A program made the position numbers and the translations under genes. Positions 1 to 64,000 of a DNA stretch of 64,000 nt are shown piece by piece (position 1 is the first letter of the stretch; the number at the start of each line of letters is the position of its first letter). The notes under the pieces are model-generated. The model made no database searches. It was given only the letters and a program-made list of their open reading frames with translations, and was not told where the DNA came from. The DNA is taken from NCBI RefSeq assembly GCF_021134715.1, contig NC_060025.1, positions 3,348,001 to 3,412,000 of the forward strand. The letters are read 5' to 3'. The DNA is from Daphnia pulex. Its lineage: Eukaryota > Arthropoda > Branchiopoda > Diplostraca > Daphniidae.

Positions 1-3000
1 ATCGGACGGGATTGTCGTCGCGTGGCGCCACCTGACGGTAGAATTGACAACCATTTTGTTTGACGACCCCCGAGGGATTTGAATGAAACCGAAAAAACCC
101 CAAGGAAATGGCAAATGAAGATTAAGAAAAGGAAAAAATATTTAAAAAAATTATTAACATTTTGGACTCGTTTGCTCCTGTGCTCTTATTCCGTCGAGCT
201 GTTGAATTGAAGGCGCACGCACTCGAAAACCCCTTAATTGGATTACATTCAAATAATGTCGTCGTGCGGGTTCCGCACTGTGTAGAATAGATCAATAGAG
301 AAGTGGGAGGGAAGGGGGGATTTCGGAAATGAGGGTGATCGGTCGTTCGATCGTAGTGATTCTTTGGGTGGGATTTTTGCTGCTTATAGCGAACCCATTA
401 CCAATGCAAACCAAATGCGGAAAAAAAAGTAATACGGGTCGGTCAAGTGACGGCCGAGTTTGTTTGTAATCGAACGCCGCGGTCCGTGACACAATTCAGC
501 GCCAGTTGTCTTTCTTTTCTTCTTTTATTATTATTTGATTTTATTGGGAGTCTTCAAATAATCGCAGGAGGACAGGAGGGGCTATTGTTTTCTTTTCTTT
601 TATCATCATTATTATTATTATCCGACCGATATTGCACCACGAACCGATTTTTAATGATTGTGTTTGTTCGCGGAAAAAAATGGGATGCGTGTCTGAGTGT
701 GGCATAGATTTGTTTCTCATTCACGCGGGACTGTAGTGGCCAGTGAGTCACGAAAAGAGGAAGGAATTGACGTCATCCATTTGGTCTTGACGGCAAGCAT
801 GAAAAAAATATTTCATTCCATTTTGTGTTGGGGGACATCCGTACCATCCATACACCACCCCGCATCACCAGAGCCAAATGAGTCACAAACAATCTGTTTT
901 ATAGTACTACGTAATATAAGACAATCGTTGTAGTAATGGCGGTGGCGTAATCCAGACTCATTTAGCCGGATGTCATGGTATTTCCGATGTTATCCCGGAT
1001 CCGGACCCTTTTGTTCCTTTTTTTCTTTTCCCAGCTCTTTTATCTCGCCATCTCTACATACACACAAGTCGATTTGTACATGTGGAAAAGATGGCCATCG
1101 AAAGAAACCTTTTTTTTTCTGTATAAGAAGAATAAGACTGGAAGAAGTAGAGAAAAATACTTTTCTTCGTCGACTTCTTTTGTGTTTGGTCCGCCCCTCC
1201 AATCCGCCCCAGGTGTGACGAGTTCAACGCTTTCGAATGGGGCGGACCCATCCAGCCAGCCAGCTCTCCATACTATACCTCCAGCTTGGGAAACATAACA
1301 CAGGCACGAGCATACACTACACACACGTCTGAGAAGTAGATATATCCCTTGCGTCAAGAAGGATTACGATCTAACGGGAATGCCTTGTAAGAAAAAAAAA
1401 ACCTCTCCCGGGAAACGATGATGATGGCAAATATTCAAAAGAAAAATTTGACAACAACAACAACAATCGAACGTTTTATTTATTTAATACGCCAATCCCG
1501 TTTCTCCGCAAACAACAACAACTGTCACCGGATGAAATATTGTCTAAAGAACCAGAGAGAAAAACATCCGCAACGGTACTCACTATCCATCCAAGATTTT
1601 ATTTTTCGCCCCGTCAAAAATCTAAAAATCTAAAAAAAAATGAAAAGACGTTTGACTTTGGCATGCAGCGATTTGTGATTGGCGCTGACCATTTTTTTTT
1701 TCTCTCTCCCCCCTTCTCATTCCCTCTCTCTCTCTCCTTCCTTCCATCCGGAGTAAGTTTGTGTGTATACAACACGACACGACCGAGCAGCAGCAGCGGA
1801 GTCAAGAGAGAACAGACAAAAACATTGGGTTGGAAGGTGGAGTTGGAAAAGAGGAGAATGGAAGAGAGTCGAAAGAGGAGAGATGGGTTTTATACACTTT
1901 TTCCCTGAGCCAGAGAGAGAACAGAACAGAACCGAACAGAAAAGGCAAAACCTTCCACAGTCATTGACCAAGTTGCTGGCGAACCAGCAGCTTACCAGAC
2001 TCTCTTTTCGTGGTGTTGGTTGCAAGTGCGCCTGTGTCTCTCTGTCTGTGTGAGTGCTCGTGTGTGTGTGTGTTCGTGTCGTTTTCTTTGAGCTGCGAAA
2101 CTGCACAAGTGAAACATTCGCCATGGGCTAAAGAACAACACCAAAAAATGAACGACCAAATCTTTCGCTTCCGTTTCAACAGTGTCTAGTGCCTGACTTT
2201 GAAGGAGTTTATTTGCGTTTTCAATTTCATTTTTTTTTATTTCTTCTTGAAATTCAATTATCGCTTAATTTTTGGAGTTTGATTCGAAGAAATCAAAAGG
2301 TAAGAAGAGCGTAGGTGGATTGAATAACAACAGCAGAGGGAATGAAATTAGAATTTACCGAGAAAATCATTTTGTCGAGGCTTTGTTTGAGAGTCCCCAG
2401 GTAAAATAAAGGTGTGTTTTGTGTGTGTGTGTTTGGCTGTTTTGAAAGTCGACCGCTAGGTGCAACAACAATTTCCCCTTCTCTCTCTCTCTCTCTTTAG
2501 CTGGTCCCGTGTGTGTGTGTGTGTGTGTCTCGGTAATCTCTACAGGTGGGTTTGGTTTCAAAGTCGACGAGAGACTTTTTGGAAGAAGGAAAAGGTTGCA
2601 CAACACAAATAGTCGCACACACACACACCAACTCCCCCGCGTTGCTCTCTCTCTCCCCCAACCAAAAAAATTTCATTCCAAAAATGAGCTGCTGCAGGAA
2701 GAACGAAAAGGAATGTTTATTTATATTCCAACCCAAAGTCGAGTGTGAGGGAATTGTTATGCCAATCAAAAAATGATAAAGAAGTTGTAGCAGCAGCAGC
2801 AGTAGTAGTAGCAGTAGAGAGAAGGATAGAAAAAAAAAAGAGAAATGTTTAGTATGTCCTAGAAACATGCTTTGGAAAACAATTGACGATCGTGAACTCT
2901 CTCGCCGCCCAGTCACGTTATTATATCTTGTGCAAAAAGAAGAAAAGGAAAGGCGAATTAAAATACCAATTTCACCGTTTTTTCTCTCTCTCTCTCACTC

Positions 3001-4239
3001 GCTTCTCCCAATGTGTGTAATCGTCGGTGTTAGTCTGCAGCCATGCGAATCATCGGCAGCGCGTGAGAATGTCATTTTTTTCTTTTTACCCTCAAGTTTC
3101 GTTCAAATCTAAAAAAATGTTGTTAATCGTTAAAGAAGAAGTTTTTTTTTTTTCAAAAATAAAACCTTCCCCCCGAAATAGACAAAATGAAAAGAGAGAA
3201 GACGAAACAACTTTCTAATCTTTTCTCTTCGTTCGTTCATTTTTTTGTTGTCCCGTTGGTTTCGACCTTGCGGCTGCGTCGTCTGCGCCGTATAGTTCAC
3301 ATCCGCTTTCCTCGTCCAACGGAACCAGATTAGCACGGCGAAATATAGCCGCACCACCATTTACTACCCCAAAAAGAAAATGTCGATTGGAATTGACACG
3401 GAATTGTTGATTGAGGTCGGGTTAAATGTTTTTATTTTTGATGGGGGGGGATTTTCCTTTTATTTTTCCATGGCCGTCACCTTGGGCAGATGTTTTGCAA
3501 GATACCGAATTTGAAACTCTCTCGACATCTGTCATCAAGGCCCCTTCATATTCTCCGTAATGGCCCCTCCCACCGGCTTTTGTTATTCGCTATCAACTGA
3601 ATTAACGAAAAATAAAATGAAAAAAGTAGTGCAAGGTTCCCTAGATCGCTTTCCAGTTGTTGTTGTTTTTTTGGTCGAAGGTTTTTTCAATTCTCCCTAC
3701 GACATTGTTTCTCCGTTGGCTCGGCTCTTTTTCTACCCCCCTTTGCCCAGGAGAAAACGTTTGGCCTCTCTCTTCCTGGGCACCTCAAACATTCGTGAGT
3801 CACGAAGTCAGAACGGCCGTGCGGTGGTGGCGGCGGCGGTGGGAGATTTATTATGATATTCTCTCTCTTCTCTATTTTTCTTTCCAACAGATATAGTCGG
3901 TGGCAGGCCGTTGAAAAGTTCGGGGGCTACGATGATGAGTGTGAGCCGTCACGTCCGTCCGTACGTGTCCGCCACGACGCATTTTCGAACCCCCATTTAC
4001 TCTCCTGTCTCGGTTGTTTCCTATTTGCCTTTCGTGTGTGTGTTTTTGGGAAGAGGGGGGAGTTCGTGTGAAGGAAAAATATTCGACAAGGAGGAGGAGA
4101 ATTTTTTGAGTTTTTTTTTGTTTTGTTTTCCGAACAAAAGATCCGTTCGGACACGGTCGGCCACTTTCGCCACGTCGACGTGAAACCCAAGAAGAAGAAG
4201 AAGAAACAACTTTTCTCTCTCTCTCTCTCTCCCCTTCAG
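1..4239 (+). other. Upstream non-coding region of the GCK-III kinase
   Basis: No coding region is supported here. The stretch is full of simple sequence: CT runs near 1703-1740 and 2480-2498, a GT/TG run near 2508-2528, CA runs, and A and T homopolymers. A candidate 5' untranslated exon ends at 2299 with a good donor (aag, then gtaaga). A strong polypyrimidine tract ending in cag at 4239 is a likely acceptor for the exon that carries the kinase start codon. The linkage of these two sites by one long intron is inference. Confidence 0.45.
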
Positions 4240-4585
4240 GTCCGTTTGTTTTGTTGGAGCCAACAAGCGAAGCGATCGCTTTGAGCGGTTAATTTTTAAT
4301 GATCGCCAAGGGAAAATGAGCGAGCAATCATCCAGAAAACGGACATTACACACACACCACACAGTACGACGAACCCCCCCACCGTGTAGTCAATTCATTC
4401 GATAATAACTGTTTGAAGGGAAATTCAATTTCATTCCATCTGCGGATGGTCTAAACCAAAAAATAATAATAAGAAAACCAATTGGTAATTGTTTCTCAAT
4501 TATTTTGAATCCAAGAAGAAATCTCTTGGAGAGGGGTGGGGTGAGGAGTCGTATGGACTGGCGGCGGCCGTGAGTGAGTTGAGAC

Positions 4586-8047
<3,462 letters not shown>

Positions 8048-9396
8048 TTCATTGAGGAATCATTCGATTTTATGCATTGGAATTGAATTTTTAAAATTGG
8101 ACACTTTGACAGAGATTCATCCTAGGTGACATGAGAGACCTAATTCAAGCGAAATTTGAAACAAAAAGAAGAAGCTGATCGTACTTATCGAGCGAGAAAA
8201 ATTTTGTTGTCTAACCCGATGACGACGCCATCATCATCACCAATTCCCTCCCCTCCTCTCGTCTTTGTTTTACATATAATTAAACAAACAAACAAAAAAT
8301 AAGAGAATCAGAAGAATAAGGAAAAAAAGAGAGAAAAGAAGAATAGCTGATATAACTATTGTTAATCATTTCCCCCCTCCCCCTCCTGTTATTGTATCCG
8401 GAGCGGTTCCTTCCGCCCTCCCACAGCTCCGAGAGTGTGTGCGTGTATGTTGTGTGTGCCGTAGAGAGAGAAATGTTGTCGATGGAGGGGAGGAGGAGGA
8501 TCCGGGGAATTTTCAAAAAATATTCTTTTTTTTTTTCTTTCAAACAATTTAAAAATAAGAAAATCAATTTATTATTAATAAGGGGAGAAAAGAGAGTCCT
8601 AGCGTGATTGTGTTATATAACTACCTTGTGGAGAAAAATGTTTTTCCCTTCTCTCCTTCTCTCTGTGGTTGAAATTTAAACATTTTTGTTTTGTTTTCAT
8701 TTAATTGGGAATGCAAACGGAAAGTCACAAAAAAACGAAAAGAAGAAAAAGTTGTTTGTTTTTGAGGTAGTCGTGCGCTACACTTAAAAAGTCTTTAGGG
8801 ATGGAAGATTTTTTTGAACCATAGGATTTGAAACAGTTGAGAAAAAAAATCAAATTTTTATTGGTGTGTGGTGTAATTAAAAAAAAAAACCTTGTTGCAA
8901 GTCCTTTTTGATTCTTCCAACGTATTTAGTGAAAAAGTTAAACAAAAAAAAAACATCATTCGGTTCAATTCCCTCCCCAGGCTCTTCTTCATTTCTTTTG
9001 TTTGGTTGTTTCATTTCCGCTCGCCTCTACATTTTGCGTGTGTGTTTGTAATATCTTTTTTAGGGTTTTCTTTGTACAGACCTTCTACCCCCCTTTCTCT
9101 CCCCATTTTTTGCAAATAGTTAAAGAAAAGAGCAAAAGAAAAATTTAAAAGGAAAAAATACCGTGAATGTTTTTTTCATACCACACACTTCCCTCCTCCT
9201 CTCCCATCCATCAAAATGATTTAAACTAATACAAAATTTCAACAACTCCAAATTCAGCTTTTTTGCTTTCGCTCTATTTTGTCTTCAAAGATGCAACAAT
9301 TATCAAAAGAATTAGAGGTGGGTGGATGCTCCTTTGTTAATTTGTTAACAGGTTCACGGGTTTGAATGCCTTTTATCTTCCGAATTGAAAAGAAAA
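8048..9396. other. 3' region of the kinase and intergenic spacer
   Basis: The stretch is A/T-rich with many homopolymers and CT-rich patches. It is probably the long kinase 3'UTR followed by the spacer to the convergent RagA gene. No convincing AATAAA signal or gene was found. Confidence 0.4.
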
Positions 9397-10801
<1,405 letters not shown>

Positions 10802-11987
10802 TTTGTAAAAGCTGTTTTGATCGAAAAATTCCTGGAAGAAGAGTATAAATCTCGAGTCACCCCTCTCTTTGAAGACTGAAATTGAAAGATGATGGAATCG
10901 TCTGCTGACGATAAACAAAACAGAATAAAAGAGCGGGTCAAACTGAACCGCCCCCTTTCTTTAACTCTCGACAAAATGTAATCGTGATTCTATGCGCGAT
11001 ATCCCTCGAAAACACAACTCGAGACATCCGTAAACTGAGAACCAAAATAAAATTCTTATTTTGAAAAAAAAAAAACGGGACTATATTATTTTGTTCATTC
11101 CGGATTGGGCGTTGGCGTTCCATTGTACATACGTAAATTCAGTCGAGGGCGACGTGACAAATTATGGCTTTCCCTTCAATAATTCCGTATGATGATCGAA
11201 GCACGTCTATTCACGTGGCAGTCCAACTCCTTTGAGAGCAAGTTTCCAGCAGGTGCGTTTTCCATTGGAAAACCCATTTTGTAATAAGAGTTATAAGAGG
11301 TGGGGGGGGGGGGGAGAAGTTCCCGGTGCGGCCGATTCAAAATACCCTCGGGGCTCAACTTGACAGTAGAGCAGAAAGAAAGAAAAAAAGGAGAAAAAAT
11401 ATTGTCGATTCAATCTTTGCTGCGTCGCTGCATATCAATTAAAACTTTTCAAGAGCATTTCCAGTTCTATCGTAACTCACCGTCTATCGTTGCACACACA
11501 CACACACACATCCTGGTTTTTAGGTTGCGTGGCTCAACAAGTGTGTGTGAGGACTTTTCGTATAGCCCCGTTTCGTCATTTTTTGTATTGGGAAGGAGGT
11601 GATCGCATGTTTTTCTTTTTTACTCTCGTAAGGCAGGAAACGAGGAAAGAGAGAGTTTATGGTGCGGGAAAACGTGCTCTTTTGTCCCCATTGCCGACGT
11701 TTATCTATAACATTCTTTTTTCACTCTATTGATCGTTAATTTCGCTCCGTCTTATTGTTGATTGGAAGTTTGGTAAGATTCGAGAGAAAAGAGAGTTCTC
11801 TATTGCTTACAAAAGTTGGCCAAGGTTACACTACTTTCATGCATAAGGTGATTTTTTATATCAACCAATCTCTTGTGAACAACAGTCATTTATTTGTAAA
11901 ATGTTTTTCCTTGTCTGATGTAGGTCTCTAGTTGTTTTTTAAGGTGTTGAGTTTCGATGCAGATTTTCTGCCATCACACCTGTCAGT
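10802..11987. other. Divergent spacer between RagA and flippase 1
   Basis: The spacer is about 1.2 kb between two start codons pointing away from each other, so it must hold both promoters and 5'UTRs. It contains a G homopolymer near 11301-11314 and a CA run near 11492-11510. No coding exon was supported. Confidence 0.5.
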
Positions 11988-14900
11988 ATGGGGTGGATGA
12001 ACCACTTGGATCGTCTAATTGTGAGTATTTAATTTTCAGGCATACCTGATATTGTTGGTTGTTCATCATATTTCTTTTTGTGTCTACAGAGGGGAAAGCA
12101 AGCTCCTTTGGTTAGAAACCGAACAATAAATGTTGGCAGCAAGTCTCACTCACCTTTAGAAAATGCACTGAGTGGAACAAGTAGGGGTGAAGTATTTGTG
12201 GATAACAGGGTTGTGTCAGCAAAGTACACAGTATGGAACTTCATCCCCAAAAATCTTTTTGAGCAATTTAGGCGTATTGCCAACTTTTACTTTCTCTGCA
12301 TTGCAATAATTCAAGTAGGTCAATTCAAAGTTTTATTATCTATCATGTTGGTACTAATCTTCCAACTATATAACATTGATTTTAGATGTCCATTGACAGT
12401 CCAGTAAACCCTGCAACGAGTTCACTGCCATTGGTTTTTGTGATAACAGTGACTGCAATCAAGCAAGGGTACGAAGATTGGCTAAGGCACAGGAATGATA
12501 GAGAAGTGAATCTGAGATTGGTAGATGTTGTTCAACAAGGATCAATACAGGTATAATTGCAACTTGGGAAGGGCATATACTTCAATACAACTTTTTATAT
12601 TTATTATGTGTCATGGATTACTACTTTTTACAGCAAGTACAATCACAAAACATTCACGTCGGAGATATCGTGCGAGTGAAACGTGACGAAAGTTTTCCCT
12701 GTGATCTGGTGCTCATTTCAACCTCAAATAATGAGGGTAAATGTTATATTACCACTGCTAATTTGGACGGTGAAACGAATTTAAAGGTGAATTGAAAAGA
12801 CTGCGATTGGGTCCAAACAAGATTTATTATTTTTCTATTCTAAATCAATTTCAGACACATTACTGTCCTAAGGAAACAAGACAGCTGAAGACTACTGAAC
12901 AGCTATCTGCCTTTTCGGCGTGCATCGAATGTCAAAATCCCACTCCCGATCTTTACAAGTTTATGGGAACTTTGAAAATCTTTGGTGATGCTGATATCGA
13001 GAACCCACAACTGTTGACGAAGGTATCGCTTGGCTTGGAAAACACGCTCCTTCGTGGCGCCAGACTCAAAGACACTGAATTCATTTATGGTGACCTATTT
13101 GTTTTCTTTCCCAAATAAATCCAAGTGGATAACTAATTCTACTCAAATCATTTTTCAGGATGCGCTGTTTACACTGGACAAGACACGAAAATGGCACAGA
13201 ATTCCAAATTGACCAGCAATAAATTTTCAACGGTTGAAAAGTAATCAATCACTTAAAAAAGTATATTTCAATTATTCTAATAATGGTACTAACCGTTTTT
13301 CGTTTAAATTTTTTAGGACAATGAATATGTTCCTCTTGTTTTTTCTCTCGATTCTCGTGGTAGAGATTTCTGTCTGTACTGCCCTGAAGTACAAGATGTG
13401 GTTCTCGCCTACTATAGGTAAAAATTAATTTAAAGTGATTGTGCTTCTTCGCTTCTTTTTTTGATTATAAATATTCATGACAATGATTGACGTTTGTATT
13501 GTTCGTTAGCTGATGCGTGGTATTTGAACGCCAATCATTCAGCTCCAGTGAGGGATGTGTTGCAGGACGTCTTCTCCTTTCTCGTCGTCTTCAACTACAT
13601 TATTCCCATTTCTCTCTATGTCACCTTGGGTAAGCAATATTTTTAATTCGCAAGTATGACTATTTTGTAACTTAATTAATGCGCGATTACAGAAATGCAA
13701 AAATTTATTGGAAGTCTGTTCTTCGCTTGGGACGAAGAATTGCGTTGTCCCATTACCGGTGAGATTCCAATTTGTAATTCGTCAGATTTGAATGAAGAGT
13801 TAGGACAAGTGAGTTTTATTTCTTATTTTCATTTTAAAACGTCCATTTAACTAAATTGTACTTATAAAATGTTAGGTTCAATACCTTTTTACCGATAAGA
13901 CCGGTACTTTAACCGAAAACAACATGGAATTCCGCCAATGCTCCATTGCTGGACTAAAGCACATGGAAAAAGAAGGCGATCTCTTTGCCGCTCTTGATAA
14001 CAGCGCAAGACATTTCAATCCTGTTCATCACTTTACTGTAATTATTTCACCTTTTTATCTTATTGGAGGTGTTGAATTTGCTTTAAAAAAATTATTCCTA
14101 ATGACAGGCTTATCTTGAAGAATTTTTCGTTGGTTTGGCGCTATGCCATACAGTGCAGGTAAGCATCCCCACCAGTAGTAAACGGGAAGAAGTGGTTAGT
14201 TCTCATCCGGGATACGTCAACAACACCTTTCATCCCGATCACTTTGACTATACTTATCAAGCGTCTAGTCCAGATGAAAAAGCTCTCGTCGAAGCTTGTC
14301 GGAGGTAATCAAATAAATTTTACGGCATTTTTATGAACCGATTTTTATTTATTTCATTTATTTTGTAGGTTGGGAATTGTCTTTCATGGGGAGGAAGATG
14401 GTTTGATTCGCCTTACTGTATTTGGCCAAGATCGGTATTATCGCCGGCTTCAGGTGCTCGAGTTTGACTCGAATCGCAAGCGAATGTCAACCATTGTTCT
14501 GTTCCCAGATGATAGTATCTGGCTTATTTGCAAAGGTGCTGAAAGCACGATAATTCCCAATTGTATTGGTGGTCCAATCAGCCAAACTCTTGAACATATC
14601 AACGATTATGCACTTGTAAGTATTCCCATTTATAATTTTCAGCCAACGATATTTTTAAAAGAAATTATTTATTTAGCTGGGATTGCGGACCTTGGCGATA
14701 TCAGCCAGGCAACTTACTTCTGAGCAATATGGGGACATGATGGAAAAATTAAACGAAGCTAGACAGATGATGGTTGACCGAGAATTATACGTTAGCCAGA
14801 TCTTTGATGTTATCGAGAGTGACATGACTCTTCTAGGTGCTACCGGAGTTGAAGATCAACTTCAGGACGGTGTAGCAGAAACGCTCGAGGCTCTCAGGGC

Positions 14901-17110
14901 CGCCGGGATCAAGGTACAGCGCTAACAGACATTAATCTAAAGACAGTATCTGAACTCCCACTTTTTTACAGGTTTGGGTCTTGACTGGCGACAAGCTGGA
15001 AACGGCCATTAATATCGCCTACTCGTGTGGGCATTTTAAACGGGGAATGCAGTTATTGACACTTACTGCACAGACCTCACCCGCAGAATGCCAAGAGACA
15101 TTGTGGAGATTAAGGTACGTACTCGCATTTCATTGAACGTTTTTTCTTTGGATCTTGTAACATTTTGTTCTGTTTAATATTAGACGACGTATTTGGGATG
15201 AACCAATTCAAAATTTTGGCTTCGTCGTCGATGGTGAATCTCTTGCTCATTCTCTCAGAGAGCATAGACAACTTTTATCTGAAGTTTGCAGTCATTGTAA
15301 TACGGTTGTTTGCTGTCGAATGTCTCCCATCCAAAAAGCAGAAGTATGTCATCCACAAAAGTGATCAAAATTCGGTCTTAAACGATTTGAATTCTGTGCA
15401 GGTGGTGAAAGTTGTGAAAGGGTTCTCCTCCAAACCTATTACAGCTGCTATTGGTGATGGAGCCAATGACGTCTCAATGATCCAAGAGGCCCATGTAGGA
15501 ATTGGTATGAAGCACATTTAGACCTTTAACTTTTAACACTAACCCCCACCCCATTTTCTTCTAACTCTTTCTCTGCTTTCTATTGAAGTCTTTGGGGCCA
15601 GGTCAGTTTTCGTTTTTAATCAGTTGCCGTGCATTAATTAATTTTCAAATGATTTTTTTCAGGTATTATGGGTAAAGAAGGGCGACAGGCTGTTCGGTGC
15701 TCAGATTTCGCTTTTGCGAGATTCCGTTTTCTGCGGCGAGTGCTACTTGTTCATGGCCACTGGTATTACTGGCGGGTCTCTACTCTTGTTCAGTACTTTT
15801 TCTACAAGAACATTACCTTCATTACTCCGGCGGTCTTTTTCGCCATCTTCAGCGCTTATTCCACGCAGGTTTGCTATTTGCCATCATTTTTTGCCTGGAT
15901 GACCTAATAACAATTACTTTTGTTTTAGCCGATTTATGATACGTTTTTCCTGACGTTTTACAATATCTTTTTTACATCGTGGCCTATTTTGATTTTTGGT
16001 CTCCTCGAGCAAAACTTTACCTCTCGTCAGTTGCTCGAAAATCTCCATCTCTACAGGGACATTGCCAACAACGCTCGTATGAGTTGGTTTCAGTTTTTCA
16101 AGTGGACACTTTTAGGTACTTGAAGAGTCAAATTTATGGTGTGATTCATCATTCAATCTCATCTATTTACCTCATTCAAGGTCTCTGGCATTCCGTGGTC
16201 ATCTTTTTCGGCTGTATACTTCTTTGGGAATCGGATACGCCTTTCGATTCGCGCGGTCTCACTATGGACTTTTGGAGTTTTGGAACGCTAATCTATACTG
16301 GTGTCATTGTCGTTGTGAGCTTGAAGGTATGATTGAGAACACCGTAGAAAAATTAATGGCGATTAAATGTTAACAATTTAATTTATTGTAGTTGATGCTT
16401 CAATCTCGTCATTGGACTGCCCCCTTTGTGATCTCGATCCTGCTCTCCGTTTTCGGATTTATGGGTCTCGCCTTTTTATACTGTGGGATCTCAGTGTAAG
16501 TTGACTTGACGTTCCTTAATCGAGCGATTGTATTCGGTAGTAGTGGTTACTTAAAATTCATTTTGATATTTACAGCGACGCGCTGAATAATGGGCCGTTA
16601 AAATGGGTTTACATGAATTTGCTCTCTACTGGACCTGTGTGGCTGTTCATCGTTTTTGGAGTAGTGGTTGCTCTCTTGCCTGATACTCTCATCGGTGTGT
16701 GGGAAGCTTATTCCGCTGGCGAAGGCGTCCTTGTCAATCAGGTAAAACCGATTATCTATTTTCCTACTTTTGTTTGTTGGTCTACGAGGAATTCATTATT
16801 GCGCCGACCGTTTTTGGAGAGATGCATTCGTTTAACCCTAACTTTGCCAATCAACTAGCGGTGTACCCCCGGTCAAGCACTTAGGCAACAGCTTGACCGA
16901 ACCATCTCGCTGCTCTCTCAGTCGCGAAGCGGCAAATTACAAGTGACGCTGGATCAAACTGCGGCCGACCAAAGTATGCACCAATCGGCGTCGTACGAAC
17001 TGCGTATTCAAAGGACTAGCGCTAGGAGAACGCCAGCAGGATTGAACGGGTTATTACTAGTCGTCATCTATATCGCGCTTTGGGGGCTATGGAACGCGGA
17101 AATTTTTTAA
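11988..17110 (+). CDS. ATP11: P4-ATPase lipid flippase, ATP11 class, copy 1
   Basis: Twenty-two exons, about 1179 aa. Exons start at 11988, 12090, 12386, 12634, 12855, 13159, 13317, 13510, 13693, 13876, 14108, 14369, 14677, 14972, 15184, 15402, 15663, 15929, 16181, 16392, 16576 and 16859. The actuator loop LDGETN lies near 186, the M4 lipid-path motif reads [10 protein letters not shown], and the phosphorylation site is DKTGTLT (Asp 417). KGAES, TGDK (near 697) and GDGAND (near 810) are present. The block GIMGKEGRQ is characteristic of ATP11A/B/C rather than ATP8, ATP9 or ATP10. Family role: ATP-driven transfer of aminophospholipids to the cytosolic leaflet with a CDC50 subunit. The C-terminus is uncertain: the last exon can read to TAA at 17110, or splice inside (caaa, then gtatgc near 16976) to an exon at 17242-17357. 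Confidence 0.92.
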
Positions 17111-18151
17111 CACTCGCTCTAACTTTTGCCGCTTTTATTTAATCGCTTTGACGAATCACGCTTCAAATCACGTTCACTCTTCTTTGTTGAAAACATCAAA
17201 TGAAAACAACTTTCCCCCTTTCTTTTCTCGAATTTTTATAGAGGTATCGTCAGCGCAGAGTCGACCACAACCTATCGACACTAACGTCCGTCACAGTGGT
17301 TTCGTGGGCTACTTCGTGGAGTCCAACTGGCGGCACTGCACCCGCCCCTACAGATGATCGTCTTTCCCGGTCTTGTGTCAATTCTCCTCCGTTATTCACG
17401 ACCATTGACATTCAATCGCCGTTTGCCAAGTCACAGGAGAAGGTCACCTTTCGAATGCAATAAGTAAATATCCCAACGACATATTTTCGGTGAGAATGTT
17501 CTTTCCTGAACGAAAAAAAAGCGAAAAACAAACAAACGCATAAAAAGTCACTTTTCACTGATTAGTCCGGTGATTGATTGAACGATTGGATAAAACAAAT
17601 TAAACATAAGTTAAAATGTTCATCGATCCCGTGTTTACTGCTAGTCGTCCCGTCGGTAAACCAACTTGTTCTATTTCGTTCCAAAAAATGTTCTGTTAGG
17701 TATGAAATTGTGTGTGTCATGTGCCTCTGTTGGTTGTGCCTTGAATAACTGCCGCTCGTCATTCCGCGTGTGCTTCCTATCTGAAAAATAGTATAAAATT
17801 GTGTTTTTTTTTCTCATTTTACGTGCTATACATATAATCTATACAGTTTTTGGCCGGGGCGAAATGCAGAATCTTTTTACAACGATCAATACATTCTACT
17901 TTGATTTTTTTTTTTTTTCGCCGTCGCATGTGACCAATTACATTTTGTGTTTTAGTCTATTAAGTCGAATGGTATGCAGGTAACCCTGCACGCTGACAGA
18001 TAAGATAAGAATGGATGATGAACGAACTCTTCAATGATAACCGAACGAAACCTCGTTACGAAAGGCTCGGATCACACAGTTGTGCCTTTTTTCATCGCTA
18101 GTGTTCCGACGACTTCCCTTCAATTTTCACGCTCCAGACTTGTCGAACCTG
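17111..18151 (+). other. Spacer between flippases 1 and 2, with a possible alternative terminal exon
   Basis: A clean acceptor (ttttatag) at 17241 is followed by an open frame to TGA at 17357 that ends with an RHSGF-like motif. A second frame is open to TAA at 17463. Either could be an alternative last exon of flippase 1. The rest, including a T run near 17906-17918, looks non-coding and should contain the promoter of flippase 2. Confidence 0.4.
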
Positions 18152-21100
18152 ATGGAAAACTTCCGCCGTTGGGTGAGTAATTCCCGCCACCTTGTCTTGC
18201 TTGCATCCACTAACTTTGGGTTCTGAAATGTCAAGTCAAACGTGTTTTTAATATTAATTTTTTTTTCAAGCATTATTTATGCATAATTTCAAAATAGTGT
18301 GCTACATAATGATCTAAATCAACTTCGTGCACCCTATTTGTATGGAAACCTAATCGGATATTTATCCGACCGCAACCCACATCCATTCTAATCTATAATT
18401 CATTATCGGCAGTTGTTTGTGTTAACTTCTAGAACTTTTCTTTAGAGAAAATAAAATCAGTGCTGGTGAATTATTTACACATGTAAAAGGAATTTAAATG
18501 TATGTTAACAGAGACGAAGTACAAGGAGGAACGCGGCTCCTAATAGGTTTATCTTCGTTGGTAATGCCGTTCCTCAAAATGCCAACCCGCCGGCCGAATA
18601 TGACCGTCAAAATTTTACCGATAATGAAATTGTTTCCTCCAAGTACACGGCGTTAAACTTCCTGCCAAAGAATTTGTTTGAACAGTTCCGCCGTATCGCT
18701 AATTTCTACTTCCTCTGCATAGCCATCATTCAGGTTTAACCAAAACAAACAACTTAGATCTATTGTCCGACCAATAATAATTCAATTTCAATAGATTGTC
18801 AGCGACAGCCCTACAAGCCCGATAACGAGCATTCTCCCCTTGATTTTCGTCGTTATTGTAACAGCTGTTAAACAGGGCTATGAAGATTTTCTGCGGCATC
18901 TCAATGATCGGCAGGTCAACGAGCAATTGATTGATGTTGTGCGCAATGGAGAGTTACAGGTAGAGTCTAAAAATCTTTTAATCTTTAAAAGAAGGGAAAA
19001 GAAGAATTGTTAAAATAATCATTTTTTTTTAGAAAGTCAAATCGAAAAATATTGTCGTTGGAGATGTACTCAGGATCGAAGATGATGACAGTTTTCCTTG
19101 CGATTTAGTGTTGTTGTCGTCCTCTTACGCAGAGGGAAAATGTTATTTGACTACGGCTAATCTGGATGGCGAGACGAATTACAAAGTAGGCGTCAAATTC
19201 CGTGAATACTTAAGTAATCTTTATTGTTATCGCTTGAAATTTGTTATCAGATGAAAAGTTGTCCAAAATTGACTCGGGATTTCAACGATGCTCAAAAGTT
19301 AGATCGACTCAGGGCACATATCGAATGCCAACAACCCAATGTTAATCTTTATCAATTTGTTGGTACATTGACCGTGTATGCCAACCGAATCGTTCCTGAA
19401 GACTCATCCGAACTCCTACGACACCAAAATACTGATATTGACGCTGGTGGAGTGACGTCTTTAGGTTTAGACAATCTCCTCTTACGTGGAGCACGACTGA
19501 AAGATACGGAATATGTCTATGGTATTCATTTGATTGTTTTTTTAACTGCCGGAAGGAAAGATAAATTATCCGCTATCATTAGGATGTGCTGTTTATACTG
19601 GACAGGATACCAAGCTCGGTCTCAATTCTTTGCTAACAAACAACAAATTCTCCACGGTCGAAAAGTGAGTCGGTTTCGCCAGTTAATAATTTATTTCTTG
19701 CCGTCTTATGAATCCGATTATTTCTGAAATATTCAGGAGCATGAACTACTTTCTTTTGGCTTTTTTGGTCCTTTTGATATTGGAAATTGCACTTTGTACC
19801 ATGCAAAAATATCTTTATCAACCACAACTTAGTAAGCTATGACGAGTTAGTAATGCAATACCCGGTTGTTTTATTATTTATCAGCTCAACACATTATTGA
19901 ATCCATGTATTACTTTGGTTTCAGCTGATGCGTTTTATCTCGGAGCACTACCGCCAACGACTTTTGGTAGAGTCATGCAGGATGTAGCATCATTTCTAAT
20001 CATTTTCAACTACGTCATTCCTATCTCACTTTACGTAACGCTTGGTATGAGGCATTAACTTCCTATAACTTTGTTGTCACCACTTCCATATTTCATATTA
20101 AATTTTGTCTTATTTCTCATCGCACTGGATTTCAACAGAAATGCAAAAGTTTTTGGGCACTATTTTCTTTGTGTGGGATGACGATTTGTACTGCCCTGTT
20201 GCGGATGAAAGGGCCCTATGTAACACATCTGATCTTAACGAAGAATTGGGACAGGTGTGTTAATTTTTCAATATGATCCGCAACACGAATAGTCATTTAA
20301 AGTTTATTCCTGTATTAGGTTGAATATCTGCTGACCGATAAAACCGGAACATTGACTGAGAATTGTATGGAATTTCGTCAGTGCTCTATTTTTGGTTTCA
20401 AATACGTGGAAGACGATAGCGTTTTAATGCGAGCGACTGATAACAGTGCTATACACCTGGAACGGGTGGAAGAATTCGAGGTAAAAATCACTTTCCTCTA
20501 TCACCACAACTTTACATTTAACGCTTTTGATTGTTTAGTCCGAAATTGAAGACTTTTTTATCACTTTGGCTTTATGTCATACTGTCACGATCACTGGCAA
20601 GAACAAGAACAAAAATAAATTGAAAGTAAGCAGGGCCAGTGCCGTCGTCGAGCCTGACGGTTTTGAAAATGCGGCCTTTCAATTCCATAGAGGGGATTAT
20701 GACTATCAAGCGTCCAGCCCAGATGAGAAAGCTCTAGCTGAAGCGTGTCAGAGGTACGAGCAAGTTCATTGTATCTACCGTACTAAAACTAACGTTTAAT
20801 CTTTGAACTGGTATTTAGATTGGATGTCGTATATTGCGGGGAGACTAACGACATATGTAAAATTATGTATCAAGGAGAAGAGCGTCTATATCGTCGTTTA
20901 CATATTCTCGAGTTCGATTCAGACAGGAAACGCATGTCCGTGATTGTCCAGTTTCCGGACGAATCCATTTGGCTTTTGTGCAAAGGCGCCGAAAGTACAG
21001 TTCTACCTCGTTGCGTATTCGGACCTATCCCTGAAACTGAAAGTCACATCAAGGATTACGCGATGGTACCATCAAATGTTATTAAATGATGCGTGTGACT

Positions 21101-23999
21101 GATTTATGACAAATTGTGTTTTCATCTAGATGGGATTGCGAACCTTGGCGATAGCGGTTCGTCCAATTACTCCTGAATATTACGAAGAAATCACCGTTCA
21201 ACTTGATAAAGCCCGTCAAGCACTATCTAATCGAGAAGAAGAAGTATCTAAAGTTTGCGATATTATTGAATCCGAGATGACTTTACTGGGAGCGACTGGT
21301 GTAGAGGATCAACTCCAAGACGGTGTCCCTGAAACACTTGAATCGCTCAGAGCCGCAGGAATTAAAGTTTGTTTTTAGTTGTTTTAATAATTATCAATCG
21401 CGTTTCTTTACGCATATAAATTCGAATCGCAGGTGTGGGTATTAACAGGCGATAAATTGGAAACTGCCGTCAATATCGCCCACTCATGTGGACATTTCAA
21501 ACGTGGCATGGAACTACTCATTTTGAGTGATCCAGATAAAACAGAAGAAACTTTAGATGAACTCGAGTATGTATTGAAATTGACATTTATCTTGAAAAGT
21601 GAAAAAATTAACAGAATTTCTTTTATTAGAAAGCGGGTAAATGAAAGAAATGATTGCCATTTTGGCATGGTGGTCGATGGTCAAAGTTTAGCTGTTGCAT
21701 TAAAACATCATCGAGGCATGTTTGGCGACATTGCAAAGCGTTGCGAAGCTGTCGTATGCTGCCGCATGTCACCAATTCAAAAAGCCGAGGTTAACGTAAA
21801 ACTGAAAATATTTAATTTACCGAAATAATCTAGAATGTTAATTATAGGTAGTCAAGTTGGTTAAAGGATTCCCTGGAAAACCTATTACTGCAGCCATCGG
21901 TGACGGTGCGAATGATGTCTCCATGATTCAGGAAGCTCATATTGGTTTAGGTGAGCATTTTATTTTTTTTTCTTTCTAAGAAAATTAATTTAACCGAAAT
22001 ATCTTCTTGGGATATAAAAAGGTTTGATGGGAAAGGAAGGTCGCCAGGCGGTACGTTGTGCAGATTTTGCCTTTGCTCGGTTTCGATTTCTTCGAAAAGT
22101 TTTACTCGTTCACGGTCATTGGTATTATTGGCGCGTTTCAACCCTCGTCCAGTATTTCTTTTACAAGAACATTGCCTTCATCACTCCAGTGGTTTTCTTC
22201 ACTGTTCATAGTGCCTACTCTACTCAAGTAAAAATATTTATTCGCCGTTTTTTCGTAAGAGGAAAATATATTAATGCTATAATTTTGCTTGATTTTAGCC
22301 TGTTTATGATGCGTTCTTTTTGACGTTTTACAACATCCTTTTTACCTCTTTGCCAATTCTCATCTACGGCTTGTTCGAGCAGAATTTCACGGCACCACAA
22401 CTCCTTGAACATCTTCACCTTTATAAGGACATTGCCAAAAACGCTCGAATGAGTTGGGGCCAATTTTTCAAGTGGAATTTATTGGGTAACAATATTTAGA
22501 TAGAATAATCTTTTGTTTGTGTTGGCCGGTTGAAGATAAGAATTTTTTATTTCAAGGACTGTGGCACGCTGTTGTTCTTTATTTCGGGTGTTACTTGCTC
22601 TGGCAATATGATCCAGCGTTTTTCGGGACCGGCATAACATTAGACTATTGGAGTTTTGGGACATTGATATATCACGCTGTCATTTTTGTTGTCAGTATAA
22701 AGGTACTCAATTTCACAATTTTTAATGGGGTCATTCTATCAAATTTGTTCCTTTCAGTTGATTATCGAATCTCGTTACTGGACAGCCTTATTCGTTTTTT
22801 CGATCCTGATATCGATTTTGGGATTTATAGGTCTTACTTTCCTGTATTCTGGAATCGTTATGTAAGTAGAGTAAATGTTACTATTTTCCTAAAATGAAGT
22901 AAATCTATCTGAACATTTTGAAATCACAGCGAATCGTTGGAAAACGAACATATGCTTTTCGTTTACGTGACTTTGCTCTCTTCTGGACCTTCATGGCTCT
23001 TTACCTTATTTGCTGTTGGGACTGCACTTCTTCCGGATATTCTTGTAGCAATTTGGGAAACTTATTCCGTTGGTGGTGGTGTTCTGGTTAACAAGGTACG
23101 CTTTCGTTCAAACGTTTATCAAAATTTCAACATTATAATAAATGTTTTTAACGTAAAATTTAGAAACACACCCCTGAACAGATTTTACGGAAGAAATTGG
23201 ACCGCACATTTTCTCTGTTGTCTCAAACACGTGTCGGTAAGTTGGGAATATCAAAATGGCGTAAATCCTCGTCAACCAAAAGGCCCGCCCAACAAACATC
23301 ATACGAACCTCGCCGTGACAGCAATGTCCAAGTGCATTTTGAACCTCGGCCTAACAGCAATGTCCAAGTACACGAGGAACTTTGGCGGAACAGTGAAACC
23401 CAAGTACCACGGCCTGACAGCAGCAATGTCCAAGTGCATTTTGAACCCCGTAACAGCAATGTCCTAGTGCCTGAAGAACCTAGGCGTAACAGCAAAGTCC
23501 AGGTGCATATTAATCCTCAGCGTGACAGCAATGTCCAGGAGCCTGGGGAAACTCGGCGTAACAGCAATGTCCAGATGAACGAGGAACCTCGGCGTGACAG
23601 CAAAGTCCAGGTGCATTTTGAGCCTCAGCGTGACAGCAAGGTCCAGGTGGATAAAGAACCTCGTCGTGACAGCAATGTCCAAGTGCATTTTGATCCTCGG
23701 CTTGACAGTAATGTCCGGGTGCCAGAGGAACCTCGGCGTAACAGCAATGTCCAGGAGCCTGAGAAACCTCAGCGTAACAGCAATATTCAAGTTAACGAGG
23801 CATCTCGGCGTGACAGCAGCATCCAGATGAATGAGGGACCTCGACGTGACAGCGATGTCCAAGTGCATGTAGAACCTCTGCGCCGTGATAGTAATTCATC
23901 GGAGTCGCAAAGTGAAGGGTGAGTCTTTTTCTCGTTTTGTTTTATTAACTTCCACTAATAACATATTTCTTTTATTGAAATAGGCCACTGGAAGTCTAA
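18152..23999 (+). CDS. ATP11: P4-ATPase lipid flippase, ATP11 class, copy 2 with repeat-rich C-terminal tail
   Basis: Twenty-three exons, about 1360 aa. Exons start at 18152 (MENFRRW), 18512, 18795, 19033, 19251, 19583, 19737, 19925, 20139, 20319, 20539, 20819, 21130, 21433, 21630, 21848, 22022, 22299, 22557, 22758, 22930, 23164 and 23984. Catalytic motifs are intact: [16 protein letters not shown] in M4, DKTGTLT (Asp near 422), KGAES, TGDK, GDGAND (near 819), then GLMGKEGRQ of the ATP11 class. Introns fall at the same places and phases as in copies 1 and 3, so the copies arose by duplication. The copy is unique in its tail of about 250 residues, mostly 12-residue repeats (23305-23916) rich in RRDS/RRNS. 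The gene may end at TGA 23920-23922 or splice over it (gtgagt) to end PLEV at 23999. Confidence 0.93.
23305..23916 (+). repeat. 36-bp coding minisatellite in the flippase 2 tail
   Basis: About 17 imperfect tandem units of 36 bp (12 codons), with a few 33-bp units. The unit consensus is near [12 protein letters not shown]. Nine units contain RRDS or RRNS. The frame is kept throughout, and the array is absent from the other two flippase copies. The minus strand also stays open here because of the repeat, which is a shadow. Confidence 0.9.
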
Positions 24000-25321
24000 T
24001 TAAGCTAATCAAGCATTTTAAAATTTTACATCACATCCTATCACCACCGTCTCCCTAGTCATATTGTCTTCCATCATCATCATAACCTACTGATCTCTTC
24101 AAGTCATTATGTAAAACCAGTTCGTAAAATTTCGCTTGACATGGACGAGAAATGTACTGAATTCATTTGATTATATTACCCTACATAGTTAAGTTCTTAT
24201 TAGAAATAAAATAAAATTGATGGTTGTAATATATTTTTTGTTAGTTAACAATGGAAAATAAAAGGTGGTGAATTTTTTGTTAACAACTCTTTTAGTTTGC
24301 CTAGAAACCTATAGACAAATGCTGCTACAGAATCATATATAGTCACAGGAATCGCCTTCCAAAGCTATTATTTACTTAACATTTCTTTGTGGTAATTTAT
24401 GCAACGAGTATAAAATTCGCTGTAAAGCGGTGCTGGTGATGATCAGTATCAACATATATCTAAAGTATAGTGTAACACAAAGTAATTTAAAATTACAGCC
24501 GTTTACTCGATTGCCTGTAATAAGACTGTAGAAATACAGCGCGATATCAGCGCGAAGCTTTTCAAATCTCGGTACCAAAAGACAAAACTCCGGGGATCTG
24601 GTTTCGACTCTTGCCGCTAGTCTCACTATTAAGACATCGTCGATTATCAGCTGACTCAGAGTTCAAACAAACTTCAAAGCTTTATGATGTCAAACAAAAC
24701 TCCCTTCACGTGTGGCAGGCTGCTATTATTCGTATAGAATAAATCACTGGAAAAGATAACAGGTAATGGTTTAAAGATAGTCAATTCTTTTTCGTATGGG
24801 ATCAGCATATAGAAATTTCTCGTACAATTAATACAAAAAGCACTGCCAATTTGCAATTAAGCGAAATAATGACATATTATCAACAACAGTGTCCTAGACT
24901 GTGATGTGCGTGAGCTTAACTTTTGGTCATTTAACCAAAAACAAAATTTATGGTTGTAGCCCATCTAATATCTAAGTACTTACGGTATATACCTTGATTT
25001 GTTAGTTTGATTGCCAAATTTTAGTTGACCCAAGTATTAATGTTGTAACAACATTGCATTTACATTTCCATCAACATTTCTTCTATACTTAATCCATTTA
25101 TAGTATATTACATGTGAATGTTTACCTACTGGCAGTATTGTGAAGATAAGGTAAAGGATGTTGCTGATTAAAACCATAGCAACAACTGTCCTGAAACCAT
25201 TAGTCCGTTAGGTACAGTACCCTTCTCAATGATAAAAATTTAGTGGATGGGTAGCTTTTGGAGTAAATGGTGTGTTTTCGTTTTTTATATGATAGTTAAT
25301 TAGTGCTCATCTAAATATCTA
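24000..25321. other. Spacer between flippases 2 and 3
   Basis: The spacer is A/T-rich with no supported gene. It contains the flippase 2 3'UTR with overlapping poly(A) signals (aataaaataaa) at 24205-24215, and presumably the promoter of flippase 3 at its right end. Confidence 0.5.
24205..24210 (+). terminator. Poly(A) signal of flippase 2
   Basis: AATAAA lies about 206 bases after the spliced stop codon of flippase 2, followed by another AATAAA five bases on. Placement and A/T context fit a polyadenylation site. Confidence 0.55.
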
Positions 25322-28300
25322 ATGGAACGTTTTCGCCGTCTTTGGGTAATTAATTATAATTAAAAACGCGATTATACCTAAAACTACCAAATAACTTCCA
25401 ATTTACATCCGGGGCAATATAATGCTAGAACACAAATATCTATCTTCACCACGTGCATGTAGCAATATTTGACTATCTAAGATGTAAAAGGTGACGACAT
25501 ACTAAGTTGTAAATAATTTTCTTTGATCAATCTTAGACTTCATTCGTCATTTTTTAAAGTGAAATTAAACACGGGTCCAACTTGTTGTTATTATAATTTT
25601 TTTTTGTTACTGGCGGTTCATCACTCACACAATTAAGTGCCAGAAAATTCAAAATTATCAACGTGAGTGTAAAGTTACTGACAATAAGATAAAAAGAAAG
25701 TCAGATTGTATATACATACAGCATCTGGATCAATCATTTGACATAAATTGATGCTGCGAATTATTTTTCTTCCGAATGCTCGACGAATTGTAATCACTAC
25801 CGGTTGGAAACCAAATATTTTAAATTGCAACTAATCTCATGTTTGATCAAATTTATTTCCAGAAAAAAAACAAATATGAATTTCCTAACAGATTCATCTT
25901 TATTGGAAATACTACTCCTGAGGGAGTTCAACCTCCGGCCAATTACGATCACCAAAAGTATCCGGATAATGAAGTCATCTCCTCAAAGTACACTGTGCTC
26001 AACTTTTTACCAAAAAATCTGTTTGAACAGTTTCGGCGAATAGCAAACACGTATTTTCTTCTCATTGGCATCATCATGGTAACTTAATTATTTAATTTAA
26101 AAAATTCGATTATTAATTGGCGTTCATGTAATTCAGCTCGTGATCAACAGTCCTGTCAGTCCGTGGACAACTTGGCTCCCGCTACTATTCGTCGTTATCA
26201 TCACGGGTGCAAAACAAGGCTATGAAGATTTTTTGCGACATGTTAGAGATCGTGAAGTGAATTTGCAACTTATCGATATCGTTCGCAATGGAGAAATTCA
26301 AGTACTTAGACCGATTACTATTTAACATTTTTTAAAATTTGAGGATAACCGCGATTTATTTTTGTAGAAGGCAAAAGCAAAAGATATTCGCTTAGGTGAT
26401 ATCGTGAGGATTAAAGAAGAAGAGAGTTTCCCGTGCGATTTAGTGTTACTGTCTTCATCCGACGAAGAAGGCAAATGTTACCTGACTACAGCCAATCTAG
26501 ACGGTGAAACCAATTACAAGGTGTGCAAATATATTCATGTTCTTTAGAATTACTTAACATTCATCTTTGCTGTCCTTATTTAGACCAAAATTAGCGCCAA
26601 AACAACACGAGATTTCGATCAACCAGAAAAACTGGAGAGATTGAGAGGTCACATTGAATGTCAACAACCAACTGTAAACTTGTATCAGTTTATTGGAACG
26701 TTGACGGTATACGAACGTGACGGTCTGGGCGCAATTAGTTCAACTAAAGCTTCCTTAGGACTAGACAACCTACTACTTCGCGGAGCGAAACTCAAAGACA
26801 CAGATTTTATTTATGGTAGATCTTTCCATTCCGATTTCTATGTGGTATAATTTAATACGTCCGTTTAAATGCACATAATAGGATGCGCTGTGTATACTGG
26901 TCAACAAACTAAGCTTGGCCTTAACTCCCTAATAACTAGGAATAAGTTTTCTACGGTAGAGAGGTAATAAGTGACTAAATTAAAATTGTTGTAATCTATA
27001 AATTGCCAATCTTTTAGGAGTATGAATCGCTATCTTGTAGTGTTCATGGGTCTTCTCGCACTGGAAATAGCCTTGTGTACCATGCAAAAATATTTATTTC
27101 TCTCAAATTTAGGTAACATTTTAAATTTAGAAATAGATCTGTGTTCAAATAAAATTTAGATGTTAGTAGCAAGCAGTAATTTAGCTTTTTATCGATTTGA
27201 TTCAGATGAGGCCTATTATCTTGGAGAGAAAGAGGAAGTTTCATTAGTTGGCGTGTTGGCAGACTTGTCAGCCTTTCTTGTTATTTTTAGCTATATCGTT
27301 CCTATTTCCCTATACACCACGTTAGGTAAACCACATATACTTTCTACCGTGTTCAGATAACCGATTCTTACTTTAACCTCTTTAACTATTTAGAGGTGCA
27401 AAAGTTTACGAGCAGTCAATTTTTTGGATGGGACCTTAAGCTATATTGCGAGTCTACAGATGAACCTGCCATCTGCAACACGTCTGACTTGAACGAAGAG
27501 CTGGGACAAGTATGACTATGGTAACCTTGTTTAAGTTACAAATTATTGATCTCTCTCACTCTTTATAGGTCCAATATCTTTTCACCGATAAAACTGGAAC
27601 ACTAACTGAAAATTGTATGCAATTCCGACAATGTTCCATCGTGGGTAAGAAGTATACCGAAGAAAATGGCATGCTGATGGTTGCTTTGGATGGAAGTACA
27701 TTAAACTTGCAGCGCGTTGAACACTTGTCGGTAATATACAGTACTTACTCGATCCATTTTTAAAGTACGCATATAATATTTATTAGTTAGTCTATTGAAT
27801 CTTAGCCTGCTGAGGAGCAATTTCTAATTACACTAGCTCTGTGTCACACTGCAACCGTTACCAGTCCCTTTAGAAGAAAGGATTCGTCATTGAACTCTAA
27901 ATATGGCAACGAAAACCCAGTCTTTACTACTCATGGGAACGATTTCGAGTATCAAGCTTCCAGTCCAGACGAGAAAGCGCTCCTTGAAGCTTGCCAAAAG
28001 TACTTAATTATTAGTATACAAAAACAAAAATTCAGGAAACTTACCAATCCTCTAAATGAATAGGTTTGGAGTTATCTATCATGGAGAAACTGGTGGCATT
28101 TGCACCATTTCCGTCAATGGTGAAAAGAGAACCTATCGCCGCTTGCACATTTTAGAATTCGATTCGAATCGAAAACGAATGTCGGTTATAGTTAAGTTTC
28201 CCGACGACTCTATTTGGCTACTGTGTAAGGGCGCCGAAAGTACAGTCCTACCGAAGTGCGTCGCAGGATGGAAAGATGAAACAGAGCAACACATTAAAGA

Positions 28301-30496
28301 CTACGCAATGGTGAAATAATTCAATGGTTTCCCTAAATCTACGGTATGAGAATTTGTTTGCATTTTAGCTTGGACTGCGTACACTGACGATAGCATCGAG
28401 TCGTCTAAATCAAGAAAAATACGAAGAAATTGACAATCTACTTGAAGGTGCTCGTCAAACAATGGAGGACAGAGAAAAGGAATTAGCAAGTTGTTTTGAT
28501 GCAGTTGAAGTTGATTTAACATTGTTGGGAGCAACGGGGGTGGAGGATCAACTTCAAGAAGAAGTGCAAGAGACGCTCGAATCTCTTAAAATTGCTGGAA
28601 TTAAAGTAACTATATTTATTACAATTTTCCTTCATGATTTAATTACCAATATTTTTTCAAGGTATGGGTGTTAACTGGTGATAAATTAGAAACTGCCGTT
28701 AATATCGCATATTCTTGTGGTCAATTCAAACGAGGGATGCACATTTTTGAATTGAGTTCGTCTGAGGAAGTCGAAGAGAAGTTGACCCAGTACAGGTAAA
28801 ATTACTTGGTGATGTAAAACTACTTTAGATTTGCGTTTAACTGAGAAATCGTCCGAACAGAAAAACGATACGAGATGAGTGCGACCGTCATTATGGAATG
28901 GTGATAGATGGCCATTGCCTGTCTACGGCGTTAACTCAACACCGAACACTTTTAGCAGAAGTGACGAAACACTGTGAAGCTGTCGTCTGTTGCAGAATGT
29001 CGCCCATTCAAAAAGCTGAGGTATAATCTTGTTGTACACGGTAAACTTAAAGAAAAGACATTGATAACCGTCATTTTTAGGTGGTAAAACTAGTCAAAGA
29101 ATTTCCCGAGAAACCCACAACTGCTGCGATTGGGGACGGAGCAAACGATGTATCTATGATTCAAGAAGCTCATATTGGCTTAGGTATATTTTAGTCAACT
29201 AATTAATCCAGAGTAAGAACATGTTTACTAATTTTTTCCCATTTTCCAAAGGTATAATGGGCAAAGAAGGTAGGCAAGCTGTACGGTGCGCGGACTTTGC
29301 CTTTGCGCGTTTCCACTATTTGCGCAGGGTGTTATTCATCCACGGTCAATGGTATTACTGGCGTATCTCTTCTTTAGCAATGTATTTCTTTTACAAAAAC
29401 CTCGTATTTAACACGCCAGTCGTCTTCTTTTCCATCTTCAATGCCTATTCTACTCAGGTGTGTTTTTAAATGGTTGTATAAACATAGTTCTTCTTGGTTC
29501 CTTAATTCTTTTATCATTTTCAATTCAAGCCTGTATATGATAGTTTTCTACTGACCATGTACAACATTACGTTCACTGGCTTGCCGGTGTTTCTTTTCAC
29601 TGTACTGGACCAAAATTTCACAGAAACACAGCTGCTTAACAATCTTCACTTGTACGGTTCCACAGCAGGGGACGCTCGCATGAGTTGGAAACAGTTCTTT
29701 AAATGGAATATTCTTGGTAATTTTGTGGTATTTTAGTAATTATCTCGTTTTTTCTTCTAACTTTTGATTTACTGTTTTAGCTCTTTGGCACGCTATCGTG
29801 ATCTATTTCGGAACGCATTTGCTATACTACTACGAATGCGACGTTGTCTATAACGGTCAGCCATTGGACTTTGTCACTTTTGGAACGATAATGTGTCAAG
29901 TTGTTGCCTGGGTGACTAATTTAAAGGTAATATATTTCAGATTTCAATATATTTCAGATGAAATTCCTCAATGACTTATTTCTTGTTGGGAAAAAGCTTC
30001 TTTTGGAGTCACGTTATTGGACTCTTTTATTCACGGCCTCAGTCGCCGTCTCAATTTTGCTGGGTTTTTCCGCTGTTGTACTTATCTACTGCGCATACGA
30101 CTTGTAAGCTAAATTGTTGCTATGAAAACTGAAATTACTTTTAAAACTATTTATGTCCTATTTTCAGTAATTTCGTAGATAGCAACGCAATGTTATGGAT
30201 TTATATGGTATCTTCTTCTTCTCCCGCTGCTTGGCTATTGCACTTCATGCTGGTGGTTTTGTGCCTTTTACCGGATCTTCTTGTGCTCATGGCTGAGACA
30301 CATGCAATCCACAACGACATAGTTTATACTAAAGTAATTGGTCTATATTTATGCACATTAACGAATCATAAAATTAATCATGTTTAATTCTGTCTGATGT
30401 ATATAGTCATCGATGCAACGAGCTAACAGTAAACTAAATCGGATCGTATCCTATATGACTCAGCGATCAAAGAAGTCGGTAGATTTAACAATATAG
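25322..30496 (+). CDS. ATP11: P4-ATPase lipid flippase, ATP11 class, copy 3 (divergent)
   Basis: Twenty-two exons, about 1113 aa. Exons start at 25322 (MERFRRLW, like MENFRRW of copy 2), 25863, 26137, 26368, 26584, 26882, 27018, 27206, 27394, 27569, 27806, 28064, 28369, 28662, 28861, 29081, 29252, 29530, 29781, 29997, 30168 and 30407. [11 protein letters not shown] (Asp near 408), KGAES, TGDK, GDGAND and GIMGKEGRQ are intact, so it should be a working ATPase. It departs from its sisters in the membrane part: M4 reads [10 protein letters not shown] (Ser where Asn is usual four residues before the Pro), and the M5 region reads [11 protein letters not shown] with [10 protein letters not shown] instead of [10 protein letters not shown]. 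The tail is short (30 codons in the last exon) and ends at TAG 30494-30496. The paralogy is secure; an altered substrate is inference. Confidence 0.92.
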
Positions 30497-32955
30497 ACTT
30501 CTTTGATTAACGAAGCCATTGACCAACCACAATTTAACGTCAAGAACTTTGTTCCCCTAAACCTACTCCATGTCAAATATTTCGACTTCAAATTTAATTA
30601 TGAATAATATATATATTGTGTACAATTAATTTTAACATACAAAAAGACAATGACTTCTTTTATACATTTGCTCAAAATATATTTCTCGTTTATATTTGGT
30701 CTTGGTCCCGGATGAAATCGATAATCACGGGGCCGCAGAATAGAAGGGAGGGAGCCTAGATATACCCTTGTCATTTCTTACCTAAAATCCCGCATATAAA
30801 ATGGCTGTGGCAAATCAGAATTCTAATTTTCGTTTAAAAGAACGTCGGTTTGAGACTGGACGGTTTCCATATTTTTTATGAACTAAAATAATAATTTAAA
30901 AATAAAACTCGAAATCGTCTCAAAAATATCAGATAGGCTTAGTGCTGATCAATACTTCAAATAATAAAAAAACCGAAATCTTAATTTTGGCCAATTTTCA
31001 GATATTTTATACTGATATAAGAAATCGACCCCATTTGACAAGGTTCACGAATAATTAGTTCTTTAGTGGGTTGGATGAATACTAAACTACTCATACATAA
31101 TTTAGAAACCGGAAGTAGGCAAAATAGCAAATTATCAAAATTCTAACAAGTGGGCTTTTTTGTTAGAACACTTACGGTAAATTAGCACAAAACTACTGTT
31201 GATAAATGTCTTTAGAAATGTGCAAAGTAAAACAAGTAACTGAAATGGTGATTCAGAAAATGACTTCCCTTCTAGAAGGCAATGCTTTTTATATAGACAA
31301 CAAAAACAAAAAAAGATTAAAAAAAAAACTCAATACTCATGAAAGATTCTCCTCGTCCAAATCATCATCTCGTAGTCCCGAAGAAACCGCCATGGCACAT
31401 CTCAAACAATATCAAGATCAAAACACCGTGCTATGTTGAGAGCACGGGTAGTAATCGGTGGATGCCAAACCCGTGGTCGTGGGGACCCGGGCCGTGGTCG
31501 AATGAGGCTGGCCGAGTGGCCGCGTAGCTGGAGCAGGCCCATGCCTCGGAGCGGCGAAAGAACGACACGCCAGTGAAAAGTATTGTTGACTGAGTCGTCG
31601 CTGCTGATTTCTCGTCATTTTCCACCAACGGATCTAGTCCATGAAATAGTGTTGCAGGATTAACCTAATAGGAGAATGGACATTACTTTAAAACTCAAAT
31701 CATTTTGAAAGAAGATTATAGTAACACCAAGAAATACCTAAAATCAAGAGAGAACATGTTCTAAGGAACTCAAAAGAGGGAAATACAAGGTAGCAGCCAA
31801 CGGGTTAACAAACAAAGAACTTAGCCAACCCTGTTGCCCTTAATTTCGTTTCCTAAAAAAACAAACAAAGAAAACAATAAAAACTGCTGTCAACATGAAG
31901 AATTCTCAAAATTCTTTGTAAACATAGCTTACAGATAATATGTGATAACTAATCAAACAGAATCTTGGCTGTTGCTGCTTATTTTCGCCACTGAAAATAC
32001 CTACACACTGTTGTTAGATGCATCTTTCTTTTGCGCAGAAATCCCAGGCCTGGATGCGGAACGTCAGATGAGCGCTATTAAGCGGCAGCAAAGCCCGGCA
32101 GATTCGTAACGGGAACAATCAATTTCGATGGCGACGCAGCGTTGGAGATGAGCTTTTATGCCACATGACTGTTGCGAGTGTTGCGTGGCTTCAAAGTTCC
32201 GTGAACGAACTGGTCGGGATACAAGACATCCACTTAATATCGTGGACCGGGTGAAATTTCAAAGAGTAAGAGGGGTTGATAAATGTTTTGCAACATGCGA
32301 AATTGATACTACACTTGCCGAAGCCTGAACCTCGGAGTTCACTTTTTTCAGGTTAAATCTGTCGAATGAATTAATAGAAAATTGAGATTTCACACTTTTA
32401 CAAATCTAATTTGATAAAATGGGGATTAATAATTTTTTTAATTTCTAATTCTGAAATGATGAAGCATTATTATATTCGATTTCATAATTTTACATGTACG
32501 ATTGATAACCAAGTCACACAATTGGTAATTTTTAAAGAAATAAATAGTCGAGGGGCAACAGTACACTCCCAATTGTCTTTTCGCCGTTGTGCTCGAAATT
32601 GATTAGAAAATGGAGTTGATACTCAGTAAAATAGGGCAGCTAAAAATATGGTTCGTAAATTTTATGCGCTCAAAAATGAAAATCATAATCTTCTCAAACG
32701 TCGTTTGAATGACTCGTTTTGTTGAAACGGTAATGAAATTGAAGACCCAATTACTTGAAATAATAGATTATCTATTAGAAATAAGATTCCACCACGGGTT
32801 TGGAAGTATCCAACGATGACTATTAGTGACGGCTTACTTAATGAGGAAACGTTGATGCATGATTGTTTGTGGTTGAAATGTCAAAAAATGAAATGTTTTA
32901 CGAGAGACGGAGTAAAAAATCCTATGCGCTCATCGCTCGGCCTATGGGTCGTACA
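30497..32955. other. Intergenic region without a recognised gene
   Basis: About 2.5 kb of A/T-rich sequence. A GC-richer island at about 31430-31560 with repeated ccgtggtcg-like words, and another at about 32030-32230, are open in short frames only and match nothing I recognise. The right end should include the DOT1L 3'UTR. Confidence 0.4.
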
Positions 32956-36128
<3,173 letters not shown>

Positions 36129-36339
36129 TGTTGGTAAAATATTTATCCAATAGTTGAATCTCTATTGATTAAAATTGCACAGAAAACACAAAAACAAATT
36201 TAAGAGACCCCCACTCATAAAATAAAGATTGCAAACAATTGCAATCAAAACTTAATCGCCTTTCGTCAGACTCGTCAAACTCTGCTTTGTGCTTTCGTTA
36301 TAGAGAGAAGAGCCGGGGTTGCCTAATCGCCTTTTGACG

Positions 36340-37515
36340 TTACCGATTACTTTGCCCGACTTTGGCAACGAACCAGCCGATGTCACACAGCGAAGTCCCT
36401 CCCCCCTGACGGGTGAATTTTGCCACCCTAGCCGATCCGGCGCGACCCCCCTTTGGCGAACTTTTCATTGGCTGGCAGCTTTCGACGTTCGTGTTCCTTG
36501 AGCATGATGACGGCGTAGGCCAGCGTGAAAGCTGCGTCGGCATTGAAGAATGGTGCGTCGTTGCATTTGAACTAGTGGTCAGGGAACTGTTCCATCAATG
36601 GAGAAATAAATGGGGCCTCTCCTGGGAGACGGAAGGCTTCCAGGTAATATCTCAGGGCTTCATCGATGCGGATGCTGTGAAAATCGAAAGAACGGTCGAA
36701 GGCTTCGAGCACGTTGATATTTTTCGGTTGCTGATGTACTCTCCAATCATCTTCTTCTCAAGTCGTGAAAATTCTCGGAGTAAAGCGGCTACATGCATCG
36801 GATCTAATGGATCCACCAAAAGGCCATTCTCCTGATGAATTCCTTTGGCGGACTTGCTGTTGAATTGCTCAGCACCCATTAACAGCTTCTTTTTATGGCG
36901 TACTGAAGAGACTTGCTCCTTCGAGGGCACGTCTGCAGCTGGCTTGACTAAACAGCTCTTTCTAGCTGCTGGCGGCATTGAAAAAGACGTGCTCCAACTG
37001 ACCGTTACCTTTGCCATTCCCCTGTCATTGACAATTCCAATAATGAGGAGAACAACTATACATATAAATAACTAATAACCTTTTATTCTTACCTGGATGA
37101 GGCAATGAGCCTAGATCGAGTTCACGACAATAAGCAAAGCTTCCAACGATAGTAAGTGAATTGTATAGATCCCACCGCCCACCGACAACATTCTTCGATA
37201 GATGTTTGATGAGCTAGCTCTAATCCGATGTATGGCAATCAAAATCGTAATTCAAGCAGAGCTCCGTCACTAAGCCTGAATTTTAAAAAAGGGATATTTA
37301 GATTTCAAAACCTTAAATTTGTATTCACTTCAGATTTACCTGGAATGCGACAAAGTTGTGAAATGGCCTCAAAAGCGACTACCGACTAATCGCCGCTCGT
37401 AGGCTACCTTAGATGACTCAGTCATGAGCCACAATCTCCATCAGATTCAGGAGATAGATTTCTAGCTGAAATTGAAGTCGCGTTCGTGCCGATTCGAATA
37501 GAAACGATTATTTGT
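36340..37515 (-). pseudogene. Broken GBF1-like Arf-GEF fragment (HUS region to Sec7 domain)
   Basis: The minus strand carries recognisable GBF1 blocks in order but in shifting frames. These are FLFESARTRLQFQLEIYL (from about 37507), YERRLV, EAISQLCRIPG, VTELCLNYDFD (the HUS box, usually NYDCD), LSLEALLIVVNS, HKKKLLMGAEQFN, the Sec7 blocks [32 protein letters not shown] and FTLAYAVIML. Damage includes TAG at 37111-37113 and two TAGs near 37210, a frameshift near 37395-37430, a one-base loss in an A run near 36698, and TAG at 36572-36574 where the family has Trp. Two introns remain with splice-like ends, so this is an unprocessed duplicate, not a retrocopy. No intact GBF1 is in the window. It is annotated as non-functional. 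Confidence 0.85.
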
Positions 37516-37950
37516 TTGGCAATTCAATGTATCTATTCCAATGATGATGGGAAACGCAATGTGTCTCGATTGACACAAAATTCCCGAAAGAAATACACCA
37601 AAATTTTCAGCAATTGCAGGTACGATAAACCAACTGCTCCATGTTATGTCTGCTTTAAGCACTGTATTCTAAGTTGTTGAAGATAAGACACCAAATACAT
37701 CAGACGAGCACGTAAAGGCCTTCAGCTTCCTGAACCCGAATGCCGCGGCATAAGCGTTCAGTGCGCCGCCCTACTGAACTAATGAATACATCAAATAAAT
37801 AAAAATAAGATTACATAAACGACACCTTTTGTCAGGGCAAGTTGGCGTGCTCGGGCAATTTAAGGGAGCTAGAAATACGTAGTACATTATGCTCTCACCA
37901 CTTCACCAGGTGTATTTCTAGCCCAAGAAAAGCCTATCACATCATACTCT

Positions 37951-40900
37951 TCAATTGCGTGAGTAACTGCCGACGCCACACTTGCCGAGTGATGGCATTG
38001 GCATTAAAGTGTCGGGCACGACAATGTTCACCTCAACCCCATGACTAAAGCCTAGCTCACTGGTGGATATTGAATCATTACGCGATAGAATTTTCGAAAA
38101 GAAAAAGCTTGTCGATTGTCCAGTTTGCTGACTGTTTTCTTCCATAGGCTGGATGCTAGTATTAGCCTTGGCCTTCTCTGACCAGACTTGGCTCTCCCCC
38201 CTGGTCCAGTTCCGTGACGCCCCCTTTTCCGGGTTCACATCAGAGGTTAGCGTTGAATAAAAAGACGCTCGCCGTCGTAAAGCGATGGCAGCTTCCAATC
38301 TTCGAGGACTCCTTCGCAAAACTATAGCAAAAAAAAAAAAAAAAACTTACTTACAGACATGACAAAATGTAGCAAAGTAATACACGAATTTTACCCTCTT
38401 GTTTAATTTCTGGGGATTCACCGACGACGTGAATTCCATCAGTTTTCTTGTTTTTGTTATCGCTGCGAAGTCGTGATGGGGTCTCTGGCGCCAAAATTTG
38501 ATCTGGAAAACATAAAACAAACAGTAAAAACTGCGTGGACGTGAAAGGTGAACACGAATACTGAAAAACATACCCGTTGCTTTGCAAGGTGTAGTGAATT
38601 GCGCTAGTAGTTCGAACGACGTTTTCAGTTTCTTGGATGTAAATGTTGCTTTAGACGGAGATTTGATTCGACTTTTCTTGAGAGGTGCATCAATTCCTCC
38701 AAACTGCAAACTGCGTCGTACCCGTACGACCTCGTTGGGCTCTAATCGAAAAAAAAAGCACACGAATCAGATTCAATTGTTACGAAGATTTAAAATGGTA
38801 TTACCTTCTTTCTTGGTAACGACAGGAATCCTCTCGACTTTATTTGGAAGGGTAATCTGCTTTCTGTGCTGAAGAACAGTTAGACTTGGTTGCCTAGACA
38901 GTGTCCTCGACCTGCAATTAAAAAAACCATTATAATTACTGAAACAAGGCAATTTTAAGCACATCACTCTCACCTTAAATCGCGTGTGACTGATCTTTGG
39001 CTGTCCAATGTTTCGTTCCGAGAAACGGAATGAACCGACAACGTTCTGGAGCTTAATGTTGGACTAGGAGTTCGCGTTGAATTTTTCGATCGCACAATAT
39101 CACTCAAGCTGGCCGGAATAGGCTGATTTAATTCTTCTCCCAAGTTAACAAGAAACTCGGGTAACATGTTTTCGAAGCTGAACAGGAAGATGACCATAAA
39201 TATTGAAATGCCGCCTCAATTTTAAATTTCGTTTATCATACCTGACTACCAAACCGTCCTGGAAAAAACTTGATGTAAGTTGAGGATTAGAATGGATTGC
39301 CAGCATTTGGAACAAACTAACTGTGTCTTGCAGCACTTCTTCTTCTTCTCCAACCAGCGAAGGAACAACCTTTTTATGCGCATGAGTTTCTGTTAGTTTC
39401 TGATTTTCACAATAGTTTTTCATAAACTGAAACTTACCCAACTTAATTCAAGTCGAAGCATAATTTGAAATTTGAATTCGTGGACTTTGTTGTCTTTTGG
39501 GATTGAGCGATTAACTGTTCCTGGTTTTTTAAGGAAGTTTTGCCGAATTGTTTCAAATCCTTCCACCTATTAAAAAATGTTTCTTTAACAAGCCTTAAGA
39601 TTAAGATAAATTTGAGCTGTTACTTACCATTGATTGTTTTTCTTTCCATACATAGAGAATTGTACTAGTGATCACTTGGACTAGGCAGAATAGTTGCCAG
39701 TCTTCAAGCTGTGAGTTACTTTCTTGATTTTTAAGTTTTAAACAGCGATCCAGTATCTCTTGATGAACGAATTCTACTCTGCTTGGAACTATTTTAACCT
39801 TATCTTCGCCAAATTCGATCGATGAACGCAGACTTAACAAGTACATTTCAAGGTCTTTCCAGATCTTTTCCTTTCTTTCTTCGGCTATTTGTTTCTCCCG
39901 ATTAATTTTTTCACGTTCTATTTCATCGTTCTTTGCTCGAATTTCCTGACTTTTTTGCAGAAGTGTAGACGCGCGAAGGTTTTGAATCCTATTAGAACCA
40001 ATTTTTTTAAGTGCACCTCCTTCACTGGCCAAATAACCTGAATGCGTGTCGTTTTGAGGAATTGAGTGGGACAATTGATCAAAGGAATTGTTGTTGAATT
40101 CTTTTAAACATTTTTCCTGTGTTTCTTCACTCTGAAAGCTGAAAAGCAGGAAATTTAGCATAGATTATTTGTACAGATAAAATAGATCCGACTTACCAAT
40201 GTTTTAAATTTTGCCAATGCGTTCCTAATTGAACTCCTATCTTTTCTACATAATTTCCTTTGAGGTGACTGAGTGGAGACCAGTTGAGGCACTGGTTAGG
40301 AATTGAGGGTGAAAGATCTTCCGTAAATGGCGAACTTCTGCCCTGATCTTCAACAATTCTTTCGACAAAATTCCGAGTCCTTGATACCGTGGAGCTTTCT
40401 TGGTTTATTGAACCAAAAAGAATAGTGGCCCAGGATTGAAAGGAAATGCAATCGGCGGATGGGAATAGCATAAAAGCTGTACGGGAAGTTAGTGGGGAAA
40501 CGTAGCAAAATCTGCCGTTCAACTGACCAATCTAATGGGGAAAATCATATTCAAAAGGATTAGTTTAAATATAAATTTTAAAAACAGTAAGATTTAACTC
40601 AATACCCATGATATTTTCTGTGAAAAAAGCTTCGGTATCGACGCACTCCTGCTGGAGAGTAGATGTAGTGATTCATACCTCAACCAGTTTAAGATTGAGA
40701 CTGATGTTTTCTGTACAGTCTTGCAATTGATTACAGATTTGTTAACATTTTCGTCTTCCGAACTGTTCGGCGATGGATATGTGTAAACAACGAAAGACAA
40801 GAATTTAATCAATTGGCTCTTATTTTAGAAAATATTGAAAATTAATACCAAAGACTAGATTTGATGCAACTAGGGTTCCAGCACTGCAACTGAAACTCAA

Positions 40901-41750
40901 TCTCTTGTTCATTGAGTACTAAGGTAAGTGTTTTGGAACCAAGTGAAAGAGACTGGCAAGAAGAACACATTTCTTTAGAGTAACCTTCTGCCGAGCATGA
41001 AGCTTGCAAAATTTGACTAAAACTAAAGGGTGAGGTAAATGACAAGGCATTAATCACTGCCCCATGTAGATTACCTGCAATTGTGCTAAATATTGTCTTT
41101 TTATCATTTGACAAATCAATGAAATTCAGACTTAGTTGAAACTCTTGGAAGCGTTTTGCCAACTCTTTAGGCAAAATGGCATCAGTAACTGATTTGACTG
41201 ACAGTTCATCTTGAACACTGAATCTGCAGAATGAGCTTATTGCTTCATCAGTTGGTACTTCGGTAAATATGAAAACAAGATTTTGCAAGCTCTGATCAAG
41301 TTGTTTTCCAGTTCTTTTCCTTTTTCTGGTAGGAGTCAGGGCATTAGAAGTAGTTTTCCATTCGTAATCTGAAAATATATCTTGAAGAGTTCGACTGAGA
41401 ACACTAGCTCCAGTCATTTGATTCAAAGTGGCTCCTTCAACGAAGGCATTGTTCTGTTCAAAACTAACATGCAATGCTTCTTCAAACTCCTCCACAGTTT
41501 GGGTAGTAAGTTCCACAAAGCGAGCTTTGTTAGTTAATTGATATTTTGATGAAGAGTAGAAGCGGTAGCCCCACTGAATGTTAATTTGTGAACCCTCACT
41601 GAAACAGTTTAAAATGTTGAGGACGACGTGTTTGAAGAGACGGATACACTGCAAGGGGAAATCATCATCACTGTTCACTAAACTTTTACCAGATCTGACA
41701 GAAGGCAAATCTAGATCGAAGAGAAACACTATGCTTGGTCTCGTAGCCAT
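37951..41750 (-). CDS. TICRR: Treslin/TICRR-like DNA replication initiation factor
   Basis: Eleven exons on the minus strand, about 1057 aa: 40849-41750, 40606-40816, 40197-40531, 39628-40138, 39438-39566, 39242-39369, 38974-39177, 38805-38911, 38574-38741, 38395-38502, 37951-38321. The N-terminal domain begins with a hydrophobic FLFDLDLPS strand, and WGYRFYSS, EEFEEAL and FSDYEWK match the Treslin N-terminus. A charged coiled coil (about 510-560) and a MLRLELSW block match its middle domain. The C-terminal third is disordered with many proline-directed sites (RTPSPT, KSPSK, APETPSR, RRSPRR), as expected of a factor that CDKs phosphorylate to bind TopBP1 and load CDC45 at origins. The protein is shorter than vertebrate Treslin (about 1900 aa). 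Family assignment is by pattern of conserved blocks; the last exon is the weakest part. Confidence 0.83.
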
Positions 41751-42282
41751 AATTCTGAAATAAACAATTTACATTATTCTGAAACAAACAATTTATATTA
41801 CATTTATTACAAACTGCTCAAAAGTCAAAACAAATGATTTTCATTGTGGAACCACAGACTACGGTCATAGACTACGACTACGAGAGACTAAACAGTTTTA
41901 AACACTCGATTCCATAAGCCTGAGAGGAATCGTCTGCTCTGCTCTGAATCGATGCTCCAGCATGCAGTGGTAACATATGCCATCTAGCAATAATAACGGC
42001 AACCCGAATAAATATGTAATTTGAAAAATAGGTCAGAAATGATAATTAATTAATCGAGTTAAATTCAGGAAATCTTTTGCATTACGATGTAGCTCATATA
42101 ATAGTTTATTACCAAGATCCACTTTTCTCAAAGATCATTTTAGTTGGAGACAATTGGCTTAGTAATAAAATTTGTATTGATTTGGTGACAACATAAAAAA
42201 ATACGTAGAACCTTTTATATGCTGATGAATAGAGTCGTGAGTAAATGAGTAACCTAAAACAGGATATTTGCAACATTCGGAA
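41751..42282. other. Spacer between TICRR and the secreted-protein gene
   Basis: The spacer is short and A/T-rich. It includes the 5' side of TICRR and the 3'UTR of the next minus-strand gene, with a minus-strand AATAAA at 42105-42110. No gene was seen. Confidence 0.5.
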
Positions 42283-43059
42283 TTAAGATGACTGAGTTTC
42301 TTTGGGTGCTTGAAGTCTTTGATTAGGGAAAGGTTGCGCAAGAGATTTGAGAGTTGGGTAATTTTCAATTGCTCGGAAAACAAGAAGGATTGTTTCGGAA
42401 TCGAAAGGACAACGGGCAAAAGCCCGGCTGCAAGTTTCTGAGTTCTTGGCCGTCGATCCGATGTACGCCGCATACTGGAACACTCCTCTACCTTTGGCAA
42501 CTTTGGGTCCATCAGTGGAAACAGCCAAAGGTTGGTCGCTGATTTTAGAATTACATTAAACATTATCAATCACTTCGATCCTTAAATAAACAATTCGATT
42601 CAAACCTACAGAAGCATTGAACGAAGGCGAATTTCTTCGGGAAGCAATTCACTTTCAGCTCTTCGATGCAGTTCACAAATCAGCCTGATGTGGTCAGCAT
42701 AAGCGATAAATCAATCGTTAAAATGGCAAGAATAATTTCTAAAGTTACTAACGAACCTAGAACCACATCCAAATTTATCAACTTGAACGGCAGTGTCAAG
42801 GTACAAATCGACGTCCTTCTCGTGACTTTTCTGTGTGTAATTGGCAGACAGAAGGCTAATATCGAATTCATCAACCGAAGCTTTGGCGTCTTTGTTTTCT
42901 GCCGTCTCGACAATCTGTAACATTAAATAAAAGGAATTTAATTTAGTTTTCATTTCTTGTAACAATTTTAATACTCACTATTGTTTCGGTAGGCACGACT
43001 ATAGCGGCCGATTGCGTCTGAGCAATCAAAACTGCTGCCATGATAAAAACAACAAACAT
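42283..43059 (-). CDS. Small secreted cysteine-containing protein (arthropod type, unknown function)
   Basis: Four exons on the minus strand: 42979-43059, 42757-42914, 42610-42684, 42283-42538; 189 aa. It starts with a signal peptide (MFVVFIMAAVLIAQTQSAA). The mature part has CGSRLICELHRRAES followed by CSRAFARCP, an arrangement reminiscent of small secreted arthropod proteins of the DM4/12 kind, with cysteines placed for disulfides. Each splice junction keeps the frame. A TATA box lies upstream on the same strand. It borders the tyrosine-rich secreted genes. I do not know its function, and the family resemblance is from memory of the pattern only. Confidence 0.72.
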
Positions 43060-43210
43060 TTTCGTTAACCTAAACAAGAGAACAAAAATTTTATTAATTA
43101 GGAAGACGACTCGATTCTACAGATTTTTTTGCATGCCTGTGAGTGAAGATTAAGAAGCAACAAGTTGAACACCTGAAACTGTACTGTCGACTAAACCGGT
43201 CTGGTCTACT

Positions 43211-43217
43211 TTATATA
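43211..43217 (-). promoter_or_regulatory. TATA box of the 189-aa secreted protein gene
   Basis: On the minus strand the sequence reads CTATATAAAG, about 150 bases upstream of the start codon, with CAGT-like initiator words about 30 bases downstream near 43183. Confidence 0.6.
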
Positions 43218-43904
43218 GATGGGCTGCTGACTGCGCATCGGACTAAAAATAAGAGAGTTGATGAGGAAACGGGTGTTTACTGTTTAGCTTTCGCTATTGG
43301 TAGCGCTGAATCGGAAACAGTTTCTCCCTCCTGAACGTAATGGTGTCACGCCATCTTTAGAAATGATAACGCTCGATAACGCTGATCATTTTTAATTGAA
43401 CTATAGAATATAGCCAGAGTTTCTTGACACATGAGAAACTCATACAAAATAGCTATCAAAATAATCAGAAAGGGAAAACCAAGAGAAAGAGCTTCGCGCT
43501 CCATACTGTGCATCGAAAGTCTGAAAGAGAAAGTTTCGTTGAGCACTCGGGTGAGTTACCCCCAACTATTTGGAGCCTCATATTTTTTCCTTTTCTTAAT
43601 GCCGGCTAATAATACATGACATTTCGAATACAGTACTAATGAAAGTTATTTTTACAATACTGCTCATGAATCTAAAACTTAAAAAAAAAATCGATAGGAG
43701 AAAAGTAACTTTCTTACTCTCTCTTTCATTATGGATGCTTGGATGAGCACAGGCAAGTTGAATCTCGAATCTAAGCTTTTGAAAAATAAAAAATAAATTG
43801 TCTCTGCAACGGTGTCAAACAAACTTCGAGGAGATATGTTTCAAGGTTTGACAACACTACAGCAAAGCCAATTCAATAAAATTTTTGGTTAGTTAACAAG
43901 TATA
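43218..43904. other. Spacer without recognised gene
   Basis: I saw no gene here. Short open frames on both strands lack signal peptides, splice logic or familiar motifs. Confidence 0.45.
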
Positions 43905-44152
43905 ATTTATTTTTATTAACATTCAACATTATCGAGCAAGTAGTTAACAAAGGCGAACTTATGAGAATTCTTCACACATTTAAAGCTGGGTGTCGGTGTT
44001 GGTGTCGGTGTTGGTGCCGAGTGTTGGAGCCTCTGTGTAACTGCTGGATATAGAATAAGTAGTAATATAACGCTAAGGGATTCGGTGTGGTGTAGTGTAG
44101 TGTAGTACTTTGAATTAGCATAAGTCATGGCGTGGTAAGGAGCCTTTGTGGT
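43905..44152 (-). other. 3'UTR of the PAYY-repeat gene holding decayed coding sequence
   Basis: Two minus-strand AATAAA signals near 43907-43917 mark the transcript end. Between them and the stop codon, the same frame continues as Tyr/Thr-rich sequence (TTKAPYHAMTY, SKYYTT). After a frameshift another frame reads ITTYSISSSYTEAPTLGT. Both resemble the protein upstream, so the C-terminus was probably once longer. Confidence 0.55.
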
Positions 44153-45408
44153 TTAGTAACTTGCCTGGGTAGTATAATACGGCGCCATTGTGGTGTAAGA
44201 AGAAGTCATTGGTCTGTAAAAGGGTGCCGGAGCCTCAGTCATGGAATAGCTGGAAGCAGAATTGAGATAAGGGTAGTATTGAGGAGCTTCGGCATAGTTG
44301 CTTGGAGTAACAGTGGTGTAGTAACTCGGGGAAGTATAATACATCGGAGCAGCGTATGGGGTTGTGTAGTAGGGCGCCGGAGTTGTAGCGTAATAACTAG
44401 AAGCGTCTCTGTAGTGCCTTCGAGCAGCGTACGTAGTCGTGTAGTATGGCATTGGGGTAGTGTGGTAAGATGCTGGAACTGGAGCAGAGGAATACGGTGC
44501 CATCGTTGGGTGGTACGGCGACGGGGTAGTATAGTACGATGGCGCTACAGTAGGATAGTATGGCGCCGGAGTGGCTTCAGAGTAGTAGCTTGGAGCAGCA
44601 TATGTTGTGGTGTAGTACGCTGGAGCCGGGGTGGAGTAGTACGCTGGAGCCGGAGTGGTGTAGTACGCTGGAGCCACGGTGGGGTAATACGCTGGAGCCG
44701 GAGTGGGGTAGTACGCTGGAGCCGGGGTGGAGTAGTACGCTGGAGCCGGAGTGGGGTAGTACGCTGGAGCCACGGTGGGGTAATACGCTGGAGCCGGAGT
44801 GGGGTAGTACGCTGGAGCCGGAGTGGGGTAGTACGCTGGAGCCGGAGTGGGGTAGTACGCTGGAGCCGGGGTGGAGTAGTACGCTGGAGCCGGAGTGGTG
44901 TAGTACGCTGGAGCCGGAGTGGGGTAGTACGCTGGAGACGGAGTGGTGTAGTACGCTGGAGCCGGAGTAGTGTAGTACGCTGGAGCCGGAGTAGTGTAGT
45001 ACGCTGGAGCCGGAGTAGTGTAGTACGCTGGAGCCGGAGTAGTATAGTACGCTGGAGCCTGGGTGGTGTAGTACGTTGGAGCCGGTGGAGCGTAGTACGT
45101 TGGAGCCGGTGGAGCGTAGTACGTTGGAGCTGGGCTGGTGTAGTATGTTGGAGCCGGGCTGGTGTAGTACATGGGCTCTGGGGTAGTATTGTAATACGGT
45201 GAAACCGTTGGCCCAGCACCCACAATCGAGGCGGCCATCAACGAGGTGATGGCCAGTAAGAATACTATGCCATAATTACCTGAAAAATTAAGTCAAAATT
45301 AATTCGCGCCAATTAATTAAAGAAGAGACAAAAGACATTGATTGCAAGAAACACAGTTTAAAGTGATGTATATACGTAACTCAAAACTTTAAAAGATTCC
45401 TTACCCAT
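44153..45408 (-). CDS. Secreted Pro/Ala/Tyr-repeat protein (structural-type)
   Basis: Two exons on the minus strand: 45405-45408 (ATGG) and 44153-45279; 376 aa. The start is chosen because the tiny first exon joins in frame to a signal peptide (MGNYGIVFLLAITSLMAASIVGA). The mature chain has about 24 units of eight residues, PAPAYYTT or PAPAYYPT, followed by a less regular Tyr/Pro/Thr region ending APYYTTQASY. It has no cysteine-rich domain or enzyme motif. Such Tyr-Tyr-rich repeats occur in arthropod structural secretions and could be cross-linked through dityrosine, which is inference. A TATA box and TCAGT initiator lie just upstream. The opposite strand is also open for 356 codons because of the repeat and is not a gene. 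Confidence 0.85.
44612..45167 (-). repeat. 24-bp coding tandem repeat (PAPAYYxT)
   Basis: About 23 units of 24 bp encode eight residues each, with a Thr/Pro/Ser choice after Tyr-Tyr. A variant unit encoding PTVAP occurs twice about 96 bp apart with matching neighbours, suggesting a four-unit higher-order duplication. Confidence 0.9.
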
Positions 45409-45483
45409 GGTGGCAGTGGCAGACTAAATTGAAAGAATAAGAAATTCTAGACAGAAGTTGCAACGAATCAAAACCAAGACTCG

Positions 45484-45520
45484 ACTGATGTAATGCAGGT
45501 GTGTGAACCCTCCTTTTATA
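45484..45520 (-). promoter_or_regulatory. Core promoter of the PAYY-repeat gene (TATA + initiator)
   Basis: The minus strand has TATAAAA at 45514-45520 and the arthropod initiator TCAGT at 45484-45488, spaced about 30 bases, roughly 80 bases before the start codon. Confidence 0.75.
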
Positions 45521-45893
45521 CCTGTCTACCTGTCCAGGGGATGGGATTCCGGTAAAATCCCAGCGGCTGTTTCAGCAGGTCGTCACCCCGCCCTCTCTTC
45601 TCACAACTGTGCGATTGCATTTCATAAACTTTGATTGAATCAAATAGAAACCACAGTAAGTTAATAAACGTCAATTTAGCCGCATCGTCTAACGCAGAAA
45701 TTTTTGAAAATTTGATTTCATGTGAATTATATTGTATAGTTTTGAATTCAAAGAAAAGACACCAAAGTATCCGGCCAGGTGAAATGACCTAGAAAGACCT
45801 TGACAAATAACTGCAGGGCATTCACAGGGCAACAAGGAGTGGAGAATGAAAATCCACGTGATCAAGATCTCCCTACCTCTGCTAGAAATTTTG

Positions 45894-45924
45894 TATAAAA
45901 TGTGACGACGTGTCGTTGTTCAGT
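45894..45924 (+). promoter_or_regulatory. Core promoter of the Gly/Tyr-rich gene (TATA + initiator)
   Basis: TATAAAA at 45894-45900 and TCAGT at 45920-45924, about 27 bases from TATA to the predicted start of transcription. The ATG follows 15 bases later. Confidence 0.78.
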
Positions 45925-45938
45925 ATCATTCTCTCACC

Positions 45939-47239
45939 ATGGCACTTCCCATTAAGATCGTTCGTCATTGCAGCCTCATTGCGGTAAGTTGTGAATTCAT
46001 TAGGTATTTGCATTCGACTGTATTTTTTATTTTATGTTTTATGTTTTTTAATTTTATGTTTCCAATTGTATCAGGTGTTGGTGTTAATTGTTATTGCCTT
46101 CGGCGAGACGAATGGAGCGAGTATTTTGGTCGATTTGAAAGAACCCAAAGTTGAAACGGCCACCAACAAAACAGACCCCATTACTAAACATGGCGGAATC
46201 ACCGAAGAGAAATTAGATCCTCGTATGTTAGGTTAGTAATACTGTGACATGTTTATCTCGTCTATCTCATGTTGCACTATTGAATGGCAGAATTTGAATA
46301 TTTATTATACTTTTAAAAGGTGGCTCTGGATATTCTGGATATGGTGGACAAGAATCAGCATATGGCGCTTATTCAATGCCTGGTGGATCCAACTACGGGT
46401 CCGTTTATTCCGGGAATTATGGCAGTGGTTCTCCTTCGTACCCTTCCGGTCCTCATGCAGAAGCCTACAACACCGGAACATCCTACGGATCAGCTTATGG
46501 TGCAGCTACTCAAAGTCCTTTTTACAGCACTGCATACGGATCTGGATCTTATGGCGCCTCTGCTTATGGGTCAGCATCCTATGGCGTCACACCTGCATCT
46601 GCTTATGGGTCAGGATCTTATGGCGTCACACCTGCATCTGCTTATGGGTCAGGATCTTATGGTGTCAAACCTGCACCAGCTTATGGGTCAGGCTCTTATG
46701 GCGTTACACCTGCACCTGCTTATGGACCGTCAGGAGCTTACGCTGGATCGGCTTATGGCAACGCGGATTCTTCCTATGGCGCTTCATCTTATGGCGCTTC
46801 ATCTTATGGCGCTTATCCAACTCCTTACGGCAACATGGGTAGCCCAACCTATGGAGCAGGATCGTCTTACTCAGGATCGTTTTATGGTGCTACTCCGCAA
46901 TACGGCAACATGGGGTCCAATTATGGCGTCACTCAGTCACCCTATGGCGCTAGTAATATGTTCGGCTCTTATGGAAACTACGGAGCTGCTGGATATGGTG
47001 CCGGAAGCTACGCTGGATACGGAGCCGGAAGTTTTGGTGGATACAGCGGAGTTGGCAGCAGTTATGGTGTTACTTCATCTCCCTACGCTTCTTATGGCGG
47101 AGCCTTTTACGGACAAAACAACAATATGTACAACGGAATGTCCAACGGAGTATACGGAGGTTCCAGTTCCTATTCAAATGGTGCAGGTTACATGGGAAAT
47201 AGGTATCCTTTTGGTTACGGCAATAATGTGGCATACTAA
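45939..47239 (+). CDS. Secreted Gly/Tyr/Ser-rich structural-type protein
   Basis: Three exons: 45939-45983, 46075-46231, 46320-47239; 373 aa. The first two exons encode a signal peptide (MALPIKIVRHCSLIA then VLVLIVIAFGETNG) and a short acidic/basic stretch. The third is low-complexity: YGS, YGA and YG repeats, including four near-perfect 14-residue units of the type YGSGSYGVTPASA (about 46545-46730). Gly-Tyr-rich secreted proteins of this kind are typical of arthropod cuticle, eggshell and silk-like materials; no chitin-binding R&R motif is visible. The gene is divergent from the PAYY-repeat gene, the start codons being about 530 bp apart. A poly(A) signal follows at 47344. Two other frames of the third exon are open only because of the repeat. 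Confidence 0.87.
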
Positions 47240-47343
47240 ATTTCTGATTCATTCACACTGTTCCTATTTATTGCTTATGAAATCGAAGATTGTTGGATAA
47301 TAGACTTGAAATTATCGAAAATTATGTTTCTAGTTTTCCATAG

Positions 47344-47349
47344 AATAAA
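47344..47349 (+). terminator. Poly(A) signal of the Gly/Tyr-rich gene
   Basis: AATAAA about 105 bases after the stop codon. Confidence 0.6.
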
Positions 47350-48066
47350 ATGTTCCAGATGAGTAAACCTTAAATTTCACTCAAATGTCAACATTTGTTT
47401 GAATTAAACAATGGCCGCGGTAGAGCCTTGTGATCTGTAAAGGAGAGATTTCCATATTAGTAAACTCTTATGATAGATAGTGTTTGTCAATTTCGAAAGT
47501 ATGGTTGTCGTTGGGGAGCTGAGCTAGTCCGAGGACATATCGTTGATTTCCACTTATTCCAGCTAGAAGAGAATTAAGTCCTTGAGATGCAAATTTTCAC
47601 TCCTTAAATAGGCAAGCGTATGTGCTTGGGAGATTCACTGGGGTCAAGTTTTCTTTCTCTTGTTAATATTCACTAACGAACTAACGGCTAAATTTTCATG
47701 CAGTATATTTGACAAACTATCTTTAAAACTAAAAGTTTGCGATATTTAAATTTTCATGTAATTGTTATAACTAACACTGCGAATTGAATTTTACGCCATA
47801 GTGTGTACGAGTGTGTACGTGATATACACGCTGGCACGCCTGTCAGTCTAAACCAGTCTGTGCGATCGTGACTAGCCAAACAGGTTGATTTGACACACTT
47901 CTCATGTTTATTGGCGGGATTAATCCAGGTTCCATGCTGTGTGGTATGAAGAAGAAGGCAGTGCAATAGAGATTCGTCCTTCTACACTTATCCCGATAAC
48001 CCCATTACTTTCGCTCAAAAGTCTATCAGGGCAACCCCCTCCAATCCCTGACCGTTTTGGATTTGG
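47350..48066. other. Spacer without recognised gene
   Basis: I saw no gene here. The right end leads into the core promoter of the next small secreted-protein gene. Confidence 0.45.
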
Positions 48067-48103
48067 TATAAAATTAATTAAACAACTCCGCTAGAGTATC
48101 AGT
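48067..48103 (+). promoter_or_regulatory. Core promoter of the 129-aa secreted gene (TATA + initiator)
   Basis: TATAAAA at 48067-48073 and TCAGT at 48099-48103, the same layout as the two neighbouring structural-type genes. Confidence 0.75.
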
Positions 48104-48140
48104 CGTGAACTGCACTCGAGCCAATTCTAATCCCTTCGCC

Positions 48141-48657
48141 ATGAAGGTATAATTGTTAACACAATTTTAGCTGGAAAACTAACTTTTAATCTTTTTGATA
48201 TTTTAGCTCGTTGTTTTCGTAATTTTGCTGGCCGTCTCTGCGGTTTTAGCTTATTCCGAATCCAAACCAACTTATAAAATTGCTCTCTCCGAATACTCAG
48301 TTGACTCCAAAACTCCAGCTGTTTCTGAGTCAAATGAAGATGTGAGTCTCCAGTGTGTACGCCAGACAATTGTTTTAATTTTAATCTTTTCAAAACTTTG
48401 ATTTCCAGTCCGATGAAGATGACAGCAGTGATGAAGAGAAAACCTATAATGTCAAGCCCACAGTTGCTTCTTACAATGCACTGGTTTCTAACTATGGTAG
48501 AACGTTTGATGAGCCAAAATACTTGACTACCTACTCAACTCCATACGCTCCAACTGTGCAAGTAGCTCCTACTGCAGCTCCCGCATACAAAGCTCCGGTT
48601 CCTTTCTACGATCGCCCTACTCTTTTACCGTATTGGTTACGCCCAAGAACTTATTGA
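48141..48657 (+). CDS. Small secreted protein, acidic then Pro/Tyr-rich
   Basis: Three exons: 48141-48146 (Met-Lys only), 48207-48341, 48409-48657; 129 aa. The signal peptide reads MKLVVFVILLAVSAVLAY. The middle is very acidic (SNEDSDEDDSSDEEK), and the C-terminal part is Pro/Ala/Tyr-rich with YSTPYAPT and TAAPAYKAP, ending in a basic-aromatic RPRTY. The minute first exon and TATA/TCAGT promoter resemble the PAYY-repeat gene nearby. The acidic run could bind calcium, as in proteins of calcified cuticle, but this is a guess. Function unknown. Confidence 0.82.
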
Positions 48658-49948
48658 AACAAACTTACTAAATCAAATTATACTAATATTGGAATTTATC
48701 GAAATATATTTATTTAATTGAAATCAAGATCGACAGGATCCAATTCTAGCTGTGCTATTTCATTTCAGATATAAGTGAATATAAGGCTGTTGCTATAAAA
48801 GTGGTTAAACGAGTTTTGCTTTTGTAGCACATCTGGAAAGTGCCCCCATGTATTATTGTTGATTTCGGGCTCGGTATATGCATGAATAAATTTTCTGGCG
48901 ATCGTCACTGCTGATAATCTCAAATGAAAGTGCTTTAAAACTGCCAATCCCCGTACACCTTAATGGCACCCATTTTCTTCCACGAAAAACTATTTGACAA
49001 TTGCGTGTAAGTAAACCTATTTATAGTTCTCGTTCCACGGGTTTTCAATAGCGCGTGGTTAGGTGAGCTAAACTGGTTTTCTCAATTCTTTTCTCCAAGA
49101 CATTTTACACCTGTGACTTAAGTCACATTGAAGGGACATAATTTGCGACGTTATGCCTAGTGGATTTAGATTAAGCTATTAATTTCAGATCAATTGGACA
49201 TTGCTTGTGTTTAAACAACTGGGCTAGACGTCTGAAAACTCCGAATAGATTTGAGGACTGACCGACGGTTCCATTATTAGTTTTCTTGCCTGTCTGTGAT
49301 GACAAACTGGAAATGACAGAATGACAGGCAAACTTATAACCAACTTCTCAAATAGGAAAAGGGGTCTAACAATAACTTATTAACTTGGCGTTCTTATGAT
49401 GACGGCTGAACACCCTTAATTGACCCTCGACAGCGATGCAAAGGGATAATTTCGTCTCATAATTTGACTTGACTTGACGGTTTCGTTCACTTTGTTCCAA
49501 ACAAAACAGGGTGCTTGAAATCGGGTTAATTTTGTTAATAGAAAACTTTCAAACTGATGGTAAAAACGCGCGTTGATACCAATACCAATATATTCTGTAG
49601 GAGAAAATGTAAATTATTTAAAAATCAGGTGTCATTGTGCCAGATGAAGATTGAAAAAGAAATTATAATTTTAAGAAACACATTTTTAAATATTAGAGTG
49701 ATCTTAACAATTTACATATTCCAATTTTGACCATTTACTTCTTGCATAAAAAGAATACGTAAAAAAACTCATGTCGTCTGCTAACGATAAACATTAAACA
49801 GTAAAACAGTTACCATGCGGCCAGATCGTGTATGGATGCACAAAGACACATGGGCTGACAGACATTTTAGAACTGCTTCTGTATAACCAAATATTTCATT
49901 CTTATTCCTGAATTTGTATCAACAACGTTGTGATTGGGAAATAGTCCA
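48658..49948. other. Spacer without recognised gene
   Basis: About 1.3 kb, A/T-rich. Only short open frames without start context or motifs were seen. Confidence 0.45.
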
Positions 49949-52192
49949 ATGTCAAAAATGAATAGAGAGCCCCCTAAAAATGTGTACAGCAATAACAGAC
50001 TTAGGAAAATTGCACCTGCTGCAGATCATAGCACTACAAGTCGATCGTCTCATCATCAGCATACTTCTGCTCCCGACAACAGCGGTGTGAGGGTACTAAA
50101 TAATACATTTCTTTGTTTAGTTGGTTGTTCTAGAATGATCTCATACAAATTTTAGATCAGCAACAAACCTCGGGAAACAAAAGTTGACAGATCTCTACAT
50201 TTCAACAAAACCCAATCAAAATATCAAAAACATTTTGAGCCCAATTCACCAACTAAAACTTTGGTAAGTTTCGTCACTTAACAGTTCAAGTTATAAACAA
50301 ATTCAACATTTTGTTTTGTTTCATTAAAGGGTGAGTTAAAGGCTCCCAAAAGGGTAAATGAAGGTCCTGTTATGAGGCAGTCTCTACTCGACTTGAAACA
50401 TCCATCTCGTCCAGTAACTTTTAAATGTTCACAATAAAAGTTCAACTACTAACTTTAATTCTACAGGGAGATTTGGGTATTCCACTTGCACACAGTTATG
50501 TCCAAAGAAAGGTTTCCAATAATACACAATCCCATCATCAACCAACTGACAAAAAGCCAAGGAAAAATTTTGACTATTTAGAACAACAAAGTTCTTCCTT
50601 TGGGGTGAAACGTGGTCGACTGCATTCAGATAATCCCTCCGTTTGGAGTCCGTTTCAAGGTAAATAAAAGGATTTTGTCGTTTTTTTTTAAAATCATAAT
50701 CTTTTTAACAAGCGATCCACGATTCAAGTAGACCGAAATCATGGAGGGGCTTTCCAGATCTAAATCCGGAAAAGGCCTTAAAAATATAAAAAAAATATAG
50801 GGATGTTTGTCTTCGCACGCCGGATTTACCTGCGTTTGCAGAATTACAAAATTCCCACCCGTTTAGGAGTTATTTAGCTCTAAAGTTTGGGTTTTTTGAA
50901 TTTTGTCAGAAAGTGGGGGGGCTTTGACATCCATTTTCGGAAAAGCGGGGGAGCTAGGGAAAAAACTAATTTTTTCAAAAGGTTTATTGCATACTCAACC
51001 ACCGAAATCCAAAAGGAATTTCCTTTCCGGATTTTATTGGTTGAGATATGACTGATTTAGTGAAAGGATAATTTAGCTGGTTTCCCTCCCTGGCTTGCAG
51101 CCATTTTTTCGTACGGTCCGCTGCGCTCCTGGCGGAAGCCAGCAGAAGGTCTTATACATCGGCCAATAAGAAATCTGGGTTAACTATATATGAAGGCCTG
51201 TATAAATGCAATGGGTCTAATGTGAAGGCCGATATATAAGACCTTCTGCTGGCTTCCGCCAGGAGCGCAGCGGACCGTACGAAAAAATGGCTGCAAGCCA
51301 GGGAGGGAAACCAGCTAAATTATCCTTTCACTAAATCAGTCATATCTCAACCAATAAAATCCGGAAAGGAAATTCCTTTTGGATTTCGGTGGTTGAGTAT
51401 GCAATAAACCTTTTGAAAAAATTAGTTTTTTCCCTAGCTCCCCCGCTTTTCCGAAAATGGATGTCAAAGCCCCCCCACTTTCTGACAAAATTCAAAAAAC
51501 CCAAACTTTAGAGCTAAATAACTCCTAAACGGGTGGGAATTTTGTAATTCTGCAAACGCAGGTAAATCCGGCGTGCGAAGACAAACATCCCTATATTTTT
51601 TTTATATTTTTAAGGCCTTTTCCGGATTTAGATCTGGAAAGCCCCTCCATGATTTCGGTCTACTTGAATCGTGGATCGCTTGTTAAAATAGGAATATTAA
51701 AATTCGTTGAAAATAATTTTTAATCGTTTTATGTCGATTCTCTGGAGAGTCGAGCGAACTGAAAACACCGCTACCTTTGAACAAGATGACCTCGAACTTT
51801 GTGGCGACAGCACACTCATCAGCGGCACCTGCTGCTCATCGTTTCAAATCTAATTTTACACCTCGACAATTCCTGCCCCGTTTTCAACGAGGATTAGGAA
51901 TGAGCAGTAACGGCAGTGTCCCATTGGCATCCGATACAGTTTCGTCTAAAGGTAACCGTTTTAGATTTCATTTAGCTTATTTGCCCTGAGTGATTTGTTT
52001 TCAATTCCGAATGAAGGGTCATTGGAGGGAAATCTTTCTTTGAGCCAACATCACTACAAGGACTACCCAGAAGATAAATCCGAGTCATTTGATTCCCGAC
52101 TACCCATGTCCAATCGAGATAAGCAGCCTTATTACCCTCAGTACTATTCATGGTCGCATTTTCAAGATCATTCAAACAACAGGCCTTTCTAA
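49949..52192 (+). CDS. Uncharacterised basic, disordered protein
   Basis: Six exons: 49949-50086, 50156-50263, 50330-50413, 50467-50659, 51748-51951, 52017-52192; 300 aa. All junctions keep one frame with GT..AG ends, which is the main evidence that it is real. The protein lacks a signal peptide and membrane segments. It is rich in Ser, Asn, Gln, Lys and Arg, with short islands of possible linear motifs (HFEPNSPTKT, DYLEQQSSSFGVKRGR, SDNPSVWSPFQ, FTPRQFLPRFQRG, YYPQYYSWSHF). SPTK is a possible proline-directed phosphorylation site. I do not recognise the family. Its intron 4 (50660-51747) is expanded by a 984-bp palindrome. ATG 49949 is the first in-frame start; a second Met follows three codons later. 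Confidence 0.68.
50704..51687. repeat. 984-bp near-perfect palindrome (foldback element) inside an intron
   Basis: Arms of 461 bp (50704-51164 and 51227-51687) are reverse complements without any length difference and with almost no mismatches; I noted one, 51157 against 51234. The central spacer is 62 bp (51165-51226). Both outer ends carry TTAA (50705-50708 and 51683-51686) followed by CAAGCG inward. No open frame of note is inside. It is probably a non-autonomous foldback transposon or a recently formed inverted duplication. Transcribed from the host gene it would form a long hairpin. Confidence 0.93.
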
Positions 52193-54209
52193 TGTTCGTA
52201 GTAGATATTTTCAAACGAAACGCTTCTAAATTTGAAGTACATTTTCCTTTTTTTTTTTCCTTTTTCTTTCCTTTTTTTGTGTTGATAATCAAATTCTTTT
52301 TAGAGACAGTTTTCATGTTTTAAACCTTGTTTGACATTAGGGTGAAGAACGTTTCGAATTTTCTTTTTTGTTGAAAACAGCAAAATACAAACCACCGGTC
52401 GATTGTAATCCAAATCCAAATTCAGTAAAATTTAAAGTGAAAAGTAACGGGGGATGGCGGTTTTCGAATGGACTGATAATCGTTGTTGATTGTGTGTTTT
52501 ATCAAGTGTATTTAGAACAAAACTCTCACGGTCCCTTTGGACCTTTTGCGCTGGCCTTAACTGATTTACCCCATTTCGTGTCCTGCCATGTAGTAGGCAG
52601 TACATCAACGCCAACCACTTCAAACTCGGCCTCGATGCGCTCCACTTACCCAACTACCTAGACCCTTGAATTCCGACATAGTGAACTAAGTTTGGAGATG
52701 AACTACATTGATTAATACGTTCCACACATTGAGGATAGCCGATATATTATCGATAAATCTAAGCTTTGATGTCCCTAACTTTTTCAACAGATCTATTCTT
52801 TTCGGTGGGTGGCCAACCTAATAGGATCGCGTAAAAGTAATGCATGTTTTATGCGGTCGCGAATCGATTTGCTTGCGTGTGTGCCTTGGACTAGATTGTC
52901 ACAGTGAGCGTCGAAGCAATGAAGGCGCCTTTATTGTTCAGTCGTACGGGTCGAATTCCGCAAGCGTGACAACGAATTCCAATGTGAACTTGCTAATCAA
53001 ATTAGCAATGGTTCCATGAGAATCAGCGTACCTCCGACAATGTGGGCCGCTGAATTCGTTCTTAATAATAAGAACGCGGGACGGAACCAGCAAGCAGCCG
53101 CATTGCTCGGCAAATGGAATTCATGCAATATGAGTTGACCTAGAAAATGCTATTCAAGAGTACATTTTCCATGTCCGTTCAATCTGTTGAACTATCATAA
53201 AGGTTTCGAGTCGGAAATTTGAACAAACGATCGATCCGCATTCACTTTCGCCGTCTTTTCACCTTCTTTTATTGAATATACTTCGATTCACTTTGCCGTC
53301 GTCTTCCTACGTGTACTGCTTCCATTTCCATTATTGTTTTCTCCTTTTTTTCCCCCGACCTTTTGCACGATGACATTTGCCTGCACCGACATCCGAAAAA
53401 TTCCGCTGCTGGTTTGCTTCTGTTTGCCTAGTGACTACTGACTTCCGATGGTCTACGCGATGTTTCCCCCAATAGTGATAATAGATTTAAAGACTACATA
53501 GAAAGTCTGTCTGTATTGATTTGGTTTCCAAGAAATTCAATGTTGGAATACCAAGTTTGAAATATCAATTTGCGATCTATGCCATATTCAACGACGTATG
53601 ACATTATTAACACAAGAGTTAACAGACGTATTGCGTGTTAGTCTGAGAGCACCCCTCCTTTTAAATTCGTTATTCAAATCCCTGCTATTGATATAAATTT
53701 TGGTGTCGTAAATAGACGATGGAAAGGATAGATGCGTCAATAATCGACTCAAGTTAGGTCTTCTGAAAGTCACCAAGTTTTGATCTGATATATCTCAATT
53801 TGTAATTGACAGTCGTGATTTATGTGTAAAGTGGCAAACAGATCCCAAAGTTGTAAAAGTACAAGTTCCGGTTGGCTTTAATTTACGAACCTTCACATGG
53901 AAACAATTTCACACGGATGTACCGATGCGCGCGCAACATCTCCCGTGCTTGGAGGATTCTTCAACTTCCGCCTCTTCCTCCTTCCGTAAAGAATCATTAA
54001 CCCACGGTCGGGAAGTTTGACTGGCAGACTCCAGTGTCGAGCCGCCAACGGCTGATCGACCCCATGGTGGCGGGATTGGTTCTGGTGCCTTTACGGGACC
54101 GAATATCAACCAAAGTGATTACTCCATTTTCTTATTTTTATGTTGGAAGAATTTTTAGCGAGTGTTGTGCGAATCTCGTAGGAAAATAAAATAAAACTGA
54201 TAAACCAAT
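52193..54209. other. Spacer upstream of the first opsin
   Basis: I saw no supported gene here. An open frame at 52368-52661 (+) lacks splice or domain support. The stretch should contain the opsin promoter; a short hairpin (CGTTCTT and AAGAACG) lies near 53058-53077. Confidence 0.4.
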
Positions 54210-57200
54210 ATGACAAGTAGCAACGACAGTGCTGGGTATTTGTGGACGATCAACGCCACCACCTGGATTATCGATGACAGCAACGAGACGCTGGGCATCG
54301 ATTGGGACGATTGGGACGTGTCGCTGTGGACGCCGGAGCAGCGCCAACTTCTGGAACATGGCGGGATCCCGCGCCAAGTTCACGTCGCCCTTGGCGTCCT
54401 CCTCAGTTTCATTGTCCTCTTCGGTTTCGCCGCCAATTCCACCATCCTTTACGTCTTCTCCAGGTACTCGTCATTTTTTTCCTCGATTAAATGATGGACG
54501 CTCATTCTCAGATTGTGAATCGCAGGTTCAAACGGCTGAGGACGCCGGCCAACGTGTTCATCATCAACTTGACCATCTGCGATTTCCTCGCCTGTTGTCT
54601 CCACCCACTGGCCGTCTACTCCGCATTCAGGGGCCGCTGGTCTTTCGGCCAAACAGGTAGGAGTTACTACAGACCTATTGAATTTACAAAGATCTTATTA
54701 ATATAATTCAATAGAATAAGAGCCTGTTAAAAGCTATTTTTTAAAGTTACCTTGACCCCCCCCCCTCCCTCCAGTTAACTTAGTCCTTAAGGTGAAAAGT
54801 ATTGAGCCCCATTTTAGTATTCCTTTTGTAAAGTCAGTAAGCAAAGAAGGAATATAAATATAAGATGTCAAGGAGTAAAAGTGCTGATGTGTAGTGAACT
54901 AGAACTAGTTAGACGTTTATGAAATTGAAAAGTCCCTGGCCTAGGTGGATGCAACTCTTATTGAAAAGCTTGGCAAGCTGTAAACTGGCGCAAATGGCGA
55001 GAAGGAAAATAAGTGCTGAGAGTGTTGATTTCAAATGACGAATATGGCATCCCTTAAAAGCGAGAGCCACTTGACTCATCGATCCTCGTAGACGGAATCC
55101 TTGTTTCCTCCCTTTGCCCCCCTATCCCTGCCAAAGAGTCAAGATCTTAGACGAGTAATGAGGAACTGGATGTTGCGTTCAACAATGGAAAACATCTCCG
55201 AAACGCCAGCCGAATAAAACAACTTATGAGATATCTCTGATGCATTCAGTAAGGAGTAACTTTACGTTATTCTTCAACTCTTGAAGTGATAAGATTTAGG
55301 TTCACTCCCAAGAACTTGGCGTCAAAGCTGTTGAAAAATCCTTAGAGAGCCCATCATCCGACCTTGTTATTAACAAATAAAGAAACGGCGGTAGATCCCT
55401 GAGCACTGGTCTTCCCCTCCTATATGAGGAGCCTTGCGTATGAAAAACTTGGCATTTAAGTACGCTTCCGGCTCCATCCATTATTCCGCCATCGTCGTGT
55501 CTGGTGGTCTGGTGCTGCTCTGCTCCTGTCAGCTAAATATTACACAATGCAGTGGGTGGAGGATAAGAGGACATGCGACACGAGTCCAGGCTGGCTGACC
55601 CATAGAACCCCCGACGTCTTACATAATTAAGCAAATATTTTATTAAGACAAGTGTATCCGGTGAATCTCTATGACTTCGTTTAATTTTGATGCTATTAAT
55701 CAACCCAGCACGGTTAAATGTCATCGAGTAAGGTTTCTCAAGTTTTCGGGATCTCACAAGACCAAAGAACGATAGGGCACACAGCCACACATACATGTTG
55801 AAAAGGTGCAAATGCATCTGGCCACACGCCGAGATGCATCTCATGTGAAAGCGACCAGCTTTTTCGTTCCTCGTGCCCTTTTGCGTAAAGATTCGAGCAC
55901 GGATTTCACTGATGGATCGATGGGAGCTCAGTTTCAAAAGTTTCCATTTCATCGGCCCACACGCCCTTTATTTTACTCCTTAGAAAAGGATGGATGAATA
56001 ATCTGTAGGAAGACAAAGAGTGAATGACACTTGGGAGGTGTGGCAATCAGGAGATGCCATTCACTACGTTGATCATTTGTAATTGAAAATGCAATCGACG
56101 AGAAACGGGTTTTCGTTTTATTCCAGCGCTTTTTTTTCTTCAAATTAACAACCAACTTTTGTTTTGACTCCGCTGGAGTAAATACCAAGGCTATGAAATA
56201 AAGATAAGTTCACGTACTGTGCATAATAATACCCTAATTTTTTCATACTGTAGGTTGTAACTGGTATGGAATGGGCGTCGCCTTCTTCGGACTCAACAGC
56301 ATCGTGACCCTGTCAGCCATCGCTTGTGAGCGGTACATTGTCATCACGTCTAGCAGCTGCCGGCCGGTTGTTGCCAAGTGGCGGATTACGCGTCGACAAG
56401 CGCAAAAGGTGAAACAGTTCATTACCTTTCATTCGTCGTCAATAGAAATTTGGTTGATGCAGGTTTGTGCTGGAATTTGGCTCCATTGCGCCGCCCTGGT
56501 CTCCCCGCCTTTACTTTTTGGATGGTCCTCCTACCTGCCGGAAGGAGTTCTAGTCACCTGCTCATGGGATTACACTTCACGAACGCTGTCCAATCGGCTC
56601 TACTACTTTTACCTCTTGTTCTTCGGATTCTTCTTGCCCGTTTCCGTTTTGACGTTTTGCTATGCGGCCATTTTCCGGTTCATCCTGCGCTCGTCCAAGG
56701 AGATCACCCGTCTAATTATGACGAGCGACGGCACGACATCTTTCAGCAAATCTACCGTATCCTTCCGTAAAAGGCGGAGGCAGACGGACGTCCGGACGGC
56801 GCTGATCATTCTGTCGCTGGCCATTCTTTGCTTCACGGCCTGGACGCCGTACACCATTGTCAGTCTCATCGGCCAATTCGGCCCAGTCGACGAGGATGGC
56901 GAGTTGAAGCTCTCACCCATGGTGACCTCCATCCCGGCATTTCTGGCCAAAACTGCCATCGTTTTCGATCCGTTGGTCTACGGATTCTCCAGCCCTCAGT
57001 TCCGGAATTCCGTCCGCCAAATTCTCCGCCAGCAAAGTATTTCCAGCAGTGGCAACGCCGGTAATCGTGCCGGACCAAACAACATGGCAATGACTAGGAC
57101 GGCGATCCAGAATTCGCGTGCAAGTTCACGCGCCACCGTCTCGTCTTTCAGTCGCAATGCCCGGATGTTTCCAAAGGATCCGCTCTCCAAAAAGATGTCA

Positions 57201-57698
57201 AACGATCCTTCCGTTTCAACGCCGCTGGCTGTACAGCAGATCCCACAATTCCGTCTTCCAACTGACGTGGACATCAATGAGCAGCAATTTCGCCGAGGTA
57301 TTTATGCAAATGAATCTGTGTCTTACTGGATCGATATTATCGTGTTATTACAATTAGGTGAGAATTTGAGAAAGTCTTGCATGAAGCAGAAGAACAGCTT
57401 TAAAATTCCGGCCGGAAGCATTCCGCAGAAAAATAAATTGAGCAACAGCCGTTGTTCTCTGCTGGAGGACGTGTCAACGCATTCGCTGGCACTGCGGCAG
57501 ATGATCTTCCGGAAAGAGGACGAGTTATATTTATTCCATCACCAACCATCCCACAATGCTGAGCTTGCAGCCAACAAAATGGATCACCAGGGGAATAATA
57601 AACGGATCCGTCGACGTTTTTCGGAAGCAGATATGATGCGCCGATCTGGAAAATGCCGGAAGAATCTTCTTCCAGTGAGCACATCCTTCGACCAGTGA
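54210..57698 (+). CDS. Opsin, arthropsin-like, copy A
   Basis: Five exons: 54210-54463, 54526-54656, 56254-56408, 56463-57297, 57358-57698; 571 aa. Seven membrane segments are visible. Key residues by alignment to bovine rhodopsin: TM2 Asp (NLTICD), Cys110 and Cys187 equivalents at 130 and 213, and Tyr at 133 in place of Glu113. Glu207 matches Glu181, the usual invertebrate counterion. CERY stands for E/DRY, FTAWTPY is in TM6, and retinal-binding Lys is 343. The NPxxY motif reads DPLVY, and the following SPQ stands where r-opsins have HPK. The N-terminus has an unusual WDDWD/LWTPEQRQLL block, and the tail after TM7 is over 200 residues and basic. It is a G-protein-coupled light sensor; the arthropsin label is probable, not proven. 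The 54- and 60-nt introns at 56409 and 57298 have no stop and could be misread as exon. Confidence 0.9.
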
Positions 57699-60600
57699 TT
57701 TCATGTTTCAATTTGCGTCAAACATTTTTCCAATCAAACATTTCGATTGACATATCCAGGATACACCAAATACACGGTAAATGTTAAATTCATTTTTCGT
57801 TTTAGTTTAAATGGCATTTATAATATTCAATTCGTGTGCGATTTTCCTGACGTCAATGAATGACGTGCGGCTAACGTAGTACGCACTAGCTCGCCATAAT
57901 GAAACCGCCCTGAAAAATCACGTTTGTTTTTTTCCTGGTTAAGGTCTTCGTGATTTCCCGATGTTGCGTAGCACGATGAAGCGATGCCGTTGCCTAGAAA
58001 TGGTTTTTCGAAGACAAAAAGGATTTCCACGTATTTATTTGATGATGAACACAACGACGTATAGCCTGAAAGGAAACGAGGAAAATTGTACCGTCTGAAT
58101 GAGAAACAATCGGGAAACGAAATCAAAAGGCCTGGGTACGGTATAGTTTGTTATTGCGTTCAAGGCTTTGACAGCGAGGAATTTCTCGGAAGAACAGGAT
58201 AACTATTCAGCGAATTGTAAAGCTTTCAGCGTCGGAAGGCAGCGTTGCATGCGCCATTTCTCATTACCACTTGCATACAACAACCGCCGACTCAACCGGA
58301 CGAGCTTTACAATTTGATCAATCCTACTTTATTGAAGCTCCCGTTCCGACCAAAGCGGCCGTTTTGGTTGCAACTAGGAAGCCGGCGAAACATCACTGTC
58401 ATTTCCGCAATAGTTTAGAAGACTTGGGACTGGACATTCTGAGGAGCTTTAGCTTCGCTTTGGAATCCTTGACAGGGTAGTTTAGTAGCACTGGTCACCC
58501 GATAGAGTAAGAAGGAGCCGTGGGCTGGGGAATGAGCGCGGGCAACGAGTTCAGCAGTAAAGGAAGCAAAGGTAGCAGTGTAGTTCAGCTCCGAAACAAT
58601 GAGTCCTACTTTCAAATGTTCTTTTCTGTTTTTGTTTTTCAATATTCAGCGAACTAGAAATTTAAATTAGTACTAACACTTTTGAACGGAAAAGACTAGG
58701 CCTAAATACGTATTGACAAACACTTGTGTTCATGTTGGATCTGTAAAATCAGGAAACACTTATCCACGAAAGAACTGTGGGAGCTCCTGTTTTTATGCCC
58801 ACCCGAATGTCTCCCTCCCATGTGTATCCGACTGACAGTTGTTCGTGTCTACAAGAAAACGATGACGTACAACGGAATCCGACGTACAACGGAATCCGCT
58901 GGGAACTGGCAGAGCTAGACACAGAAAAGCAATGTAAAGGATGTGCTAGTATTAATGTTGACGAAGCTGAGACGTGGACAACATGTTGGCAGTAGAAGGA
59001 GGACGTGGCAATGACACAATACAACCGTTGATGACGCACGCAGGACTTGGCCCACACATGACAAATGCCGCGGTTGCCGCCAGATTGTTACCACATTGCG
59101 TAAGAAAGTTAAAAAATGAACGTTTAAAGTTTCTCATTCCTTGTCGTTGGAGATCCAGAAATTTAAAACGACAACAAACTGATAGAATACGAGTTAATTG
59201 TTTTTGCGTGATTGAATTTCGTTTGACTAGACTAAAAAAAAAGAAGCCTAGATTACAATACGGAGACATCGTCAGAAGGTTTTTTGTAGTGGACACCTGA
59301 TAAGGAGTAGCTGACCGTTGAGGGGGGGGGGGGGGGCAACTGATCGAACATTCTCATATGGATCAAGTGAGAAACTAGAGATTGTCATTTCGAATATTCG
59401 GGAAATGTGGATATTCCCGACCCGGAAAGAAAAAGAAATGGATACAATTCCATTCGAAGCGTACGGAAATAATTTAAAAAGAAACCGGTTTCTGAATTTT
59501 GATGGTTTTAATCTTCCTTCCTCTTTTGATGCATGAAATCCGGGAGTGATTGCTATGTAGAACGATCCGTTCCGAAAACATATCAAAATGCGTTTTCAGG
59601 TCCCGTCTCGCGCTGTCACGTTTTTTTTTTTTTTTTTTTTTTTTTTATTTCTGCAGAGATGCATTGAAAATATTACGTCAGGAATATCCATTTCGTACGT
59701 CTGTGTCGCTATATTGATCGGCTGGTCCTGGATGTCGTTGTCGGTATTACACTCGGCCAGCCATCCGCCTCTCGATCCTTTGACTCTTTTGGCACATTTC
59801 TACCCTTGGAGATGCTCTAACCTACCAAATAAGGTTATCATATTATTGGCTACATTTTTTTTTACCTCAAACGTATACACTGTCCGTAAAAATCCTTTTG
59901 GGGTCCATCATAGGATAATCGAAGCTTTGATGTGAACCTGAAAAAATTCTTCCTTTGTGTTGGTGATGGGGGGTATTTGCGGATACCATCCGGTAGGTTT
60001 CAATTACATCCACGACGATGCCAAAGGAAAAATTAAATGATGAAATAAGGCCATAGCAAATCCCGCCTTTGATGTGGCTGGACGAGAGGCGGGCACCAAA
60101 ATTTCGTGGTGCCGGTGCCTTGACACACGCACAATATTTAACATCTTTTTTGATTGAATGGCCGTCTACCTGGCGCAAATGTTGTAAAGTCGGCTTGCTC
60201 ATTCGAACATGAAAAATTCACTTTCATAGCTTTTAAAGATGAATGTTTTTCCTCCCTTTCAGATAATTAGGTTCACTGTGTACCCGACATGCCCGTGGGA
60301 AGGTAACAAAATTTTCGCATTGCCCGGTAGGTTTACACTGTAACTTCTAAGAGCTTTTCAGAATTTGTGTGTGCCATTGTCAAAAGGCCTATTGTCCTCC
60401 TACAATTTGATTGCAAGGGCTGTAACGCATCATCAGCATAAATATGCTGAATCTTGAATTTTTAATTAGCAATAGGCTCGGCATATTTCCAATCCGCCTC
60501 CCCCCCCCCTTCTCCCCATTCGTTCTTTTATTATTATAATGATTTCTTTTTGCCACATCATCTGTTTTGGTTTTAATTATCTTTCTCATCTCTTTTCGCT

Positions 60601-62528
60601 GACTTTTGGTCTTTTTTTTCTCTTGAACGAAATTCAAATTTTGCAACATTTTGCCACCGATCGATTCTACATGCAAAGGCCTAACCGTTTGCCAAAATTA
60701 TGTCTACAATTAATTGGGCTGTCGTTCCGAGTACAGGTGAAGGGGTATACCTTACTCTTATCTCTCTAGTCGGTGGGGGAAGACACATGCAAGCAATTAA
60801 TCCGATTCCTGATTTTACAGCAGCCGACATCTCCGTTTGGTTTCCGTGAAATTGGCGACTTGATTTCAAATGCACGGTCGGCGTGACACGGAACCTCTGA
60901 GAGCTCAAACTCGACACGTTCGCATCGTTGAGAAAAAGCAATCTCGGCTAAATCCTTAACTAAGACTATAAAAAAAACGGAGTTTGTGGAGTAAAAAGTT
61001 GGAATCCATAATAAACTTTCAGATTCTTCCACCCGTCGCCCTCAATTCAGCAGCGGGTAAAGGCCTCCATGATGCCATTCCCGCCTGACGAAACACATTC
61101 AAATTGAACAAAAGTTGTGTGACGTAACCTGGAAAAATAAAAACTGGTAATGAACTTAGTCAAAGATTTGATGTTCAAGTGTTGCACGATACTTGAGAAG
61201 CGAGGAGCATCACAGCATTTCCTTTCACGGCTCGAGTTTTTCCGTCATTTGCCTAATAAAGTCAATTATTGGCCGCCGTGAAAGTTTAGAGTTTTTGAAT
61301 TAAAGTCAAAATAACACAGAGCAGAGAGAAGAATATCCCGACGCAGGCAGCAACCCCCAGAGAGTCTAAATATGAAAACAAAATCCCGTAGAGATGAGAA
61401 TAAAGGCACTTTGCACAGAAACGACTGAGAATTTCTCCGAATACGTGGGTGTTTGCCTACTTGGAAGTCGAGTTTGATATTCGTTTGATATTCGCCACAA
61501 AAAAAAAAGGCTTGACAAGGGGAAATATCGTGAGGACACACAGGATTTTCACAGGCGCCGTTTAGATTTATCGATCGAACGACGAGTGACGACAAGGCCA
61601 AATCAGTGTGCACAACACATCGTCGTTATGCAAACGCCAATTGGAGCTGAAATGCATAATGAGGCTGATTTGCTACACTGTCCTTCCACTCACACGGATT
61701 AATACTTATTTGCCAGCATCGACGACACACAGTCCTAAGGTAATTCTCCTTCATTTCAAACCCTGGTTTTCATTTCATCTTCATCATTTTATCATCGTTT
61801 TTTTAATATTTACGGTCTCATCTATATTCCTTCGATGTGTGACAAGAAAAATTGTCTACATCAAATAATAGCGGGAAATTTAATAATTCCAGAAGGAGAA
61901 AGGATCGGCTCATCAAATGTGAAGATGGAGAAAACATCAGAAGAAAAAGACGAGGGCCGTCAAAAGGAATAGACTCGAGTGGAGGATCGTGTTTCTCCAC
62001 CATTTCGTTTGCCAGTCGTCACCTTTTCCAATATCATGCAGAAAGACGCCGAAGATGTAATGTAGGCGAGCCTACGTAAGTGGACCATGCATCCACTCTG
62101 GATATTCTTTTTAGGAAAACAGTTATGAATTTATTCGCCCCCATATTTTCTTTCTCTGCATTTCTCATGAGGACCGAGTTTGATGGCCTCTTGGCGTTGA
62201 ATAATTTGCCACCCTTCTCAGTCCAGTGTCCGCGCCTTGACGTCGTTGGTGCGGCGCGCGCACTCCCGTCGGCACTACACGCCGCCAGCCAGCCACTACA
62301 CGCAACGATATCCCAACAAAACATCACAGTCGTGCGTGACAGTTTGAACCCAACGATTCGCCCCCTCTCTCTCTCTCTCTCTCTCTCGCTCTCTCTCTCG
62401 AGGGTCTCCTTTTGATGTCGTGTCGATGCTGTGACACCGTGTAACCTCCCCCGAGGTATTTATTTCTGTGTCGGATCAAAGTGTTGGTTAGTTTCTCACA
62501 AAGTTTTGAAAACATTTCGGCTGAGAAA
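57699..62528. other. Intergenic region between the two opsin genes
   Basis: About 4.8 kb without a supported gene. It contains a G homopolymer near 59321-59335, a T homopolymer near 59622-59646, a C run near 60500, an exact 17-bp tandem duplication at 58863-58898 and, near the right end, a CT run. No opsin-like exon remnant was recognised. Confidence 0.45.
62365..62400 (+). repeat. CT microsatellite upstream of opsin B
   Basis: Run of CT dinucleotides broken once by a G, about 130 bases before the opsin B start codon, so probably in its promoter or 5'UTR. Confidence 0.8.
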
Positions 62529-63441
62529 ATGACGACGAGTGATGACTACACTTGGATTAGTTTCCCCGCTGGGGCCCGCACATCAGACGAATTCACGCTT
62601 AATTACAGCAGCTCGGAAAACTTATTTGTTAATCACAACAGCAGCGGTGAGCTGAGTCTCGATGGAGAGCGGACGTCACTGGTCCAATGGGATGACTGGG
62701 ACCAATCTTTGTGGACGGCCGAACAACGCCAACTTTTGGAAAGGGGTGCAATCCCGCCCGAGGTCCACATCACGCTCGGAGTTTTCCTGACTCTTATCGT
62801 CCTATTCGGAGTGGCAGCCAATTCCTCGATTTTCTACGTCTTCGCGAGGTAACAGAACCGGAAATTCGATTGCCACCGTGAAATTGTACTCCCGCAGTCC
62901 CCGCTTTGTGTGCAAATTTCAATTGGAAAACAGTTCGCAAGACGAAAAATGCCGCATAGTTATAACGACATTTTAGCCCACAATTCTTTTCTTTTGTGCG
63001 TTCAATTGAATATAATGCCGGAAGGTAGTGCCAGGCGGAAAATTGACCGTGGAAATGGAGGTCTTGTCGTTTTGTAAACGATGACCTTTACATGATGTAT
63101 CCCACCATTGACAGCACAAAAAGATTTTTCGATCAGGACCGAGTTTCCGATCAATCAGCTACACTTGCTGTACAGAATTCGATCAACCGACAATTTTTAA
63201 TGACGCAGCGTTCAAAGATTATTGGCTCCTTTATTTTTAGTTACGTGTTTTTTTTTCCTCTTTATAATTGAACGATTCCTCAATTTTCATTTCTACTACT
63301 AATCAAACAGGTTCAAACGGCTAAGGACGCCGGCCAACGTGTTCATCATCAACTTGACCATCTGCGATTTCTTCGCCTGTTGTCTCCACCCACTGGCCGT
63401 CTACTCGGCGTTCAGGGGCCGCTGGTCTTTCGGCCAAACAG
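62529..63441 (+). CDS. Opsin, arthropsin-like, copy B (partial, runs off the window)
   Basis: Two exons are inside the window: 62529-62848 and 63311-63441. The donor at 63442 (gtatgc) leads to exons beyond 64000, so the gene is cut by the window, not broken. Exon 1 encodes the same WDDWD/LWTAEQRQLLE block and TM1 as copy A, preceded by a longer Ser/Asn-rich extracellular N-terminus with NYSS and NHNSS glycosylation-type sites. Exon 2 encodes intracellular loop 1, TM2 and loop 1 outside (RFKRLRTPANVF to SFGQTG) and differs from copy A at only four of 131 bases. The start ATG at 62529 is the first in frame with a methionine; upstream sequence in the same frame is open to 62481 but lacks ATG. 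The tandem paralog of 54210-57698. Confidence 0.88.
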
Positions 63442-64000
63442 GTATGCACATTTTATTCGGCGAATCCAGAAGAAAAGGAAATCCCCTGAATCGACATTTT
63501 GTGAGGAAAATGTCGATTTCCTGGTGAATAGTTCATCATGTACGGGATGATTTTCTGTTGTTGTTTGGCCATCGCGTTCGCTCTTGACTTTCGTCCGCCA
63601 ACCCGGCATCCGACATCGTTCAGGATCCCTTTGTCGTTTCTCTGTTGTGATGAGTAGTAGTATATAGTAGAAGACGCAGCGTGATTTCTCTCCCGATCGA
63701 TCGAACCCGCAGCACACATTTGAAAATGCTCTCGGTTGCTGCCGCCAGCCATTCACGGCTCCTTGGATTGTTTTGTGTATGTCCCCCTCTCAGATGACGA
63801 TGATGTCCTTTGTCTTCCGCAATAAAGGCGGACAAGACACGACGACGACGGAAGGGACATAATCACGACCGGAGCGTGGGATGCTGCGGAGTAGTGAGCT
63901 CTATTTTGGTATTGATTGCGTTTAATTGGAAGTGAAACAACTCCCTTTGTAGATGTACGTACCTGCTGTTGTAATTACATTTTCATTGGGCGCATATACA
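63442..64000 (+). other. Start of opsin B intron 2
   Basis: No coding exon was recognised before the window ends. By analogy with copy A, where intron 2 is 1.6 kb, the next exon should lie beyond 64000. Confidence 0.6.

Follow-up and report, generated by a model that had tools for sequence, protein, structure and literature searches.

The window analyzed here is a 64,000-nucleotide stretch of the Daphnia pulex genome (G000:C9:3348001-3412000; assembly of 133,188,837 bases in 13 contigs). The only inverted repeat of 20 nt or more within 49000-53500 has arms (50703-51164 and 51227-51688) that are separated by 62 nt and, by direct count, are complementary at 461 of 462 positions. The palindrome at 50703-51688 is real and has one mismatch, as an earlier note on this DNA had also counted. 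That note gave the palindrome as 984 bp (50704-51687); a palindrome is present there, but the span takes in the target-site duplications and a chance match between the flanks. The features of the locus are listed in Table 1.

Table 1. Coordinates of the palindromic element and its parts in the window
Feature	Position	Strand
Probable host-gene intron with the insert, placed by eye (GT at 50660, AG close to 51749)	50660..51749	+
TTAA target-site duplication, left	50705..50708	.
Palindromic non-autonomous transposon of subfamily A, 974 bp, CAAGCG...CGCTTG	50709..51682	.
Left arm as placed in the window; by spacer sense, the family's "arm 2"	50709..51164	+
62-nt loop (spacer); the minus strand reads as the sequence adjoining the left repeat of the C3 element L060	51165..51226	-
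Right arm as placed in the window; the family's "arm 1"	51227..51682	-
Sole mismatch between the arms, opposite 51234 and 8 nt away from the loop; polarity identical in 20/20 A and B palindromes	51157..51157	.
TTAA target-site duplication, right	51683..51686	.

Folded as RNA, the 986-nt palindrome reaches -897.5 kcal/mol, compared with a mean of -261 (SD, 7.9) for 20 shuffled sequences. Because this fold lies far below the shuffles and near-identical palindromes are found elsewhere in the genome, the palindrome is not a product of chance. Each arm additionally has its own imperfect inverted repeat of ~55 nt at about arm positions 288-348 (e.g., L060:1288-1343 in the C3 element).

The probable intron would be about 0.1 kb long without the insert. 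Three frames of the host gene (50425-50667, 51717-51989, and 51965-52192) had no Pfam match at E values up to 0.01. A transcript across the insert could form dsRNA, and a hairpin-RNA role is physically plausible. That this is a functional long-hairpin RNA locus, kept for the host gene as an siRNA source or editing substrate, we nevertheless consider extremely unlikely. In its favor are a predicted transcript stem of ~460 bp and the position of the insert between plausible splice sites; against it, an Rfam scan of 48000-54000 at the gathering threshold gave no match, and the structure follows from a transposon anatomy that is repeated at other sites. Inserts of this kind put break-prone hairpins, which could form dsRNA, into genes of a model organism.

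Two neighboring features are recorded here. Downstream, a gene on the + strand at 54204-57698 includes a frame (56238-57698) that matches the rhodopsin-type receptor family PF00001 (E value, 1.4e-24) and looks opsin-like by eye. At 46298-47239, an open frame of 313 aa that is rich in glycine/tyrosine/serine/alanine repeats and has no Pfam match perhaps encodes a cuticle protein or another structural protein.

A TTAA family and its probable autonomous partner

With one arm as the query, we found at least 71 matches in the genome (40 of 200 candidate places were scored). The exact string of TTAA plus terminus, TTAACAAGCGATCC, occurs 115 times genome-wide (62 forward and 53 reverse), while the reversed control string occurs once (1 + 0). 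Both ends with TTAA on both sides were present in 29 of the 51 loci scanned (L009-L059); in L023 one end has decayed, and the remaining loci scanned show one end or none. Two arm matches of at least 400 nt were present in 27 of 69 loci examined, namely the window copy, nine further palindromes of its subfamily (A), 10 B palindromes, 6 C palindromes, and L060. The subfamilies were delimited from a tree together with the identity of each copy to the window arm; the mean arm difference is 6.7 to 7.5% between A and B and 14.1 to 14.6% between A and C. The palindrome in the window is one transposon copy of a mobile family.

These counts also bear on the suspicion that inverted reads were joined into a false palindrome. 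Palindromes are difficult to assemble; however, neither the two long arms at 27 loci, nor the TTAA on both sides amid unrelated flanks at 29 loci, nor an arm 1/arm 2 mismatch of one polarity in 20 of 20 palindromes (see below) fits such an artefact, and on this indirect evidence we give it next to no credence. The earlier note had proposed a foldback-type mobile element inserted at TTAA and had asked for other copies in the genome; the ends, the TTAA duplications, and the copies bear this out, and its interpretation as a whole is partly supported, with the mobile foldback type, the TTAA, and recency or conversion as the parts that stood. Viral contigs contained no sequence that exactly matched a 21-base pattern of the terminus, and in a literature search of mostly open-access papers, the family was not found among the matches listed.

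L060 is a 6,480-bp element on C3 (G000:C3:270550-277029) that has the ends of the palindrome and TTAA outside both arms. Its arms are identical at 447 of 447 positions and lie 5,585 nt apart. On the minus strand, it contains open frames of 110, 689, 107, and 360 aa, with a plausible splice donor and acceptor (by eye) between the 689- and 107-aa frames. The genome has a single whole match to the 689-aa frame; the other 36 of its 37 matches are partial, and 28 of those have stops. Motifs of its C-terminal part recur among the 36 partial matches, and L081, the overlapping loci L082/L085, and L084 retain altered forms of LDYKMKFEP, LQSDNASCYQN, and GKSVLDAHFA, which we infer to be catalytic motifs of DDE type. 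Pfam contained no family for the four frames at E values up to 1, PDB sequences gave no match for the 689-aa frame at E values up to 1, and the one NCBIfam line for three L060 frames, a class D beta-lactamase that scored 15.4 bits where the cut-off is 250, is noise. Six peptide patterns from the 689-aa frame had no match in viral contigs. L060 is likely the autonomous partner of the palindromes and a candidate source of their transposase; that the link consists of common ends and sequence alone counts against the overall reading given below. The interior of L060 also contains a direct duplication of 132 nt, 98% identical, at 1970-2259.

In the left-end sense of L060, the A/B palindrome consists of the left 522 bp of L060 joined to its reverse-complemented left 462 bp, whereas L060's own right repeat ends at 448 bp. 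The interior of L060 beside its right repeat occurs in none of the two-armed palindromes compared; among the compared loci, it is present only in L044, L046, and L047, where position 514 on the left is joined to 5967-5970 on the right and which are ordinary deletion derivatives. Because the inverted repeat extends beyond 448 bp and the right interior of L060 is absent, the palindromes represent inverted duplications of the left end, and an origin by simple internal deletion of L060 is ruled out.

The family has the features of foldback elements or palindromic MITEs: it is non-coding, consists mainly of long inverted repeats, is present in many copies with a target duplication, and has a candidate autonomous element with matching ends in L060 (TTAA, 689-aa frame). 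We compared it with published descriptions of known elements; the sources consulted also included PMC10294476 and PMC5199201. Tetris of Drosophila virilis is likewise a non-autonomous DNA transposon made up mostly of long inverted repeats; as described there, it has target duplications of 8 to 10 bp, tandem repeats in the arms, and no known partner (PMC4079207), whereas the palindrome here has TTAA and a simple stem closed by a 62-nt loop, and its own genome holds a probable partner. piggyBac elements and their MITEs, including Pokey and mPok of Daphnia, resemble the family in the TTAA duplication and in the occurrence of MITEs beside autonomous elements (PMC4912750, PMC2872659). They differ in their termini, given as CC[C/T]T (PMC2872659) versus CA...TG (CAAGCG) here, and Pokey has terminal repeats of 12 to 16 bp (PMC4912750) versus arms of ~456 bp. 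The earlier note's remark that these are not piggyBac termini thus holds, and Pfam, at E values up to 1, found no piggyBac transposase domain in the four L060 frames. Kolobok elements also duplicate TTAA (PMC9587614, PMC6004289), but their ends are given as RR...YY (PMC9587614), and the THAP domain that is described as usual, although not universal, in Kolobok (PMC6004289) was not found by Pfam in the L060 frames. The termini fit neither piggyBac nor Kolobok. Sola3 elements have a TTAA target duplication, as does the family here.

Divergence between arms, mosaic copies, and broken copies

The mismatch 8 nt from the loop is a T in arm 1 and a C in arm 2 in all 20 A and B palindromes; a pattern check on the raw sequences matched 19 of the 20, the exception being L027. 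In 12 orientable one-armed or deleted copies, the base at this site fits the arm that was kept (L031 is not orientable and is outside the 12). Since A and B both have this mismatch, they trace to one ancestral palindrome, and the parts farther out have been homogenized since. Judged by this pattern, the mismatch in the window is inherited from the family ancestor and is not a new mutation.

Within single elements of subfamily A, arm 1 and arm 2 differ by a mean of 1.37%, compared with 2.73% for the same arm and 2.94% for opposite arms of different elements; the corresponding values in B are 1.26, 2.11, and 2.34%. When arm partners were shuffled, which leaves the relatedness among elements in place, the observed within-element mean was reached in 0 of 20,000 shuffles in A and in 0 of 20,000 in B. 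Between A and B, arm 1 differs from arm 1 (7.12%) about as much as from arm 2 (6.84%). A comparison of 6 A-core with 10 B palindromes yields 16 strictly fixed substitutions, every one of which affects both arms, with no case limited to a single arm; when the A set is widened to all 10 palindromes, 10 strictly fixed A/B sites are left. In three of the 20 palindromes (the window copy, L013, and L024), the inherited difference is the sole one between the arms. These data suggest that the near-identity of the arms does not reflect youth only and that one arm is now and then re-copied from the other. The earlier note had offered very recent origin or arm-to-arm gene conversion, and both seem to apply.

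The homogenization is less pronounced beside the loop. The ratio of within-element to same-arm divergence is 1.04 at 1 to 30 nt from the loop (mismatch site excluded) and 0.25 to 0.66 farther out, and arm differences common to at least two palindromes occur at 3 of 30 inner versus 6 of 432 outer sites (Fisher P = 0.016), an excess that involves few sites and small inner numbers. The 6 outer sites with an arm difference indicate that homogenization is incomplete. In the tree, the two arms are sisters in just 7 of 27 pairs (L010, L012, L013, L015, L020, L048, and L060), a count that speaks against the overall reading given below and for which bootstrap is not settled; L015, L020, and L060 have starred support, and both L060 arms lie at the end of a common branch of 0.029.

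In subfamily C, the arms cluster by arm type and not by element in the tree, except for L028/L029. For the inner half-arms of L052, L053, L054, and L061, the within-element difference equals that of opposite arms across elements (8.81% each), while the same arm differs by 1.49%; for their outer half-arms, the within-element difference is 2.44% versus 3.47% for the same arm and 3.58% for opposite arms. The 13 fixed arm 1/arm 2 substitutions are confined to the innermost 217 nt. L028 and L029 have an arm 1 that is of arm 2 type at the outer 10 diagnostic columns and of arm 1 type at the inner 16, and L030 has the same pattern in its arm 1 with one column unclear. In the C cases resolved here, it is the outer part that is homogenized, and it reaches the terminus. 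The shuffle test in C is weak (54 of 20,000 shuffles, and 814 of 20,000 without L028/L029), with within-element values still slightly lower.

Among the copies fetched, 22 have one nearly full arm, the loop, and part of the other arm. In 17 of the 22, the remaining stub is at most 30 nt long (7 of 9 in A/B and 10 of 13 in C and older copies; binomial P of about 3e-16 if breaks were uniform), and the stubs usually end 4 to 30 nt beyond the loop. Stub lengths are from local alignments, and stubs of 4 to 5 nt may be partly due to chance. No two of the 40-nt continuations past the stubs of the 22 copies match at 22 or more positions in ungapped comparison. Outside the 22 are L041, which is broken within the loop; L031, from which the loop has been deleted; L044-L047; L059 and L072, which are rearranged; seven loci with little beyond the terminus; and the loci that end within the sole kept arm (L064, L065 twice, L075, L076, and L079); as the last group indicates, breaks are not always close to the loop.

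Candidate mechanism, alternatives, and related repeats

Palindromic MITEs and foldback elements raise the questions of how they originate and what keeps their arms so similar. The genome studied here combines a probable autonomous parent, palindromes of differing age, an inherited marker mismatch, mosaic arms, and remains of broken copies, so that fold-back copying, in-place correction, and mere youth lead to distinct predictions that can be checked. The reading we favor, and hold to be somewhat better than evenly supported, is that of a TTAA MITE probably moved by a transposase of L060 type, which arose by inverted duplication of the left end and the arms of which would be episodically re-copied by fold-back; the window copy would then be a young insertion in an intron. 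In this scheme, a palindrome would break just past the loop. The broken end could be joined to other DNA, in which case the arm would be lost; alternatively, the stub could fold back on the remaining arm such that its 3' end pairs and primes re-copying to the terminus, which would restore a near-perfect palindrome. Such re-copying would probably take place now and then only, on excised or replicating copies, because extension in the chromosome should duplicate the flank too and because the inserted copies L014, L022, and L023 retain one-arm changes. Fold-back priming predicts the short stubs, the less homogenized zone on the loop side, and the tracts extending to the terminus that are described above.

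Two yeast systems offer partial parallels. In Mre11- or Sae2-deficient cells, inverted repeats of 5 to 9 bp with spacers of 3 to 12 bp can drive palindromic duplication (PMC7999016), and template switching homogenizes short inverted repeats (PMC8604942). As in the scheme above, one arm is copied from the other and short inverted repeats prime fold-back (PMC8604942, PMC7999016); the yeast cases, however, concern short repeats and chromosomal duplications, whereas the process here is inferred for arms of ~460 bp across a mobile family. The 62-nt loop, compared with the 3- to 12-nt spacers of the yeast fold-back cases (PMC7999016), counts against fold-back, as do the identical arms of L060, which across 5.6 kb a stub and a short loop cannot fully explain. 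The L060 arms indicate that homogenization without a short loop is possible, and a second route may exist.

If each subfamily had recently been founded by a perfect palindrome, little time would have passed for the arms to diverge, and the window copy, L013, and L024, which differ between arms just at the inherited site, look as expected. Yet A and B have the junction mismatch by descent while all their fixed A-core/B differences are in both arms, and the L060 arms have accumulated their common 0.029 branch with zero difference between them. Mere youth as the whole story is rejected by the within-element divergence together with the 16 two-arm fixed differences; we regard it as highly improbable, although it may account for the most recent step in individual copies. 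A similarly poor prospect is that each subfamily was made afresh by inverted duplication of the left end of a contemporary autonomous element. The palindromes are indeed inverted left ends, and the loop edges differ in C and in the L056 type, but these edges could stem from small deletions beside the loop, and the identical 62-nt loop and common T/C mismatch establish one origin for A and B, for which fresh formation was rejected on that mismatch.

Better placed than these, although in our judgment rather unlikely, is in-place correction, in which template switching or gene conversion (by cruciform or quasipalindrome correction) would keep the two arms of an already inserted copy alike, with no tie to stubs or transposition. 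It would account for arms that evolve in concert, has a precedent in the yeast template switching cited above, and also serves the far-apart arms of L060. Against it, inserted copies have uncorrected private one-arm bases (6 in L014, 8 in L022, and 5 in L023), C retained divergent inner half-arms through several transpositions, and the tracts reach the outer end in resolved cases. Within the fold-back reading, a further proposal is more tentative and, in our view, possible rather than probable: a self-restoring transposon, in which a stub of 4 to 30 nt would re-prime the lost arm, so that the element could erase arm mutations, regrow from a half-copy, and be reborn from one end of its partner.

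Other repeats were observed near or beside the family. In L068, L069, L070, L073, L074, L077, and L078, the exact terminus TTAACAAGCGATCC is present near position 2001 with at most ~33 nt of further arm similarity, and these loci perhaps represent other families with common ends. At L033:1890-1906, a partial terminus, GGCGAATCGCTTG followed by TTAA, lies ~370 nt beyond a one-armed copy and is perhaps the end of a related family. Finally, near family copies on C2, L064 contains a larger inverted repeat (2771-4835 and 5925-8001) with 96% identity over ~2.1 kb.
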